Source: Paraflavisolibacter caeni | GTDB lineage: Bacteria > Bacteroidota > Bacteroidia > Chitinophagales > Chitinophagaceae | Assembly: GCF_025628885.1 (NCBI RefSeq) | Contig: NZ_JAOTIF010000023.1 | Coordinates: 44,013 to 108,012 of the forward strand | Reading direction: 5' to 3' | Length of the DNA stretch: 64,000 nt | Shown: piece after piece, positions 1 to 64,000 of the stretch | How positions within the stretch are numbered: position 1 is the stretch's first letter | Layout: the number at the start of each line of letters is the position of its first letter | The notes under the pieces: generated by a model | Database searches by the model: none | What the model saw: only the letters and a program-made list of their open reading frames with translations | Told to the model about the DNA's origin: nothing | Translations under genes and position numbers: made by a program

Positions 1-1100
1 AGCAAACAGATTGGGAAAAAGTGAAAGCTATATATATACCCGCATTAGATACAATTACCGCCAAAGGCGGTTTTGTTTTGCTGATGGAAAAGCTTTTTTA
101 CGAGTTGTACGATCATCATGCTTCATTAAATACGAATACGGCAGCATCACAAAGGTTAGTTCCTTCCGGCACAGATCTGTGGGCAGAATACATCAATGGC
201 AAACCTGTCATTACAGAAGTAAGAAGAGACTTTGGAGCATACAAGGCGGGATTAAAAGCAGGCATGGAGTTGCATGCCTTTAATGATGTGCCCATAGAGC
301 AAGCTATTCAACCCTTCCTGGGCAAATCCCTGAAGACGGTTACACCTGAAGCTAAAAGTTATGCTCTAAGAGTGTTATTAGCCGGAACGCATCTTGGGAA
401 CAGAAAGGTTTCCGTAAAAGATAAGGGTATGCTCTATGATTTTTATCCTGACCAGCCTGTGAACCTGCTTGAAGAGCACCGTTATGAGGGGAATTTAGCC
501 GTCAGGTCATACGGTGATATTGGTTACCTAAAAATCAATAACAGTCTTGGGGATAATAACGTTATAGTATCCTTTGATTCAGCATTGAATAGCCTGATGC
601 ATACAAGAGCCCTGATCGTAGACCTTAGGGAAACGCCCAGCGGCGGCAATACAACAGTGGCCAGGGCTATCCTTGGAAGATTCATTACAAAAGAAATGTT
701 TTATCAAAAGCATGAACTTACTGCGGAACAACGGCAGTATGGGGTGAAAAGGAGCTGGGTAGAAATCGTCTCTCCAAGGGCGGCCCTTTATAGCAAGCCT
801 TTGATTGTATTAGTGGATCACTGGACAGGAAGTGTAGGGGAGGGGATCGCTATTGGTTTTGATGCACTGCAAAGAGCAACAGTAATGGGAACAAAAATGG
901 CTGGACTAAATGGCGCTAATTATTCTTATACGATGCCGAATACAGGCATAGGTTTTTCCTTTCCTGTGGAAAAGATCTTTCATGTGAATGGCAGGCCGAG
1001 AGAAGACTTTCTGCCGAAAGTTCTTGTGAAACTTTCTGACAACCATGCCACTAATGATGTAATCTTAGAGATGGCATTACAACAATTGAAAAAGCCTTAA
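1..1100 (+). CDS. S41 family (tail-specific) peptidase, 5'-truncated by window
   Basis: C-terminal part of a periplasmic or secreted serine peptidase of the S41/CtpA group. The frame is open back to the window edge (QTDWEKV precedes the GTG at 21), so the GTG at 21 is probably internal and the true start lies outside. Visible parts: a PDZ-like region with the segment AGLKAGMELHAFND, then the protease core with DLRETPSGGNT and the HWTGSVGEG segment, whose serine (271 counted from the GTG at 21) matches the catalytic serine of the family. The family cleaves C-terminal tails of proteins; the substrate cannot be told. The next gene is convergent. Assignment to S41 is fairly secure, and the role is open. 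Confidence 0.75.
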   Translation, partial: QTDWEKVKAIYIPALDTITAKGGFVLLMEKLFYELYDHHASLNTNTAASQRLVPSGTDLWAEYINGKPVITEVRRDFGAYKAGLKAGMELHAFNDVPIEQAIQPFLGKSLKTVTPEAKSYALRVLLAGTHLGNRKVSVKDKGMLYDFYPDQPVNLLEEHRYEGNLAVRSYGDIGYLKINNSLGDNNVIVSFDSALNSLMHTRALIVDLRETPSGGNTTVARAILGRFITKEMFYQKHELTAEQRQYGVKRSWVEIVSPRAALYSKPLIVLVDHWTGSVGEGIAIGFDALQRATVMGTKMAGLNGANYSYTMPNTGIGFSFPVEKIFHVNGRPREDFLPKVLVKLSDNHATNDVILEMALQQLKKP

Positions 1101-1138
1101 CGCTCCTGGTCAATGATGAATAGAGCAAGAGGCATAGT

Positions 1139-1837
1139 TTATTTTGAAATGGCTGTAATGGGAGTTAATTCCAATTTACGGAACTCCACCTCAGATCCTT
1201 CTGCCTGCACCGCAATATGGCCCTTTTGAGCTGTCGCATTATAGCCGTAATTCACCAGTTCTCCATTGACCCAAACCTTTATCGTATCCTTTAGGCATTC
1301 AATGGTCATGGTGTTCCATTGTCCAAGTGGTTTTTCCGAGCCGTCAGTCAGATTAAGGATGCGGCGCTCTTTGCCCTCTGTAATGCCCCAGTTTTCTTTA
1401 GGTCCCCGCCGCTTTTCCATATCAGGTACGGTGATGTCTTCCACAATACACCAGAAGTCTCCTGCATCCTGGTGCATCATCTGTACTTCTATGGATTTGG
1501 GAAACATTTTATAAAGTGCACGTGGGGTGGAAGCATGTACCAAAATGCCACAGTTGCCCGGTTCGCCAGCAAAGCGATACTCCGTTTGCAGCCGGTAATT
1601 TTGGTAGACAGCATCGGTGACCAGGTGACCATTAGGTTTTCCCAGGCTTACAAGCATGCCATTCCTGACGATAAACGGGTTTTTGGCTGCGGAATTGGTA
1701 TCCATTTCCGGAACATCTACGTGCCATCCGGTCAAATCTTTACCATTAAATAGGCTATAGGATTGTTGTTGCTTATGGACAGCACAGGATAAAAAAGTGA
1801 ACAGGGTGATCGTACTAAGAAGCAAATTTTTCATCAA
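1139..1837 (-). CDS. DUF1080 / 3-keto-disaccharide hydrolase-domain lipoprotein
   Basis: Exported lipoprotein of 232 residues. The N-terminus is a type II signal peptide ending in FLSC (Cys18 would be lipidated). The mature part starts with the family hallmark LFNGKDLTGWHVD and keeps the jelly-roll pattern with GILVHAS and WNTMTIECLKDTIKVWVNGE. The family (PF06439) is abundant in Bacteroidota and includes 3-keto-glycoside hydrolases, so a role in outer-surface sugar breakdown is likely. No sugar gene is adjacent, so the substrate is unknown. It stands alone, convergent with the S41 peptidase. Confidence 0.85.
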   Translation of the reverse strand: MMKNLLLSTITLFTFLSCAVHKQQQSYSLFNGKDLTGWHVDVPEMDTNSAAKNPFIVRNGMLVSLGKPNGHLVTDAVYQNYRLQTEYRFAGEPGNCGILVHASTPRALYKMFPKSIEVQMMHQDAGDFWCIVEDITVPDMEKRRGPKENWGITEGKERRILNLTDGSEKPLGQWNTMTIECLKDTIKVWVNGELVNYGYNATAQKGHIAVQAEGSEVEFRKLELTPITAISK

Positions 1838-1994
1838 AGAAATCCATTGTTTTAACCTGGGTAAAAGTGGATGTATGTATTGAAAAGATAATCCAATTGT
1901 AGCTCTTCTAAAAGTTTTAGTGTAAATTCAAAGTGTGACATAACATCGGATAGGTAAATGATCGCTGTTTTTTAAGCCATTAAAACTTTTCAGA

Positions 1995-3371
1995 TTGTCT
2001 CAGACATCAAACGAATTGAAACGGACACTGACACCAATCATGTTGTGGGGGTTGGGTGTGGGCTATGTCATTTCGGGCATGTATTTCGGCTGGAACCTTG
2101 GTTTAGAAAAAGGAGGCACACTGGGTTTAGCCATTGCTACTTTCTTTATTACGGCGATGTACATCACGTTCACTTTCAGCTATACGGAACTGGCCTGCGC
2201 CATCCCAAAAGCAGGCGGTGCCTTTGATTATGCCAACCGTGCTTTGGGAAAAGAATTGGGCTTTATTGCCGGCATGGCACAGAACATTGAGTTTATCTTT
2301 GCCCCACCGGCCATAGCATTCGCCATAGGAGCTTACTTCAACTTATTTTTTCCTCAAATACCCATACTGGCCATAGCTATCTTCAGTTATGTTGTTTTTA
2401 CAGCATTGAACGTGTATGGAGTAAAAGCTGCGGCAACCTTTGAGTTGGTTATCACCATCCTGGCTGTTGGAGAGTTGTTGCTGTTCACAGGCGTTAGCCT
2501 GCCACACTTTAAAATGGAAAACCTGCAGCATAATGCATTTCCCAATGGATGGCAGGGCGTGTTTGCAGCGATTCCGTTTGCTATTTGGTTTTTCCTTGCC
2601 ATTGAAGGTGTTGCCAACGTTGCAGAAGAAGCCCTGCATCCGCAACGTACCATTTTAAAGGGTTTTGGTTCGGCTATCCTAACGCTGGTTATTTTATGCA
2701 TTCTTGTGTTTATAAGTTCTATAGGCGTGGCAGGATGGGAGAAAATCGTATTTAAAAGCGATGGGAGTATGTCCGACTCTCCTTTGCCAATGGCCCTGGA
2801 GCAGATTGTGGGTAATAACAACATGCTCTACCACCTATTGATCACAGTAGGTTTGTTTGGATTGATTGCCTCCTTCCATGGCATAATCCTGGCAGCAGGC
2901 CGGTCAAGTTACGAGTTTGGAAAAGTAAGATTTGCTCCTGCCTTCCTGGGAAAAGTGCACAAGAAGTTTCAAACACCATCCAATGCACTACTGGTGAATA
3001 TGTGCGTCGGGATCGTTGCCTTACTTACCGGGAAAACATCAGAGATCATCACTATCTCCGTGTTTGGTGCACTTACCCTTTATATCATTTCCATGATCGC
3101 CCTGCTGCGCCTAAGAAAGAAAGAGCCACAGATGAACCGTCCATTCAAGGTTCCGCTTTATCCATTGTTCCCAGTTACAGCTTTAGTCATTGCAGTTTTT
3201 TCATTCGTTGCTATGACTGTATACAATACAAGGCTGGCTGTGATCTTTTTCCTGATCCTGGGCGGTGGTTATTTCGTTTTCAAATTATTGAATCGCCAAG
3301 CTGTTCAAAGTGTCACTGAAATGGATCAACATACTGTAGAAGACAAAAATATTCAAAGTGAATACTCCTGA
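1995..3371 (+). CDS. APC-family permease, ethanolamine/amino acid type
   Basis: Inner-membrane transporter of 458 residues with about twelve hydrophobic segments and the APC pattern (AIPKAGGAFDYANRALG in TM2, an FFLAIEGVANVAEEALHP segment in the middle). The N-terminal run and the EEALHP motif resemble the ethanolamine permease (Eat) branch rather than general amino acid permeases; this is recognition from memory, not a search. The start is a TTG at 1995: the frame has a stop at 1959-1961 and no ATG before codon 16. It is the first gene of a tight operon with a GS-like ligase, Fe-alcohol dehydrogenase, amidohydrolase and aldehyde dehydrogenase, which suggests it imports the amine or amino alcohol they degrade. 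Confidence 0.8.
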   Translation: MSQTSNELKRTLTPIMLWGLGVGYVISGMYFGWNLGLEKGGTLGLAIATFFITAMYITFTFSYTELACAIPKAGGAFDYANRALGKELGFIAGMAQNIEFIFAPPAIAFAIGAYFNLFFPQIPILAIAIFSYVVFTALNVYGVKAAATFELVITILAVGELLLFTGVSLPHFKMENLQHNAFPNGWQGVFAAIPFAIWFFLAIEGVANVAEEALHPQRTILKGFGSAILTLVILCILVFISSIGVAGWEKIVFKSDGSMSDSPLPMALEQIVGNNNMLYHLLITVGLFGLIASFHGIILAAGRSSYEFGKVRFAPAFLGKVHKKFQTPSNALLVNMCVGIVALLTGKTSEIITISVFGALTLYIISMIALLRLRKKEPQMNRPFKVPLYPLFPVTALVIAVFSFVAMTVYNTRLAVIFFLILGGGYFVFKLLNRQAVQSVTEMDQHTVEDKNIQSEYS

Positions 3372-3372
3372 T

Positions 3373-4728
3373 ATGACCATCAACGAGATCATAGAATACA
3401 TTAAAAGTCATCCTTTAGGAAAAGTAAAGATTGCCTTTACTGATATCGATGGCATTTTACGTGGGAAATATATTTCATCTGAAAAGTTTATTTCAGTTGT
3501 AGAAAGTGGAACCGGCTTTTGTGATGTGATCTTTGGGTGGGATGCCAATGATGCCGCCTATGATAATGCGGAATTCACTGGTTGGCATACGGGCTATCCG
3601 GATGCACCTGCAAGAATTGATACCACTACGTTCAGAAAGATCCCCTGGGAATATGACGTACCCTTCTTTTTAGGTGAGTTGATCAACAAGAATGGTGAGC
3701 CTGCTTATGTCTGCCCAAGACAACTCATGAAAAAGGTTTTGAAACAAGCTGAGTCAATGGGGTTTATTCCGTATTTCTCCCAGGAATTTGAATGGTACAA
3801 CTTTGAAGAAACACCACAAAGCGTAAGCGACAAACAATATAAAGATCTGAAGCCGCTGACGCCGGGTATGTTTGGCTATTCCATCTTGCGCAGTTCATTG
3901 AAGAACGACTTCTTTACAGAGCTCTTTGATCTGCTCAAAAAGTTCAATGTTCCATTGGAGGGATTACATACAGAAACTGGCCCAGGTACCTATGAAGCCG
4001 CCATCGCTTTTAGCGGATTGCAGGAGGCTGCAGACAGGGCAACGTTGTTCAAATCGGCAGTAAAAGAAATTGCCTACAGAAACGGGATCATGGCCACATT
4101 TATGGCAAAGGTAAGTGAGCATCTTCCGGGCTGTGGCGGACATGTACATCAGAGCCTTTGTGATGGAGAGAACAACAATCTCTTTTATGAAGATCAAGAT
4201 GCGCAGAAGATAAGTGCTTTGATGAAAAGCTACATTGCCGGGCAGTTGTATTGTTTGCCCCATATACTGCCCATGTTTGCCCCAACCATCAACAGTTATA
4301 AGAGATTAGTGGAAGGTGCCTGGGCACCTACTACCCTTACCTGGGGCATAGACAACAGGACGGTAGCGCTCCGGGTTTTGGCAGGAAGTAAAAAGTCGTG
4401 CCGGTTGGAAACAAGAGTGATAGGTTCTGATGTAAATCCCTACCTGGCCATGGCTGCTTGTTTAGCGAGTGGTCTTTACGGTATCAAAAATGGGATGGAA
4501 TTAAAGCAACCTGTAACGATTGGTAATGGTTACAGAGATTACAGCAACGGGACACTGCCACGTACATTGGATGAGGCTACGCAGTTGATGAAACAATCTG
4601 ATGTAGCAAATGAAATTCTCGGGGAACAATTTACTGCACATTTTACCCAAACCCGTGAATGGGAGTGGCGACAACATTTAAAGGCTGTAACTGACTGGGA
4701 GTATAAAAGATATTTTGAAATCATTTAA
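3373..4728 (+). CDS. Glutamine synthetase-like gamma-glutamyl-amine ligase
   Basis: Cytoplasmic ATP-dependent ligase of the GlnA/PuuA family, 451 residues from the ATG at 3373. A GTG at 3358 would add five residues and overlap the permease more; the ATG gives MTINEIIEYIK, a normal family start. Motifs in order: FTDIDGILRGKYIS near the N-terminus, TETGPGTYEAA (glutamate/metal site), GCGGHVHQSL and NSYKRLVEGAWAP with the DNRTVALRV nucleotide/glutamate segment. The family includes glutamine synthetase and enzymes joining glutamate to polyamines, isopropylamine or ethanolamine. A catabolic operon with a permease and two dehydrogenases argues for gamma-glutamylation of an imported amine instead of nitrogen assimilation. 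There is no adenylylation-type regulatory context. Confidence 0.85.
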   Translation: MTINEIIEYIKSHPLGKVKIAFTDIDGILRGKYISSEKFISVVESGTGFCDVIFGWDANDAAYDNAEFTGWHTGYPDAPARIDTTTFRKIPWEYDVPFFLGELINKNGEPAYVCPRQLMKKVLKQAESMGFIPYFSQEFEWYNFEETPQSVSDKQYKDLKPLTPGMFGYSILRSSLKNDFFTELFDLLKKFNVPLEGLHTETGPGTYEAAIAFSGLQEAADRATLFKSAVKEIAYRNGIMATFMAKVSEHLPGCGGHVHQSLCDGENNNLFYEDQDAQKISALMKSYIAGQLYCLPHILPMFAPTINSYKRLVEGAWAPTTLTWGIDNRTVALRVLAGSKKSCRLETRVIGSDVNPYLAMAACLASGLYGIKNGMELKQPVTIGNGYRDYSNGTLPRTLDEATQLMKQSDVANEILGEQFTAHFTQTREWEWRQHLKAVTDWEYKRYFEII

Positions 4729-4737
4729 AGATGCTGC

Positions 4738-5886
4738 ATGACATTCGATAGTATATACCAGTATAACTTTCCGACTACCATCCGCTTCGGAGTAGGGGCC
4801 AGCAAAGAGCTTGGTGATTACCTGATAAAAAATAAGCTATCAAATCCCTTGTTGGTTACAGATTCCACTGTAGCACAGCTCTCATTTTTTAAAGACATCA
4901 TCTGCAACTTTGAAAAGAAAAATATTTCCGTAGAAGTATTTTCTGAGATCCATAAAAACCCGCTGAAGTCAGATGTCTACAAGGGCACAGAGGTATATGA
5001 TGGAACAAGGCGGGATGCCATCGTTGGTATTGGTGGTGGGGCTGCACTGGACGTAGCAAGGGCCATTGTGCTGAGGATAAATCATCGCGAAGATTTATTT
5101 ACTTACGACGATCTGATAGGAGGTGATGTTTATGTGACCAACGAGGTGCCTCATTTTATCACGATTCCCACAACGGCAGGAACAGGAAGTGAAGTAGGAA
5201 GAAGCGCAATTATTGCAGATGATGAAACAAAGCAGAAAAAAATATTGTTCTCTCCTAAGCTGATGGCGAAGATCGTTTTTGCAGATCCTGTGCTCACAAT
5301 GGAGCTTCCGGCTCCTATTACGGCGGCCACTGGCATGGATGCGCTGACACATAATATGGAAGCTTACCTGGCAAAAATGCCTCATCCTATTTGTGAAGGC
5401 ATTGCCCTTCAGGGGATTGCTTTGATCAGCCAATCGCTGGAAAAGGCAGTTAAAGACCCTGACCTTGACTCGCGCGGCAAAATGCTGATCGCTTCCATGA
5501 TGGGCGCAATTGCTTTTCAAAAAGGATTGGGTGTGGTGCATTCCCTGGCGCATCCCCTTTCTTCCCTGCTGGATACGCATCATGGCCTGGCCAATGCGAT
5601 CAATATTCCTTATGGGATGCAATTTAACATCGCCGGATTTGAAGACAGATTTAAATATATAGCGAGAAGCCTTGAGTTGAAAGAAGAAAGCGGTGAAGCG
5701 GTAGTGGATTATTTGTTTGACCTGAATGCCAGAATAGGTATTCCTCATCAATTAAGAGCCATTGGTGTGAAAGAAGACCATATAGAAACGCTGGCTGACC
5801 TGGCCTTTGCCGATTTCGCTCACCCCAATAATCCAAAACCTGTTACGAGAGCGGATTTCCGGCAACTCTATTTGAAAGCTTTATAA
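4738..5886 (+). CDS. Iron-containing alcohol dehydrogenase
   Basis: Group III (iron-type) NAD(P)-dependent alcohol dehydrogenase, 382 residues, cytoplasmic. The nucleotide-binding GGG motif is at about residues 97-103 (GIGGGAALD). The four metal ligands align with those of FucO: Asp201 and His205 in MDALTHN, His268 in VHSLAHPL and His282 in DTHHGLANA. It begins 9 bp after the GS-like gene. Between a gamma-glutamyl ligase and an aldehyde dehydrogenase, the likely reaction is oxidation of a gamma-glutamylated amino alcohol to its aldehyde. This step would not be needed for polyamines or plain alkylamines, so it is the main clue to the substrate. Confidence 0.88.
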   Translation: MTFDSIYQYNFPTTIRFGVGASKELGDYLIKNKLSNPLLVTDSTVAQLSFFKDIICNFEKKNISVEVFSEIHKNPLKSDVYKGTEVYDGTRRDAIVGIGGGAALDVARAIVLRINHREDLFTYDDLIGGDVYVTNEVPHFITIPTTAGTGSEVGRSAIIADDETKQKKILFSPKLMAKIVFADPVLTMELPAPITAATGMDALTHNMEAYLAKMPHPICEGIALQGIALISQSLEKAVKDPDLDSRGKMLIASMMGAIAFQKGLGVVHSLAHPLSSLLDTHHGLANAINIPYGMQFNIAGFEDRFKYIARSLELKEESGEAVVDYLFDLNARIGIPHQLRAIGVKEDHIETLADLAFADFAHPNNPKPVTRADFRQLYLKAL

Positions 5887-5897
5887 ATACAATAGAA

Positions 5898-6611
5898 ATG
5901 AAAATTGCTTTATTATACCCGGATTCTGATAAAAAACACGAGGAATATGCCAGGTGGTTAAAAGGGGATGATGACCTGGAAGTGGTAAAGTTATCAGCTG
6001 CAGACAGTAACCTGCACGAAATAGCGAGTTGTGATGGGGTTGTTTTAAGTGGAGGAATAGATCTTCATCCAAAGAACTATGAAAATTTCCGGACAGATTA
6101 TCCGAACGCACCCAGCAAATTTGATGTTAAAAGAGATGAATTCGAAGCAGGTGCATTTGTGATGGCCCAGGAGAAGAATTTACCTGTATTGGGTATTTGC
6201 AGAGGGATGCAGTTGATCAATTGCATGATGAATGGTACACTGAAACAAGACCTGGGTGAAGAGTTGAACAGTACGCACTGGGATGACCCAGCAAATGATA
6301 AAATACATGAAGTAAAGGTTGAAAGAAATACGCTGCTTTATGAATTGGTCCAATCCGATTTTTCTGAAGTTAATAGCGCTCACCACCAGGCAATTGAAAA
6401 GCTAGGTAAAGGCCTTCGTGTGAATTGCACCGCTGCTGATGGAACTATTGAAGGATTTGAATGGGCTGATGCTTCCGGCAAGCCATTCCTTTTGTGCGTT
6501 CAATGGCATCCTGAACGGATGTATCAATTCAAATTGGAGAACTCTCCTTTATCCAAGGGTATCCGTAGCCTGTTTATCGAAGCAATGAAAAAGTCAGGAG
6601 GTGGTCAATGA
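5898..6611 (+). CDS. Class I glutamine amidotransferase-like gamma-glutamyl hydrolase (PuuD type)
   Basis: Peptidase C26 family protein of 237 residues. The nucleophile is Cys101 in LGICRGMQLIN, and the triad is completed by His204 and Glu206 in QWHPERM. PuuD-type enzymes cut the gamma-glutamyl amide bond after the amine part has been oxidised to an acid, releasing glutamate. In this operon the product would be an amino acid (glycine if the substrate is ethanolamine) plus recycled glutamate. The stop overlaps the start of the aldehyde dehydrogenase (ATGA at 6608), which indicates translational coupling. Confidence 0.85.
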   Translation: MKIALLYPDSDKKHEEYARWLKGDDDLEVVKLSAADSNLHEIASCDGVVLSGGIDLHPKNYENFRTDYPNAPSKFDVKRDEFEAGAFVMAQEKNLPVLGICRGMQLINCMMNGTLKQDLGEELNSTHWDDPANDKIHEVKVERNTLLYELVQSDFSEVNSAHHQAIEKLGKGLRVNCTAADGTIEGFEWADASGKPFLLCVQWHPERMYQFKLENSPLSKGIRSLFIEAMKKSGGGQ

Positions 6612-7975
6612 AAATTATTAATCCAGCCACAGAAGAATTGATCACTGAAGTTCAGGAAGACTCCTATGACTCAGTAGATGAAAAGTTTAGGCTGCTCCAG
6701 GCAGCACAACCCGCCTGGCAGGAAGTTGCTTTAGAAAAAAGGATAGAAGTGCTCAAGCGTTTCGCCCTTCTCCTGGATCAACATAATGAGCAACTGGCAG
6801 TCGTGTTGACTTCTGAAGTAGGGAAGCCTTTGCAGCAGTCGCGTAACGAGATCGCAGGGGCGCGAAAGAGGATCCAATGGCTAACGGCTCATGCATTGAA
6901 ATACCTGTCCGATGAAGTGATGTATACAGAAAATGGACTGGAAGAAAAGATAGCCTATGAACCGTTGGGCATCATCTGTAATATCTCTGCCTGGAACTAT
7001 CCTTACCTAGTAGGCGTCAATGTTTTTGTGCCGGCTTTGCTGGCCGGGAATGCAGTGATGTATAAGCCGTCAGAATACGCAACATTGACCGGGATAGAAA
7101 TCGAAAAACTGCTGAAAGAAGCAGGCGTACCTGCAGATGTATTTCATGTGGCCTTAGGTGCAAAAGAAACAGGGGCGTTGTTGTTGGAGCTTCCTTTTGA
7201 TGGATACTTCTTTACTGGTTCCTATAAAACAGGGCAATATATTTATGAAAGAGTAGCTCCGAAAATGGTGCCCTGCCAGTGTGAATTAGGGGGCAAGGAT
7301 CCCTTGTACGTGGCAGATGATGTTGCTGATATCAAAGCTGTAGCTGCCAGTACTGCTGATGGTGCATTTTATAACAACGGGCAAAGTTGTTGTGCTGTTG
7401 AAAGAATTTATGTTCATGAAAACGTATATGATCAATATGTGGATGAATTTATCAAAGAAGTAAGATCATGGAAGATTGGTTTGCCAAAAGAAGGCGGTGT
7501 ATATATTGGCCCTTTGACCCGAAAGGATCAATTGAATGTACTGATGGAACAGGTTAAGGATGCTTTACAAAAAGATGCAGCCCTGCTCACTGGTGGCAAG
7601 CCGATAGAACGTAAGGGCTATTATTTTGAGCCAACTGTTTTAACCAATGTAAACCATGACATGAAGGTGATGAAAGAAGAGTCCTTTGGACCGATCATTG
7701 GCATTATGAAAGTGCATAGTGATGATGAAGCCGTTGAATTGATGAAAGATACAGAATACGGGTTGACGGCTTCTGTATACAGCAGTGACAAAGCCAGGGC
7801 AGAAAAAGTGTTGAAGCAGATCAATGCAGGAACCGGTTATTGGAATTGCTGCGACCGGGTAAGTGCAGCCCTGCCCTGGAGTGGTAGGAAACATTCAGGC
7901 TTTGGAACCACACTTTCACATGCCGGCCTGCAGGCTTTTGTAAAGCCTAAAGCGTATCATTTAAAAACCTCATAA
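6608..7975 (+). CDS. Aldehyde dehydrogenase
   Basis: NAD(P)-dependent aldehyde dehydrogenase of 455 residues. Glu226 sits in CELGGKDPLYV and the catalytic Cys261 in NNGQSCCAVER (Cys262 follows directly). SAWNYP, near residue 130, belongs to the cofactor site. It overlaps the hydrolase gene by 4 bp. In the proposed pathway it oxidises the gamma-glutamyl-amino-aldehyde made by the iron alcohol dehydrogenase to the acid, which the PuuD-like enzyme then splits. It is the last gene of the operon; a convergent lipoprotein gene begins 13 bp later. Confidence 0.9.
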   Translation: MKIINPATEELITEVQEDSYDSVDEKFRLLQAAQPAWQEVALEKRIEVLKRFALLLDQHNEQLAVVLTSEVGKPLQQSRNEIAGARKRIQWLTAHALKYLSDEVMYTENGLEEKIAYEPLGIICNISAWNYPYLVGVNVFVPALLAGNAVMYKPSEYATLTGIEIEKLLKEAGVPADVFHVALGAKETGALLLELPFDGYFFTGSYKTGQYIYERVAPKMVPCQCELGGKDPLYVADDVADIKAVAASTADGAFYNNGQSCCAVERIYVHENVYDQYVDEFIKEVRSWKIGLPKEGGVYIGPLTRKDQLNVLMEQVKDALQKDAALLTGGKPIERKGYYFEPTVLTNVNHDMKVMKEESFGPIIGIMKVHSDDEAVELMKDTEYGLTASVYSSDKARAEKVLKQINAGTGYWNCCDRVSAALPWSGRKHSGFGTTLSHAGLQAFVKPKAYHLKTS

Positions 7976-7988
7976 CAGTTGAAATTCG

Positions 7989-8912
7989 TTATGGTAGTTT
8001 GCTGATTTGAACATCATCAGCGTAAAAATAGGGTGTCAATAAAACGTTACGCCAGCCAAGATTGTCGATATTAGCCCCATTAGATCCAGTGGATGTCAGC
8101 TTGATCTTATTTGAACCCGAAGCTAAATGAACTGTATCCGAAACCGTTGACCAATTCGTCCAGCTGCCAGTTGGAGGAAAAGACAGTGTTGTGTTGACCA
8201 CTACATTGTTCACTTCAAATTTTAGAGGGCGATCAGCAGTAGAGCCATTCGCATAACGGAATTGGAGCACAACAGAACCAGAGTCAACTTTGTTAAAAGT
8301 CCATTCAATATAGTCGTCGGTGCTGTTGATGAAATCAACGAAGCCTGTACCGGTAAAACCTGCACGATCAGCGGCGACTACAGCCTTGTTTAATACTGCA
8401 GATTCGGCTTCTAGAATAGTGGTGCGTTGTTGGATTGTATCAGGCGAGGCATTGATGCATAAAAACCCAACTTTAGCAGTGCCGCCGGTTACTTTGAAGT
8501 TAACCGCGTTCAATGGTAAAGGATAACTGCTATCAGGATATGCTTGCTGAATTGGGGCTGAAATAACCTCGCCGCCACCATCAGCCCATAAATACATACC
8601 TATGCCGGAGGCTTTTCCATAAACTGAGAAAGCGTAATTGCCATCTGGCAGATTTTGAACGGTCTGGGTAATGGTTCCATTCCAGGGCGTAAAAGGTGCA
8701 GAAAATTGTAAACCATATTGACCTGATTTCGCAGCTATAGAAGTGGGGGTAAAACCTCCGGAAGTTCCAACCTGCCATCCTTTCAGGGAGTCTTCAAAAC
8801 CTGGATTCTTCAATTGTTCTGGTGTTTTTTGTTCAGAAGAATCATCCTTGCTACAAGAAGAAACAAGCGTTAAAATAAAGCACAGGAATGCGGCTTGTGT
8901 AATGATTTTCAT
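7989..8912 (-). CDS. Lipoprotein with CBM6/35-like carbohydrate-binding domain
   Basis: Secreted lipoprotein of 307 residues: signal peptide ending LVSSCSKDD (lipidated Cys), a linker, an N-terminal jelly-roll beginning NPGFEDSLKGWQVG that looks like CBM4/9 domains (about residues 35-160), then a CBM6/35-like domain (about 165-295) with the typical run EAESA, FTGTGFVDF, YIEWTF, RYANGS, GSWTNWS and GSNKIKLTS. No catalytic domain is visible, so it probably binds polysaccharide at the cell surface. It stands alone between convergent and tandem neighbours with no polysaccharide utilisation locus nearby. Confidence 0.75.
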   Translation of the reverse strand: MKIITQAAFLCFILTLVSSCSKDDSSEQKTPEQLKNPGFEDSLKGWQVGTSGGFTPTSIAAKSGQYGLQFSAPFTPWNGTITQTVQNLPDGNYAFSVYGKASGIGMYLWADGGGEVISAPIQQAYPDSSYPLPLNAVNFKVTGGTAKVGFLCINASPDTIQQRTTILEAESAVLNKAVVAADRAGFTGTGFVDFINSTDDYIEWTFNKVDSGSVVLQFRYANGSTADRPLKFEVNNVVVNTTLSFPPTGSWTNWSTVSDTVHLASGSNKIKLTSTGSNGANIDNLGWRNVLLTPYFYADDVQISKLP

Positions 8913-9022
8913 TTTGGTGTGTTAAGGGTTAAGGAAATGAAAGGTTATCGATCTTCGTTAACCTATAGTTAGCGCAGGTAAAATAAAAAAATTAGAATAG
9001 AATTAAAAGCTTTTAGGAAGAA

Positions 9023-9646
9023 TTATTTAGTATTACCAGTTCGCCTGAAGCTGCAAAACAGAAAGTTTTGTGCTGTATTAAACGGAGTAATGTGATCTTC
9101 TGTAATGCACCGGATCTTAGTAAAAACTGGTTGAAGCTCTTTGGTCAAATCTTGCTCATTATATTGTTTGATCTGAAGGCCGCTACATTTTTGTGGGCCA
9201 TTGGAAGAAAAGGTGCAGATGATCATATAACTGTTCACCGCAGATTTTGCAATATCCAGGTACTTACTCACCTTTTCAGGGGTTGTAAGGAAATGAAAAG
9301 TAGCACGGTCATGCCATATGTCATAAGTACGCTCTGGTTTAAACTCAGTTATATCACTTACGACCCATTTTACCTGGAGCGCTCGCTCGCCCAGGCGATC
9401 TTTTGCACGTTGTAGTGCATGTTCAGAAATGTCCAGTACCGTAATATCATCAAAGCCTTCGGCCAGAAGATAATCTACCAGTTTACTATCACCTCCACCA
9501 ATATCTATGATCTTTGCAGTTTTTGGCAAGTTAAAGCTGTGGATGAACTGAAGAGAGGTGGTTGGTATCTCCTGTGTCCAGCTCAATTCATTGGGTAACT
9601 TCGTCTCGTATATTTTTTCCCAGTGCGCTTTTGAATGATTACTCAT
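9023..9646 (-). CDS. Class I SAM-dependent methyltransferase
   Basis: Cytoplasmic methyltransferase of 207 residues from the ATG at 9646; a GTG at 9694 would add 16 poorly structured residues, and MSNHSKAHWEKIYETK is the usual family beginning. The SAM-binding motif I is IIDIGGGDSKLVDYLL, followed by ITVLDIS (acidic residue after strand 2) and VVSDIT. The WHDRATFHFLTTPE segment is typical of the small-molecule/thiopurine-like methyltransferases common in Bacteroidota. The substrate is unknown and the gene is not in an operon. Confidence 0.85.
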   Translation of the reverse strand: MSNHSKAHWEKIYETKLPNELSWTQEIPTTSLQFIHSFNLPKTAKIIDIGGGDSKLVDYLLAEGFDDITVLDISEHALQRAKDRLGERALQVKWVVSDITEFKPERTYDIWHDRATFHFLTTPEKVSKYLDIAKSAVNSYMIICTFSSNGPQKCSGLQIKQYNEQDLTKELQPVFTKIRCITEDHITPFNTAQNFLFCSFRRTGNTK

Positions 9647-9747
9647 GTAGTAAAGGTCTGGAATTAAAGAAACCTGTTTCGTGACCTTTATCACGCAAAG
9701 ATGAAGGCTGCTGATCTGAAATCAGGAAATCAACAATCCCTCTATTT

Positions 9748-10917
9748 TTAATTTAATGCAGGTTCATTTACCAAGGGAATTAAAGCGATCAAAGTACTGC
9801 CTTGTTGAGATGTCTTTAGCTGCACAGAACCATTCAGCAATTCCGCCCTGTTCTCGATTAAGTTAGCGCTCATTTTTTCATCTCTTTCATTGTTGATACC
9901 ATTTCCATCATCCCTGATCATCAGGCTTACTTCTTCCCATACGTGGAGCTCAATGTGTACATTCTGCACATCTGTTCTTTGCCGCAGCATGGTAAGCTGT
10001 TGTTCCACAATCCGGAACAAGGCTAAGGCCCGGTCACTTTCAATCTTTTCTGTATCGCCGCTGAATGTGACATGAATATTGAACGGTACCTGGTATCTCA
10101 TTCCTTGGATAAAGAACTCGATCATGCTTTGCAGATCTGTACTTTCTAAAGTCGTCGGTGTAATGGTCTGGGAAAGATGGCGTATGTCATCCAGCAATTT
10201 TATTTGCTGTGCTTTTGCCTTTCTTAATAAAGGCAGCCGCATCTCTTCAACATTTTCAGCCATATCCAGGTAAAGTTGTGTGGAAGCAAGTGTCTGTGCA
10301 ATGTTTTCATGCAGTTCCCTGCCTATAGACTGCCGCTCCTTTTCCTGTGCTGTCAGATTTTTAAGCAGTACTTGCTTTTGTTTTAAAAGCATTTCTTCGG
10401 CCTGTCTGCGAATCAGGTCATTTTTTACCCGCAGTTCCAATAGCTTGGTGACCTGGTGCGCAATAATAGTAAGCGTCCGGGCTTGTAAAGGGGTAAGCGT
10501 TCGTGGTTTCTGGTCAATAATACAAACAGAACCAAGGTTATAGCCAGCGGCGGAGGTAATCGGAACCCCTGCATAGAAGCGAATCTTCATCCCTTCCACG
10601 ACATGTGGATGGTCAAAAAAACGGTCATCCTGGAGTGTATCGGGAATTACCATAATATCCTGCTGCAGGATGGTATGGGTGCAAAAGCTTGCATCACGGG
10701 ATGTTTGCATCAATTCGGTGCCCCTGATGGCTTTGAACCACTGTCGGTCGGCATCTATAAATGTAATCAGGGAAATAGGGCAATCGCACACCTGTCCCGC
10801 CAGTTCAAGAAGTTCCTCAAACTCCTTTTCGGGAGCCGAATCCAGTATATTGTAGCTCTTTAGATCAAGTAGCCTGATTTCCTCATTGAGAGGTCGTGGG
10901 GCGCATTGCATAAGCAT
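9748..10917 (-). CDS. GAF-domain sensor histidine kinase
   Basis: Soluble kinase of 389 residues. A GAF domain (about 25-160; CDCPISLITFIDADRQWFK and FYAGVPITSAAGYNLGS) is followed by a coiled linker (170-195), a HisKA_3-type dimerisation helix with phospho-acceptor His203 in GRELHENIAQTL, and a HATPase domain with the nucleotide box IRDDGNGI. The glycine-rich lid is degenerate (NLIENRAELLNGSV). It probably senses a small ligand or redox state. It is divergent from the TPR kinase, so the two may share the 10918-11098 intergenic region. The partner regulator is unknown; the nearest is the LytTR regulator at 13629. Confidence 0.8.
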   Translation of the reverse strand: MLMQCAPRPLNEEIRLLDLKSYNILDSAPEKEFEELLELAGQVCDCPISLITFIDADRQWFKAIRGTELMQTSRDASFCTHTILQQDIMVIPDTLQDDRFFDHPHVVEGMKIRFYAGVPITSAAGYNLGSVCIIDQKPRTLTPLQARTLTIIAHQVTKLLELRVKNDLIRRQAEEMLLKQKQVLLKNLTAQEKERQSIGRELHENIAQTLASTQLYLDMAENVEEMRLPLLRKAKAQQIKLLDDIRHLSQTITPTTLESTDLQSMIEFFIQGMRYQVPFNIHVTFSGDTEKIESDRALALFRIVEQQLTMLRQRTDVQNVHIELHVWEEVSLMIRDDGNGINNERDEKMSANLIENRAELLNGSVQLKTSQQGSTLIALIPLVNEPALN

Positions 10918-11098
10918 TTTGGATTTTCCGGTGACGGCATAAAATTAATTGCGAGTTGAAAAGAATCTGAAAAACAGGTGTTAAATCAAGGCGGTTTGTT
11001 TATATAATATTAGCATAAACTAATGGTTTTCCATTGGCTTTTGGGTTTGCTTTCCGACTAATTTTGCAGCTTTAATATATCTATGAAACGAACAATAC

Positions 11099-13093
11099 AT
11101 GTTTAGACCTGCTATCAGTCTCATGTTGCTGGTATCTATATTGATCCTATCCTGTGGGCAAAACACCAAAACTGAACTCGAGGATACGGCGTATTGGAAC
11201 GCCAGGTTCCTTGATTCTTCTTATAGCTTGTTGTATAAGAATGAGGATACTGCGAAGGCACTTCAATACTATGATTCCTCATTGAAACAAGCAGATGACA
11301 TAACCGTGTACCCAAAGGCTGCTCGTTTCGGCATGATCGCCAACTACTATTATTTTTTTACACCGGATAATGAAGCGACGTTAAGAATGATAGATTCAGC
11401 GCTCGCTTTATATAATACTTCGAATCTACAGGACCGCTATCCGCGAACCTATGTTGGTTACTTGCTTTTTGGCGGGGAGATTGCTTACCGTCTTTCCCAG
11501 TACAATAAGGCTAATAAATATTATTTTAAGGCCAAAATGCTGGCCGACAGCCATTTAGATCCCTGTGAGAGAAAGGCCTACAATTATAGTATTGCCATGG
11601 TTTTGTACCAGCAGCAGAACTTTAGAGCGTCACTGAACTATTTTGAGGAAGCCTATGCCTTACAGTCAACCTGTTCACCGCTAACCACAGCTATAGTGCT
11701 GCAGCAACAAGAAATCCAAGATAATATTGGTTTGTGCCACATTCAGCTTAAGAACTACGATAGTGCTATGGTTCATTTTGAAAAGGCACTGCAAATCGCC
11801 GATCAATATAAAGACTCACTTGGGGCAGCATCTATGGACAGGATTTACGGGGTGGTCTATGGAAATATGGCAAAGGTGTTCATTGCAAAAAATCAGGTGA
11901 AGAAAGCTGAGCAATTGTCCAAAAAAAGTATAGCACTCAACTACCGCGAAGGATATGAAGTAGAAGATGCCATAAAAGTGATGCTGCAATTAGTAGAAGT
12001 GTATAGCAGGAAAAAGGATTTTTTTGCGATGTTCGAAATCCTCAATAGCCTTAAGGACAGGATCAGGCACGCTGACCCCGCGACGCACCTTGAATGGAGA
12101 CGGCTCATGGCATCCTATTACGAACAGACTTCCCAGCCAGGTTTGTCGCTTCAGTTTTTCAAAAATTATACTTCGCTCAAAGATTCAATTGCCATAGAAC
12201 AAAAGAAGCTTACCGCAGCTGATCTTACCCGCCAGCTTACTGATATAGAAAAGGAGCTCCAGATCACAACACTGAAAAAGGATAAGCAACTGGCATTGGT
12301 TTCTTTATTGGTTACAGTTGTGATTTCTTGCATGGCTTTGGTCATCATTTACCTGGTTTATCAGACCTATCGCCGCAGCAAAAAAAACCTGGCCGTTTCA
12401 TTGGCATTGAACCAGGAAATTAAGCGTCAAAAGGCTGCGCGGGAGGAGGAAGCAGAACAACGCCATAAACTGATAACTGAAGCTGTTATCCAGGCCCAGG
12501 AAAGTGAACGGTCCCTGATTGGACTGGAGCTGCATGATAATATCAACCAGGTGCTGACCACGGTAAAGCTCCATAATGAAATGGTACTTGAAGGAGTGGG
12601 AGATCCTAAAATACTTTTGCCACGGGCATCTCAATATTTGCAGGAATGCATCAGTGAGATCAGGGACCTTTCGAAACGCCTGTCGGCACCAACACTGGGG
12701 AAAATCAGCCTGGAGGAATCGGTAAAAGATTTGATTGAATCGATCAACCTGACCAGTAAAGTAAAGATTACGAGCCAGTTATCTGGATTGAACAGCCAAT
12801 TGCTGAAAAAGGACGTGCACATTGGTGTATACCGTATTTTGCAGGAACAGTTAAATAACGTGTTGAAGCATGCCGAAGCCTCAGAAGTGTTCGTTCATCT
12901 GGAGCATGATGGTAGCAAGCTCCGGCTTTCCATAAAAGACAATGGCAGGGGCTTTGTGGTTCACCGTCATAAAAGCGGCATTGGTCTAATGAACATGCAG
13001 ACAAGAGCTGAAAATCTCAATGGAACATTTGAAGTGGAAAGCAAACCCGGTCATGGCTGCAAGGTGGAAGTGGTTGTGCCTTGTGCTTCTTAA
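11099..13093 (+). CDS. TPR-containing membrane sensor histidine kinase
   Basis: Sensor kinase of 664 residues. The signal peptide ends in ILSCGQ, so it may be a lipoprotein at the outer face of the inner membrane. A long helical TPR region (about 40-360) follows, then one membrane segment (about 400-422, VSLLVTVVISCMALVIIYLV), a coiled coil, and a HisKA_3 domain with His479 in LIGLELHDNINQVL. The HATPase domain carries IKDNGRGF and GIGLMNMQTRAENL. This architecture is common in Bacteroidota, where it pairs with LytTR or NarL-type regulators. The LytTR regulator 0.5 kb downstream is the obvious candidate partner (inference). Its last 4 bp overlap the convergent next gene. Confidence 0.85.
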   Translation: MFRPAISLMLLVSILILSCGQNTKTELEDTAYWNARFLDSSYSLLYKNEDTAKALQYYDSSLKQADDITVYPKAARFGMIANYYYFFTPDNEATLRMIDSALALYNTSNLQDRYPRTYVGYLLFGGEIAYRLSQYNKANKYYFKAKMLADSHLDPCERKAYNYSIAMVLYQQQNFRASLNYFEEAYALQSTCSPLTTAIVLQQQEIQDNIGLCHIQLKNYDSAMVHFEKALQIADQYKDSLGAASMDRIYGVVYGNMAKVFIAKNQVKKAEQLSKKSIALNYREGYEVEDAIKVMLQLVEVYSRKKDFFAMFEILNSLKDRIRHADPATHLEWRRLMASYYEQTSQPGLSLQFFKNYTSLKDSIAIEQKKLTAADLTRQLTDIEKELQITTLKKDKQLALVSLLVTVVISCMALVIIYLVYQTYRRSKKNLAVSLALNQEIKRQKAAREEEAEQRHKLITEAVIQAQESERSLIGLELHDNINQVLTTVKLHNEMVLEGVGDPKILLPRASQYLQECISEIRDLSKRLSAPTLGKISLEESVKDLIESINLTSKVKITSQLSGLNSQLLKKDVHIGVYRILQEQLNNVLKHAEASEVFVHLEHDGSKLRLSIKDNGRGFVVHRHKSGIGLMNMQTRAENLNGTFEVESKPGHGCKVEVVVPCAS

Positions 13094-13545
13094 TCAATAT
13101 TTTCCTTTTTTACTTCGACATCCCAATGTGCCAAAAGAAGTTCAAAGCGGTGTTGTTCCTCTTTTTTTAATTTTTCCTCGTCTGGGTAAATTGCTTTTTT
13201 GTAAGGAGTAAGCAGATTGTCATCATAAGCCAGGGCTGAATTTTTAAATACAATAGCTACCCTGAAGTCCCAGCGGCTTTCTTCTGAATCATGCAGGCGG
13301 GGACGACTGGCAACGATACTTACAATGTCGCCTTTCTCTATTGCTTTCTTCAACAGCGGATAATGATTCTTCTTCCACAGGGAAATAAATTCATCGGCAT
13401 ATCCCCACTTTACTTTATAGTAGTTTTCAATAGTGAAGGTCTCATCCGGGTTCTTGGGAGTTTGCTGTGCAAGAAGGTGAGTAGTTGAAATCAGCAGTAG
13501 GAGGAAGAGTGTGATTTTGACCAGTGTAAATTGTTTTTCTTTCAT
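13090..13545 (-). CDS. Secreted protein of unknown function
   Basis: 151 residues with a clear signal peptide (LFLLLLISTTHLLAQ, cleavage near residue 26). The mature part is charged and helical, with YYKVKWGYADEFISLWKKN near its start; the layout (one short alpha/beta domain) recalls dimeric alpha/beta-barrel ligand binders, but I do not recognise a family. It lies on the opposite strand between the TPR kinase and the LytTR regulator and overlaps the kinase stop by 4 bp, so it is transcribed against both. Confidence 0.6.
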   Translation of the reverse strand: MKEKQFTLVKITLFLLLLISTTHLLAQQTPKNPDETFTIENYYKVKWGYADEFISLWKKNHYPLLKKAIEKGDIVSIVASRPRLHDSEESRWDFRVAIVFKNSALAYDDNLLTPYKKAIYPDEEKLKKEEQHRFELLLAHWDVEVKKENID

Positions 13546-13628
13546 ATTTGATAGATTTAAAAGGTTTAAGACTTGCCCGAATATAGGTTAGGAATATAAG
13601 TAATGTATTAATTTTTTAATTTTAGTAC

Positions 13629-14324
13629 ATGAACTGTCTCATAGTAGACGATAATCAAATTGCCAGAACAACTTTGCGTCAACTGGCCTCCAGCATAAAG
13701 GACATTACGGTTGTTGGAGAATGTGCCGATGCCATGGAAGCTTACAATCTGTTGCAGGAGCGACAGGTGGAAATCATTTTGCTGGATATTGAAATGCCTG
13801 GTATGTCGGGACTGGAATTAACTCGTAACCTTGGTGGTAAACGGCCAATCATCATTTTTATTACCTCCAAAAAAGACTATGCTTCTGAAGCTTTTGATTT
13901 GAACGTTGTTGATTATTTAGTAAAACCGATTGCACCGGCCCGTTTCATTCAGGCCATTGATAAGGCAAGAGACATATTACAGAGTCGGTCAGAGGAAGTG
14001 AAAATGAGTCATGACGAATTTATTTTTATACGTGATTCCAACGTTGTGAAACGACTGAAGCTTGATGAGATTTTATATGCAGAGGCTATGGGCGATTATG
14101 TAAAACTATATACCCCTCAGCGTTTTTTTGCTATTCACACTACACTGAAAGAGTTGGAACAACGGCTACCCGCTGATAAATTTTTACGGGTGCACCGTTC
14201 CTTTATGGTGTCAGTAGCTAAAATCGATACCATTCAGGAGGGGGCGTTAATTATCAATGGCAAACCAGTGCCGGTGGCAGATGCCTACAGGGCAACTTTA
14301 AATAAGAGATTGAACATCCTGTAA
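13629..14324 (+). CDS. LytTR-type response regulator
   Basis: Two-domain regulator of 231 residues. Receiver domain 1-115: acidic pair in IVDDNQIAR, phospho-acceptor Asp53 in LLDIEMPG, conserved Lys in YLVKPI. LytTR DNA-binding domain about 130-230 with FIFIRDSNVVKRL, GDYVKLYT and FLRVHRSFMVS. LytTR proteins bind pairs of short direct repeats one period of about 21 bp apart. Three such pairs occur in this window, the first 8 bp after this gene, the others before the export operon and before the secreted gene at 22531. It therefore probably controls its neighbouring kinase and the exporter. Confidence 0.9.
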   Translation: MNCLIVDDNQIARTTLRQLASSIKDITVVGECADAMEAYNLLQERQVEIILLDIEMPGMSGLELTRNLGGKRPIIIFITSKKDYASEAFDLNVVDYLVKPIAPARFIQAIDKARDILQSRSEEVKMSHDEFIFIRDSNVVKRLKLDEILYAEAMGDYVKLYTPQRFFAIHTTLKELEQRLPADKFLRVHRSFMVSVAKIDTIQEGALIINGKPVPVADAYRATLNKRLNIL

Positions 14325-14331
14325 TCATCAC

Positions 14332-14373
14332 CGATTCATTTTTCTTATTTAGCGATTCATTTTCCTTTACTGC
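14332..14373 (+). promoter_or_regulatory. Putative LytTR operator, site A (direct repeat, 21-bp period)
   Basis: CGATTCATTTTTC at 14332 is repeated as CGATTCATTTTCC at 14353, exactly 21 bp later. It lies between the LytTR gene and the small membrane protein/hybrid kinase pair, about 140 bp before the latter. The same half-site core CGATT and the same period occur at 17671 and 22428. Confidence 0.6.
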
Positions 14374-14489
14374 CTCTTCGCGCTTTTCCGCCGGTTAAGA
14401 AGGCGATAGTTTTAAGATGTAATTCAAAGCTCTTATAAACAGTTGCTTCCGTTAACGATCCAGCTTTACAGGTCCTTACTTAAAAAAGC

Positions 14490-14693
14490 ATGAAGGCACT
14501 ATATACAATATTATTTTTTTTAGATACGCTGGCGCTGATCCTAGTTACGTATTTTTTTTTGAAATCATCCGATACAGGAACTGGTGAGCTCACCTTTATG
14601 GCTCTCCTCTGCGCCATGGTTGCTTGTATCATTCTCCTTGTTTATATAATGGTGCGGTTTCTAAAACTTCCTGGGTCCAAAAGGCAACATTAA
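14490..14693 (+). CDS. Small two-TM membrane protein
   Basis: 67 residues made almost wholly of two hydrophobic helices (LYTILFFLDTLALILVTYFF and FMALLCAMVACIILLVYIMV) joined by a short polar loop, with a basic tail (KLPGSKRQH). The family is not recognised. It begins after the putative LytTR site A and ends 29 bp before the hybrid kinase, so the two are probably co-transcribed; it could be an accessory subunit of the kinase (inference). Confidence 0.6.
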   Translation: MKALYTILFFLDTLALILVTYFFLKSSDTGTGELTFMALLCAMVACIILLVYIMVRFLKLPGSKRQH

Positions 14694-14722
14694 TTTGTTT
14701 AAATTAGAAGTTTATACGAAAA

Positions 14723-16927
14723 ATGGCTACCAACCGGCTTATATACTTCATCGTAGCTGCTTTTATTGCGGGTAACCTTATTTTGATTTTTATAAAATAC
14801 AACTCGGATAAGAACATTGATAAACTGATTGATGATAACGAAAAATTGCTGGATGAGTTTAGTGTAAACAATCAGCTGAAAACGATGGAAAGGGATGTTG
14901 TGCTGGTAGAAAGCAAAGTAAGAGGAACGGTTGCCACCAATGATACTGCTTATATGGAAGGAGTGGAATTGCAAATGGCCAAAGTGAAATCTGACCTGGA
15001 TGATTTACAAAAGATAAAGGACGAAGACAGCGCTGAAGAATATATTGATCAGTTAGATATTTTAGTTCGGGAAAAGTTAAGATTCAATGATCAAGTACTC
15101 GATGTGTATACAAAGGAAGGTAAAAAAGCTGCGGAAGCCATTTTAATTACTCAGCGGGGAAAAAGATTTACCGACTCTATATTGTTACTCACCCAAAAAA
15201 TCAGCAATGTTAGGCAGAATACCCTTTCCCGTTTGAGCCAGGTCATTGACGATAGGGTGAAACAAATGCAGCGTTTGGATACTTTTCTAATTGTTTTTGT
15301 CTTGATAAGCGCTGCTGTTTTATTTTGGTACATTCTCAGTACCATCCGCATTCAAAGCCACTTAATTCAACAAGTCAGCGATTCAGAAAAAAAAGTAAAG
15401 GAGGCTGCTAAGGTTAAGGAGAATTTTTTAGCGAACATGAGCCATGAGATCCGTACACCGCTGAATGCCATTTTGGGATTTACCAATTTGTTACAGCGCA
15501 AAGATCTTGATAGAGAATCGGCTTCTTATATACAAACCATTCAACGCTCAGGTGAAAATTTACTGGCTATTATAAATGACATTCTAGATCTGTCCAAAAT
15601 TGAAGCTGGAATGTTGCGGATAGAACGAGCGCCCTTCAGTCTGCGGGGATTGGTGCATTCCATTGATGCTATGTTCCGGACAAAGGCGGATGAAAAAGGA
15701 ATTCAATTTTTTACCCATGTAGATGAATCACTTCCAGACAGGTTGGAAGGAGATGCAACAAGGCTGACGCAGATTTTGGTGAATCTTATTGGTAATGCAA
15801 TAAAGTTTACGGCTAAGGGAAAAGTTGCTATATCGATCAGGAATAAAGGAATAGAAGCCGATATAGTTACGGTAGAAATTGAAGTTAATGACACAGGCAT
15901 CGGCATACAAAGGGAAAAGCTCGAATATATTTTTGAACGCTTTCAGCAGGCCGACGATGCCGTAACCCGTGAGTATGGCGGAACCGGGCTCGGCCTTTCT
16001 ATTGTAAAAGAACTGGTAGCGCTACAGCAGGGCAGTATCCATGCAGAAAGTGAACCCGGAAAAGGTGCCACGTTTTATTTGATCATTCCGTACAGGATTT
16101 CCGGGGAACAGTTCCCATCTGACAATACTGTCAATACACAAATCGATACAGAACCTGCAGTTCTACAAAATATCAATGTCCTGATTGTTGAAGATAATGA
16201 GGTTAACCAAACCCTTCTTCAACATCTTTTTAGAAACTGGCAGGTAAAATTTGAAATTGCCAATAATGGAATAGAAGCGATAGAAAAATTGAGGGCCAAT
16301 GTTTACGACCTTATCCTGATGGACATACAAATGCCACAAATGGATGGATATACCGCTACCCGGCAAATCAGGAATCATTTAAAATTAAATACGCCCATTG
16401 TTGCTATGACCGCGCATGCTATGGCAGGCGAAAGAGAAAAGTGCCTGAGCTACGGCATGAATGAATACATTTCTAAACCAATTCAAGAGGAACAATTAAG
16501 GAAATTAATAACACAATTCTATTCACTGGAAACAATAATTGCCCCGGAAACAGAAATGGTTGATGCACCTATTCATCACACCTATCAATATATCAACCTC
16601 GCCTATATGAAAGCGGTGAGTGCCGGGAACAAGGAGTACGAAGAGGATGTAACGGCTCAATTCATAAAGGCTGTTCCACAGGAATTAGCAGCATTGGAAA
16701 AAGCAGTAGAGCTCAATGATACAGGAAGCCTGCGACGGATTGCGCACAATTTGAAAACAACCATATCGGTGATGGGATTGAATGAAACTCTCCAGGCTTA
16801 CCTCGATGGAATTGAAAACGGAGAAGGGAATGAACAACTTTTAAAGGAAAATGTAGAAAATGTAAAACGTATTTGCTCCAATGCCCTGCCTGAAGCAAAA
16901 CATTATCTGGCATCCATCAGGTCGTAG
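14723..16927 (+). CDS. Hybrid sensor histidine kinase with receiver and HPt domains
   Basis: Inner-membrane phosphorelay kinase of 734 residues. TM1 (about 7-27), a helical periplasmic sensor of CHASE3 type (30-185), TM2 (about 190-210), HisKA with His241 in MSHEIRTPLNAIL, HATPase with LVNLIGNAIKFT, VNDTGIGI and YGGTGLGLSIVKEL, receiver with Asp534 in LMDIQMPQMDG, and a C-terminal HPt domain with His675 in IAHNLKTT. All relay residues are present, so it can pass phosphate to a separate regulator. It follows LytTR site A and the small membrane protein. Confidence 0.9.
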   Translation: MATNRLIYFIVAAFIAGNLILIFIKYNSDKNIDKLIDDNEKLLDEFSVNNQLKTMERDVVLVESKVRGTVATNDTAYMEGVELQMAKVKSDLDDLQKIKDEDSAEEYIDQLDILVREKLRFNDQVLDVYTKEGKKAAEAILITQRGKRFTDSILLLTQKISNVRQNTLSRLSQVIDDRVKQMQRLDTFLIVFVLISAAVLFWYILSTIRIQSHLIQQVSDSEKKVKEAAKVKENFLANMSHEIRTPLNAILGFTNLLQRKDLDRESASYIQTIQRSGENLLAIINDILDLSKIEAGMLRIERAPFSLRGLVHSIDAMFRTKADEKGIQFFTHVDESLPDRLEGDATRLTQILVNLIGNAIKFTAKGKVAISIRNKGIEADIVTVEIEVNDTGIGIQREKLEYIFERFQQADDAVTREYGGTGLGLSIVKELVALQQGSIHAESEPGKGATFYLIIPYRISGEQFPSDNTVNTQIDTEPAVLQNINVLIVEDNEVNQTLLQHLFRNWQVKFEIANNGIEAIEKLRANVYDLILMDIQMPQMDGYTATRQIRNHLKLNTPIVAMTAHAMAGEREKCLSYGMNEYISKPIQEEQLRKLITQFYSLETIIAPETEMVDAPIHHTYQYINLAYMKAVSAGNKEYEEDVTAQFIKAVPQELAALEKAVELNDTGSLRRIAHNLKTTISVMGLNETLQAYLDGIENGEGNEQLLKENVENVKRICSNALPEAKHYLASIRS

Positions 16928-16949
16928 CCATATCCGTTTGGAAGTTGCT

Positions 16950-17453
16950 TCAATTATTGTAATTAGTATCAACGGTTGTATAAACCGGTAGCTTAAAGGT
17001 TAGCTCACTGTTTTTAACTTGTAAGTCATACAGAAGGAATGTAATGTTCAATTGGGGGCCAACAAATCCGGTCCGGATACTGTCTATGACCAATAAACCT
17101 GTACAGTAACTAAAAAAGGCACCTTCTTTAATACGCCCCTCCAATGCCAACACCAGGCCGTTACTTTCTTCATCATCCAGGTTGATGGGCAAAGCTGGAT
17201 AGATAGCCGCATCAAGTGAAATTCTTTCCTGGTTATAGTTAACGCAGGCTGCATCATTTTTCTCATTGGATGCTATTAAAAATTGCCAGTCGCCTTCGAG
17301 TTTTAAATGGCCATTTTCGAAGTCGAGCATCACTTGCATCAATGGCTGTTGTTCCGAAGAGCCTTTATTAACATTTTTAGACATTGCCGGTAACGCTAAA
17401 GATGAAGCGGGTATCGAATGTATGTACTGTTTAAGGAGTAATGGGTTTCTCAT
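16950..17453 (-). CDS. Hypothetical protein
   Basis: 167 residues, no signal peptide and no membrane segment. The N-terminus holds a short polar linker, and the remainder looks like a single beta-rich domain (LKLEGDWQFLIAS, NGLVLALEGRIKEGAFF, TFLLYDLQVKNSELTFKLPV). I do not recognise the family. It is convergent with the hybrid kinase and separated from the export operon by 364 bp. Confidence 0.5.
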   Translation of the reverse strand: MRNPLLLKQYIHSIPASSLALPAMSKNVNKGSSEQQPLMQVMLDFENGHLKLEGDWQFLIASNEKNDAACVNYNQERISLDAAIYPALPINLDDEESNGLVLALEGRIKEGAFFSYCTGLLVIDSIRTGFVGPQLNITFLLYDLQVKNSELTFKLPVYTTVDTNYNN

Positions 17454-17670
17454 ATTTATAGTTTTTAATTGTTTGGTTTCTGATTGCTGGAGTAAAGCTA
17501 CATCTGCCCAATGCCTGAATGTTTATCCAATAGCCGAATAGGCAAAACCTGTAGCCGGGTGAGGAAGGAATAATTGATCGGTAACCATATGCTTACTGCC
17601 GAATATATTTCAGGTTGAAGGAATACTCTACACTGTAAGAAAAGTAAAGATGTTGGTCGCATCTTATCGG

Positions 17671-17738
17671 CGATTGATTTTGCCCCCTTGCCGATTGGTA
17701 TTTTGAAACAGGCTTTACTGAAATATAGATTCGCTTCA
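17671..17738 (+). promoter_or_regulatory. Putative LytTR operator, site B, in duplicated promoter block
   Basis: The intergenic stretch 17454-17817 has no gene. CGATTGATTTTG at 17671 and CGATTGGTATTTTG at 17692 are direct repeats 21 bp apart, 126 bp before the TolC gene. About 68 bp from 17671 (through TTTTGAAACAGGCTTTA and GAAATATAGATTCGCTT) recur almost unchanged at 22428-22495, so the whole promoter block is duplicated at the start and the end of the exporter operon. Confidence 0.65.
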
Positions 17739-17817
17739 TGAAAGGGGATCTAAATAAAAACTTTCATCAGGATATGGGAAAAGACAGGTCGGCAATAACC
17801 TATAAATTATCTTCAGT

Positions 17818-19170
17818 ATGAGATCCTGTTTGTTACGAGAAGTTCGTTTAATTGTAATTATAGTAATAAAGTTATCAATCGTTTTTGCAACCAGTGATCT
17901 TTATGCTCAGCAAACCAATGATGCCGACAGTGTGTGGAGCCTGACACGATGCATCGCCTATGCCAGGCAAAACAACCTCCAGGTAACCAGCAGTAGACTT
18001 AACGAACAAGCTATTGAACAGGATTTATTGTTATCAAAGGCTGCGAAATATCCCAACCTTGTTGCTACTGCTACGCAAGCACTTGGCAACAGCAATGCAA
18101 ATAATTTTTCTGCCGGCACATCCAACAGCAGCTTTAGCGGCTCCTATCTGCTCAATTCAGCCTTCACCTTGTACAATGGCAATTACCTAAACAATGACAT
18201 CCGGCAGAAAGACCTGCAGGTAAAAGCAGCGCAGCAAGACGTTCTTGCAACCGAAAACAACATCATCCTGCAAATTACACAGGCTTACCTTCAAATTATA
18301 CTGGCAAAAGAAAATGTTACTTATTTCACTAACCTGGTGCAAACAGCGCAGGCACAAACCCAGGAAGCAACAGTGAAGTTCAAGGCTGGTTCCATTGCTA
18401 AAACTGAGCTGGCCCAGTTACAATCGCAACTGTCCAGTGATCAATACGGGCTGGTGAATGCGACCAATACCGAACGGCAAGCTATTTTCAACCTCAAACA
18501 GTTGTTGCAACTGCCTGCTAACGCTGACTTTCAGATCGAGATGCCTGATACACTGCATGTCATCGCCGATCATACCTCTTTGACTGATGCAGAGAACGCA
18601 GCATTAAAACAGCGACCGGAAATTAAAAGCAGTGAAATAGCCAGGAAGGCTGCGCATTATCAGTTGTTGAAAGAGGTAGCAGCCCGTAAACCACTGCTCA
18701 TACTAAACAGCAGTCTTGCTTCAAACTACAGCAACAACTTGCCAAAAGATTACGGTAGCCAGATTGATCATAACATATATGGAAGGACTGGATTAACACT
18801 TTCTTTTGCCTTATTCAATAACCGATCCGTAAAAACCAATATAGCCAAAGCACAAATTGCCAGTGAACAGTCCGATGTGGACCTGCGCAATACACAAACA
18901 ATATTGTCACAGCAGGTTGAACAGGCTTATATCAATAGTCTTAATACTCAGGCCCTGTTGGATGCGGCACAAAAGCAACTGGACGCTAACGAGCAATCCT
19001 TCAGCATTTCACAGGAACAATTGCGGCTTGGTGCCATTACGGCTATTGACTTCTTAGTACAAAAGAACCTGTATGTGCAAGCTATGCAATTATACCTGCA
19101 GGCAAAGTACAATGCGCAGATCGCTGTTCAAGTGTATCGTTTTTACAAAGGTGATCCTATTGAACTATAA
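17818..19170 (+). CDS. TolC-family outer membrane efflux protein
   Basis: Outer-membrane channel of 450 residues with a signal peptide ending at DLYAQQ and the paired helical-hairpin repeats of the family: LTRCIAYARQNNLQV opens repeat 1 (about 40-250) and an equivalent run opens repeat 2 (about 265-445). Characteristic segments are FKAGSIAKTELAQLQSQL and EQLRLGAITAIDFLVQKN. It is the first gene of a TolC, membrane-fusion, ABC ATPase, ABC permease operon, so it would form the outer exit of a MacAB-type tripartite pump. The LytTR-like site B lies in its promoter region. Confidence 0.9.
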   Translation: MRSCLLREVRLIVIIVIKLSIVFATSDLYAQQTNDADSVWSLTRCIAYARQNNLQVTSSRLNEQAIEQDLLLSKAAKYPNLVATATQALGNSNANNFSAGTSNSSFSGSYLLNSAFTLYNGNYLNNDIRQKDLQVKAAQQDVLATENNIILQITQAYLQIILAKENVTYFTNLVQTAQAQTQEATVKFKAGSIAKTELAQLQSQLSSDQYGLVNATNTERQAIFNLKQLLQLPANADFQIEMPDTLHVIADHTSLTDAENAALKQRPEIKSSEIARKAAHYQLLKEVAARKPLLILNSSLASNYSNNLPKDYGSQIDHNIYGRTGLTLSFALFNNRSVKTNIAKAQIASEQSDVDLRNTQTILSQQVEQAYINSLNTQALLDAAQKQLDANEQSFSISQEQLRLGAITAIDFLVQKNLYVQAMQLYLQAKYNAQIAVQVYRFYKGDPIEL

Positions 19171-19179
19171 ACATTTATT

Positions 19180-20421
19180 ATGAAAAAACAAACGCTGATA
19201 ATTGTAATTATTTCAATGATTGCCCTTGCAGCTCTTTCGTGGATAATCAACTTTAAAGAGAAGAGAAACCTTGTTGAGCTGCTCACTGAAAAACCTTCAT
19301 TTGGAAGCCTTTCGAAAACAGTAACAGCCACCGGTACTTTACAACCTGTGGATACCGTAGCTATAGGCGCGCAGGTGTCAGGAACTATCAAGAATATTTT
19401 TGTAGATTTTAATTCGGTGGTGAAAAAAGGACAATTGCTGGCCGAATTAGATCCAGTGCTATTTTTGGCCCAGGAGCACCAGATCGAGGCGAACCTGCAA
19501 CAGGCAAAAGCTAACTTTGCATACCAAGCGGCCAACTATAACCGGCAACAGCAATTATATAATGCTGGCGCCATTAGTAAGGCTGAAATAGAAACAGCTA
19601 CTTACCAGTACCGTGCAGCCCAGGATAATGTCAACAGCATTCTGTCCCAATTGAGAGCAGCGCAGAAAAGCCTCTCCTTTACCCGTATTTATTCCCCTAT
19701 CGATGGAACGGTTTTAACGCGAAATATTAGCGTTGGGCAAACGGTTGCAGCCAGTTTCAATACACCCACCTTGTTTAGCATTGCCAACGATCTCACCCAT
19801 ATGCAGGTAAGAGCGTCGGTTGACGAAGCCGACATTGGTATGGTACAAAAAGGACAAAGGGTAAAATTTACAGTTGATGCTTATCCTGATGAGATTTTCT
19901 ACGGTACAGTGGAAGAGATTAGGTTGGAACCTTCAGTAACTGCAAATGTGGTTACCTATACCACCATCATTGAAGCTGATAATGCTAACCTTAAGCTCAA
20001 ACCAGGTATGACTGCCAATATCGATATCGTCACCCAGGAGCAGGACAATGTGCTCTTGATACCACAAATAGCTACTCAGTTCGTACCGGGCATGTCATTA
20101 TCGAAGCAATTCATGATTAGGCCACTGATGCCAGGAGCGCATCAACAAAGGTCTGCCAATAATAAGAGCGGTATGAAGGCTGGCAATCATTTCTCTATGA
20201 TCAGTAACCAGGCCAGGGTGTGGGTAAAAAAGGGTGATACGCTGGTACAAAAGCAGATCATAACAGGCCTTTCCAATGATGTTCAGGAAGCAGTTATTAA
20301 AGGCCTAAGTCCAGATGACCTGGTAGTGACAAGTATCAATGCAAATAAGGGTCCTGGCAAGGCAAGTACCGAAGAAAGAAGTCCGTTTATACCAACAAGA
20401 AGTAGCCGTAATGGGCGGTAA
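19180..20421 (+). CDS. MacA-like periplasmic adaptor (membrane fusion protein)
   Basis: 413 residues: one N-terminal membrane anchor (LIIVIISMIALAALSWII), then barrel-sandwich (GTLQPVDTVAIGAQVSGTI), an alpha-hairpin (about 95-165, coiled) and a beta-barrel with ISVGQTVAASFNTPTLFSIA. The C-terminal membrane-proximal domain carries an insert at about 300-345 that is rich in basic residues and methionine (PLMPGAHQQRSANNKSG), which is unusual. It joins the ABC permease to TolC. It starts 9 bp after the TolC gene and 18 bp lie before the ATPase gene. Confidence 0.9.
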   Translation: MKKQTLIIVIISMIALAALSWIINFKEKRNLVELLTEKPSFGSLSKTVTATGTLQPVDTVAIGAQVSGTIKNIFVDFNSVVKKGQLLAELDPVLFLAQEHQIEANLQQAKANFAYQAANYNRQQQLYNAGAISKAEIETATYQYRAAQDNVNSILSQLRAAQKSLSFTRIYSPIDGTVLTRNISVGQTVAASFNTPTLFSIANDLTHMQVRASVDEADIGMVQKGQRVKFTVDAYPDEIFYGTVEEIRLEPSVTANVVTYTTIIEADNANLKLKPGMTANIDIVTQEQDNVLLIPQIATQFVPGMSLSKQFMIRPLMPGAHQQRSANNKSGMKAGNHFSMISNQARVWVKKGDTLVQKQIITGLSNDVQEAVIKGLSPDDLVVTSINANKGPGKASTEERSPFIPTRSSRNGR

Positions 20422-20438
20422 AAAATAAAAGTCAAGAG

Positions 20439-21185
20439 ATGAAAAAGAAAATAGTACAGATCGACGATCTGAAACGGGAATTTATCATGGGAGATGAAAC
20501 CGTAAGAGCTTTGCAAGGAATTTCGTTTGACGTTGAAGAAGGTGAATTCCTTACCATCATGGGCAGCAGTGGTTCAGGAAAAACCACTTTGCTGAATATA
20601 CTTGGTTGTTTGGATAAGCCATCCGGGGGAACATATTTTCTTGATGGGATCAATGTAAGATTGTTAAACCGCAATGAGCTGTCCGTAATACGCAATAAAA
20701 AGATCGGCTTCATATTTCAGGCTTATAATCTTCTTCCTCGCACAAACGCCCTGGAAAATGTGCAGTTACCGTTGTATTACAATGCAGCTGTCTCTGCAAG
20801 AGCAAGAAAAGAAAGAGCAGAAAAAGCCCTGCAGGCCGTGAAGCTGGAAAGCCGGATGTATCATTATCCCAACCAGCTTTCCGGCGGACAGCAACAAAGG
20901 GTGGCCATTGCCAGGGCCTTGGTAAATGATCCCATTGTGATTTTAGCGGATGAGGCAACCGGCAATCTTGATACCAGAACTTCATATGAGATTATGGCAT
21001 TGCTGCAAGAACTCAATCATCAGGGCAAGACAATCATCTTTGTTACCCATGAGCAGGATATAGCTGCTTTCAGTCGGCGCACCATAATGCTGCGTGATGG
21101 GCAGATTCTAAAAGATGTAATGAACCAACAAGTCCGGTCTGCCAAAGACATGTTGACTGCCATGCCAGTAACGAACGAGTATTGA
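20439..21185 (+). CDS. MacB-like ABC transporter ATP-binding protein
   Basis: 248 residues, complete ABC ATPase of the LolD/MacB class: Walker [11 protein letters not shown] near residue 45, Q-loop FQAYNLLP, signature [15 protein letters not shown], Walker [13 protein letters not shown] and the switch His in FVTHEQD. It powers the permease encoded 6 bp downstream. In Bacteroidota the MacB ATPase and permease are often split genes, as here. Substrates of such pumps are lipopeptides, macrolides or secreted peptides; this one is not defined. Confidence 0.92.
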
Positions 21186-21191
21186 TTTGTT

Positions 21192-22412
21192 ATGAATACC
21201 TTGAACCTTTTGCGTATTGCATTCAAAGCCCTGGAACGAAACAAAGTACGGGCCTTTCTCACTATGTTGGGCATCATCATTGGTGTGGGTGCTGTTATTG
21301 CCATGATCGCAATTGGCCAGGGATCGAAAAAGAGCATACAGGACCAGCTTTCCAACATGGGCTCCAACATGATCACCATCCGGCCTAACAGCAATATAAC
21401 CGCTGGAGCAAGGCTTGATTTTTCCAATGTGCAAACGCTTACACAGCAGGATGTAGATGCTCTGAAAAAAAAGGCACGCAACCTCCGGTATATTTCTCCG
21501 GCGTCATCAGCAAGGGGGCAGGCCATTTTTGGCAACAGCAACTGGCCTACGACTATACAAGGTGTGGGTGGAGAGTACCTTGCCATTCGTAACTGGCCAC
21601 TTAAAGAAGGTGTTTCATTTAGTGCTTCTGACCTTACTACTGCTGCTAAAGTCTGTATGCTGGGGCAAACTGTTGTAGATAACCTTTTTTCCAACGAACA
21701 AGATCCATTAGGACAAGTGATACGGTTCAATAAAATTCCATTCCGGGTGATTGGCGTGTTGACACAAAAAGGCGAAAACGCTTTTGGCCAGGATCAGGAT
21801 GACATCATTTTGACTCCCTATACAACAGTACAAGAGCGCATCACCGGCTCACAATATTTCCAAAACATCTTTGCTTCAGCCCTGGATGAAAACAGTACAA
21901 ACCAGGCTTCAAAAGAAATAGCTTACGTTTTGCGTGCATCTCACAAATTAAAGTCGCAGGATGAAGATGACTTTACGGTACGGACACAGGCTGAGCTCAT
22001 TCAGACCTTTAGTGCTACCAGCCAATTGCTAACTGTATTGTTGGCTGCCATTGCTGCCATTTCGCTGCTTGTTGGCGGTATCGGCATCATGAACATCATG
22101 TATGTTTCAGTAACGGAAAGAACCAAGGAGATTGGTTTGCGCATGTCTATTGGTGCAATGGGGAGAGATATTCTTCTGCAATTTCTGGTAGAATCCATTC
22201 TCATTAGTGTTACCGGTGGCATTATTGGGATTGGGCTTGGCATGTTCAGTTCCTGGCTCGTCAACGCCCTGCTTAAATGGCCTACACTGGTAGCGCCTTC
22301 TTCGGTTTGGCTATCGTTTTTGGTATGTGTTGCTACAGGTGTATTCTTTGGGTATTACCCGGCGCAAAAGGCCTCAAGACTTGATCCCATTGAGGCACTG
22401 CGGTATGAATGA
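21192..22412 (+). CDS. MacB-like ABC transporter permease
   Basis: 406 residues: TM1 within the first 50 residues (FLTMLGIIIGVGAVIAMIAI), a large periplasmic MacB_PCD domain (about 50-250), then the FtsX-type trio of membrane helices (LLAAIAAISLLVGGIGIMNI, FLVESILISVTGGIIGIGLG, LSFLVCVATGVFFGYYP) and the coupling segment TERTKEIGLRMSIGA. The ending DPIEALRYE is typical of the family. It works by mechanotransmission with MacA and TolC. It is the last gene of the operon; a second copy of the LytTR-like promoter block follows 15 bp later. Confidence 0.92.
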   Translation: MNTLNLLRIAFKALERNKVRAFLTMLGIIIGVGAVIAMIAIGQGSKKSIQDQLSNMGSNMITIRPNSNITAGARLDFSNVQTLTQQDVDALKKKARNLRYISPASSARGQAIFGNSNWPTTIQGVGGEYLAIRNWPLKEGVSFSASDLTTAAKVCMLGQTVVDNLFSNEQDPLGQVIRFNKIPFRVIGVLTQKGENAFGQDQDDIILTPYTTVQERITGSQYFQNIFASALDENSTNQASKEIAYVLRASHKLKSQDEDDFTVRTQAELIQTFSATSQLLTVLLAAIAAISLLVGGIGIMNIMYVSVTERTKEIGLRMSIGAMGRDILLQFLVESILISVTGGIIGIGLGMFSSWLVNALLKWPTLVAPSSVWLSFLVCVATGVFFGYYPAQKASRLDPIEALRYE

Positions 22413-22427
22413 TAAATGCCTGATTGC

Positions 22428-22495
22428 CGATTGATCTTGCCCCGTTACCGATTGGTATTTTGAAACAGGCTTTAATGAAATATAGATTCGCTTGA
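22428..22495 (+). promoter_or_regulatory. Putative LytTR operator, site C (duplicate of site B block)
   Basis: CGATTGATCTTG at 22428 and CGATTGGTATTTTG at 22449 are 21 bp apart. The block matches 17671-17738 apart from a few substitutions. It lies about 80 bp before the secreted PepSY-like gene, which would make that gene a separately controlled member of the same regulon. Confidence 0.65.
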
Positions 22496-22530
22496 TCAAA
22501 AACTTTTAAAACAATCAAAAATCTAAAACA

Positions 22531-23109
22531 ATGAAAAAGATCCTCTTTCTATTTGCAACGACTGTGGTGATGAATGCAGCCGTTAATGCCCAATCTGATA
22601 TGGTAGTGAAAAATGACTTGAAAAAACTACATGGAGAGGAGAAGGTGATCAAGAATGAAATTAAGGGGGATAAAAAGGAGCTAAAGAATTTGGAAGGGAA
22701 TGAAGTAAGTTATCAGGCCAAACAGGCTTTTTACAGGGATTTTGGAGATATGCCCGGGACTACCTGGACAAGGTCGACATATTTTGATGAAGCAACATTC
22801 ACCAAAGATGGACAAAGAATGATCGCTTATTACGATTTTGATGCACAATTGGTAGGAACCACTATGCATAAAAAATTCAGTGATCTTCCGCCCAGCGCTC
22901 AGCATTACATCAATAAAAAATACAGAAGATACAATAAAGACGATGTTATTTTCTTTGATGATAATCAGTTCAATGAAAATGATATGTATTTATACGGTAG
23001 TCAATTTGACGATGAGGACAATTATTTTGTAGTCCTTAAAAAAGATAACCAAACAATCATCCTCCAGGTAAATACGAATGGAAATGTGCGTTTCTTTAAA
23101 AAGATGTAA
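22531..23109 (+). CDS. Secreted PepSY-like (BLIP-like) protein
   Basis: 192 residues with a signal peptide ending NAAVNAQ. A strongly charged Lys/Glu helix (30-65) precedes a domain with the pattern of the periplasmic PepSY-like proteins of Bacteroidota: AKQAFYRDFGDMPGTTWTR, FTKDGQRMIAYYDFDAQLVG and the tail TNGNVRFFKKM. These proteins are periplasmic and often belong to two-component regulons; the molecular role is unknown. It has its own upstream copy of the LytTR-like block and is followed 52 bp later by a DUF4136 lipoprotein. Confidence 0.65.
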   Translation: MKKILFLFATTVVMNAAVNAQSDMVVKNDLKKLHGEEKVIKNEIKGDKKELKNLEGNEVSYQAKQAFYRDFGDMPGTTWTRSTYFDEATFTKDGQRMIAYYDFDAQLVGTTMHKKFSDLPPSAQHYINKKYRRYNKDDVIFFDDNQFNENDMYLYGSQFDDEDNYFVVLKKDNQTIILQVNTNGNVRFFKKM

Positions 23110-23161
23110 AGTATTTATTACTTATTTCCTATCTCTTTAATCAACTATAAATAGTAGAACT

Positions 23162-23743
23162 ATGAAACATTCACTAATTAAGCCAATGTTGGTTATCCTG
23201 GTTGCAGGAGTGGGAGTTACCAGTTGTAGTGTGGCCAGTCATACCGAAAAAGCAGCTGGTATTGACTTTTCAAAATACCAAACATTTGCCTGGGCAAATC
23301 CAGGAAACGAAAAAAAGGCGGACAGAGCAAATAATGATATCATTGACAATAACATCAAAAATTCTGTGAGCGAAGAATTAGAGAAAAAGGGATGGATTGA
23401 AACAGATAGCAACGCGGATGTTTTGCTTGATTATACAGTAGTTGTTAAGAGAGGTATGACACGGGAGACCGAGCCGGTTTATTCTTCCCCTTTCCCTCAT
23501 TATGTGTATGGCCGAAGGCAAATATATACCATCTGGTATCCTTCAGTCTTATTAGGTTACCATGCCTACAATGTGCCATTCAAAGAAGGTGAACTTACGG
23601 TAAATATGTTTGATGCAAAGACAAATAAGCTTATCTGGCAGGGATGGGCAAAAGGTGATATCAACAGCGGGAAGATTACTTCAAAAGAGGCCACCGCTGA
23701 AGTGAAATCTATATTTAAAAAGTTCAATTATCCCAGCTCATAA
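23162..23743 (+). CDS. DUF4136 lipoprotein
   Basis: 193 residues; signal peptide with lipobox VTSCSV. The mature part has the family pattern: IDFSKYQTFAWAN at the start, EELEKKGW, ADVLLDYTVVV in the middle and LTVNMFDAKTNKLIWQGWA towards the end. DUF4136 proteins are outer-membrane lipoproteins of unknown function. It is probably co-transcribed with the PepSY-like gene. Confidence 0.85.
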   Translation: MKHSLIKPMLVILVAGVGVTSCSVASHTEKAAGIDFSKYQTFAWANPGNEKKADRANNDIIDNNIKNSVSEELEKKGWIETDSNADVLLDYTVVVKRGMTRETEPVYSSPFPHYVYGRRQIYTIWYPSVLLGYHAYNVPFKEGELTVNMFDAKTNKLIWQGWAKGDINSGKITSKEATAEVKSIFKKFNYPSS

Positions 23744-23985
23744 GAACTAATGATGTCCCCAAAGGCCCTGTAGGTGGATAAAATGGAAGGAGAATATGCA
23801 GAGTTTGTGGTTAAGCTACCCCGGTACAATTTGTCATATTCCCCATTTAAAATTGTCAAAGTAGTAATAATTGTATTCTTATTATATTTAAGTAAGTAAG
23901 AGTACAGAATTAATTGATGTTTTCTTTTATTTTTTGAAGAGCGTAATTACCGTTATTACAAAATCATCAAAGAAAATTAATTGTT

Positions 23986-25407
23986 ATGAGCAGGGAAGTA
24001 ATAGCTGTATTTGACCTGGTTAGAATGGATATGAAATTTTTGCTATTTGACAGGGATTACCAAGTAGTATTTGCCAAGAAATACCAAGTCGTTAAAACTA
24101 CTGATGACGATGGGTATGACTGTGAAGATTTGCATCAGCTTACCACTTGGATCAAAAATACCTTCGAGGAAACCTTGCAAAACCCCGATTTTAATGTTCA
24201 TGCAATCAATTTCACCACCTACGGGGCAAGTTTTGTGCATTTAGATGACTCAGGAATTCCTGTAACCCCTTTGTACTTCAATTTAAAGCCTTATCCGGAA
24301 GACTTATTGGATCAGTTTTATAAAAAATATGGCAGTAAAGAAACCATAGCCTTGCAAACCGCTTCTCCCCCGATGGGTATGGCCAATTCCGGTTTACAAC
24401 TTTATTGGTTAAAGCACCATAAGCCTTATTTTTTTAAAAGGATAAAACGCTCCTTACATTTTCCTCAATATTGCAGTTATTTAATCACAGGCAGGCGATT
24501 TTCGGAAATTACTAGCATTGGTTGCCATACAGCCCTCTGGAATTATAAGGAAAACCAGTATCATCACTGGGTTGTTGAAGAGGGGATTGATGCCTTGTTC
24601 CCCCCCATTGCGCCCTCCAATTCTGATGTTGATTTGATTTCAGGAAATAAAAAACTGGTGGCAGGGATTGGTATCCACGATAGCTCCGCTTCCCTGGTAC
24701 CTTATCTTCTCAATGTTAAAGAGCCCTTTTTATTACTTTCCACAAACACCTGGAATATAGCTTTTAATCCCTTCAGTGAAGAATTACTCACTGCAGAAGA
24801 TTTGAAACGGGGTTGCCACTATTACCTGAACTTCCTGGGAAAGCCTGTTAAAGCTTCCCGCATACATCTCGGTTATGAGCATAATTACCAGGTAAAGAAA
24901 ATAGCTGCTCATTTTAATAAAAATGGGAATTATCACCAACAGGTAAAGTTTGACAAAAGCCTCATTCAAAAGCTTGTCAGGGAAAATAATCCGGAGAAGC
25001 AGTTCATCCCTGAAAGCGTGAACGTCGCGGGTTTTCTGCCCCAACTCCCACGAAGGAAGGTGAAATTGGAGTTGTTCGAAAACTATGAAGAAGCGTACCA
25101 TCAATTGAACCTCGACCTGATGGCGCTGCAAGCGATTTCTTTAAATTTAGCTATGGGCAAAACGAAGGTAAAAAAGCTGTTTATTTCGGGTGGATTTTGT
25201 GATAATTCACTGTTTATTAAATTAATTGCAAGTCGCTATCCTAAATTAAAAGTATACACTTCTATAATAAGCAGGGCTTCTGCATTAGGGGCCGCTGCAA
25301 TTATACACTTGCATTGGAACGGGGATAGACCATTCCCTGGGATTGGAAAAATACAATTGCATAAGCCGGAAGAAGAGTTGGAGATTGGTGATTATGGATT
25401 GATTTGA
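23986..25407 (+). CDS. FGGY-family carbohydrate kinase
   Basis: Cytoplasmic sugar kinase of 473 residues with the two actin-like domains of the family. The N-terminal phosphate motif is shifted from the usual DxGT form (VFDLVRMDMKFLLFD). HAINFTTYGASFVHLD and SEITSIGCHTALWNY follow, and the C-terminal ATP domain has AGIGIHDSSASLVPYL and LFISGGFCDNSLF. The closest remembered relatives are rhamnulokinase/fuculokinase-like enzymes. It is monocistronic after a 241-bp gap with no recognised feature, and convergent with the glucosidase; the sugar cannot be named. Confidence 0.8.
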   Translation: MSREVIAVFDLVRMDMKFLLFDRDYQVVFAKKYQVVKTTDDDGYDCEDLHQLTTWIKNTFEETLQNPDFNVHAINFTTYGASFVHLDDSGIPVTPLYFNLKPYPEDLLDQFYKKYGSKETIALQTASPPMGMANSGLQLYWLKHHKPYFFKRIKRSLHFPQYCSYLITGRRFSEITSIGCHTALWNYKENQYHHWVVEEGIDALFPPIAPSNSDVDLISGNKKLVAGIGIHDSSASLVPYLLNVKEPFLLLSTNTWNIAFNPFSEELLTAEDLKRGCHYYLNFLGKPVKASRIHLGYEHNYQVKKIAAHFNKNGNYHQQVKFDKSLIQKLVRENNPEKQFIPESVNVAGFLPQLPRRKVKLELFENYEEAYHQLNLDLMALQAISLNLAMGKTKVKKLFISGGFCDNSLFIKLIASRYPKLKVYTSIISRASALGAAAIIHLHWNGDRPFPGIGKIQLHKPEEELEIGDYGLI

Positions 25408-25421
25408 AAGTTTTTACTGTA

Positions 25422-27599
25422 TTACTTATAAATCACTACTTTCCATTCAGGATCCTCTTTCTCCAGTACATTAATGCCCACATCATTTTTATACCTGTTC
25501 AAATCTATCATTATTCTGGTATCACCAATAACTAAATTATTAATTGAAATAGTATCTAAAAAAGCAGGCATGATGGGATGATGGAAATACATTTCTTTTT
25601 TTGTGGCATCAATTTCCAGCCGTAAACAAGTTTTTAATAAGAGATATACGGCCGCTACCGACCAGGCTTGTGGAGAACATGCCACCGGATAAGCAGTGGG
25701 GCCTTCGCCCTGCCTTCTTTCAAAACCACAAAACAATTCCGGCAAGCGCTGTAAATCAATAAATAAGGAAGCATCAAATAATCCTTGTAAAATTTTTAAA
25801 GCTTCTTCCTGATAACCATACCTGGATAAGCCATAGGCAATTAATGCAGTATCATGCGGCCAAACAGAACCATTGTGGTAAGACATGGGATTATACCGAA
25901 ACGAATTTCTTCCTAAAGTTCTGATACCCCATCCGGTAAACATTTCTTCACTTAAGAGCGCTTCTGCCAATTTCCCGGCATATTTTTCATCAACAATACC
26001 GGTAAATAAGCATTGTCCTGCGTTAGAAGAATTAACCCGGCAGGGTCTCTTGTTCCCATCCAATGCCAGTACAAAAGTGCCCAGATCTTCATCCCAAAAA
26101 GTTTTATTGAAATTTTCCTTCAGCGATTCTGCGTCCTTTATCAACTTTTCCCCTAATTCTTTATATCCCAGGGCTTCAGCCAATTTTGCAGCACTTTTCT
26201 TTGCATCGTAAACATACCCTTGCACTTCACATAAAGCAATAGGAGGGATAGCCAGATTACCATTATCATGAGAGACCGAATCAATAGAATCTTTCCAGCC
26301 TTGATTGGTGAGTCCACTTGCTGTTTTATGAATATATTCCACAAAACCATCCCCGTCAATATCGCCATATTTTTCAATCCAACCTAAAGCCGCCAGAATA
26401 TTGGGCCAGATATTTTTAATTGTTTCCAGGTCAGCGGTTCTTTGGTAGTAAGCCCATGCTAACATAATAAAGAGAGGAGTAGCATCTACTGTTCCATAAT
26501 ACAACTTAAAAGGTACTTCTCCTATCTCAGCCATTTCCCCTTTACGGGTTTCATGGAAAATTTTTCCCGGTTCGGCATCTTTATAGGGTTCATTTTCTTT
26601 TGCCTGTGTCTTAACCAGGTAAAGCAAAACATCTTTGGCAAAAATTGGAGCTGCCCATAGCGTTTCATAAGCGGTAATGATTCCGTCTCTTCCAAAAGCA
26701 GTATTGTACCATGGTACTCCCGCATAAAAATAATTTCCGTGAGGGGTTCTTGCAGTTAAAGAGACCAGGTCTGCTCTGGAACGCCTTACCCAATGATTAA
26801 ATTCCGCATTGGAAGTAGATATATCCGCTATTCGCTCATTAAGTCCCTTTAATTCCGGAGTAAATTCATTGAAGGCTTCATTAAAGGACAACGGTTTACC
26901 GGTTTCTTTTTCTTTAATAAAATTGAAAGAAATATCAATCAGGAAAACATACCCTAACTTGATTTTATAAATCACTTCATTATTGTTAAAGCTATCGGGA
27001 TTAGGAGAAAAGTTAATTTCAGTATTCCTGATAATATTATCCAAGCCGGTGTAGCTTAATGTCACAATGTGCCCATGCTCAAATTTAGGTGCTTTAATTT
27101 CTCCTTTCCTGGGTCTTTTCACTCCGCGTACTTCAAAGATGTCTTTAAAGTCATTTTCCAGGGTAAAAGAAATTTCTATATCCCTCAACTCAGTTCCATG
27201 ATTAACCAATTTTATTTTTTCATAGCATCTGCCTTGCATGATGAACTTACTACGAAAGATATAAATCTCACCTTTGGGGATAATTATCTCATCATTTTTC
27301 CATATGTCAGGATTAGCAAGGTCGGCACTAAGTATCTCATTTTCCTCTTTTAAGGTGGAGCTTAACAGAAGAGGTCTTTGCCCGTTAATTAGTAATTCAA
27401 AAGCTGATAAATAACGGGTATCTTCATAATAGATCCCTTGCACATGAAGCCCAATAGGTTGTATATCTCCCCAGCGGTCAAATATTCCAAATGTGTCTGC
27501 ATGGTTTAATATCTTTACTCGGTCATCTGCATAAGTAGATTCCGCTGCGATATAATATTGATCTTTTATTTTAACTATTTTTTCTTGTTGTTGAGCCAT
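25422..27599 (-). CDS. Amylo-alpha-1,6-glucosidase (glycogen-debranching type)
   Basis: Cytoplasmic enzyme of 725 residues from the ATG at 27599; an ATG 15 bp earlier is also possible. The N-terminal beta domain (about 10-230) is the glycogen-debranching N-terminal domain with DTFGIFDRWGDIQPIG and YYEDTRYLSAFEL. The C-terminal (alpha/alpha)6 barrel carries GVPWYNTAFGRDGIITAYE, GDGFVEYIHKTASGLTNQGW and NPMSYHNGSVWPHD. The family hydrolyses alpha-1,6 branches of glycogen-like glucans. A GT4 glycosyltransferase normally accompanies this gene in related genomes, and a broken remnant of one lies just upstream. Confidence 0.88.
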   Translation of the reverse strand: MAQQQEKIVKIKDQYYIAAESTYADDRVKILNHADTFGIFDRWGDIQPIGLHVQGIYYEDTRYLSAFELLINGQRPLLLSSTLKEENEILSADLANPDIWKNDEIIIPKGEIYIFRSKFIMQGRCYEKIKLVNHGTELRDIEISFTLENDFKDIFEVRGVKRPRKGEIKAPKFEHGHIVTLSYTGLDNIIRNTEINFSPNPDSFNNNEVIYKIKLGYVFLIDISFNFIKEKETGKPLSFNEAFNEFTPELKGLNERIADISTSNAEFNHWVRRSRADLVSLTARTPHGNYFYAGVPWYNTAFGRDGIITAYETLWAAPIFAKDVLLYLVKTQAKENEPYKDAEPGKIFHETRKGEMAEIGEVPFKLYYGTVDATPLFIMLAWAYYQRTADLETIKNIWPNILAALGWIEKYGDIDGDGFVEYIHKTASGLTNQGWKDSIDSVSHDNGNLAIPPIALCEVQGYVYDAKKSAAKLAEALGYKELGEKLIKDAESLKENFNKTFWDEDLGTFVLALDGNKRPCRVNSSNAGQCLFTGIVDEKYAGKLAEALLSEEMFTGWGIRTLGRNSFRYNPMSYHNGSVWPHDTALIAYGLSRYGYQEEALKILQGLFDASLFIDLQRLPELFCGFERRQGEGPTAYPVACSPQAWSVAAVYLLLKTCLRLEIDATKKEMYFHHPIMPAFLDTISINNLVIGDTRIMIDLNRYKNDVGINVLEKEDPEWKVVIYK

Positions 27600-27701
27600 T
27601 ATTTTATTGCTCATTTTAGTTTTGAAAAATCATACTCGTCTAAAGCATTCACAATAAATCTTGTTTTCCCATTATCTATTACTTCAGGTACTTATCCACG
27701 T

Positions 27702-27947
27702 TTATAAGCAATCATTTAAAAATTCATCTTTATCTTTTTCTCTTATCTCTCTCATGCACTCAATCAAAATGTGATTCAATAAATGAGCCATTTCCTTGTC
27801 AAAATATTCTTTTCCCGCGTTATCAATTTTAGCTGCTATTTTAAGTTTAATTCTAGCTTTTTTCGCTATTTCTATAACCTTGTCAATATCCTTCTCAGGG
27901 GAGACCCTGCCTGAAAATGCCAGGTGTTGAACGGATTCTGGAACAGG
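27702..27947 (-). pseudogene. Remnant of a GT4 glycosyltransferase
   Basis: In the gene-poor stretch 27615-28141 the minus strand carries a frame from a TAG at 27948-27950 to a TAA at 27702 without its own start. It reads HLAFSGRVSPEKDIDKVI, then LKIAAKID, EYFDKE and EKDKDEFLND. This is the standard middle section of GT4 (glycogen/starch-synthase-like) glycosyltransferases, where the pattern is xGRxxPEKG, LKIAAKxD, REYF and EKxEFL. Only about 80 of some 350 residues remain and both ends are missing, so it is a decayed fragment. The part upstream to about 28035 matches nothing I recognise. Confidence 0.6.
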
Positions 27948-28042
27948 CTATCCATCATATTGGTGTAAAAGGAGTTTTGCGCAGCGGGGCGTAAGGTTTC
28001 TACAGAATTGCTGTGATCTTTCAAAATACCCTTCGTTCTGCT

Positions 28043-28112
28043 AGGAGCAGACTTGAACTGCCGACCGCCTCAGGCGGATATGAATTCGATGCTCTAACCA
28101 GTTGAGCTACCT
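28043..28112 (-). pseudogene. Degenerate tRNA-Met copy
   Basis: Both the 3' part (AGGAGCAGACTTGAACTG) and the 5' part (GATGCTCTAACCAG) of the tRNA-Met at 59260-59333 are present, and the CAT anticodon is still there. However, the acceptor stem is broken and the region of the anticodon 3' stem and variable loop is replaced by the palindrome CCGCCTGAGGCGG. It is unlikely to be functional; it marks an older recombination event at the tRNA locus. Confidence 0.65.
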
Positions 28113-28141
28113 AATTACTTATAGAACTGTACCTATTTACT

Positions 28142-28429
28142 TCACTTGGAAATAAAACCTGTTTGCATGTAATCAGCTGTAATTTTCTTGTGTATCCATT
28201 CCCTTCCTTTTCCGCTTTTTAGAAAAGCCTCTCTTTCCATTGCCTTACTTTTTATTTCAAAATGCTCGCAATAAATAACTGTCCATGGCCGAAACTTTAT
28301 GGTCCATCCCTTTTTCCCTAATTGATTATGGCTCTTAAATCGTTCAATAAGATTGGAAGTAAAACCTATGTAAATCTTGCTAAAATTTGGAGAATATAGA
28401 ATGTACATTGTATAAACCATACGGTACAT
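28142..28429 (-). CDS. GIY-YIG nuclease-domain protein
   Basis: Small protein of 95 residues of the UPF0213/YhbQ-like GIY-YIG group. The core is MYILYSPNFSKIYIGFTSN with the two Tyr-containing motifs, followed by IERFKSHN (catalytic Arg region) and EREAFLKSGKGREW (metal-binding Glu). Start codons at 28429, 28420 or 28408 are all possible. Bacteroidota genomes carry many such single-domain copies. A damaged copy lies at 32600-32732, also next to a tRNA-Met fragment. Confidence 0.8.
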   Translation of the reverse strand: MYRMVYTMYILYSPNFSKIYIGFTSNLIERFKSHNQLGKKGWTIKFRPWTVIYCEHFEIKSKAMEREAFLKSGKGREWIHKKITADYMQTGFISK

Positions 28430-28462
28430 TAATAATAGCAGCTATAATGCGTGATGATAGTA

Positions 28463-29722
28463 TTAAAAAGTTTCTTGAAGGTAGAGATATATTCCCCAAC
28501 TCCCATCCATTCCATATCCAACGTCTAAAGTGACATTAACACGGGTGCGTTTGTCCATCAGCATTCGCAATCCTATGCCGGTGCCCAATGCTACACCATC
28601 AAATAGTTTTTGTGAATCGCTGCTGGCCTGGGTGGCATTGATAAAGGCTACACCACTAAAAAATCCGCTACGTGAAACGGGGAACCGGTATTCCATCTCA
28701 TTGTATAATAAATTAATTCCTCGTATGCGACCTTGAACATAACCCCTGCCGGAACGGTTATAGGCATCCCACCCGATGGCTGGCAAGGCCAGGTAAGGAA
28801 TGTTACCTGAAGTAGTAAAATTTCCAGTGCTCCAAAAGGCCAAAATCTTCCTGAATTTTTCCCTGCTAAGACGCAAGAAATAACGGGCATCATAGGTAAG
28901 AAAGGTACTGGCCTGTGAGTTTTTAAAAAGCGCTGGATTGATACGCGCTGACAGTGACAACAAATAACCCTTGTAGGTATTAATTATGTGATCACGCGTG
29001 TCAGCTATTGCGATAAATTTTATTCCATTGGTCACGTAGTTTTCGGTGTTGAAATTTCGTCCGGTGGAGTATTGATAGTGTTGGGTCTCATACCGGTTGC
29101 TGGAGTCGGCAGACAGGTTTAGTTCAAGGTCGTCAATCGCAAAATGGTAATCTATGGCAATACCCAGGCCCAGGTAAAAAGGTGTTTGGCCCAGTTTACG
29201 TGAAACATCCTCATAGAATCGTAGATAGTTAAAGTTCATATCTTCTGCCAGTGGATGTTTACTGGTGCCCACATCGTTGACTGTAAAATCATTTTGGGTA
29301 TTTTCGCTGGAACGCAATCCCAGGCCATAGGTAGGTTGTGTAAATATCAGAAATCGCCAATCGCCTTGCAGGTTCCATTTATTTTGATCCAAAAATACTT
29401 TTGTTCGGATGTTGACCATTATTTGTTTTTTCGTAGTGAACTGAGCATTCATCAACGCTGAGGAAAGATTTGTAAGGCCGCCATCAAATAAACGACTCAG
29501 GCTAACGGAAGCACCCAGCGCAAATCCATTAGCGGGTCCGTAAGCTATTACAGGGAGAAGGGTGACATAATTTTTTCCAGTTACTACTTCAACTTTGGAG
29601 GTGTCGCGGGACTTTTTACTTCCCCCTAAAGCATCGCGTAGATCCTTCGTTAACGGTTGAGCCCCGGCATTCCAGGAGAGGATTAATAAAACAATGACTA
29701 AATTTATTTTGCAGTGCTTCAT
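28463..29722 (-). CDS. BamA/TamA-like outer membrane barrel protein
   Basis: 419 residues from the ATG at 29722, chosen because MKHCKINLVIVLLILSWNAG is a perfect signal peptide; an upstream ATG at 29764 would bury it. The remainder alternates amphipathic strands and turns as in a 16-strand barrel: VTLLPVIAYGPANGFALGA at the start, repeated short strands with aromatic ends, GRGYVQGR (RGF/Y-like loop 6 motif), and a last strand ending GSWGIYLYLQETF. No POTRA domains are present, as in the surface-antigen-only branch. The function is unknown, possibly insertion or export at the outer membrane. Confidence 0.7.
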   Translation of the reverse strand: MKHCKINLVIVLLILSWNAGAQPLTKDLRDALGGSKKSRDTSKVEVVTGKNYVTLLPVIAYGPANGFALGASVSLSRLFDGGLTNLSSALMNAQFTTKKQIMVNIRTKVFLDQNKWNLQGDWRFLIFTQPTYGLGLRSSENTQNDFTVNDVGTSKHPLAEDMNFNYLRFYEDVSRKLGQTPFYLGLGIAIDYHFAIDDLELNLSADSSNRYETQHYQYSTGRNFNTENYVTNGIKFIAIADTRDHIINTYKGYLLSLSARINPALFKNSQASTFLTYDARYFLRLSREKFRKILAFWSTGNFTTSGNIPYLALPAIGWDAYNRSGRGYVQGRIRGINLLYNEMEYRFPVSRSGFFSGVAFINATQASSDSQKLFDGVALGTGIGLRMLMDKRTRVNVTLDVGYGMDGSWGIYLYLQETF

Positions 29723-29916
29723 TGGATGAATAGTCTCTACGATAATTGTTAGTCCACTATACACTTCAATTCTTCAGTTTTATCTAAACTGTAAAATCAA
29801 AGTTTGCTCCAACATTACTGGTCACTTCATATGCTTCGCTAAAAAACGAAGGATCTAAAATTAGGAATTTTTAACTTTAGGGAACAATAGCTACTCATGG
29901 GAAGCTTACGACTTTA

Positions 29917-29943
29917 TCTATTAGATTTACAAAATCTAATAGA
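29917..29943. promoter_or_regulatory. 12-bp perfect inverted repeat upstream of OMP gene
   Basis: TCTATTAGATTT at 29917-29928 and its complement at 29932-29943 are separated by three bases. It lies 51 bp before the start of the gene at 29995, in the divergent spacer. It could be an operator or a terminator hairpin without a clear T-tract. Confidence 0.5.
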
Positions 29944-29994
29944 ATTTTTAATAACCTTATTTGCTTTTTTAACTAATGAATTATTTTATTCATT

Positions 29995-31107
29995 ATGAAA
30001 CAAGTTCTGGTTATTCTGATTTTCATTTCCATCCATGGATTTGGCCAGGTGTATTCGAATAAAGAGGTGGGAAAAAAAAACATTGATTTAATTGATAGCC
30101 TTAAGAATTCGGAATATCCCTATGTGCTACCGATCTGGGGTGAAAAGGCTCACAAGGCGGGTTATACGCTACCGCTCTCGGCAGGCATCAGCACACAGTA
30201 TGTTTGGCAAGAGTCGGAAGTAGTAATCGATAATCTTCATGCCGCAATTAACGACGGTGAGTTAGTTGATGTAAGCGAGTTTGCCCGTTTGTATAATACC
30301 ATCACAAAATTACATGCAGTCAATATTCGTCCAGATTTATGGATTTTACCCTTTTTGAACTTCTACGGTATTTTAGCTCAATCCAATCCCTCCACTACCA
30401 CTTCCGTTGGAATTTTTTTACCGGATTCCACTGGCAATTTTGAACAGGTGGTTGAATTTCAAGTCAATTCTGCTAATAAAGCTACATCGGTGGGGTTTGG
30501 CATTACGCCCACCATTGGAGTAGGCGGAGGATGGATGGCTTGGGATATGAATTTTACCTGGACCGATATCCCCACATTATCAAGTCCGGCTTTTGCGTTC
30601 GTGATGGGCCCTCGTTTTGGTAAATCATTTCGTTTTAAAAATCCTGCACGTAACCTTAACTTCTGGGTAGGGGCATTCAGATTAAGTTTAAACTCAGGTA
30701 CGGAAGGCGTTTTCAAACTGGATGAAGTAGTCGACACCGAAACCTTCCAGGCAAAGGTTGATCAAGGACTCGACGCATTGGATCAACGTTATACTGAAGT
30801 GGAGATGTGGTGGAATAACCTTTCCGAATCTGAAAAGCGCAATCCAGCTAACAAAGCGCGTTATACAGCGGCGAATCGAGTTTTCGATGCAGCAGGAAAA
30901 TTACTGACTGGGTTAGATGAAGCTGCAACCCATATAGAAGAAAGTACAATCAGCTATTCTATGGATAAACGGCCGAAAGATAAATGGAACTTTACGGTGG
31001 GCGCCCAATATCAAATCAATAAGCATTGGATGATCAGAGGTGAGTATGGATTTCTGGGATCACGGAATCAGTTTATTGGCGGACTTCAATACCGATTTGG
31101 ATTGTAA
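29995..31107 (+). CDS. Putative outer membrane protein, unknown family
   Basis: 370 residues; signal peptide MKQVLVILIFISIHGFGQ. The mature part has strand-like segments at both ends (LPLSAGISTQYVW, FGITPTIGVGGGWMAWDMNF, WNFTVGAQYQINKHWMIRGE, GGLQYRFGL with C-terminal aromatic/Leu), consistent with a small beta-barrel. A helical charged insert (about 235-305) interrupts them. The ending resembles outer-membrane barrels. The exact family is not recognised. It is transcribed away from the BamA-like gene. Confidence 0.6.
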   Translation: MKQVLVILIFISIHGFGQVYSNKEVGKKNIDLIDSLKNSEYPYVLPIWGEKAHKAGYTLPLSAGISTQYVWQESEVVIDNLHAAINDGELVDVSEFARLYNTITKLHAVNIRPDLWILPFLNFYGILAQSNPSTTTSVGIFLPDSTGNFEQVVEFQVNSANKATSVGFGITPTIGVGGGWMAWDMNFTWTDIPTLSSPAFAFVMGPRFGKSFRFKNPARNLNFWVGAFRLSLNSGTEGVFKLDEVVDTETFQAKVDQGLDALDQRYTEVEMWWNNLSESEKRNPANKARYTAANRVFDAAGKLLTGLDEAATHIEESTISYSMDKRPKDKWNFTVGAQYQINKHWMIRGEYGFLGSRNQFIGGLQYRFGL

Positions 31108-31236
31108 CTGAAATGTATCGTTGACTTCTGTAGTTTAGACCGATCATCGGGAATTTACTTACTCGGTATATTGTCGGTTCAGAAGAAATAGGCGAAACGT
31201 TGTATTGATCATGTTTAATGTGGGAACATACGTTCC

Positions 31237-31446
31237 TTAATCTTTTGACAATAAAACCTTGATGGATGCTACTTCTCTAACCCATCGCGCGTGTTTTTTA
31301 TCTTGAGGTGCAACTATCCTGAAAGGCCCTTCTCCTGATGGTAACGGCTTGCCATCAACCGATGTGGCTAGCAGTACCGAGGCTGTCTGAGGAAACCCTT
31401 TACAGGCCTGACTTTTACCCAGTATGCCCTTGACGTAGGGGCATAA
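31237..31446 (-). pseudogene. C-terminal remnant of a molybdopterin-binding-domain protein
   Basis: The spacer 31108-31517 has no intact gene. The minus strand has about 65 codons ending in TAA at 31237: KGILGKSQACKGFP, SVDGKPLPSGEGPFRIVAP, KKHARWVREVASIKVL. DGKPL, GPFRIVxP and ARWVRxVxSIxVL are the final signature of the sulfite-oxidase-like molybdopterin domain. Everything upstream is missing. The fragment stops exactly where the tRNA-type terminator and tRNA fragment at 31442 begin, so it was probably cut by recombination there. Confidence 0.55.
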
Positions 31447-31509
31447 AAAAGCTCTGAACTACGCGTCCAGAGCTCTCTTAGTAGCGAGGTGCAGACTTGA
31501 ACTGCCGGC
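31442..31509 (-). pseudogene. tRNA-Met 3' fragment with its terminator
   Basis: 31482-31509 matches the last 28 bases of the tRNA-Met gene (TAGCGAGG, ACTTGAACTGCC) with two differences. 31447-31477 holds a terminator hairpin (AGCTCTGGAC with GTTCAGAGCT, then T6 on the minus strand) related to the terminator of the intact tRNA gene. The 5' half is absent. It is best explained as a scar of an earlier integration or excision at a tRNA. Confidence 0.65.
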
Positions 31510-31517
31510 CGCATTGC

Positions 31518-32471
31518 TCATTTTTCGTCCAGCAGCTCTTTTTTTATTCCGGCCAGCTCTGCCAATTTTTCATCACTCACTTTGGGATATTCAAGATCTA
31601 AAGAGTCAAGCGTATTGATAATTGCTGATGCCACTACCACTCTTGCAAAGCCTTTATTGTCGGCAGGAACTACATACCAGGGAGCATCTTCTGTGGCTGT
31701 GTTCCTGATCAGGTCTTCATAGGCTTCCATATACTGCTTCCTGTACTTTCTTTCTTTTGCATCAGCAGCAGAAAACTTCCAATTTTTATCGGGGTTATCG
31801 ATCCGTTCGAGAAAACGCTTTTTTTGTTCTTTGGCTGACACATTCAGGAAAAATTTACAAACCATTGTTCCGTTATGGTTCAGGTATTTTTCAAAATTAC
31901 AGATGTCGTCAAGGCGTTCCTGCCAAATATTTTTTGTCACCAGTTTTTGGGGAAGCTTTTGCCTGGCTAGCAATTCCTGGTGCACACGTACCACCAGTAC
32001 TTCTTCATAATAAGAACGGTTGAAAATGCCAATGCGCCCACGTTCGGGTAAATGTTTCTGACAGCGCCATAGGTAATCATGGTCGAGGTCTTCTGACGAA
32101 GGTGTTTTAAAAGAACTTACCTGGCAGCCCTGTGGGTTGATGCCCGACATTACATGCTTGATGGCGCCATCCTTTCCGGCGGCGTCCATGGCCTGGAATA
32201 TCAGTAGTATCGACCATTTATCCTGAGCGTACAAGATATCCTGCAACGTCGCCAGTGCATCCACTCCCAGCTCAAGAGCCTGTTTGACAAGGGGCTTGTC
32301 TTCCGGTCCCAAACCGCCATCGTCATCAGGGTCATAATCTTTCAGCTTGAAGCCCTTTCCTTCGGTTACGCAAAACTTATTAGAGAATTTTTTAGCCCTG
32401 CGAATAAGCTCCTTCCTGCTTATTTCGGGCAATTCTGCAAGCGCGTCTTTGTTTGTGTTGTCGTTCTTCAT
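31518..32471 (-). CDS. Polyphosphate kinase 2 family protein
   Basis: Cytoplasmic PPK2 enzyme of 317 residues that moves phosphate between polyphosphate and nucleotides. Walker A-like FQAMDAAGKDGAIKHV, the lid region FNRSYYEEVLVVRVH and the segment RFLERIDNPDKNWKFS are all characteristic. DAPWYVVPADNKGFARVVV near the end completes the fold. Length fits the single-domain class. Whether it phosphorylates AMP, ADP or GDP cannot be told by eye. It is monocistronic and its stop is only 9 bp from the tRNA fragment at 31482-31509. Confidence 0.9.
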   Translation of the reverse strand: MKNDNTNKDALAELPEISRKELIRRAKKFSNKFCVTEGKGFKLKDYDPDDDGGLGPEDKPLVKQALELGVDALATLQDILYAQDKWSILLIFQAMDAAGKDGAIKHVMSGINPQGCQVSSFKTPSSEDLDHDYLWRCQKHLPERGRIGIFNRSYYEEVLVVRVHQELLARQKLPQKLVTKNIWQERLDDICNFEKYLNHNGTMVCKFFLNVSAKEQKKRFLERIDNPDKNWKFSAADAKERKYRKQYMEAYEDLIRNTATEDAPWYVVPADNKGFARVVVASAIINTLDSLDLEYPKVSDEKLAELAGIKKELLDEK

Positions 32472-32599
32472 AAAACAATTATTTTATGTTGATGCTACTG
32501 TTAGCCGGGGCTCAGTCATTCAAACAAATCTTAATAAATATAGTAACTTTCCCTTACTATCGGCATCGATTGAGCGAGTTTATCTTTAATATAAACGAT

Positions 32600-32732
32600 A
32601 GTTCATCCCTTTTTTCCCAACTCATTAAGGCTCTTGAATCGTTCAATAAGATTTGGATCAAGTAAAACCTATGTAAATCTTGCCACAACTTGGGGGATAT
32701 AGAATGTACACTGTATAAACCATACCGTACAT
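32600..32732 (-). pseudogene. Broken GIY-YIG gene copy
   Basis: From ATG 32732 the frame reads MYGMVYTVYILYPPS and KIYIGFT, then stops. The DNA stays similar to 28142-28429 for about 130 bp, but a four-base insertion after the GFT codons causes a frameshift and stop. It belongs to the spacer 32472-33067, whose other content is the 81-bp tRNA repeat and AT-rich DNA. Confidence 0.7.
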
Positions 32733-32774
32733 TAAAGATAACTGGCAAAGGAAGCTTTTCAAATGGGGCAAGAA

Positions 32775-32855
32775 ACAAAAAAGCCCCGAACTTTCATCCA
32801 GAGCTTTAAAGCGTAGCGAGGAGCAGACTTGAACTGCCGACCTTCGGGTTATGAA
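32775..32855. repeat. attL-type direct repeat: tRNA-Met 3' half plus terminator
   Basis: 81 bp identical to 59221-59301. It contains the tRNA terminator (AGCTCTGGA paired with TTCGGGGCT, T6) and bases from the anticodon loop to the 3' end of the tRNA-Met gene (32814-32855). The identity stops at the 5' edge of the anticodon loop (TTCATAA). This is the original tRNA 3' half displaced by the island. Confidence 0.9.
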
Positions 32856-33067
32856 AACCAATAAGTTATATTGATATGAGTTCATTTTGATACCCTTTTT
32901 GAAACCTAATCAACTAATTAAGGCCTATAAATCTGAGATAACTTCTTAATTTAAAGTGCCGAGCAATTGTTATTAAATATTAATTGGTTTTAGACTATTG
33001 GGCAACAAATAGGATATAAAACTTGAATAAGATAAGAATTTAAAAGCAAAAAAGTGATAGATACTCT

Positions 33068-36000
33068 TTAATTGCCCTTTAATATTTCAACTGCTCTTTC
33101 ATATTCATTCATCACAATAAATAATGCAGTTCCCATTAAATTAAATTCACGATATATTATAATACGAATCAATCTTATGAGCTTCTCATTATGAATAATT
33201 CCACTCAGCATTGATAGTAAAATTCTTTGAATAGTTATCCCAAGCTCCTCATCGGTCGATAATGAATTGAGATACAATAATTTGATTAACCTTATTGTGA
33301 CACCAAAAACCTCTGGACTAGGGTTAAAGTAGGGATTTAAATTAAGTAAAGCATAGCTATAAAAGTTTGTTTGCCCTTTCTTATTCTTTTTAAACTCTTC
33401 AAAAACTAGTTTTTCATTTAGACTTATACCAATATACCTTTGGGTTAGTAAAAATTCTGAAATACTTTCTATTTTTTCCGGTGCTAGATTTGAAATAAAA
33501 GACTGTGGAGACAAAATTCTTTTAGTAAACTGAGCAAAATTTCTTACGCAGAAAAAGTCACTTGTTATTAAATAGTATTCATCTTCCAGACCAACTAAGG
33601 AGTCGACAAGAGATTTCAAAACCTCATTATCACCTTTTTCCCTTGCCAAAAAGGAATGGAAGGAAACTCTTTTATCGATAATCAAAGGAAGACAATAATT
33701 ATTTATCCAATTTAGTATATCATTTAGATGTTCTAATCTCTTTTCATTGTAGTTATCAGGATAAAATTGAGGCTGAACACCTTCAACTGTAATTTTCAAC
33801 GAAAGCTTAGCTTCTTTTGCTAACCTTACCTCAACAATCTGACTCTTAAAATAATCAATTACAAAAGGAGAAACATAAAACTTTTCTGAATATTTTATGT
33901 TTAACTCGGTAAAGACCTTTGAAAATAATATGATAGAGGAAGCATCTAATATATACTTTCCATTTGTAGACACTTCATGATTAATATTGAATGTAGCTGG
34001 TAATGTAATAAATCCTTCACTCGAATTTGCTGAAGTAAAAAAGTTATAAGCGTCAATAAAGTTTCCCTTAAACACAGAAGCAGTTATTTCTGTAAATGAA
34101 AGAGTTCCATTGTAATAAGATTTAAGCTGTTCATTTATAAATTGTTCCATCATGCTCCCCTGAGCACCGAAAGCTTCAATTAACTGTTTTTCAAAATCTT
34201 TAAAATTGTCACCTTCTAAAGAAAACTTTTTCAATTGCAAATCAGATGTAGGATTCTCTGCTTCTCTAATTATTATATTGAAAAGAGCAGAGTATTTATT
34301 CATCACCTTTTTTATGATTGCTTTTTTAAATGAAAATCCTATTGACTCTTTCAAAAAAACTTCATCATTAACTTTTTTGCCTAAAAAAGAGTCAACCAAA
34401 ATGCTGTTTGACTCTTTTTTATTTATTTCAATTATTCTTTCGATTCCTTCAATTTCGTACAACACAAATGAACCACTTACAACCTCTGGAAAGTCTTCAA
34501 ATAAAGTTTCTGGAAAATGAGTTGTATTGGATATAAAAGCCTGTCTTGCACGTTTATTTTCATTTTTAGAAGCACACTTATATAATATATCTAATGCAAT
34601 TTCAAATAAGCCACTCTGCGCATAGATATTTGAACTATTAATTGCATCAAATTCATTATCAAATAATACTCCTTTAACTGTATTACTTAATTCATGTAAT
34701 AATTGTTTTTTATCCTGCCTATTTAAGGCCAACAAAAGTAGAGATAGAAATTCTTTATTGTTAGGGAATATTTTATATCCGAGTTCCGCAATTTTTTCAA
34801 TTTCTGTCCAATCCTCAATATATTGTCTGTAATAGATTTCTGTTTTTAAAAAATCTATTTTTAAACTAACATTTATGCGCCACCATTTCAATATTTTAAT
34901 AAGCTCAACTTTATCAGCTTCCTTATATTCAATTAAACACCATATATATAAATACAAATCTTTACTTGGGACCGTTGTATTTACATAGCTTTTCAGAAAT
35001 GAAATACATTCACCTAAAAGGCGGTATTTATAAAGTGCTCTAGCAATGAAAAAATCAAAAGATTTTGCTGGCTTAATAGTATTTTCTTTAATCGAAAGGA
35101 TTTGATTAAATCTTGAATTACATTCACCATCCTCTCCAAGCAGTGCATTAATAAAGAAGTCGAAAATTTGAGATAAATAAAGATTAGAGAACTGTTTAGA
35201 ATTAGAAATGTACTTTTTGAATGATGAAACATCTTCTATTTTAATAAAAACATCTTCAACATTATTCAAAAGATTAAATAATACAGTTGCATCTATTATA
35301 TTAAAACAATCTACATAACCTTTAAGATTTATTAAAGCTAGGTCTTTATTTCCTTTTATCTTATGTAGAATACAGCTGATTAGCTCTTTTAAACCTGAAT
35401 TGTTCTCAGTCTCAGTAGGTGAAAAACTTGAAATGTAGTATAAAGCCTTATCTAATTCATTTTTTTGAATAAGTATTTGAATTAGGCACATTATATTTCC
35501 TACTACCGGGTTCTTAAGTACAGAGAAATCTCTTTCTAATTCGTACAAGTCCGAACTTGAATCCGATAAAGCAGTGAAATAGCTATTATAATAAAAATAA
35601 AGCTTGTACTTTTCCTTAATCTCGCTCTCTCTGAAAGTAGCTTCAAAGATTTTTAATAGCTCTTTCAGATACTGCACTCTTTTATTATTTAGAACTTCAT
35701 CATCAAAATCGAATGGATGGGAAGAATTCTCTTGATGGTAAAGATTTAAATTTATCGCTGCTATTAAACTCCAATAATGTTTATTTTGATAAGAAAGATT
35801 ATCTGGAATAAGAGGCATGACTATATTATCCTTTAAATATTCATTCTGAAGTTTAAATACTACATCAAAATCTTTCAGTGAAATATATAAATGATAAATA
35901 AGTATTATAAACACTTTATCTTCTAAAACTTTCTTCGGAATAGTACTTATTTTATGTAAAAAATCTCCCTCAGTAAGTTTGAACTTAATAAACCATGCAT

Positions 36001-36841
36001 TAGGGTTATAGTCATCTTTATCAATTATAATTGTGGCTAATTCATTTGATTTATCAATATCGCCATTGTTGAGATATTCAATAGCAGCTCTTAATGTGTA
36101 ATCTAAATCTCCTTTGTTGTATTTATAGGCTTTAATATAGTAATCTTTTTGAGTATTAGCTTCATCATCTAAGTCTTCCCAACATAATCCTTTTAGAAAA
36201 TAAACTTTACATTGTATTTCATCTGTCATCTTCCCATTATCCTTAATGCTTGCTTCCAATGATTCAAGTCTTCGAAGAGCAGTTTTATGTTTAAAAGATT
36301 TTATGTCATCTTTTATTTCTTTAAGCTGCCTGATATACTCTCCTTTTAAAGAATCGTCAATTTGAAGAACAGTCCTACTCAAAGAACTCGTCAATTGGTT
36401 TAGCTGCTCATATATTTGGAAAATTTTGTCCTTATAAGTAAACTCTATTTCTAATTTCTTAAGATTCTTATGTTTCGATAAATTGCTTCTGAATAAGTCA
36501 AAAAAATCGTTTAACTCCTCTATAGTTGGTGGTATTATATGCTGCTTATCAAGCAATAATCTTTGCAATGCATTAACGTCAAATTCATTAAAAAATGAAA
36601 AATGCAGAAGTTCTTCAACAAATGCTTGTGAAATATAGAAAGCTATCCTGTTATCTTTTTCATTTATTTTATGGACACTCTGATACTGTGTTAAACTTTC
36701 GTTTATAACACCACTTAACTCTTGTTCAAATTTGGTTACATTTCCAAAAAAGTTCTTAATATAGCTGTCACCCCTTTTTTGAAGATACCCAAAAACCAAC
36801 TTTTTGCCGGTAGCTAAAGCTATTGTAGATATATCCATCAT
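33068..36841 (-). CDS. Large TPR / PIN-domain protein, putative defence component
   Basis: About 1257 residues from ATG 36841 (ATG 36880 would add 13). The N-terminal 130 residues are a helical domain of unknown type. A long run of TPR-like helices follows (about 150-770). A beta-rich patch with EVVSGSFVLYEIEG and DSFLGKKVNDEVFL resembles a GreA/B C-terminal-like barrel. Then comes a PIN-like nuclease domain: first Asp in YILDASSIILF (979 in the 1270-residue numbering) and second Asp in YYLITSDFF (1108). From memory, PIN-TPR-GreAB-C fusions have been listed among predicted conflict systems. It is the last gene of the R-M operon, 76 bp after the methyltransferase stop. Confidence 0.6.
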   Translation of the reverse strand: MMDISTIALATGKKLVFGYLQKRGDSYIKNFFGNVTKFEQELSGVINESLTQYQSVHKINEKDNRIAFYISQAFVEELLHFSFFNEFDVNALQRLLLDKQHIIPPTIEELNDFFDLFRSNLSKHKNLKKLEIEFTYKDKIFQIYEQLNQLTSSLSRTVLQIDDSLKGEYIRQLKEIKDDIKSFKHKTALRRLESLEASIKDNGKMTDEIQCKVYFLKGLCWEDLDDEANTQKDYYIKAYKYNKGDLDYTLRAAIEYLNNGDIDKSNELATIIIDKDDYNPNAWFIKFKLTEGDFLHKISTIPKKVLEDKVFIILIYHLYISLKDFDVVFKLQNEYLKDNIVMPLIPDNLSYQNKHYWSLIAAINLNLYHQENSSHPFDFDDEVLNNKRVQYLKELLKIFEATFRESEIKEKYKLYFYYNSYFTALSDSSSDLYELERDFSVLKNPVVGNIMCLIQILIQKNELDKALYYISSFSPTETENNSGLKELISCILHKIKGNKDLALINLKGYVDCFNIIDATVLFNLLNNVEDVFIKIEDVSSFKKYISNSKQFSNLYLSQIFDFFINALLGEDGECNSRFNQILSIKENTIKPAKSFDFFIARALYKYRLLGECISFLKSYVNTTVPSKDLYLYIWCLIEYKEADKVELIKILKWWRINVSLKIDFLKTEIYYRQYIEDWTEIEKIAELGYKIFPNNKEFLSLLLLALNRQDKKQLLHELSNTVKGVLFDNEFDAINSSNIYAQSGLFEIALDILYKCASKNENKRARQAFISNTTHFPETLFEDFPEVVSGSFVLYEIEGIERIIEINKKESNSILVDSFLGKKVNDEVFLKESIGFSFKKAIIKKVMNKYSALFNIIIREAENPTSDLQLKKFSLEGDNFKDFEKQLIEAFGAQGSMMEQFINEQLKSYYNGTLSFTEITASVFKGNFIDAYNFFTSANSSEGFITLPATFNINHEVSTNGKYILDASSIILFSKVFTELNIKYSEKFYVSPFVIDYFKSQIVEVRLAKEAKLSLKITVEGVQPQFYPDNYNEKRLEHLNDILNWINNYCLPLIIDKRVSFHSFLAREKGDNEVLKSLVDSLVGLEDEYYLITSDFFCVRNFAQFTKRILSPQSFISNLAPEKIESISEFLLTQRYIGISLNEKLVFEEFKKNKKGQTNFYSYALLNLNPYFNPSPEVFGVTIRLIKLLYLNSLSTDEELGITIQRILLSMLSGIIHNEKLIRLIRIIIYREFNLMGTALFIVMNEYERAVEILKGN

Positions 36842-36917
36842 GTATTTATTTAATTGAAAAATGGAACAACCTATACACATTATTATATAGATTATTCCAT
36901 TTTATTTAGGTACTTTC

Positions 36918-38561
36918 TTATTTTCTATTCAATCTCCTATTACTGAGTTTTTGCCAAATACCTCGTAACATTCTCACTTCAACATCAGAAAGCCCTAATT
37001 GTTTTATTAATAGCTCCTTATCAACAATGTCCAAAACTTCAATAATTCTTTTTTCTCTTATAAGTAAATCTATCTGCCTAAAATCAATACTATCATAAAC
37101 TAATAATGGTAATGGTATTTCTTCAATTTCAGTAGGTTCAAAAGTTAGCACGCCTCCGCCATAGCTCCTACCTAATATCTCTGAAAAAGCAAACGAAAGT
37201 GAGTTTAAGAACGAAGCTGCAACAATTTCTGGTTCTATTCCTGCTCTTAATCTAACACGGTGAATCGTGTCGGTAGATGAAGAGCCTGCTTTATTGATGA
37301 TTATTTTTGGATAATCCGCTACTTGTCGAAGTGCAAAAGCATCTGGTGACCAAAGTGAGGGTGTGATATACCAACGTTTACGTATTCTGCATTTATAACC
37401 CGTATTATACTCCAATCCTTCACCATACTTAATATATTCTTTACAAGCTTGTGGCAACTTATCAAAATCTTCATTGGGGGGTATGAAAAGATACCCATCA
37501 TGCTGAGCCTCAGAATTAGTTTGGAAATCATTGTCGTTAAAAACCACTCCTCGCAAATGGTTAGATTTGCTAACCACTTTTTGAGTATAAGGCTGTAATT
37601 TCCATTTTTCAACATCTTCTTTGCTCATCATGAAAAATTCATTTCGACCAGTAACTATACCTACATCTACATCCATTACTTCTCCACAGGTACTAATCCT
37701 AGTATCAGCCTTAATCCTTCTTAACAATTGAATTTCAGGTTCATCAAGAAAGTATTTAGTCCATTTCTCTGAATTATGCTCTAAAGTTTTTACTTCGGTA
37801 TTATGAATCTCAGTAATTTCTAATGTTTGTAAATCGTTTAGTGTATTCAGCTCAACAACGCGTATTCCTTGCCTTTCTGCAACTCCCTTTTCACATAAAA
37901 GTAAAACTACCTCTTGTTGAATATCATCAAACACCAGTTTTTTAAAGGTCACAATTGTGATTCTATCAAAAAAGTTAGACAGGAAAATTCTTGTTTCAGC
38001 AGCATATTTAACCTGAAAAAGTTCCGCAGGAATCACCATTCCAAGTTTACCATTCTCATTTAGCGAATTAGCAGACAAAACAAGAAAAGGCACCCAAATG
38101 TTTGTAAGCTTATTAGGCTTCAATCCGAGAGATTCCATCATCTCAAAAGCTTTCGACCTATGTTCTTCGGGAAAATTTTGATACCGTATAAAAGGTGGAT
38201 TGCCTACAACAACATCATATTTTTCCTCTGCATAACTTAATAAATAATTGAAAAAGTCAGAATTAATAATAGTAGTCGAATTCAATCCAAAAATTGCAGC
38301 TCTCTGTTTTGACTTTATAGCTTCCTCTTCTATTAACTCTATTCCTTTAACTAAGCCAAAGAGGTTTTTCTCTTCAACTCCTAAGTCAAGAAATCTTTTG
38401 ATAGCTGATTCTACAAAGTTACCATCACCACAGCTTGGCTCCAATACCTTTTGTGTTGGTATGGTTATTGCCCACTTACAAATAAATTCAGTAATAGCTT
38501 TGGGTGTATAATAACCGCCTCGTAACTTTTGAGCTATGCTTTTATCAATTGTTGCTTCCAT
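36918..38561 (-). CDS. N6-adenine DNA methyltransferase, Eco57I/TaqI-like
   Basis: 547 residues. QKLRGGYYTP opens the domain, SAM motif I is VLEPSCGDGNFVESA and catalytic motif IV is VVVGNPPFIRYQNF. The C-terminal half is a target-recognition-like region, with the family run YGGGVLTFEPTEIEEIPLP near the end. Size and motifs match the separate modification enzyme that accompanies Eco57I-type restriction enzymes. It starts 3 bp after the RM gene ends, in the same operon. It would methylate host sites to protect them. Confidence 0.88.
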   Translation of the reverse strand: MEATIDKSIAQKLRGGYYTPKAITEFICKWAITIPTQKVLEPSCGDGNFVESAIKRFLDLGVEEKNLFGLVKGIELIEEEAIKSKQRAAIFGLNSTTIINSDFFNYLLSYAEEKYDVVVGNPPFIRYQNFPEEHRSKAFEMMESLGLKPNKLTNIWVPFLVLSANSLNENGKLGMVIPAELFQVKYAAETRIFLSNFFDRITIVTFKKLVFDDIQQEVVLLLCEKGVAERQGIRVVELNTLNDLQTLEITEIHNTEVKTLEHNSEKWTKYFLDEPEIQLLRRIKADTRISTCGEVMDVDVGIVTGRNEFFMMSKEDVEKWKLQPYTQKVVSKSNHLRGVVFNDNDFQTNSEAQHDGYLFIPPNEDFDKLPQACKEYIKYGEGLEYNTGYKCRIRKRWYITPSLWSPDAFALRQVADYPKIIINKAGSSSTDTIHRVRLRAGIEPEIVAASFLNSLSFAFSEILGRSYGGGVLTFEPTEIEEIPLPLLVYDSIDFRQIDLLIREKRIIEVLDIVDKELLIKQLGLSDVEVRMLRGIWQKLSNRRLNRK

Positions 38562-38564
38562 TTT

Positions 38565-41500
38565 CTATTCTTCGTTTATTTCAGCAATAAACATTTCATC
38601 GTTCATTACTGTTGTTACATCTGCTTCGGTAATACAATAAAGAGCATTTACTTGCTCTACAAGACTACCAAATAAATAATCATGTTTTCTCTTTAAAACA
38701 GCTTTTTTAGCATCTATATAAACACTTTTGTAAGATGCTTTTGAAGCAATTAGCTGCTGCACTGTTTTTGCAATCTCATCATGTTTCTGTTTTTCATCTT
38801 TCTTCCCAAAGTCAATCTCCTTTATTGGTATATTCTCTATGAATTGTTTGCCATGAGAGTAATATGCCCCTTGGAACTCACTTGCACCTGCTTTCACCAT
38901 AGCCTCAAAAACCGGATGACAAAGAATACCCAAAATGTAAAGTGGTGAATACTGAGAGCTGCTTATTAAAGAATAGTATGGACCATTTCCGCCACCGGTA
39001 AACTGTATATTCATTTGGTCATAAGCATATCCGGGCTTGGTAGATAACACCGACCAAATAAGCTTTGGAGCATTATGGAACTTAGTTAGACTTTGTGACC
39101 TTCCAAACTGATACCATTTGGGTTCCTTAGAACCGTTTATACTACGTTTTGACAACAGGTCTTTAAACTTGTTGAGGTATTCCCAAGCCAAAGGAAACTC
39201 TGATTGAAATATTTGTTCAGACAGAACTTCAGCTTTATCATCTACTATGTTGTAGGGAAATATCATTTGTGCATTCGGCTTCACTGTATCAAAAAGACCA
39301 AAAGTTAAATCATAAATACAGGGTTTGCAAATCGCTTTCTCTACTTCATATTGAACTTTGAGCTTGGTAAATTTATAGGTTGAATCTGTTTCAGACTCTG
39401 GCTCTATAATGTATATTTTATCAGCACTTGTTTGCAGTCCTACTGGTATTTCAGCGATGTTCTTTAATGCGATTACATTTTGTGATTTTATTTTGGAAAA
39501 GACTTCCTCTGTCTCTTTTGAAACAAAAATCCAAGGCTTATCCGTGTAATCTGCATTATTATATTCTGCATAACCGATTTGACCAGCTACAAATTCTGTA
39601 ACTATTTTCCTAACTCTTTTGAAACCAAATACATCTCTTTGCTTCTTATCCAAAAGCAAAACGGCAGTGTAAGTACTCCTATTGGGAAAGACTTGACTAA
39701 CCCCAAAATGTACAATTCTATTCAGTGAACCGTTTGTTGTAATATATGAACGAAGAGTTTTCCCGCCTTTAACAATGAAAAACTTATTAGGAACAATATA
39801 ACCTAAAACACCATTTGTATTTAAAAGTTCTATAGCCCTTTGAATAAAAAGATAGTATTTATCGAATGTCTCTTCTTGTGCAACTATGTAGCCCGAACTT
39901 TTATCCTGATAATACTTTATCTCCTCCCTTAAATATTTTACCATATTTTGAATACGCACATACGGTGGATTACCGACTATAGCATCAAAGCCTTTTGTTT
40001 CTTTCAGAAAAGGAAATTCACTGAGCCAATTAAAAGGCTTGATTTTAAATAGTTTTTCATCATCGGCAATAGCACCTTTATCAAACTTGAAATATGTATC
40101 ATCGACTAATGAATTGCCGTTTTTAATGTTCTCGCTAAGACTTGGCAAGACCTTTTGCTGATACTTAGTTAAGTAATAATTAACTGAAGCTGCATTTTCA
40201 TGTTCAATTAATTTCAGTAACAAACTGAACTTTGTAACCTCTACTGCATAAGGGTTAATATCGACACCAAAGATGTTGTTTAATAAGAATGTATGCTTTG
40301 CCTTTAAAGTCAAATTAAAAGAACCGGAGGCTGTTTGATAAATCACTTCGTTGTCTGTAATACCTGCATCTAAAAAAGCAAGAGTAAATGTTTCTAATAA
40401 ATAGTCATAAACTGAAATCAAGAAAGTTCCGGAACCACAACATATATCTGCAATTTTTAGCTGCTCAATTTGTTCCAAATTTTTGCCGTCAAACAAAACG
40501 TTCAATGTTTCCTTTACTATGTTCTCAACGACGAGTTTTGGCGTTGGTACAACGCCGCTGGAAGCAGCAACTTCTGGCTCTTCTACTATAGATATTTCAG
40601 TTGGGCTTACAATAGTTATTTTACTCCCGAGGTATCTTTCATATATCTGACTAAGTATTGTGGGGTCAACAACAGCAAAGTCATAAGGACTTTCTGGATA
40701 ATACAACTCATTGAAAATTGATATAAGTGTATTTGAATTAAGGACAATTTTTAAAGTAAAATTGTCTTCGATAAAATCAAACAATCCAGAATTATACTTC
40801 TTATCAGATTGAATGAACAGGTCTTTCAATTCATCGTAAGTCTTTATTGCTTTGAGTGTCTCGTATTTTTCTATTTCTCTGTCCTCACAAATTCGCAAGA
40901 ATACTATGCGATTTAATAGACGCTGAATTAAGAAATTAATATCTTCCTCACTAAAGTCTATATTATTTAAAATAACATCTGCTGCCAAGCGCGTTCTCCA
41001 TCCCTCGATTTGCTTTAAAAAAAAGTCATCAAAGGTTATTGTATCGTTTTCAGTAACTGAAAAGTAGTCATCTAGGTATCCTGATGATACAGACTGAAAG
41101 GAGAATAGTTGATAAATCGTTTCGAACTCATTAAGAAATTCAGTATAATGAAAGTTCTTGTACCGGGCTATTTTAGGGTCATCCATAGATTGAGGCTTAT
41201 GCCTACAATCATAAACTATTAAACGTTCAAAGTTTGTGAGTATCGAGATTCCCAAATTAGCATTCCAGCCATATCTTCTGGTCTGAAATGAAGTCTTTGA
41301 CGATTTCTCAATTTCAATAGAAACTTTTTTCGCCTCAACAAACAATTTTCTTGTACCCTGTACACGCAAAGTATAATCCGGATTCTTTTTTGTTATAGTA
41401 TCGTCTTCTTCTACATCAATGCTTTCCTCCTGTATAACGTTTCGAAGGAATTGCGTTTTTGATTCTTCGTTATCAACATCCCACCCAAAGGTTTTAAGTA

Positions 41501-41642
41501 GTGGATTTAAAAAATCTATACGTAGCTGCGCTTCTGAATATTGTGCAGATTTTAAAACAGAATATTCCTTGTCGAAAGATGCAATTAATCCCTTCAATTG
41601 TTCAAAGCTTTCCGCTTTAGATTTCGCAATTAAATATGCCAT
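38565..41642 (-). CDS. Type IIG restriction-modification enzyme, Eco57I-like
   Basis: Single-chain restriction and methylation enzyme of 1025 residues. The N-terminal nuclease domain carries a PD-(D/E)xK site: PDY at 88-90 and EAK at 103-105 (KLFVEAKKVS). The methylase core has motif I ADICCGSGTF (398-406) and motif IV GNPPYVRIQ (557-565), followed by a target-recognition region and a TaqI-like C-terminus with GASEFQGAYYSHGKQF. Type IIG enzymes cut at a fixed distance from an asymmetric site. Genes for the controller (4 bp upstream) and second methylase (3 bp downstream) are in one operon. All key residues are present. Confidence 0.88.
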   Translation of the reverse strand: MAYLIAKSKAESFEQLKGLIASFDKEYSVLKSAQYSEAQLRIDFLNPLLKTFGWDVDNEESKTQFLRNVIQEESIDVEEDDTITKKNPDYTLRVQGTRKLFVEAKKVSIEIEKSSKTSFQTRRYGWNANLGISILTNFERLIVYDCRHKPQSMDDPKIARYKNFHYTEFLNEFETIYQLFSFQSVSSGYLDDYFSVTENDTITFDDFFLKQIEGWRTRLAADVILNNIDFSEEDINFLIQRLLNRIVFLRICEDREIEKYETLKAIKTYDELKDLFIQSDKKYNSGLFDFIEDNFTLKIVLNSNTLISIFNELYYPESPYDFAVVDPTILSQIYERYLGSKITIVSPTEISIVEEPEVAASSGVVPTPKLVVENIVKETLNVLFDGKNLEQIEQLKIADICCGSGTFLISVYDYLLETFTLAFLDAGITDNEVIYQTASGSFNLTLKAKHTFLLNNIFGVDINPYAVEVTKFSLLLKLIEHENAASVNYYLTKYQQKVLPSLSENIKNGNSLVDDTYFKFDKGAIADDEKLFKIKPFNWLSEFPFLKETKGFDAIVGNPPYVRIQNMVKYLREEIKYYQDKSSGYIVAQEETFDKYYLFIQRAIELLNTNGVLGYIVPNKFFIVKGGKTLRSYITTNGSLNRIVHFGVSQVFPNRSTYTAVLLLDKKQRDVFGFKRVRKIVTEFVAGQIGYAEYNNADYTDKPWIFVSKETEEVFSKIKSQNVIALKNIAEIPVGLQTSADKIYIIEPESETDSTYKFTKLKVQYEVEKAICKPCIYDLTFGLFDTVKPNAQMIFPYNIVDDKAEVLSEQIFQSEFPLAWEYLNKFKDLLSKRSINGSKEPKWYQFGRSQSLTKFHNAPKLIWSVLSTKPGYAYDQMNIQFTGGGNGPYYSLISSSQYSPLYILGILCHPVFEAMVKAGASEFQGAYYSHGKQFIENIPIKEIDFGKKDEKQKHDEIAKTVQQLIASKASYKSVYIDAKKAVLKRKHDYLFGSLVEQVNALYCITEADVTTVMNDEMFIAEINEE

Positions 41643-41646
41643 TTAT

Positions 41647-41946
41647 TTACTTCTTCTTTTGCTTAAATTTTACTTCATCCTCCGCAACTTGAATAGCCTT
41701 TAAAGCAACATCTTCATCTTTCACTATCTCATAGACTTGGTCAGCTAGCCAGAGCGTCAACAAATCCGCTTGGGGAACATTCAAAATAGAAGCAAGAACC
41801 AAAACTTGCTCCTTCTTTGCTCTTCTTTCTCCTCGCTCGATTTTGCTAAGCATAGGTGTGTCTACATCCAACTGAGCTGCTATGTGCTTTTGAAGGAAAT
41901 TGTTTTCCTCACGAAGTTGCCTTATACGTTCACCGAGTTTTGTCAC
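41647..41946 (-). CDS. XRE-family controller protein of the R-M operon
   Basis: 99 residues with an HTH_3 domain in the first 65 (GERIRQLREENNFLQKHIA, MLSKIERGERRAKKEQVLVL), then a helical tail with a lysine-rich end (EVKFKQKKK). It is the first gene of the operon, 4 bp before the type IIG gene. A palindromic site sits directly in front of its start, as is usual for C proteins that time expression of restriction after methylation. Autoregulation is inferred from that layout. Confidence 0.85.
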   Translation of the reverse strand: MTKLGERIRQLREENNFLQKHIAAQLDVDTPMLSKIERGERRAKKEQVLVLASILNVPQADLLTLWLADQVYEIVKDEDVALKAIQVAEDEVKFKQKKK

Positions 41947-41956
41947 TTTACTTGAG

Positions 41957-41983
41957 TTGACTTGTCAAATATTGACAAATATA
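41957..41983 (-). promoter_or_regulatory. C-box-like operator and promoter of the R-M operon
   Basis: TTGTCAAATATTGACAA (41962-41978) is a 7-3-7 perfect palindrome. A further half-site TTGAC at 41957 makes a second overlapping palindrome with GTCAA. On the minus strand TATATTTG (41976-41983) fits the Bacteroidota -7 box TAnnTTTG and overlaps the outer half-site. The start codon of the controller is 16 bp away, so occupancy would block transcription. Confidence 0.65.
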
Positions 41984-42123
41984 AGCTAATAAATTTAGCA
42001 AACGGGTAAGAAAGGGGTCAAGTTATTAACAAATGTTAACAACCATGTTGTTAAAGTGAATTTCTTTTCAGTGGTTTTGCAAATTAGAGTATCACAGACA
42101 AAACCGTCTCAAAAGAAACCTGC

Positions 42124-42160
42124 AGTCAGTCAGTGGTATATGCTAGTTGAGTGACTGACT
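42124..42160. repeat. CAGT-type inverted repeat, copy 1
   Basis: AGTCAGTCA at 42124-42132 pairs with TGACTGACT at 42152-42160 (9 bp, 19-base spacer). It lies in the 258-bp spacer between the controller and the gene at 42205. Related repeats occur at 48719, 50834 and 53360, all within the island and at gene boundaries. Confidence 0.6.
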
Positions 42161-42204
42161 AAAAGAATTGCAGTAAAGAAAATACAGCATAATCCTGTGA
42201 TACA

Positions 42205-42450
42205 TTAGAAGTTGGCTTTGATTTCAAAATGTGTGTATAGGTAGGGCTTACCTAATATCCAGTAGAATAGTTCATCTTTTGAGTTTGTGGCTACCTCCTC
42301 TACCCAGAGATACATCCCTTGTTTAAATGTACCGGCGTTACTAATGCATCTTATCCTGAATGGACAATATAGCTTACGTAAATGCCCCATACCATTTACC
42401 AATAGAATACTGTTGGCATCACAGTATTTTGCCATAAGTAATTTTTCCAT
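42205..42450 (-). CDS. Small hypothetical protein
   Basis: 81 residues beginning MEKLLMAKYCDANSILLVNG, with a mixed alpha/beta composition and many aromatic residues (LFYWILGKPYLYTHFEI). No family is recognised. It follows a strong terminator of the upstream operon (42460-42481), so it would need its own promoter in a space of only about 10-30 bp; this lowers confidence that it is expressed. Confidence 0.4.
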   Translation of the reverse strand: MEKLLMAKYCDANSILLVNGMGHLRKLYCPFRIRCISNAGTFKQGMYLWVEEVATNSKDELFYWILGKPYLYTHFEIKANF

Positions 42451-42459
42451 AGAAAAGAA

Positions 42460-42481
42460 AAAGGCTGGAAAACCAGCCTTT
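42460..42481 (-). terminator. Rho-independent terminator after the DUF3871 gene
   Basis: AAAGGCTGG and CCAGCCTTT form a 9-bp stem with a four-base loop. On the minus strand it is followed by a T-rich run, 3 bp after the stop of the gene at 42484. Confidence 0.8.
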
Positions 42482-42483
42482 GT

Positions 42484-43473
42484 TTAATTAAGAAACCAAT
42501 TTGTCGTCCTGTTGTCAAGTGCATCTCTTAGGTCATCCACAAACTGGAAGGCGTTTACCGACCTGTCCAAGAATGTATCAATGTAGCTGGATTTATTAGA
42601 GCCTGTAAACAGGTTGTACAGCCGCCAAAGGTTGATATTGCCATCTTCTCCTTTACAGAAGGAATTATCCCGGTAAAAATCCTTCACCACCATACCCAGT
42701 TGCGTATCACTAAGGAGCAAAGGGGTTATATCATTTTTGGCAGGATTGGGAAGATGATTATACATTCTGCACCTTCCAATGAGTAAAGCAAATTGCTGTT
42801 CGGTTAGGCTATAGCCGGTTAGCTTCCTTAATGCCTGAATATGGGTGGTGGCATTGTAATTTTCAAACAGCGTACGCATACAAGCCATAAGCTGCTCCAG
42901 ATTCTTCACCTTCAAATCGCCCACAAATCCCTCTGACCAGACACACAGATTGGTACAAACGCTGTTCTTAAAGCCTATAAAAACCTTAAAATGCTCGTCT
43001 ACGCCCTTTTTATTATATAGGTTATCAAGGCTATAACTTTTTACCCCGCCAATGGATAGAGAAAGCTGGTTTCCATCAATTTCATCACTTATAGATGGCA
43101 GCTCAATGGCAAACGCCATGCGCTCATAATAAAGCGTTTTCTCATACTCTAAGAGCTCCTTGGCTGGCTTATCTTTTGCTGTTGGTATTCTTCCTTTGAT
43201 AGGATGGGAGAGCCTTACAGAGGGGCTTAAAATCATTTCTCCACGGAATACTTCAGACGCCACATCCATTGTGCACTGAATGAAATCCGAGTGTGAGATT
43301 ACAGGCTCGTTGTCCTTTATAAATACCGGGATAACGTGCTTGCTTTTAACTTCTTTCAGAGAACTTTGAATAGTGTTAGCCTGAATAAAAGGTTTATCAG
43401 TTGAAATAACTTGTACTTCCGATTGTTCTTCAAATAAGATAACATCATGGCTGTTGAATACTTCCGTTTCCAT
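42484..43473 (-). CDS. DUF3871 family protein
   Basis: 329 residues without signal peptide. The sequence fits the DUF3871 family of Bacteroidota mobile elements: SVRLSHPIKGRIPTAKDKPA, IELPSISDEIDGNQLSLSIGG and the cysteine-containing GFKNSVCTNLCVWSEGF. The function is unknown, but such genes regularly stand next to a phage-type ATPase, as here: it overlaps the ATPase gene by 29 bp. This suggests a joint role in DNA processing of the element. Confidence 0.75.
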   Translation of the reverse strand: METEVFNSHDVILFEEQSEVQVISTDKPFIQANTIQSSLKEVKSKHVIPVFIKDNEPVISHSDFIQCTMDVASEVFRGEMILSPSVRLSHPIKGRIPTAKDKPAKELLEYEKTLYYERMAFAIELPSISDEIDGNQLSLSIGGVKSYSLDNLYNKKGVDEHFKVFIGFKNSVCTNLCVWSEGFVGDLKVKNLEQLMACMRTLFENYNATTHIQALRKLTGYSLTEQQFALLIGRCRMYNHLPNPAKNDITPLLLSDTQLGMVVKDFYRDNSFCKGEDGNINLWRLYNLFTGSNKSSYIDTFLDRSVNAFQFVDDLRDALDNRTTNWFLN

Positions 43474-44344
43474 TAGTTGAAATGTTTTGGGTTAATAAAT
43501 TGTTTACAATTGGTTGAACTGGCTGCAATTCCCTTTTGCGTCTGCTGAAATGGGCGTTATGGGATTGCTGGTACTGTGGACAGAGAATATAGAGCCTGCC
43601 TAATTCTGCTATGCTATTACAGGCATTAATCCGGTCTGTAAATTCATCCTTTTTTGTTTCTATAGGAATACCCTGACCACACCAACCTTGTATCAACCTG
43701 CCTGTATCCGTGGTGATTCTGAACTCAGGTTTGTCCATAAATAGACCAGTTCTGTCTTTGGATGCCAAAGCATGGTGCTTTATGTCCACATCCAGAACAA
43801 TGGTGAACTCGTAATCAAGTCCATCTCTTTGAACCCCCTTCATCCCCACCTTTTCCGGCACTTGCTTACCATTCTTTTCATTAAGTACATACTCCTGCTT
43901 ACTACGGATAGTGCCGATAATGTGTACAGTACTTTGAAGGATTGCCTGAACAAAGGCATTGTGGCGAGGGGTAATCTTAGACCAGTTTGTGAAAGAATTA
44001 CCCGCCATGTTCCCATGAATATCCAGTATTCCGCCAGAACCTTCCCATTCGTGGGAAATACTATCAATAATTATAACCTCCATGCCTGCAGTTTCACAGA
44101 GCCTAATGGCATCTATGTATTTTTCAGGTGAAAAAGGAGCTGCTATATTCACGACTGAAAATCCACCTAAGTGAGCATATAGGGATGCCGAATAGTTTTC
44201 GGTATCTATTACTGCTATCTTACCCCAATCACTGCATAAACCATAGGCAATCAGTAATGCCCCCATTGTTTTACCGCTACCGGAGCAGCCTTGAATACCA
44301 AGCTTAATCTTGGCTTGTTTTCGTTTTGCAATTTGTAATTCCAT
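43445..44344 (-). CDS. RecA/Sak4-like AAA ATPase
   Basis: 299 residues. Walker A is GIQGCSGSGKTMGALL near residue 17, and Walker B is EVIIIDSISHEWEGSGG. HIIGTIRSKQEYVL is in the sensor position and VGMKGVQRDGLDYEFTIVLD is the segment usual in phage Sak4-type ATPases. These proteins are single-strand annealing or recombination helpers of phages and mobile elements. It is the upstream partner of DUF3871 and begins 65 bp from the divergent HEPN gene. Confidence 0.75.
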   Translation of the reverse strand: MELQIAKRKQAKIKLGIQGCSGSGKTMGALLIAYGLCSDWGKIAVIDTENYSASLYAHLGGFSVVNIAAPFSPEKYIDAIRLCETAGMEVIIIDSISHEWEGSGGILDIHGNMAGNSFTNWSKITPRHNAFVQAILQSTVHIIGTIRSKQEYVLNEKNGKQVPEKVGMKGVQRDGLDYEFTIVLDVDIKHHALASKDRTGLFMDKPEFRITTDTGRLIQGWCGQGIPIETKKDEFTDRINACNSIAELGRLYILCPQYQQSHNAHFSRRKRELQPVQPIVNNLLTQNISTNGNGSIQQP

Positions 44345-44409
44345 AAAATGACTGTTTAGTTTTAAAAAAAAATATTGTGTATTATTTTAGCATCCTTAAA
44401 TGATTAACC

Positions 44410-45063
44410 TTGAATTCAAGAGAAGAAACAATTGAATTGTATAAGAGATACACAAATGAATATGTCAGCATCATCTATGATAACATAGCAATGAAGCTTG
44501 CGACATTTAAGGGGTTTGATGAATACATGAAAAGAGATATGGAAAGAACAATTAAAAGTTTTCCACTTCTATATTTTATGTTAGAATCGCTCCATGTGGA
44601 TTGTGTAATAACAGTTAGTAAAATAACTGAAGGGTCGAGGTCAGCGAGGACTATTCAAAATTTTATTGCTTTTGTAAAAGATAATCTCCCTGTACTTAAA
44701 GAAGAATACCCTGATTTATCCGAATCAGCATTGCAAAGACAAGAACAGCTATTAACAGATACCAATGAACAAATAACCAGAATAAAAAAACAGCGTGATA
44801 AATATTATGCGCATGCTGACAAAGAGTATTTTTTAAAGCAAAACAAAATCAAGGAGGACTTCCCAAATACGTATGAAGATTTAGAAGACATACTAATAGC
44901 ACTCCAATCAATAATAGGGTTTCACTATAATAAAGTAAATCAAGGAAGCATGAGAGTTTGCATGTCTGATTATGCGTATATGTATACATTCAAGACAATG
45001 GAGCAATTAGTTGAATCCACAAAGGAATGGATAAAGAAGTACCGTCCAGATGAGACCTTTTAA
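44410..45063 (+). CDS. AbiU2-like HEPN protein (putative abortive infection)
   Basis: 217 residues, entirely helical. After helices with FPLLYFMLESLHVDCVITVS it carries KKQRDKYYAHADKEYF, in which Arg129 and His135 form the R-x5-H motif of HEPN RNases. The layout matches the AbiU2-type HEPN family. Such proteins cut RNA during phage infection and limit phage spread; this role is inferred from the motif. It is a single plus-strand gene with its own terminator, set between two minus-strand genes of the replication-type module, so it looks like inserted cargo. Confidence 0.6.
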   Translation: MNSREETIELYKRYTNEYVSIIYDNIAMKLATFKGFDEYMKRDMERTIKSFPLLYFMLESLHVDCVITVSKITEGSRSARTIQNFIAFVKDNLPVLKEEYPDLSESALQRQEQLLTDTNEQITRIKKQRDKYYAHADKEYFLKQNKIKEDFPNTYEDLEDILIALQSIIGFHYNKVNQGSMRVCMSDYAYMYTFKTMEQLVESTKEWIKKYRPDETF

Positions 45064-45067
45064 AAAA

Positions 45068-45087
45068 AGCGAGGATTTCTCCTCGCT
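45068..45087. terminator. Bidirectional terminator
   Basis: AGCGAGGA and TCCTCGCT form an 8-bp stem with loop TTTC, with an A-tract on the left and a T-tract on the right. It serves the HEPN gene and the convergent gene at 45098. Confidence 0.8.
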
Positions 45088-45097
45088 TTTGCACTTA

Positions 45098-45445
45098 CTA
45101 CGCACCTATCAAAGCATTTGAGGCTTTTGATAATGGCATTGATTCCCTTTCTTCTGGATTGTAGGTGTAGGAATGTGTGAGGGTGATTACTTCGCCTGTT
45201 TCCTTAACTGTATATTCATAGCCTTCAGTTTGTACCCTCTCAATCCTACCTCTAATTTGTTTGCCAATAAGCGTTTTTGCAATGTCTTCGGTGAAGGTAG
45301 ATGGGATTGTACACCTCCTTGCAGTAGCATAAAAACGACCAGTCTGGGCTGATTGTATCATCTCAACGTCACCCTGAAGTTCCAATGAGACAAAAGACTT
45401 TCCTTCTCCATTCTCCCGAATGGAATAATTGATAATGGTTACCAT
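45098..45445 (-). CDS. Hypothetical small protein of the element, beta-rich
   Basis: 115 residues, mainly strands: MVTIINYSIRENGEGKSFVS, GDVEMIQSAQTGRFYATARR, IGKQIRGRIERVQTEGYEYT. The pattern and size would suit an OB-fold single-strand binding protein, but I do not recognise a family and this is only inference. It is oriented like the Sak4-like ATPase and DUF3871 genes and may have been part of one operon before the HEPN gene entered. Confidence 0.55.
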   Translation of the reverse strand: MVTIINYSIRENGEGKSFVSLELQGDVEMIQSAQTGRFYATARRCTIPSTFTEDIAKTLIGKQIRGRIERVQTEGYEYTVKETGEVITLTHSYTYNPEERESMPLSKASNALIGA

Positions 45446-45677
45446 AATAATTAAAATTGATTTTTTTGATGAGAAATATCTGCCCTATAAGAATTGAAAA
45501 AGATTACCTCCGGGGCAGTACCGGTGGCTGTTTTTATGGGGGCGGAGGTGTTGGTACCGGGGAGGTTATGTTTAAGATATACAGGATTCTGGGCCTATAG
45601 TGTTCTTTATCGAATACAGTTTAAATTCTATTTTTGAAATTATTTTTCGCGATAAGTAAAAACACAAGTATAAGATA

Positions 45678-46718
45678 ATGACTTGGCAGCCAATCAAAAT
45701 CGTAAAGAATATCAAACGAAACCAAGAGCAATATTGTCTGCTTTGCAATATAAGAAAAGCAAATGCCTCCGGCTCACATTTTGTCTCTCAATGTATGCTC
45801 AGTCATACTATCGGTAAAAGAAATAGTTATACCGCCTATTCAATAGACGCCTCGGAAACTTCTGCAGATGTTTCATTCGGAAGAGAAAATAGCCCGTCAA
45901 CCATTATTACACCTAATCCCCATACAGAGGATTATATATTTTGCCAGCAATGTGAAAGCTACTTTAGTACCTTGGAAAGCGAGGGCTGCAATTTCTTCAA
46001 TGAAAAGCTAAGAAATAAGCGATTTGAGCAACAATTTAAAGTAGAAGATTTGGGAGATGGCAATAACCTAAAAGTCTCAAAAATAGTTGATGCAAACATT
46101 ATCAATCTGTTTGTATATTCCTTGATATGGCGAATGTGCCTTCAACAAAGGTTGAATAATTATGAAAGTCCAATTAATCCACAGTTCGAACAGAAACTGG
46201 CAGATACATTAATTCCTTATATTGATAAAACAAAACATCAAATCAAACATTCTTCCATTGAACTTCCCTATCCATTTATTTTATTAACTGATGATAGCAT
46301 AGACATTGAATCAGCAACTTACATTAATCCAAACGTAATTGAAACAAATCCAGAAATGTTTTTTTTGGGGAGGTATATAGTACTAATGTATCACAATTTT
46401 ACAGATATATCTACAAAAGAATTAGTTGTAAAGCCTGAACTGATAAATAGAAATTATCAAAACGGAAATGCAAATTCTCCAATAAAAACACTTTATATTA
46501 ATCAAACACATTGGAAAGAGATAAATTATCAGTTTGTGGCAGAGTATTCAAAAAAATACTTATTTGTCGTTGCTCAAAGAATACATGCGGAAACTGGAAT
46601 AAGTTTAAAAAACGCAGCTGAATTTCTACAAAATCGCTTGGAACTCATTAAAGCGCAGGGCACTGATGCTTTAGAAGGAATCAATAATGCATATTTAGAA
46701 ATCATTGGAAATAAATGA
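45678..46718 (+). CDS. Zinc-binding (HNH/treble-clef-like) protein paired with AbiGi
   Basis: 346 residues. Two CxxC pairs (Cys20/Cys23 in YCLLCNIRKANASGSHF, Cys89/Cys92 in FCQQCESYF) and His34 outline a treble-clef zinc site like that at the start of HNH-type proteins, though a full HNH catalytic motif is not evident. The remaining 240 residues are helical and unrecognised. The gene ends 29 bp before the AbiGi-like gene on the same strand, so they are probably co-expressed and function together; it occupies the place of a toxin or nuclease partner (inference). Confidence 0.55.
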   Translation: MTWQPIKIVKNIKRNQEQYCLLCNIRKANASGSHFVSQCMLSHTIGKRNSYTAYSIDASETSADVSFGRENSPSTIITPNPHTEDYIFCQQCESYFSTLESEGCNFFNEKLRNKRFEQQFKVEDLGDGNNLKVSKIVDANIINLFVYSLIWRMCLQQRLNNYESPINPQFEQKLADTLIPYIDKTKHQIKHSSIELPYPFILLTDDSIDIESATYINPNVIETNPEMFFLGRYIVLMYHNFTDISTKELVVKPELINRNYQNGNANSPIKTLYINQTHWKEINYQFVAEYSKKYLFVVAQRIHAETGISLKNAAEFLQNRLELIKAQGTDALEGINNAYLEIIGNK

Positions 46719-46747
46719 AATAACCAACAATACAAAATCATAGTGAA

Positions 46748-47614
46748 ATGCTTAAGCAAGTTGACCATATCTTCCATTTTACTACAGAGCTGAATACATT
46801 AAAAGAAATATTAAATACCGGATTCAAACCATCGTATGCACGTGAGACATTAGCAGACAGTAATGTTTTAGTACCAATGGTGTCATTCAGTAACATCCTA
46901 CTAAGAGACGTAGGTAATGTCGAGGTACTTAACTATGGTGAATATGCAATTGGATTTGAAAGAGAATGGGGTATAAGGAATGAATTCAACCCAGTGGTAT
47001 ATACGTATAAAAATGGGCTATTGCAAAACAATTTAAAATCCTTTTTAGATAACACGGTTTTCTTGAGTTTCATTACAGAATTTAGAGACAAGCTCAAACT
47101 TTTCAATTCAAATGGAATGAAATTCTCATCTCACATTAATTTAACCAATACCACAAAAGAAGCACTGGATTTATTAGACTACTTGACACTTAATTATAAA
47201 GACGAACTCATAGATAGTATATCCGCACACTCAAGAGCTATCCATTTAAAGAACATTCAAATATTTGCAATAACGAAGCAGTATAAAGTAAAAAATGTTC
47301 AGGATAAGGAATTCATTGCTTATAATGATAGGGAATGGAGGAAATCGTATCCAGAGTTGGATATTCTTTTTGAAGGGGAAGAAAATTATACTCATTGGAT
47401 AAATGCACCAAAACCACATTTTAACAATGAGCCATTCCTTTTGAAATTTTCAATCAAAGATGTAAAAGCTATTTTAGTGAAAAATAAGGAAGAAATTTAT
47501 GAAATAGTAAGTGAATTAAAAAGTTTGCACGGAGATGACTTGATTGATAAACTGGTTAGTAGAAGGTCTTTATTAATTGGAACAAAAGAAACTCTTGAGA
47601 AAAATAATTTCTAA
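46748..47614 (+). CDS. AbiGi-like abortive infection protein
   Basis: 288 residues. The N-terminal half fits the AbiGi family (PF10899): IFHFTTELNTLKEILNTGF, then VPMVSFSNILLRD, NYGEYAIGFEREWGIRN and EFNPVVYTY. In Lactococcus AbiG consists of AbiGi (antitoxin) and AbiGii. No AbiGii relative is recognised here; the upstream gene is a zinc-binding protein instead. The HxT, IL..GF and YG..A.GF pattern also recalls DarT-type ADP-ribosyltransferases, so an enzymatic role is possible (speculative). The C-terminal half is not assigned. Confidence 0.65.
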   Translation: MLKQVDHIFHFTTELNTLKEILNTGFKPSYARETLADSNVLVPMVSFSNILLRDVGNVEVLNYGEYAIGFEREWGIRNEFNPVVYTYKNGLLQNNLKSFLDNTVFLSFITEFRDKLKLFNSNGMKFSSHINLTNTTKEALDLLDYLTLNYKDELIDSISAHSRAIHLKNIQIFAITKQYKVKNVQDKEFIAYNDREWRKSYPELDILFEGEENYTHWINAPKPHFNNEPFLLKFSIKDVKAILVKNKEEIYEIVSELKSLHGDDLIDKLVSRRSLLIGTKETLEKNNF

Positions 47615-47778
47615 CACAAGATGAGTCTCAAATAAGAGCTATAAGTTTTAAAAACTTATAGAACATAGCTTTATATGTAATGTTTAGTGTCTCCAAAGTC
47701 GAAGTATAAAATGACAACCAGCATAAATATCCATATGTTTTGGGGAGATAGCTGGAGATTCTCAAAATTGTTCCCATT

Positions 47779-48540
47779 TTAAATATATTTATTTACTATA
47801 TCTTTTGAAATGCCCAATTCTGCTGCAATTTTCACTTTAGTCCAGCCTTCATCTAATAACTCTTTGATTTTCTTCTTTAACTCCTTGTCCTTCCTAGGCT
47901 TGATTACTGTTTCATAATAGGTTTCCGCCTGTGCTACAACCAAACGAGCTCCATAAGAATGTTGTACGCTAATTTCATCGAATTGTTTATTAAACAGCTG
48001 CTCTGCTAGATTTACTCTTTGTGTCCTGTTCTTCAGCTTTGGGTAATTCTCATGTAATGCAAGCTGTTTACCAAGCTCTATAACTCTTTCCTGTGGAAGA
48101 ATTTTATATCTAGTTCCATTTTCCTCAATAAATTCATAAACAGAATCTTTAACATCCAAATAATCGTCAGTTTCCTTAACGTAATTCTCAATTTTAAAAG
48201 TCATTCCATTTTCAAAGAAATGAAGGGTGTAACCAAAAAACTTATTCTGGTAGTTGTGGATTCGCTCAAATTTTTCTTTTATTTCTTCATCATTAAGGTA
48301 TTCAATTGTCTCCTCTAGGATTTCATAGTTTTTCGCATCAAGAGAAACCAACTCATAAACAATCAGTTTAACGTTAAGTCTCTTAACAATCTGCTTGAAG
48401 AGTTCAATCGAATCCTTTCCCTTATAAGGGAGCTCAACAATAGAAGACCACTTTCCTTGCGTAAAATCTCCTTCTGCAAGTAGAATACTATTTTTTTCTG
48501 CCCAATTCTTCAGGTCTTCAAATTCCTGTTCAATATTCAT
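47779..48540 (-). CDS. Hypothetical protein with C-terminal helix-turn-helix
   Basis: 253 residues. The first 200 form an unrecognised alpha/beta region with several acidic helices (ILEETIEYLNDEEIKEKFER). The last 35, KKKIKELLDEGWTKVKIA and AELGISKDIVNKYI, form a resolvase-like HTH. A DNA-binding regulator or partition-like factor is possible. It stands alone; the upstream spacer 48541-48930 contains the CAGT palindrome copy 2 and otherwise no gene I can support. Confidence 0.5.
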   Translation of the reverse strand: MNIEQEFEDLKNWAEKNSILLAEGDFTQGKWSSIVELPYKGKDSIELFKQIVKRLNVKLIVYELVSLDAKNYEILEETIEYLNDEEIKEKFERIHNYQNKFFGYTLHFFENGMTFKIENYVKETDDYLDVKDSVYEFIEENGTRYKILPQERVIELGKQLALHENYPKLKNRTQRVNLAEQLFNKQFDEISVQHSYGARLVVAQAETYYETVIKPRKDKELKKKIKELLDEGWTKVKIAAELGISKDIVNKYI

Positions 48541-48718
48541 AATTTATTAGTTTAAGTAGCGAACTGCATACTAATTTACTTACATATAGTTCAACTAAAT
48601 TGAGATACATTCCATGTTTCCATAGAGTATTTGTATTAGCATAATATTGGGTTTGCGTTATTGGGCTCCCTTTCTTCTGAAAATGGGTAAAACAAAAAAC
48701 AATGTATATCCACCTTTT

Positions 48719-48762
48719 ATAGTCAGTCAGTCGTAATCCTATACCAGTGACTGACTGACTAT
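48719..48762. repeat. CAGT-type inverted repeat, copy 2 (strongest)
   Basis: A perfect 14-bp stem, ATAGTCAGTCAGTC at 48719-48732 with its complement at 48749-48762, and a 16-base spacer. It lies in the divergent spacer between the HTH gene and the NUMOD gene. Same family as 42124, 50834 and 53360. Confidence 0.75.
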
Positions 48763-48930
48763 TATACTCCATATTGAACTATATTTCCTATAATGTCTAT
48801 CAAGAATTACTGTTTTAAATAACCACGCTTTGGCTTCCTGCTGCATGAATAAAAGAAAATTTTATTCACTCTACCCCTCTGATATTTTATTTTCCTATAA
48901 TTGATATAAAGAAAAACTATTTTTATCTGA

Positions 48931-50064
48931 ATGGAAACTGAACTTACATACCCATATCAAAATCTTGACTTAACCGATATAAAGGGAGAACAATGGGAAG
49001 ATATTCCCGGTCTGGATGGATATTACCGTATTTCTAACTTGGGGCGCACTAAAAGAATGGCCTTTGAAATCCTCTGTAGCAATAGTCAGATTCGCCGCAT
49101 TAAAGAAAAAATATTAGCACCTGAATTAGCGGTACAAGAGAACCATTCTGTAAATGACAAGAATTACTTCCTGCGGATTAAAATTATGCAAGCTGGTGTG
49201 GTTTATAACTTCAGTGTAGCAAGACTAGTCTACTATTCATTTGTTAAAAACTTCGACCTCTCAAACCAATCCTTAGTAGTGATACCCAAAGATGGGAACG
49301 GTAAAAATATTCATCCCAAAAACTTAAAACTGGTAGATATAAGCCAGAAACAACAGCGGATTTTTGATAGGGGACGCCTTATAAAGCATTTACCCGATGC
49401 TTACGATGAGTTTGTCAGCCAAGGGTTAACAAAATCCACTAATCCCTTTTGTAAACAGATTTCACAGTATACGTTGGAAGGAAAGAGAATCCAGACATAC
49501 CCCAGTACACAGGTGGCTGCTCAGGTGTTGGGTATTTCTGAAAACGGAATAAACAGTGTTTTGAAAGGCAGGCAGGTTTCCTGTGGCGGGTATGTCTGGC
49601 GTTATGGCGAGGAAAAACGGGTAGACATGAAAGCGATAATGGAAGAGAGAAGCCTTCACCGTAAGAAGCTTGTAGGACAGAAAGTAACTCAGTACAGTCC
49701 TGAAGGTAAACGAGTAGCCACTTTCCTTACCATAAGCGATGCAGCAAGAGCCACAGGACTTGGGAGTGATGGTATTTGTGCTGCTTTAAGTGGAAAGCAG
49801 AGAAGTGCAGGTGGTTTTATATGGAAAAAGGGATGGGGTAAACCAGAGATAGACCTTAGTAATTATGTCTTTGGAGAAGCATTGAGAGCACAAAAAAGAT
49901 TCAAACAAGTGTATCAATATTCCCCAGAAGGAAGGCTTCTTACTACTTATCCAAGTGTTAAAGATGCTGCGGCAGCACATGGTATCAGTCCTACATACAT
50001 CAGCACAGTATTAAATAAAGGAAAACTGGCTAAAGGTTTTTTATGGGAAACGTCTAGCAAATAA
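48931..50064 (+). CDS. NUMOD4 plus three NUMOD1 repeats, HNH-deficient
   Basis: 377 residues built from DNA-binding modules of homing endonucleases. NUMOD4 is at 18-50 (EDIPGLDGYYRISNLGRTKR). The next region (about 90-140) has the layout of an HNH core, but the usual H-x-DGN motif reads VVIPKDGNGKN, so the metal-binding His is lost. Three NUMOD1 modules follow (about 172-225, 248-300 and 325-375), each with a QYS/T-x-EG-x-R start and an AA-x-x-x-GIS helix. It probably binds DNA without cutting it. Confidence 0.75.
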   Translation: METELTYPYQNLDLTDIKGEQWEDIPGLDGYYRISNLGRTKRMAFEILCSNSQIRRIKEKILAPELAVQENHSVNDKNYFLRIKIMQAGVVYNFSVARLVYYSFVKNFDLSNQSLVVIPKDGNGKNIHPKNLKLVDISQKQQRIFDRGRLIKHLPDAYDEFVSQGLTKSTNPFCKQISQYTLEGKRIQTYPSTQVAAQVLGISENGINSVLKGRQVSCGGYVWRYGEEKRVDMKAIMEERSLHRKKLVGQKVTQYSPEGKRVATFLTISDAARATGLGSDGICAALSGKQRSAGGFIWKKGWGKPEIDLSNYVFGEALRAQKRFKQVYQYSPEGRLLTTYPSVKDAAAAHGISPTYISTVLNKGKLAKGFLWETSSK

Positions 50065-50222
50065 CCTCAGTCAATTTGTTTATGATACTTTATTCCTTTT
50101 ATTCACCAATATATTTAAATCCGCTACAATTCTTAAAAAGCTATTTTTCATTTTTAAACTATTAATGATGCATTTTGCAAAACCTACAGGAACTACAAAA
50201 CCAAGTGGCTCGACAATATCAA

Positions 50223-50753
50223 CTAAGGGTGGTAAATAGTGCTTAAAATGATGCCTGCTGTAATTACAGTGGCGATAATAGTTAGACACAAAGCTATTCC
50301 GTAAAACCAATGTCGGACACTATTCCTTTTTTCCATCATATCCATATTTTCTTGGTATCGTTTTAGCTCATGGTAGTAAACAAGCTTTGTTTTATCATCT
50401 TCTTCTAGTTCGTTGTTATCTAAGTAATCAATAAATATTTCATTTGGTGGCGAACCTCTTTGAGTAATTCGTTTAGGGAATAATAACTTTCCCAAGCAAA
50501 ATAAATCTCCTAAGAATAAAAAAGTCAAAAGAACGACAAAGCCTTTATTTGGACTTGCAGTAAACTTATAACTTACAAAGCCAGATATTGCAGCTACTGT
50601 GATTGTTGTTAATGTAATCGCTTTATTGGTAATAGACTCTGATTCTGACATAAATTCATCGTATCTGTCCTTAGCCTGACTGAATAAAAACTTGTATGCC
50701 TCGACGGGTACCTTTTCCCAGTCTTTGACTATATCTTTCCAAGTTGTTGACAT
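50223..50753 (-). CDS. Four-TM membrane protein, possible effector
   Basis: 176 residues. A cytoplasmic helix (1-45) is followed by two adjacent membrane helices (ITLTTITVAAISGFVSY, FVVLLTFLFLGDLFCLG), a charged cytoplasmic loop (about 95-145) and a second pair (FYGIALCLTIIATVITAG and its end). Proteins of this outline occur as membrane effectors in nucleotide-signalling defence systems, but no cyclase gene is nearby and I cannot assign a family. The frame after the stop continues as an open overlapping frame to 50080. Confidence 0.5.
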   Translation of the reverse strand: MSTTWKDIVKDWEKVPVEAYKFLFSQAKDRYDEFMSESESITNKAITLTTITVAAISGFVSYKFTASPNKGFVVLLTFLFLGDLFCLGKLLFPKRITQRGSPPNEIFIDYLDNNELEEDDKTKLVYYHELKRYQENMDMMEKRNSVRHWFYGIALCLTIIATVITAGIILSTIYHP

Positions 50754-50833
50754 TTGACTATCAATTTATTTTCTAAAAATACTAATTGAAAAAATAAAAG
50801 TAAGAGCGGCATAAGTCATCCTTACTTTCAGTC

Positions 50834-50865
50834 GGTCAGGCAATTATTTTAACAGAAGACTGACC
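50834..50865. repeat. CAGT-type inverted repeat, copy 3 (weak)
   Basis: GGTCAG at 50834-50839 pairs with CTGACC at 50860-50865, flanked by CAGTC on the left. It is shorter than copies 1 and 2 but shares the core and the position at a gene boundary. Confidence 0.4.
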
Positions 50866-51248
50866 ACAGTAAACTTCACCATCACATCAGTTAGATGTAA
50901 TGTTCATAGTAGCACCCAACATAATCCTTTTCTTCTTACTTTCCACATTTGTATAATAGCATTTGTTTAAAGCCATTTTAATCAGCCTATTCCCTCTATT
51001 CCGGTAAGTTTATTAGGTATAGGTAGGAAAAGTATTATCTAACTTAAAAGTATATTGCATGTGATTATACAAAAATGCTATTGTATAATATATAGGTTAT
51101 TCCATTCATTAGCGGTTTACAAATCGTACTTTTGGCTGTGTTTTGAAGTGATACCTTTCTAAGAATACACAATTGATTGAACGAGTAAATAATTGAGATA
51201 ATAGCATTTGATTATTTCAATTATAATCGGCTGGAAATCAAAAGATTA

Positions 51249-51279
51249 TTTGGATAATCGAAAATAATGTCGTATATTG
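51249..51279 (+). promoter_or_regulatory. Bacteroidota-type promoter for the candidate RNA
   Basis: TTTG at 51249-51252 and TATATTG at 51273-51279 are 20 bp apart, close to the -33 TTTG / -7 TAnnTTTG pattern of Bacteroidota. Transcription would start near 51286, just before the first helix of the structured region. Confidence 0.45.
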
Positions 51280-51284
51280 CAGAG

Positions 51285-51765
51285 TATTGAAAAAAAATCT
51301 CTTTCTCAATAACCTCCAGTGTAAAATTTCCTACCAACGGAGGTGAATTCAATAAAGCTTCTAGAGGACTGAGGTCTCATACGATGGAAGGTAGCCTGAT
51401 GAAAAGGGCGAAGCACCATTGGCAGTAGGATTTGTATTCTCTACCGCTTCTATTAAATAGGAGCAACATAAGAGATAGTTTTATTCTACGGGAAGCGAAA
51501 GTTTTTTATATAAGGTTGCAGCTTGGTGGTATTACCCTTCAATTTCTGGCAGATGTCAGAGGGGTCTCGAAATGACGAGAACAACAGTTTAAACTACCGA
51601 GGTGCTTTAAAGGAGGAGTCCTTTATAGTATGAGGCTAGAAACGGGGCAACTGAAAGTAAAGAACGAAACATGCACTTCACAGCCCTATAAGTGCACCTT
51701 ATTGCTATAAGGCGGGAATTATGATTTGGAAACTCAAATCGTAAGGGGACTTTTTATGTCTTGTT
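51285..51765 (+). ncRNA. Candidate large structured non-coding RNA
   Basis: 50754-52233 has no ORF of 60 codons. Within it, about 480 bp are richer in G+C than the surroundings and full of complementary segments. Examples: ACCTCC/GGAGGT (51312/51339), an arm formed by CTCTACC to GATAG around 51438-51478, CCCTT with GAGGGG around 51535-51563, TCTCG/CGAGA (loop of six), CTTTAAAGG/CCTTTATAG around 51605-51628, GCACTT/AAGTGC, CCTTAT/ATAAGG (loop TGCT) and GATTTG/CAAATC. Hairpins follow one another almost without gaps, as in a compact ribozyme-like RNA. I could not match it to RNase P, tmRNA, group I or II introns or retron RNA. Ends are approximate. Confidence 0.5.
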
Positions 51766-52026
51766 AAGAATGAAAATAGTTTATAAGTATTAAACTTCTG
51801 GCTTAGTAGGGTAAGCAAAACGTTTTCCTTACAAGGCATGAAATTCTTGCTTTATAGGGCTAGTTAATAAGACTTTGTTTAAACCCTCTCACCTCTATTA
51901 AGCAGGTAATTTATTCTTGCCAACTTAGCAATGTGAAACGCTGATTTGGCTATAAAGCTTCATGTATTTTATAATGAAAAACATTTGGCTTTATTATAAA
52001 CATTCAAATCTTGTTATTTAGAATTG

Positions 52027-52076
52027 AATTTTGGCTTTGTAGTTATATCATGAAACACTCTTACAAAGCCAAAATT
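52027..52076. repeat. 15-bp perfect inverted repeat
   Basis: AATTTTGGCTTTGTA at 52027-52041 and its complement at 52062-52076, with a 20-base loop. A second hairpin (8 bp, 51968-51975 with 51993-52000) precedes it. The motif TTTGGCTT/A occurs in or next to both and also at 51944. Confidence 0.65.
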
Positions 52077-52233
52077 TTAAGATGTAAACATCCTCAATAA
52101 TAAACATTTATCAATTTTACCATTAGAGAAGTCCACCATTCTCCATTTTTACCTAAATAGGCCATGTTTTTAGTAAAATTCTAATTTTATAAAATTAGAA
52201 CCATAACACGTTTGCAATAAGTTTGTTTACATT

Positions 52234-52839
52234 CTAATCAGCATTTTTGATAATCCATCTTTGCGCTTTTGACATGTACCTATAAGCAAAGGACCCTCCA
52301 AGGCATAATAAAAATGTATACAATCCTAACTTGATTGCTTTCCAGATTAAATATTCTTTTCTCTGCTCATAGCTTATCTGTGGAGAATATGAATTGAATC
52401 CAACCTTATTATCGCAATATTCGTCGAATCCTTCAGACCACCACAATGGCGAGTAAATTGGAGTAGTTATATCTGAGATAGAAGCTGAAGTAATGCCTTG
52501 AATTTCCTTATATTTTGCTCCATCAAATTTGTATGGTTGAAAAACAAAAAGGCATATAACGGTCACGAATATTGCAATGATGGCTGAGTATCCTGCTATA
52601 TACTGGAATAATAATACTTCCTTAGCTACCTTTTTTTTGTTGTTAACATTACCATGTTGTATTGGGGGAGGTGTCTCATAAAATAAGTCATGCAATTCTT
52701 CAATTTGATTTGCAGGTATCCATTTAGGCATGCCTGCTTTCCAAACAAGGTCATCTGCTGAAAGTTTCTGCTCTCTTAATTGTTGCACTGAAACAGGACC
52801 ATACCTGTAATTACCTTTGCTATAAAAGTACTGACTCAT
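52234..52839 (-). CDS. GYF_2-domain membrane protein
   Basis: 201 residues. The N-terminal 55 residues are a GYF_2-type domain: YFYSKGNYRYGPVSVQQLRE, then LVWKAGMPKWIPANQIEEL. Two membrane helices follow (about 83-107, FQYIAGYSAIIAIFVTVICLF, and about 173-190, GLYTFLLCLGGSFAYRY), enclosing a loop of some 60 residues. GYF_2 proteins usually tether something at the membrane; the role is not known. It stands between the structured RNA region and the XRE gene. Confidence 0.65.
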   Translation of the reverse strand: MSQYFYSKGNYRYGPVSVQQLREQKLSADDLVWKAGMPKWIPANQIEELHDLFYETPPPIQHGNVNNKKKVAKEVLLFQYIAGYSAIIAIFVTVICLFVFQPYKFDGAKYKEIQGITSASISDITTPIYSPLWWSEGFDEYCDNKVGFNSYSPQISYEQRKEYLIWKAIKLGLYTFLLCLGGSFAYRYMSKAQRWIIKNAD

Positions 52840-53066
52840 TATTATTTTATTAAAGATTACGGAATAGCTTAATTAAGCTTGTAAGTTCTATTTAGGTTCT
52901 GTTCTGGCGTAGAAATTATTACTGTTTTCAGGGCTTCTTTCCCAAATGTTTCAAAGGATTTCATTCTCAAAAAAGTTAGTTCTTGAACGATTAAAAGCGA
53001 TACAAGATAAAAAATATTCTTAGTAAGGCAAATTTGCTCTGGTTCAGTAAAAAGCAATAGAGCACT

Positions 53067-53306
53067 TTGCCGACTGTGCCTCCTTATTACAGAGACGATA
53101 AAACAATCAAGAATTTTGGCAAAAAGCTAAGAGAGATTCGTCTGTCCAAAAACGTATCTCAGGAGCAACTTGCGCTTGCTTGTGGCTTGGAATATTCCCA
53201 AATTAACAGAATTGAACTTGGCAAGGTGAACACTTCAATCAGCCATGTTGCGCTGCTTGCGAAGCATTTGGGCGTAACCCCATGTGATTTGTTTAATTTT
53301 TTATAA
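53067..53306 (+). CDS. XRE-family HTH regulator
   Basis: 79 residues; a short N-terminal arm, then a complete HTH_3 domain (KNFGKKLREIRLSKNVSQEQ, GLEYSQINRIELGK, ALLAKHLGVTPCDLFNF). It is typical of small regulators of Bacteroidota mobile elements. The 52840-53066 region upstream contains no recognised gene. A 12-bp-stem terminator follows directly. Confidence 0.8.
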   Translation: MPTVPPYYRDDKTIKNFGKKLREIRLSKNVSQEQLALACGLEYSQINRIELGKVNTSISHVALLAKHLGVTPCDLFNFL

Positions 53307-53310
53307 TTAA

Positions 53311-53337
53311 AAGGCCTGTGCGATCCGCACAGGCCTT
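53311..53337. terminator. Bidirectional terminator hairpin
   Basis: AAGGCCTGTGCG pairs with its complement over 12 bp around the loop ATC. It lies between the XRE gene and the convergent AAA ATPase gene. Confidence 0.75.
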
Positions 53338-53359
53338 AAATCGAATCAACCCTTAACTA

Positions 53360-53393
53360 GTCAGTCAGGATTCTTCTGTAGTAGAAGACTGAC
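53360..53393. repeat. CAGT-type inverted repeat, copy 4
   Basis: GTCAGTC at 53360-53366 pairs with GACTGAC at 53387-53393, and TTCT/AGAA pair inside. It overlaps the last codons and stop of the ATPase gene at 53365. Same core as the other three copies in the island. Confidence 0.55.
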
Positions 53394-54450
53394 CGCCGAA
53401 ACTTTTGTAATTGTTCTTGAACCAAGTTAAACCCGGCACTTCCTCTTCTGTGTGTTTCTCAACCAATTTTTTTCTGGCATTTTCAAAGGAAAGCCCCTCT
53501 TCGTCACGGAGTGCTATCATTAAAGGCATCCAAATGTTTATATCATATGTTTTATTGTTGTTCTCGCCTGATTTAGATAGCTTTTTACCTGTAAACGAAA
53601 AATTCAAACTCTGAGAGTTTAATTCTAATACCAAGCCATTAGACTTCTCCTTATTGGACATGGAATTATTCTTTAAAACGTATAAAATTCTTTCGTTTTC
53701 GACTGCTCCATTTCTAAGTTCAAGCAATGACCTGAGCTTTGCCTCAATTGCCTGTGACCCATTCAGCTTACTTTTATCCGGAGCTTGCTTTTCCGAGTTT
53801 TTTACTGTATGATGCAAGAGGACAATTAAACAGCCGTGAACATCCGCAATTCGTTTTAGGCGTGCAAGATTATTTCTTACTTCTGCCCAGTTATTAGGAT
53901 TACCTGTGAAGGTATCAGACCAGACATCAAGAACAACTAAATCAGCTTTCTTGATAGAAAGGAGTTTATTGATTCTTTCTGATAAGTTCTCGCAATCAAA
54001 AATGAAATGTAGATTTTTTAAACAATCTCTTTCCAAATGCCCTGCCTGTTTATTGAGAAGGGCAGCTATCCCCGGAGCGTCATCTTCAGAACATATACAA
54101 ATTGCTCTGCCAAACCGGACATTTAAAGGATAACCCAAAAAAGTCTTTTGCTTGGTAGCTATAGCTATTGCCAGCTGACGTAAAAGAATTGATTTGCCAC
54201 AATCGCTTGAACCTGTTAACCCGGCGAGTCCTTTCTGTTGTAATAGTGGGTCCCACAGTTTAGGAATCTCTTTTATATTCATATCTAATAAATCTTTGCC
54301 AGTATACACCACCCTGCTTTCAGTGCTCGCAGATGATTGTTCCTTTCCCTCATTTTCTTGTGTAGTTTTTCCTGATTCATTAGTATGCCTATTGTATGCG
54401 GTGTTCTTTTTAACTACTCTATAGGATTTTCCTGTATTATAAGTTTCCAT
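53365..54450 (-). CDS. RepA-like AAA ATPase
   Basis: 361 residues. A disordered N-terminus rich in Glu/Ser/Lys (1-50) precedes a RecA-fold ATPase of the AAA_25/RepA type. Walker A is GLTGSSDCGKSILLRQ, followed by AICICSEDD, then Walker B ADLVVLDVWSDTFTGN and CLIVLLHHTVKNSE as sensor. The tail is helical (NARKKLVEKHTEEEVPG). Such proteins are replicative helicase-like ATPases common in Bacteroidota integrative elements. The gene downstream on the other strand is the XRE regulator. Confidence 0.75.
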   Translation of the reverse strand: METYNTGKSYRVVKKNTAYNRHTNESGKTTQENEGKEQSSASTESRVVYTGKDLLDMNIKEIPKLWDPLLQQKGLAGLTGSSDCGKSILLRQLAIAIATKQKTFLGYPLNVRFGRAICICSEDDAPGIAALLNKQAGHLERDCLKNLHFIFDCENLSERINKLLSIKKADLVVLDVWSDTFTGNPNNWAEVRNNLARLKRIADVHGCLIVLLHHTVKNSEKQAPDKSKLNGSQAIEAKLRSLLELRNGAVENERILYVLKNNSMSNKEKSNGLVLELNSQSLNFSFTGKKLSKSGENNNKTYDINIWMPLMIALRDEEGLSFENARKKLVEKHTEEEVPGLTWFKNNYKSFGGQSSTTEES

Positions 54451-54581
54451 AAAGCCTAATTTTTAAAGTTCTGTAAATAATTACTATTCAGAATTGCAGG
54501 CGCCTTGAAATTCCGAATACAACGCAAACTTATCAGGCTTAAAAAATGAAAACAGCAAAACAGTAAGCATACTTACTGTTT

Positions 54582-55448
54582 TTAATCAGCAAGTACGAGT
54601 TTGGCGAAAAATTTATCTATATCCTTTTGGTATTTTACTTCACCTTTTTTCTCATCGAGGGCAACTTCCAAGCCGTTTTGCGTTATGATTCCTCCCCATT
54701 TGGAGTAAAATTTTTCGGACTGGCCTATAGTTCTGCGGTTAAGATTTGTAAAAAACAAACGTTCCATTTGTTCAAGGATATAAGCCGCAGTTCTGGTATT
54801 GCAATCGAGGTGAATCTTGATTTTTTCATCTACCTCATAGATGTTTGTAGCAGTAAAGATTGTTACGAAGTCTTCTTTTGTAGTTCCATCTCTATCAATA
54901 AAAGAACCTTTATTCATATCAAAATAATAAATCTCTGATAATGTTTTCTCACTGCAACGCTTCTTGAACGAGAGTTTAAAAGGTAATCTGGCTACTTGTT
55001 CAGTAATGATACTTAAAGATTCCAAAGCTGTTTCTGATAAGAAGGTTTCAAGCAACGACCAATACTCGCTAAGCTCTTTCTCCTGTTTGAGTTGATGCTC
55101 CTTGGACTTAAACTCTTCAACAAGGTTATCGTTAAGCCACTTTAATTTGCTGGGATTGTTTTTATGTTTCTGTTTGAATTTTTCAACTAGGTGCAGGGCT
55201 TCGGATTTAAGTTTATTTAGTTTCCTTTCCAGCTCCACTTTAAAGTACCTTATTAAACAGAAGTCATAAGGAAATTCATAATACCCATGTATAGTGGTTC
55301 CTAGAATATCAGCAGTTCTGATATATACGGCTTGTGCATGAACCATCGCATCAATGGAAGGGTTCCTAAAATCATTTATGAACTCCTGTAAACCACCTTT
55401 AACAAGGAAGTTTTCAATATTGGCAAGTATATCTATTTCACTTTTCAT
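54582..55448 (-). CDS. Hypothetical element protein
   Basis: 288 residues, mostly helical with a long coiled stretch (about 70-135, FKVELERKLNKLKSEALHLV). No motif is recognised. It precedes the RepA-like ATPase on the same strand at a distance of 131 bp, and the two may be one unit. The spacing and the position beside the ATPase suggest a part in element maintenance; that is inference only. Confidence 0.6.
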   Translation of the reverse strand: MKSEIDILANIENFLVKGGLQEFINDFRNPSIDAMVHAQAVYIRTADILGTTIHGYYEFPYDFCLIRYFKVELERKLNKLKSEALHLVEKFKQKHKNNPSKLKWLNDNLVEEFKSKEHQLKQEKELSEYWSLLETFLSETALESLSIITEQVARLPFKLSFKKRCSEKTLSEIYYFDMNKGSFIDRDGTTKEDFVTIFTATNIYEVDEKIKIHLDCNTRTAAYILEQMERLFFTNLNRRTIGQSEKFYSKWGGIITQNGLEVALDEKKGEVKYQKDIDKFFAKLVLAD

Positions 55449-55756
55449 GTGGTTAATTTACGTTCCTGACCTTTATTATTAATTCTATTCTGTATTGCAA
55501 AAATAGTTTGCTCACACAGCTTCTTGCTTTATAATGCACAAATCATGGTACGTCTGCTATACATATGCAACCTTGTAAATTATTTAATTAAAGACCTAAT
55601 CAATTTATAATTGACTTAATTCAATGACTTAATGGTCACTATAATAAATTACCAATTTAATCTTCTTTATGTTTGCATTAGTTGATATTGTAATAATATT
55701 AATAATGTAAATAAGTGAATTTCATTATTTTATATGGATTATATAATAATTTTACA

Positions 55757-55912
55757 TATCTTTGTATCGCATTTAGAAATTACTCTCGCAGACTAGTTCT
55801 GTAAAGCACTACTTCCAATTTCGGAATTCCTTTTCAACATAAGTTGAGCCCACAGGATGGCTTATTCCTTGAGTTAACGAAACAATCCTATCGTAATAGT
55901 AATGGCTGACAG
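55757..55912 (+). promoter_or_regulatory. Promoter and leader of the gene at 55913
   Basis: The spacer 55449-55912 is very AT-rich up to 55780. TATCTTTG at 55757-55764 is a perfect TAnnTTTG -7 box. The following leader of about 140 bases has small hairpins (CAGA/TTCTG near 55790, TTCC/GGAA near 55815). The AT-rich part could also serve as an origin-like region, but no iterons were seen. Confidence 0.45.
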
Positions 55913-56737
55913 TTGTTTAAGACACATACGCTTAACGTTCCTATCGAATTAGTTCATTTAGTTCATGATAACAAGTTGCACGAAGCATTAGGTATCTATT
56001 TGCTTTTGAAAGCATCTTGTGATGGTCATCTATTTCTATCCGTAGAGCAAAGGTCATGTATAATGGCTGCTCTGGGGCTTAAAGACGTGCGCACATTTAA
56101 AAAGCATTTGGACAAGCTGATTCAATTGAACTGGGTTGGGTATAATAAAAATAGTCGTACCTATTACATAAGAAGTTTCAAAACATTAAGAGTACAATCT
56201 GGCTTTCATAAGTACCTAAGTGCCGTATTCCACGTTTCCAAAGACGCTGCAAATATTACTGAATTTATTCAGGGTGTTTTATTATGCTTTGAAATCAAAA
56301 GAAGGATGAGGGGTCGTAACTCGAAAGTAGCCAAGATTGCAGGAAGTTCCGCTTTAAAAAAAGGAAGAGCATTACACGAACTGAAAGCAAATGGTGATAT
56401 TTCTGTCTATATCGGTCTTTCTCTTGAAAAGCTTGGAGAGCTATGGGGCGTAAGTAAATCACAAGCCGATAGAATCAAAAAGCGAGTGAGTAAGTTGAAG
56501 TATATAAAAACCAAGGCGAAGTATAATATTATACATACTTCTAGTAAGCCAGATTTCTCTTTATTCAAAAATTTACCATCTAACCGCATTTACGATGTAA
56601 AAAGAAGAAAGCGTAATGGGTGGGTATATTATGAATTCCGAGAGAGAAGCTATGACGAAATTATTTCTCTTATGGAATTTGTAAACCAAAAGTCTATTGT
56701 TAGAAGGTTAAATATCGCAAATGAGGAGTGTTTATAA
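55913..56737 (+). CDS. Hypothetical DNA-binding-like protein of the element
   Basis: 274 residues from a TTG start at 55913; no other start occurs before codon 55. Residues 30-90 look like a winged helix (HEALGIYLLLKASCDG, ALGLKDVRTFKKHLDKLIQL). A second HTH-like segment, LEKLGELWGVSKSQADRIKK, lies at about 170-190, and the tail is basic. A replication initiator or regulator of the island would fit but is not proven. It is the first of three plus-strand genes leading to the integrase. Confidence 0.55.
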   Translation: MFKTHTLNVPIELVHLVHDNKLHEALGIYLLLKASCDGHLFLSVEQRSCIMAALGLKDVRTFKKHLDKLIQLNWVGYNKNSRTYYIRSFKTLRVQSGFHKYLSAVFHVSKDAANITEFIQGVLLCFEIKRRMRGRNSKVAKIAGSSALKKGRALHELKANGDISVYIGLSLEKLGELWGVSKSQADRIKKRVSKLKYIKTKAKYNIIHTSSKPDFSLFKNLPSNRIYDVKRRKRNGWVYYEFRERSYDEIISLMEFVNQKSIVRRLNIANEECL

Positions 56738-56818
56738 AAATGAGTTTGGTAGTACATAATATCCTACTAAAATCCTTTTATAATATTCCCACTTTTTGCA
56801 CATTATAAAAACCGAAAA

Positions 56819-57103
56819 ATGAAAGTAAATAGTCAAAACGCAACAAGATGGTCAGCCAATTGGGCTGGACGTGGTACCGCATTGCTGGATTCAGTAGAAA
56901 GACATAGTGAAAAGATGTATCAAACTTCTATTCCTTCAAGAAGAACTCTGTCTGTGGAGGATAAGCTTAAACAGTTAATAAAAAAGTATCCTAAGAAAAG
57001 GTTCTATCAATCCCTTTTATGGCAGATGGAGAAATATCCATTGAGTAAAAAGCAGGCTGACTTAGTGGAAATGGATTATTGGCGATATTTTAAAAAGTAT
57101 TGA
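56819..57103 (+). CDS. Small basic hypothetical protein
   Basis: 94 residues, strongly basic and helical in the second half (VEDKLKQLIKKYPKKRFYQ, KQADLVEMDYWRYFKKY). The first part is polar and probably flexible. It is not recognised. Excisionase-like or relaxosome-like roles are possible for a small basic protein at this place, but nothing in the sequence shows this. It lies 81 bp after the previous gene. Confidence 0.5.
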   Translation: MKVNSQNATRWSANWAGRGTALLDSVERHSEKMYQTSIPSRRTLSVEDKLKQLIKKYPKKRFYQSLLWQMEKYPLSKKQADLVEMDYWRYFKKY

Positions 57104-57231
57104 TATAGAAGTCGTAAATCACTTGATGCCCGGTAAGCAGTAGGTAGTTCATACCTACAGAGAAACAAAATTTGAGCAATGTCGCTTTTAAATAACACCA
57201 TAATTATTTGGGTCAGAAAACGAGACCCTAA

Positions 57232-57732
57232 ATGCAAGAATTAACATGGGTACCTGTAAAAAACTATGAAGGGTACTATGAGATTAACGAAAAAGGAGAA
57301 GTAAGAAGTCTCCATAAAAGAAACTTTCATGAAATAATGCCCCAACGTATAGGTAGGGGAGGTTATTTGACAGTCAGCTTAAGTAAAAGGGCAAAAGATT
57401 ACACAGAGTTTGTACACAGGTTATTGGCTTTTACATTTATTTCAAATCCTGAAGAAAAACCATGGATAAACCATAAAGATGGCAATAAGCTAAACAATGA
57501 AATTGGCAATTTGGAATGGTGTACGCCGAGTGAGAATGCAAAACATGCCTATGAAACTGGGCTAAGTAAAGTCCCTGAGAAAAGTTGCCGGAAGGTTATT
57601 GATACCTGCACCAATAAGGTATACGATAGTGCTAGTCAGGCGGCTAAAGCTCTGAACATAGCTTACAGCACCTGTAAGAACTATTTAAATGGCGGGCGTA
57701 CAAATCCCACCTGCCTTCGATATGCTGCTTAA
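57232..57732 (+). CDS. NUMOD4-HNH endonuclease
   Basis: 166 residues with an intact homing-type nuclease layout. NUMOD4 at 5-35 (WVPVKNYEGYYEINEKGEVR) is followed by an HNH core at about 62-105 (VHRLLAFTFISNPEEKPWIN, then HKDGNKLNNEIGNLEWCT), which keeps the H-x-DGN-x2-N pattern and the final Asn/Trp. A NUMOD1-like DNA-binding tail (ASQAAKALNIAYSTCKNYL) ends the protein. It probably cuts DNA site-specifically, as free-standing homing nucleases do. It is convergent with the integrase. Confidence 0.85.
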   Translation: MQELTWVPVKNYEGYYEINEKGEVRSLHKRNFHEIMPQRIGRGGYLTVSLSKRAKDYTEFVHRLLAFTFISNPEEKPWINHKDGNKLNNEIGNLEWCTPSENAKHAYETGLSKVPEKSCRKVIDTCTNKVYDSASQAAKALNIAYSTCKNYLNGGRTNPTCLRYAA

Positions 57733-57736
57733 AGAG

Positions 57737-57754
57737 GGGGTAGTTTACTACCCC
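57737..57754. terminator. Bidirectional terminator
   Basis: GGGGTAG and CTACCCC form a 7-bp stem followed by T5. It is shared by the HNH gene and the integrase gene, whose stop lies inside the stem. Confidence 0.75.
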
Positions 57755-58926
57755 TTTTTATAGAACTTCTCTACATCATTTGCAATTTTATTCAGATTAA
57801 CCCGGGCATAAATTTGAGTGGTTTTCAGCATCTTATGTCCAAGCATGGCTGACACAGTAGTAATATCTACGCCATTGTTTAAGGCTAAAGACGCGAATGT
57901 ATGCCGAGCTGCATGAAAGCTTAGTCTCTTTTTAAACCCTGCCATACCAGCTATTTCCTTAAGGTACTTATTTAGGTTCTGACTGGAAATGACAGGTAAT
58001 AATTCTTTTCCCTTTTCCCCACCGTATTTCTTCAAGATTTCCTCAGCTTTAGGAAGCAAAGGGATTGTAGACTGGTTTTTTGTTTTTGTTCGGTCAAGAA
58101 TTATCCAGTTCCTTTTATTAATCCACTGGATATGTTCTTTTGAAAGTTTTGAAACATCGGCATATGCCAGACCTGTATAGCAGGCAAAAACAAAAATGTC
58201 CTTTACCTTAATTAGCCTCTCACTGGGTAATGGTAAAAGTTCCAAATGTTGCAGTTCCTCATTGGTAAGATGAACTCTTTTTGGCTCAATTAACTTGCAC
58301 TGGTACTTTGCAAACGGGTCTTTTTCCATCCACTCATTCAACATGGCAATGCGAATAACCCTTTTCAATTGCTGCATATTCTTAGCTACACCATTATTAT
58401 GAAGACCTTGCTTTACCCTCATGAAAGTATCTAGCTCAAAAATAAATTGATGGTTAACCTGAGAAAGTAGAATATCCTCTGTTTTCCATTCCTCTGCAAG
58501 GAACTCTTTCACTTTTCGTTTTACTGTTTCGTATTTCTTTACAGTCCTTGGGGCAATATCATTATGTACTCTTGCTTTAAGGTTTGCTATCTGATACTCA
58601 ATTGCGCCAAGAATGGTATGTTCAGACTTGTTCTCACCTAGCAATGCCTGTTTTATATCGCCGAGAGCAAGGGGCATTTGCTGTCTCAAACATTCATTAT
58701 AGTAATTCCATGCATTGGTATTTAATATTAGAAGCTGTTTATTATATGCCTTTACCAAATCGTTGGAACCTTTAACCTTTTGCCTGTCTTTATCCCATTG
58801 GGTTTCTTCTATTTCTATTTGTGTGGGAAAGTTGATTCGTTTTCCTTCAAGAGAAATCCGCATCATGATTGGAGCAAGCCCTTTTTTATTCATTCTTGAT
58901 TTATATAGCCAGAATAATATGTTCAT
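57748..58926 (-). CDS. Tyrosine recombinase (integrase)
   Basis: 392 residues from ATG 58926; a GTG at 58962 would add 12. It has a Bacteroidota-type arm-binding domain (FWLYKSRMNKKGLAPIMMRI), a SAM-like core-binding domain (about 95-205) and the catalytic domain. The HxxR box is SFHAARHTF, the second His is in MLGHKMLKT and the nucleophile Tyr in TTQIYARV. At the usual first Arg position the sequence is CYTGLAYADV, i.e. Ala, as in the IntDOT-like group where that Arg is missing. It lies next to the tRNA-Met end of the island and must be its integrase. Confidence 0.92.
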   Translation of the reverse strand: MNILFWLYKSRMNKKGLAPIMMRISLEGKRINFPTQIEIEETQWDKDRQKVKGSNDLVKAYNKQLLILNTNAWNYYNECLRQQMPLALGDIKQALLGENKSEHTILGAIEYQIANLKARVHNDIAPRTVKKYETVKRKVKEFLAEEWKTEDILLSQVNHQFIFELDTFMRVKQGLHNNGVAKNMQQLKRVIRIAMLNEWMEKDPFAKYQCKLIEPKRVHLTNEELQHLELLPLPSERLIKVKDIFVFACYTGLAYADVSKLSKEHIQWINKRNWIILDRTKTKNQSTIPLLPKAEEILKKYGGEKGKELLPVISSQNLNKYLKEIAGMAGFKKRLSFHAARHTFASLALNNGVDITTVSAMLGHKMLKTTQIYARVNLNKIANDVEKFYKKG

Positions 58927-59220
58927 AAAACTGATTTTAGGAGGTAAATAAATGGAGGTCACACTTTTTCATAGCGGTGAGCCTCTTGAATCTAATAGGA
59001 TGTAAATCGTTGACAGGAGAGGGTTTCCCGGAAACAGGGTTCATAACCTTTTTTGAATTGAAACCTCTCGTTTTGTGACCTTTTTATAGCGTTAAGGAGG
59101 CTGTAGCCGTTGAGGGAAATAAGTGGAAAGTAAAAAAGTAAGTGCCCTAAGCTTTGTAAATGTTATTGAAAACCAATCAATTAAAGAAAATGGCTTCTTA
59201 ATAAGCCTTGAGGTATGGGC

Positions 59221-59301
59221 ACAAAAAAGCCCCGAACTTTCATCCAGAGCTTTAAAGCGTAGCGAGGAGCAGACTTGAACTGCCGACCTTCGGGTTATGA
59301 A
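59221..59301. repeat. attR-type direct repeat within tRNA-Met
   Basis: 81 bp identical to 32775-32855. It supplies the 3' half of the tRNA gene from the anticodon loop onward and the tRNA terminator (59223-59251), so integration leaves the tRNA functional. Confidence 0.9.
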
Positions 59302-59333
59302 TCCGATGCTCTAACCAGCTGAGCTACCTCGCC
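59260..59333 (-). tRNA. tRNA-Met (CAT)
   Basis: 74 bases that fold into a full cloverleaf: acceptor GGCGAGG/CCTCGCT, D arm GCTC/GAGC, anticodon loop TTCATAA, variable AGGTC, T loop TTCAAGT. The anticodon is CAT, and CCA is not encoded. A tRNA-Ile with modified CAT cannot be excluded by eye. The anticodon stem has one A-C mismatch. It is the integration target of the island; a terminator hairpin follows at 59223-59251. Confidence 0.92.
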
Positions 59334-59407
59334 ATCATTTTTGCGGGCTGCAAAGATAAGGACTTCAGCTATTCAAAAGAAAACCAATTTTTTAAAATTT
59401 CTTCCCC

Positions 59408-60523
59408 TTAGAAAATCTTAGAAGAAATAGCCGATTCGCGTGCTGCGCTGAAATTCCCCTTTAAGGGTTTGGGGTGTGATTTTGCTTTCCTCCTCCACAA
59501 CACAAACCCCGTAATACTCAGCAACCCAGGTGTGAGCCCCAACAAACAATACAGCACCTTTGTCCATATACCGCCATACGCGCCAAAATGCAGGGGACTG
59601 CTGAATGCCAGCAAACGCTCTCCTAATGGCAACTGCCGCAATACCTGTTTCTTTTCCACCTCTTGTGTCGCTCCATTTAAAGTAAAATTGCTGTTGTAGT
59701 TACCGTAGTAAAAAGGATCATCCAGGTACCTGCCAGAAAATTGAACTGATGAACTTCCCGGGCGGCTTCTTATGAGGTGGATTTCGAATTGACTGAAATT
59801 CTTATCTATAAAATTCTTGTTCTTATCGATCGATACAACTGTGTTTTCTTGTTCAGCAGCGCTCGCTTTTGTCCCTTTTAATGCCGTCAGTGCAATTTTC
59901 CCGCTAAGCGCCAACCCTGTAGCGACAATCAGCAGGTTGAAGGCCAACGACCACACCCCCACAACGCGGTGGAGCGAAGAATGGAAGCTCCTTGCTGTTC
60001 TCCTGTTTATGCGCACCTTAAAGGAAAATGTCTTGATAATCGCTTTCCGGTATACATACAAACCTGTTACCAGTGAAACAAGAAACAAAACGCCGATCAG
60101 AAACACGAACACCTTGCCCGGAGTGCCGGCAAACCAGGTATAATGCAATAGCAACACCTGTCTTTCAAATGCCTTATGCGCATTGTCCGAAATATGAAGG
60201 ATCTGCCCGTTTAAAGGATGGGCAAAAATCTTCTTCCGCTGCTCTTTCTTCCGCAGGTCATAAATTATAGCTCTATTGGGACCGTGCTGGGGATATATGC
60301 GGATCTCCCATTCAGGATATTTTTCACGGACAGCCTTAAAAGAGGCATCATATGCAAATGTCCCCGCCGGATTGTCCACCTTTGCCCATGCGTGGTCAGC
60401 CACTTCCTCTATTTCTTCCGAAAAAACCAAAATGGCACCGCTGGTGCTCATGACCAGGAGGAAGAACCCCACGATCAATCCGCACCAATGATGCCAGGCA
60501 AAAATCCGTTTAGAACTTTTCAA
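59408..60523 (-). CDS. PepSY-domain membrane protein (siderophore-iron reductase type)
   Basis: 371 residues with four membrane helices: WHHWCGLIVGFFLLVMSTSG near the start, FVFLIGVLFLVSLVTGLYVY, VVGVWSLAFNLLIVATGLAL and VLYCLLGLTPGLLSITGFVL. HHW and SLHRV histidines lie near the membrane edges, where haem-type iron could be bound. The PepSY_TM family is linked with TonB receptors and thought to reduce siderophore-bound iron. It starts 4 bp after the receptor gene and forms an operon with it. Confidence 0.85.
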   Translation of the reverse strand: MKSSKRIFAWHHWCGLIVGFFLLVMSTSGAILVFSEEIEEVADHAWAKVDNPAGTFAYDASFKAVREKYPEWEIRIYPQHGPNRAIIYDLRKKEQRKKIFAHPLNGQILHISDNAHKAFERQVLLLHYTWFAGTPGKVFVFLIGVLFLVSLVTGLYVYRKAIIKTFSFKVRINRRTARSFHSSLHRVVGVWSLAFNLLIVATGLALSGKIALTALKGTKASAAEQENTVVSIDKNKNFIDKNFSQFEIHLIRSRPGSSSVQFSGRYLDDPFYYGNYNSNFTLNGATQEVEKKQVLRQLPLGERLLAFSSPLHFGAYGGIWTKVLYCLLGLTPGLLSITGFVLWRRKAKSHPKPLKGNFSAARESAISSKIF

Positions 60524-60527
60524 CAGG

Positions 60528-62852
60528 TTACCATTTTAATCCGATACCAGCATTAAAGCGGATACCGTTCGACTTGATATAATAATCATTCATTGCATAC
60601 CACTGGGCGTATGCCGCGTAATAGTCCTTATTCAGCAGGTTTTCAATGCCGCCAAAGAAATGAATATCCTTTTTCGTCTTGTAGCTGGCACTCAGGTTCA
60701 CAATCCCATACGAGTTTACAGGTCCTTCGCCGAAAGTGTAAGTGCCGTTTGTTTTTGGTTGAAAGCGCTTCCTGTCGCCACTATACAACCATTCTGCATG
60801 TACCAGTACCCTGTTGTTAGGCACATACTTCACATAGGTCGTCACCTTTGGTGCGGTAATGCGGCGCCCTGTCAGGTAAGCGTCTGCAGCATCATCATAG
60901 TTGCCGTTCTTATTCAGGTCAGCCTTTCCTTCCATATAAACACCACCTACGCCAAACAGGAAACTTTTAATACTGGCAACATCGATCGAACCTTCAATAC
61001 CATAGATCCGCTCAGGGGCTCTTTGTTGCTCGAAGAAGCCGTTGTTTTCAATAAGCGTAGAACCCAGTTTAGAAGTGCTGGCAAATGCCGCTATGTTCAG
61101 TGAAACTTTATTAACCGAGGATGAGAAACCAACTTCGTAGTTATTAGCGATAATAGGCTCCAGGTTCATATTGGCAATGTCATTCTCTTTTGCACCACGC
61201 GCATAATGTCCAATGTCCACCATGGAAAATCCTTGTGTGAAGCTGGCAAATGGCTTGAACAGCTCCCATTTCGCATAACGCAGGCCAAAATTGAATGTGG
61301 AAGCTGTAAAGTCAAGCTTGCCTCCGTTGATCAATTTGCCGCCTGTGGTTGTGGATGTCTTGATCTGTGTGAAGGATGGGATATCAATTTTTACCTGGTC
61401 GAGGCGATATCCTGCTTTGAATATCCAGTGGTCCTTGATGGTAGAATGCAGTTGCACAAAAGGAGCAAGGTTGTTCATGTCCATCTTGGGCACCCAGATC
61501 CTGCCATCGGTCAGTTCCTGCCAGGTTACATCATTCATGTAGTCAACACCATACAGCACTTCATTCCGGATGCTGTTGCCAATTGACCAGGGAGTATTGA
61601 TGGTAGAACGAACACCCTTCTTGTCTGAGCGGATGGTGGATTGTCCTCCATTTTCAAAAGAGGCGGACCAGCCATATACCGTATAGAATTTCTGTCCATA
61701 CACACTGGTTTCCAGTGTCGAATTGAGGAACAGCTTTTTAGACAAGAACTTCACATAAGCATTATGATTATAGCGGGTACCTTCTTTTTCGCCCTTTGTC
61801 TCACCTTCCACACCTATAGTTGGCGTTACGCCATATTTACCGATTTGCTGTATGTATTTACTTTTCTGTCCTGATCCGAAATAGTTGTACATCACTTCAA
61901 TCCTGTTCTTGTCGTTCAGGTTAATGCCCAATTTGGAAAATACATTCACGATATCAGTTTCTCCCAATCCATAGACAGGCGAAATAATTCCGCCCTTGGC
62001 ATCCTTATACTCGCCAGTCTTTTCATATAAGCCTGCTACTGCATAATCAATCTTGCCAGCCTTGCCAGTGAAATGCTGGTTCAACCGGAAACCACCCGTT
62101 CCATCAGCGTGGGCCAGCATGCCAGTCCTGGCTATGGAGGAGTATGCATTGAATTTTTTAGCCGTTTGCGGCTGCAGGGTAATATAGTTGATCACGCCAC
62201 CATCAGCCCCATTTCCATAAACAGCTGTGGCTCCTTTGATCACCTCCACTCTCTGAAGTACAGAAGGGTCAATGGTACGGAAGTCACGGGCTCCGTTACG
62301 AAGCGGAGTGGATTGGGGAATGCCATCAATCAGGATCAATGGCGTACGTCCACGCAGGGTTTGACCGGTATTGCTGGTGGCATTGGAGCTATACGCCAGT
62401 GAGGGGACGATCTGTCCTAGAATATTTGACAAATTGGGTGAAACCAGTAACTGAGTTTGAAGCTGTTTTTCATTCACCACCTGCACGGATGCTGGCGTGC
62501 GGTCCACGACTTCTGCTTTCCTGCTGGCTGTAACTGTGACCTCCTTTAAAGAGCCTGCCGCCCTTACCAGGGTAAAACTGGTGGCTGCTTCCGAATTTTG
62601 TACATCAATTACCTGTTCATTAGGCTGGTATCCAACTGATTGTACAATAATTGTATAGGTGCCGGGCTGCTTCAGAGAAATTTTGAACAATCCTTCGCGG
62701 TCTGAAACAGCGCCTATAAAGGAGCCTTTAATAGTAATAGAAGCATCTGGTACGGGTTGATCTTGTTCGTCTATAATCCGGCCTTTAATCGATTGAGCCT
62801 TAACTGCAACACTAAAAACACTTATGAACAATAAAACTATCGTAAACCTCAT
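60528..62852 (-). CDS. TonB-dependent siderophore-type receptor
   Basis: 774 residues from ATG 62852, chosen because MRFTIVLLFISVFSVAVKAQ is a clean signal peptide; ATG 62963 would put 37 residues in front. A carboxypeptidase-like extension domain (GRIIDEQDQPVPDASITIKG) precedes the plug (about 110-235; VVDRTPASVQVV, LILIDGIPQSTP, VEVIKGATAVYGNGADGGVI). A 22-strand barrel ending GIRFNAGIGLKW follows. It imports an iron chelate or similar ligand with the PepSY protein. No FecR/sigma factor pair is adjacent. Confidence 0.92.
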   Translation of the reverse strand: MRFTIVLLFISVFSVAVKAQSIKGRIIDEQDQPVPDASITIKGSFIGAVSDREGLFKISLKQPGTYTIIVQSVGYQPNEQVIDVQNSEAATSFTLVRAAGSLKEVTVTASRKAEVVDRTPASVQVVNEKQLQTQLLVSPNLSNILGQIVPSLAYSSNATSNTGQTLRGRTPLILIDGIPQSTPLRNGARDFRTIDPSVLQRVEVIKGATAVYGNGADGGVINYITLQPQTAKKFNAYSSIARTGMLAHADGTGGFRLNQHFTGKAGKIDYAVAGLYEKTGEYKDAKGGIISPVYGLGETDIVNVFSKLGINLNDKNRIEVMYNYFGSGQKSKYIQQIGKYGVTPTIGVEGETKGEKEGTRYNHNAYVKFLSKKLFLNSTLETSVYGQKFYTVYGWSASFENGGQSTIRSDKKGVRSTINTPWSIGNSIRNEVLYGVDYMNDVTWQELTDGRIWVPKMDMNNLAPFVQLHSTIKDHWIFKAGYRLDQVKIDIPSFTQIKTSTTTGGKLINGGKLDFTASTFNFGLRYAKWELFKPFASFTQGFSMVDIGHYARGAKENDIANMNLEPIIANNYEVGFSSSVNKVSLNIAAFASTSKLGSTLIENNGFFEQQRAPERIYGIEGSIDVASIKSFLFGVGGVYMEGKADLNKNGNYDDAADAYLTGRRITAPKVTTYVKYVPNNRVLVHAEWLYSGDRKRFQPKTNGTYTFGEGPVNSYGIVNLSASYKTKKDIHFFGGIENLLNKDYYAAYAQWYAMNDYYIKSNGIRFNAGIGLKW

Positions 62853-62943
62853 CTTTAATTTTTTGCTCCGCAAAGGTATCCTGGACAGAGAGGTCCTGTT
62901 TTCAGAATCGGTAAAAGCTGTTACGAGATCGGTAAAAAATAAT

Positions 62944-63339
62944 TTATAAAGTGTTGGGTTCAATCATATCCCAAAGGTTTCCATATAGATCTTCAAATAC
63001 TGTGACTGTGCCCCAGGTTTCTTTAGCAGGTTCCCTGATAATCTTGATCTTATGGTCCAGCAGGTTCTGATAATCTCTTTGCAAGTTGTCTGTGTGTAAA
63101 AACAGGAAAACTCTTCCCCCGGTCTGATTGCCGACCCTGCTTTTCTGCTCTTCATTGGCTGCCTTTGCCAGCAACAACCGGCATCCGGACGAGCCCGGAG
63201 GGGCCACAACGACCCATCGTTTAGTAGCGCTTAAAACGGTGTCTTCAACCAATGTAAAGTGAAGTTTCTCTGTGTAAAATTGAATGGCTTCGTCATAATC
63301 ATCAACGACAATGGCCACCTGGGCTATTTTTTGTTTCAT
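62944..63339 (-). CDS. VOC (glyoxalase-like) family protein
   Basis: 131 residues from ATG 63339, which leaves 1 bp to the preceding lipoprotein gene. Two beta-alpha-beta-beta-beta modules: AQVAIVVDDYDEAIQFYTEK in the first and VFLFLHTDNLQRDYQNL with VFEDLYGNLWDMIEP in the second. The closing FEDLYGN(L/I)WDxIEP run is standard. Such proteins are glyoxalase, dioxygenase or antibiotic-binding relatives; the substrate is not defined. Confidence 0.88.
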   Translation of the reverse strand: MKQKIAQVAIVVDDYDEAIQFYTEKLHFTLVEDTVLSATKRWVVVAPPGSSGCRLLLAKAANEEQKSRVGNQTGGRVFLFLHTDNLQRDYQNLLDHKIKIIREPAKETWGTVTVFEDLYGNLWDMIEPNTL

Positions 63340-63340
63340 C

Positions 63341-63751
63341 TTATTTAGACGAGAGTACTGTATCACCAACAGGCGTCTGGACATTGCCACTGTCTTCAGC
63401 AGTAACATAGACTTTGGTTGGTTTTGCCGTAGTAACCGCTTTCAGTTGCGCTTTCTTTGATTTGGAGAACATGTTCGAAGAAGGTGAGACCTGGCCAATA
63501 TTTCTGGGAGGGTTTCCTTCGGTATCCATCCACACTACATACGTATTTCTCGGGGGAGACAGCTTTTTTGATTCAGCCAGGTTGACCACATCGACGACAA
63601 CCTTGTAATTATTGTTTTTGTCTTTTGTGACCTTCACCTTTCCTTCAGCTCCCGGTACAGCCGGAGAATTGGTTAAGGTAATAGTTTTAGAACATGAAAC
63701 GATCAAAAAAGTAATGAGAAGGAGCATTACAATAGTAGATGTTTTTTTCAT
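63341..63751 (-). CDS. Small lipoprotein, unknown
   Basis: 136 residues from ATG 63751. The signal peptide ends LIVSCSKT (lipidated Cys). The mature part is one beta-rich domain with KVTKDKNNNYKVVVDVVNLA and PPRNTYVVWMDTEGNPP, similar in outline to small Bacteroidota lipoproteins of the anti-sigma/Ig-like kind, but not recognised. It is directly upstream of the VOC gene and probably in the same transcript. A long inverted repeat lies in front of it. Confidence 0.65.
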   Translation of the reverse strand: MKKTSTIVMLLLITFLIVSCSKTITLTNSPAVPGAEGKVKVTKDKNNNYKVVVDVVNLAESKKLSPPRNTYVVWMDTEGNPPRNIGQVSPSSNMFSKSKKAQLKAVTTAKPTKVYVTAEDSGNVQTPVGDTVLSSK

Positions 63752-63771
63752 GTTATTGATTTTTTGGTTCA

Positions 63772-63827
63772 ATAAAATATTCCATATAAGATTTATAAAA
63801 GATACAATATTATATGGAATATTTTAT
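63772..63827. promoter_or_regulatory. 18-bp inverted repeat between divergent genes
   Basis: 63772-63789 (containing AAAATATTCCATATAA) is the perfect reverse complement of 63810-63827, with a 20-base spacer. It sits 21 bp upstream of the lipoprotein start, in the divergent spacer. It could be a regulator-binding site acting on both sides, or a hairpin in the leader. Confidence 0.6.
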
Positions 63828-63948
63828 ATGTCATCAATATTCCCAAGCCTGCCTATTAGCAAATTGGCCCTGGCTTCTACTTTTCGTCCAAAAGTCCCTG
63901 TTCCCTGGCTTGGAAAGATGCTGCTGATTATCAGGATGTTAAGTTTTG

Positions 63949-64000
63949 ATGAAGAAATTGGAAAAAAAATTATGGACGGGTTCGTTGTTTTTAACGTTTC
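63949..64000 (+). CDS. Possible start of an MFS transporter (cut by window end)
   Basis: Only 17 codons are visible: MKKLEKKLWTGSLFLTF. A short basic arm, then LWTxSF-type entry into a membrane helix is common at the start of Bacteroidota MFS efflux proteins. An alternative open frame from ATG 63829 also runs to the window end but looks less like a protein start. Confidence 0.35.
   Translation, partial: MKKLEKKLWTGSLFLTF

Follow-up and report, generated by a model that had tools for sequence, protein, structure and literature searches.

A predicted family of large structured non-coding RNA in Chitinophagaceae genomes

An intergenic stretch of the Paraflavisolibacter caeni genome very probably encodes a member of a real, self-standing family of large structured RNA that is new by the standard of Rfam 15. 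This reading rests on a fold conserved with compensatory changes in five genomes, on the lack of coding capacity and on the lack of a match in Rfam. The RNA gene lies within a 64,000-nucleotide stretch of contig NZ_JAOTIF010000023.1, hereafter the window, whose positions are used throughout. We favour, with moderate confidence, the fuller reading of a new non-coding RNA family with its own predicted promoter, folded as a two-domain scaffold that acts in trans and is not part of a neighbouring gene.

Extent of the locus and its folding

A preliminary description of this region had proposed a structured RNA on the grounds of about 480 bp without ORFs, a G+C content above that of the surroundings and at least eight self-complementary helices, and each of these features was recovered on analysis. 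The stretch contained no ORF longer than 47 aa, and stop-free stretches in the six frames of 51282-51765 reached 48 codons at most. The G+C content was 0.398 in 51250-51749, compared with 0.296 just upstream and 0.282 just downstream. The plus strand of 51280-51765 was predicted to fold at −135.7 kcal/mol (z = −3.06), with no equal among 100 shuffled sequences, and the core (51353-51662) at a z of −3.52, with no equal among 200. The helices outnumbered those first described, the 3′ domain having 7 (48 pairs) and the 5′ domain a further five, drawn by hand (Table 1). Folding of the minus strand was likewise unusual (z = −2.53); as both strands fold well, energy alone cannot assign the strand of the RNA. 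When the 3′ domain was read on the plus strand, 209 of 220 cells paired, as against 176 of 220 on the minus strand, a drop due to 35 cells being G-U; hence, the conserved G-U pairs set the plus strand. The 5′ leader could not be aligned with the most similar copy, that of Niastella.

Table 1. Coordinates of the predicted RNA, its parts and a candidate associated gene in the window
Feature	Position	Strand	Basis or remark
Whole predicted RNA	51282-51766	+	~485 nt; promoter to end of 3′ hairpin; both ends predicted
5′ leader, variable, with additional hairpins (AACCTCC/GGAGGT)	51286-51376	+	Fold; not conserved
H1 hairpin of 5′ domain, CGATGG with CCATTG	51382-51421 (51382-51387 with 51416-51421)	+	Hand-drawn, five sequences
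H2, inside H1	51395-51397 with 51406-51408	+	Hand-drawn
H3, arm of 5′ domain, GTAGGA with TTCTAC	51425-51489 (51425-51430 with 51484-51489)	+	Hand-drawn
H5, arm of 5′ domain	51439-51442 with 51471-51474	+	Hand-drawn; none drawn for G172
H4, arm of 5′ domain	51448-51451 with 51459-51462	+	Hand-drawn
3′ domain: closing helices, multi-branched arm, hairpins	51496-51662	+	Model R2, 167 positions, 48 pairs
Near-invariant, mostly unpaired strand AGGCTAGAAACGGGGCA	51633-51649	+	In all five copies
3′ hairpin CGUAA-[GGGGACUUU]-UUAUG with conserved GGGG motif	51740-51758	+	
NUMOD4-HNH_3 homing-endonuclease-like gene, candidate associate	57232-57732	+	Pfam, homology

A long inverted repeat (52019-52084; TTTTGGCTTTGTA ... 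TACAAAGCCAAAA), visible in a sub-threshold mir-9 alignment, was noted in the interval that separates the RNA from GYF_2, a convergent gene, and is possibly a two-way terminator. The scan of 51150-52250 for terminator-like sites gave none.

Relatives and conservation of the fold

Searches for homologues, one of the checks proposed for the candidate, produced four relatives through a combination of DNA queries and covariance models. With a DNA query, 394 Chitinophagaceae genomes yielded one true match, in Niastella yeongjuensis DSM 17621 (G454), with 82% identity over query bases 99-383; the same sequence was present in NZ_FOCZ01000009.1. A model of the 3′ domain (R1; window 51496-51662) built from the window and Niastella copies detected a third copy, in genome G206 (E = 8.8e-10), among 294 genomes, and a three-sequence model (R2) detected copies in G245 (E = 1.1e-11) and G172 (E = 5.3e-11) among the 394 family genomes. 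Carriers make up 5 of these 394 genomes and are patchily distributed (1 of 5 genomes in the genus of G206, 1 of 10 in Niastella and 2 of 31 for G172 and G245), the four relatives of the window all being Chitinophagaceae. DNA identity over the core was 84.6% between the window and Niastella, 60.4 to 65.6% between the window and the other three and 70.6 to 75.8% among G206, G245 and G172. For comparison, identity between the window and Niastella was 64.1% for the HNH gene and 66.0% for the gene at 45098-45445, so of these three sequences the RNA core has changed least. Beyond the family, a DNA search of 396 genomes at order level and a search of 295 at class level returned the query's own genome only; the best 7 to 9 first-look candidates per genome were scored in the large searches, and such absences are consequently soft.

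Several other matches were discarded. A DNA search of 148 relatives gave chance pieces, 7 of the 8 matching genomes having just 21- to 42-base matches, and the similarly short matches of G225 and G024 in the 394-genome DNA search were also due to chance. A match in G979 (E = 0.0445), the third in the genera of G172 and G245, was due to chance, lying in unremarkable sequence that follows a transporter gene. Pattern scanning of genome contigs gave 17 matches, of which Niastella alone was real; seven such scans of viral contigs revealed no real copy, and BLAST of phage and plasmid records with the window, Niastella, G172 and G245 queries (not every query in both collections) found nothing real.

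Covariation, a further proposed check, was pronounced, with strong compensatory changes across the five copies. The alignments (A6 and A7) were guided by the structure of the model and are therefore biased towards it, but that structure was derived from only two of the five sequences. Across the five copies, 95.0% of the 220 cells of the 3′ domain paired (75.1% after shuffling, 37 to 44% with one strand slid) and 30 of the 48 pairs were changed on both sides (14.6 in shuffles, 3 to 8 when slid); none of 500 shuffles reached any of these measures. A plain MAFFT alignment of the window and Niastella copies, with no fitting to structure, gave 77 pairs with RNAalifold, 8 of them changed on both sides. 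Helices of the 5′ domain were assigned manually, in knowledge of the expected result; for these 23 pairs all 111 cells paired and 12 pairs were changed on both sides in the five sequences, one helix (H5) not being drawn in G172. H1 and H2 contributed 9 of these hand-drawn pairs (5 changed on both sides) and the arm of H3, H4 and H5 the other 14 (7 with both sides changed). Folding energies of whole copies varied widely, with z values of −5.15 for Niastella, −1.45 for G206 and −0.39 for G245, the latter two being unremarkable.

Two sequence elements recurred in all five copies, in both cases as patterns written after the five sequences had been seen: a 17-base strand, AGGCU[AU][AG]AAACG[GA][GA]GCA (AGGCUARAAACGGGGCA type), at a fixed spacing from where the 3′ domain ends, and the motif GGGG-N2-7-U[AG]UGU, located 49 to 82 bases past this domain. 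The latter, searched as GGGG-N2-7-T[AG]TGT no more than 200 bases from the core, occurred in 0 to 15 of 2,000 mononucleotide shuffles per copy. In the predicted fold, AGGCUAGAAACGGGG would be expected to be unpaired. A pseudoknot (GGYAG/CURCC) covaried between the window and Niastella but overlapped helix H5 and was not traced in the other three copies; it was dropped. Just past the 3′ domain of loci L043 (1651-1700), L053 and L054, a common hairpin with an ACG...UAA-type loop was seen by eye, with differing stems (UCUGA/UCAGA, AUGG/CCAU and CUGG/CCAG); this hairpin was not found in the window or Niastella copies.

This conservation also bears on the idea that the stretch is a decayed coding region or a chance structure, for which the window's z of just about −3 and the near-zero z of G245 could be cited; with stops in all frames of the two copies compared and covariation in both domains, this explanation, which the preliminary description had raised against its own candidate, is scarcely credible and is refuted unless the alignments are wrong.

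Predicted transcription, neighbouring genes and alternative explanations

Promoters of Bacteroidota follow the consensus TTTG-N19-21-TAnnTTTG. The TTTG-N20-TATATTG originally noticed ahead of the RNA was present as written on the plus strand (TTTG, 51249-51252; TATATTG, 51273-51279). The best site within 180 bases upstream of each copy was scored against TTTG-N18-21-TAnnTTTG (maximum, 10) and compared with 500 shuffles per copy. The window site scored 8 and was matched by 151 of 500 shuffles; hence, by itself it proves nothing. Sites of Niastella and G245 scored 10 each, with no shuffle as good in either case, while those of G206 and G172 scored 9, equalled by 12 shuffles (suggestive) and 59 shuffles (marginal at best), respectively. 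The distance from predicted promoter to core ranged from 34 to 97 bases across the five copies. Taken together, the five sites favour independent transcription, without proving it.

The surroundings of the RNA were those of mobile DNA at most loci. A phage-type integrase gene was present at four of the five; that of the window (57748-58962) adjoins a tRNA-Met gene (59259-59333), the Niastella locus also has a resolvase and RadC, the G206 and G172 loci have VapE-like genes as well, and the window and Niastella loci have further element genes in common. In a comparison of ORFs (E up to 1e-4; 15 to 46 kb of context each), no gene was common to all five loci. The two flanking membrane-protein genes (50223 and 52234), put forward in the preliminary description as possible partners, did not match any ORF of the other four loci, and as the neighbours differ between loci these two are not shared partners. 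Pfam detected no reverse transcriptase domain among 19 proteins of the window island or the scanned proteins of the other loci, so a template role is without support.

Three further features of the island were observed. In the 377-aa product of the gene at 48931-50064 (plus strand), Pfam found NUMOD4 and NUMOD1/I-HmuI-like repeats but no HNH domain; these are perhaps DNA-reading modules without a nuclease. At 45678-47614 (plus strand), an AbiGi-like gene (46748-47614) lies right behind a gene for a 346-aa protein lacking Pfam and PADLOC matches, and the two are possibly an abortive-infection pair. A 1,270-aa protein with no Pfam or PADLOC match (33068-36880, minus strand) adjoins the type IIG restriction-modification genes and is possibly the product of an undescribed defence gene.

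Three explanations still stand beside the trans-acting scaffold, in the order of defence cargo, HNH-linked homing unit and ribozyme. The RNA could be an anti-phage system or decoy, carried as defence cargo and binding a phage or host factor. Such a role would suit the type IIG restriction-modification set and the AbiGi- and AbiU2-like genes of the window island, the type I restriction system that adjoins the copy in G245 (the locus with no integrase) and the HSDR_N/N6_Mtase gene near the G172 copy. However, no effector gene was common to the loci, a PADLOC scan of seven neighbours (other than HNH and PLD genes) gave nothing, and islands collect defence genes anyway; we consider this explanation unlikely.

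A homing unit, in which, as with HEARO, the NUMOD4-HNH endonuclease either moves the gene for the RNA or makes use of the RNA itself, is similarly improbable. In Niastella and G172 the HNH gene is encoded directly 3′ of the RNA and in the same orientation; in the window it is ~5.5 kb away. The three proteins are 35 to 52% identical. The HNH family (E up to 1e-8) was detected in 4 of 5 RNA carriers and in 3 of 17 hand-picked non-carriers of the same genera (Fisher P = 0.021), 2 of these 3 having weak or broken copies. Against the association, no member was detected in G245 at this threshold, the G206 copy is on another contig, and none of the three proteins showed the RuvC partner domain present in IscB. 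Moreover, the gene type is common, with 2,488 of 50,697 phage records matching the window copy; free-standing HNH genes thus settle beside many things, and a partnership with the RNA is weak. Other genes of the element are also common to the window and Niastella, so the link is explained in part by descent from one element, and the HNH gene is likely a fellow traveller of the RNA. Other NUMOD4-HNH loci (L063 to L065 and L067 to L070) had no RNA copy nearby, the best score being 12.7 bits (E = 0.13) with filters off. In one of these (L067:1056-1482, genome G058), a stretch of ~426 bases running from a promoter-like site to the NUMOD4-HNH gene looked structured, but with a z of −1.85; it does not belong to the window RNA family, had no second copy in 10 genomes and is perhaps another RNA ahead of a related HNH gene.

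Comparison with known families used cmscan and Rfam 15. At gathering scores, one tRNA alone was detected in the whole window. Relaxed searches turned up nothing but below-threshold matches to microRNA, snoRNA and sRNA families, six in 50760-52240 (E up to 5) and three more of this kind in loci L043, L013, L053 and L054 (E up to 3). The covariance models of ROOL, GOLLD, OLE and HEARO had no match in the window or the homologous loci. These results uphold the initial impression, formed by eye, that the RNA matched no known large RNA, and no description of it was found in Rfam 15 or in a limited search of the literature. A ribozyme, such as a strongly changed self-splicing intron, could account for the compact multi-helix core with its GAAA-capped hairpin (window and Niastella copies), the near-invariant unpaired strand and the homing-endonuclease genes nearby. 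Ribozyme families, those of group I and group II introns included, gave no match even at a permissive E value in the window stretch or the four homologous loci, and the RNA is intergenic at each of the five loci, splitting no gene, contrary to what a self-splicing intron would do; we regard a ribozyme as very unlikely.

Possible function and comparison with known large RNAs

In the reading we prefer, the RNA would be transcribed from its own predicted promoter as a unit of ~480 nt and would fold into a two-domain scaffold in which the AGGCUARAAACGGGGCA sequence stays open at the closure of the 3′ domain. This open strand, together with the GGGG loop in the 3′ hairpin, may then be presented to a partner from the host or the element, through which the RNA could act as a scaffold or decoy. 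It might thus be a cargo useful to the mobile element, much like the ROOL and GOLLD RNAs carried by phages. A scaffold acting in trans is the somewhat better supported option, argued by analogy and from the lack of a neighbour common to the loci; the RNA may instead act in cis on short unannotated ORFs. Any particular partner that might be named would probably be wrong. More speculatively, and with rather low confidence, the RNA could be a machine of Bacteroidota islands, independent of proteins or binding a host protein, that serves the island via the near-invariant open strand and would constitute a fourth kind of ornate RNA beside OLE, ROOL and GOLLD. It could serve the island in defence, in transfer or by taking over a host process.

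Few large ornate RNAs are known, and this family adds a compact predicted structure that can be tested, with five natural sequences, a near-invariant strand as a target for mutation and, as a carrier in culture, Niastella yeongjuensis DSM 17621. The family further indicates that defence-rich islands carry RNA genes invisible to protein-based annotation.

The membrane-protein partners first suggested would have resembled the situation of OLE RNA. The window RNA is, like OLE, large and ornate; unlike OLE, it has no Rfam match and its neighbouring membrane-protein genes are not kept at other loci. HEARO, the HNH endonuclease-associated RNA, is the omega-RNA of IscB. A large RNA followed by an HNH gene was likewise found at two of the five loci, whereas the gene is of the NUMOD4-HNH_3 type by Pfam, not the IscB type, and is missing beside three of the five copies. 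ROOL and GOLLD are described, in the parts of the source drawn on here, as long, elaborately folded RNAs of unknown function encoded by phages and prophages, often near tRNA islands, which form RNA-only multimers, ROOL being without a known protein partner (PMC12286853). The same parts give 659 nt for one ROOL and more than 800 nt for many GOLLD RNAs and call the functions of OLE, ROOL and GOLLD poorly understood (PMC12286853). The window RNA family differs from ROOL and GOLLD in being shorter (~370 to 490 nt predicted), in having no Rfam match and in having been found only in Chitinophagaceae genomes; it resembles them in being large, structured, non-coding and carried on mobile DNA.
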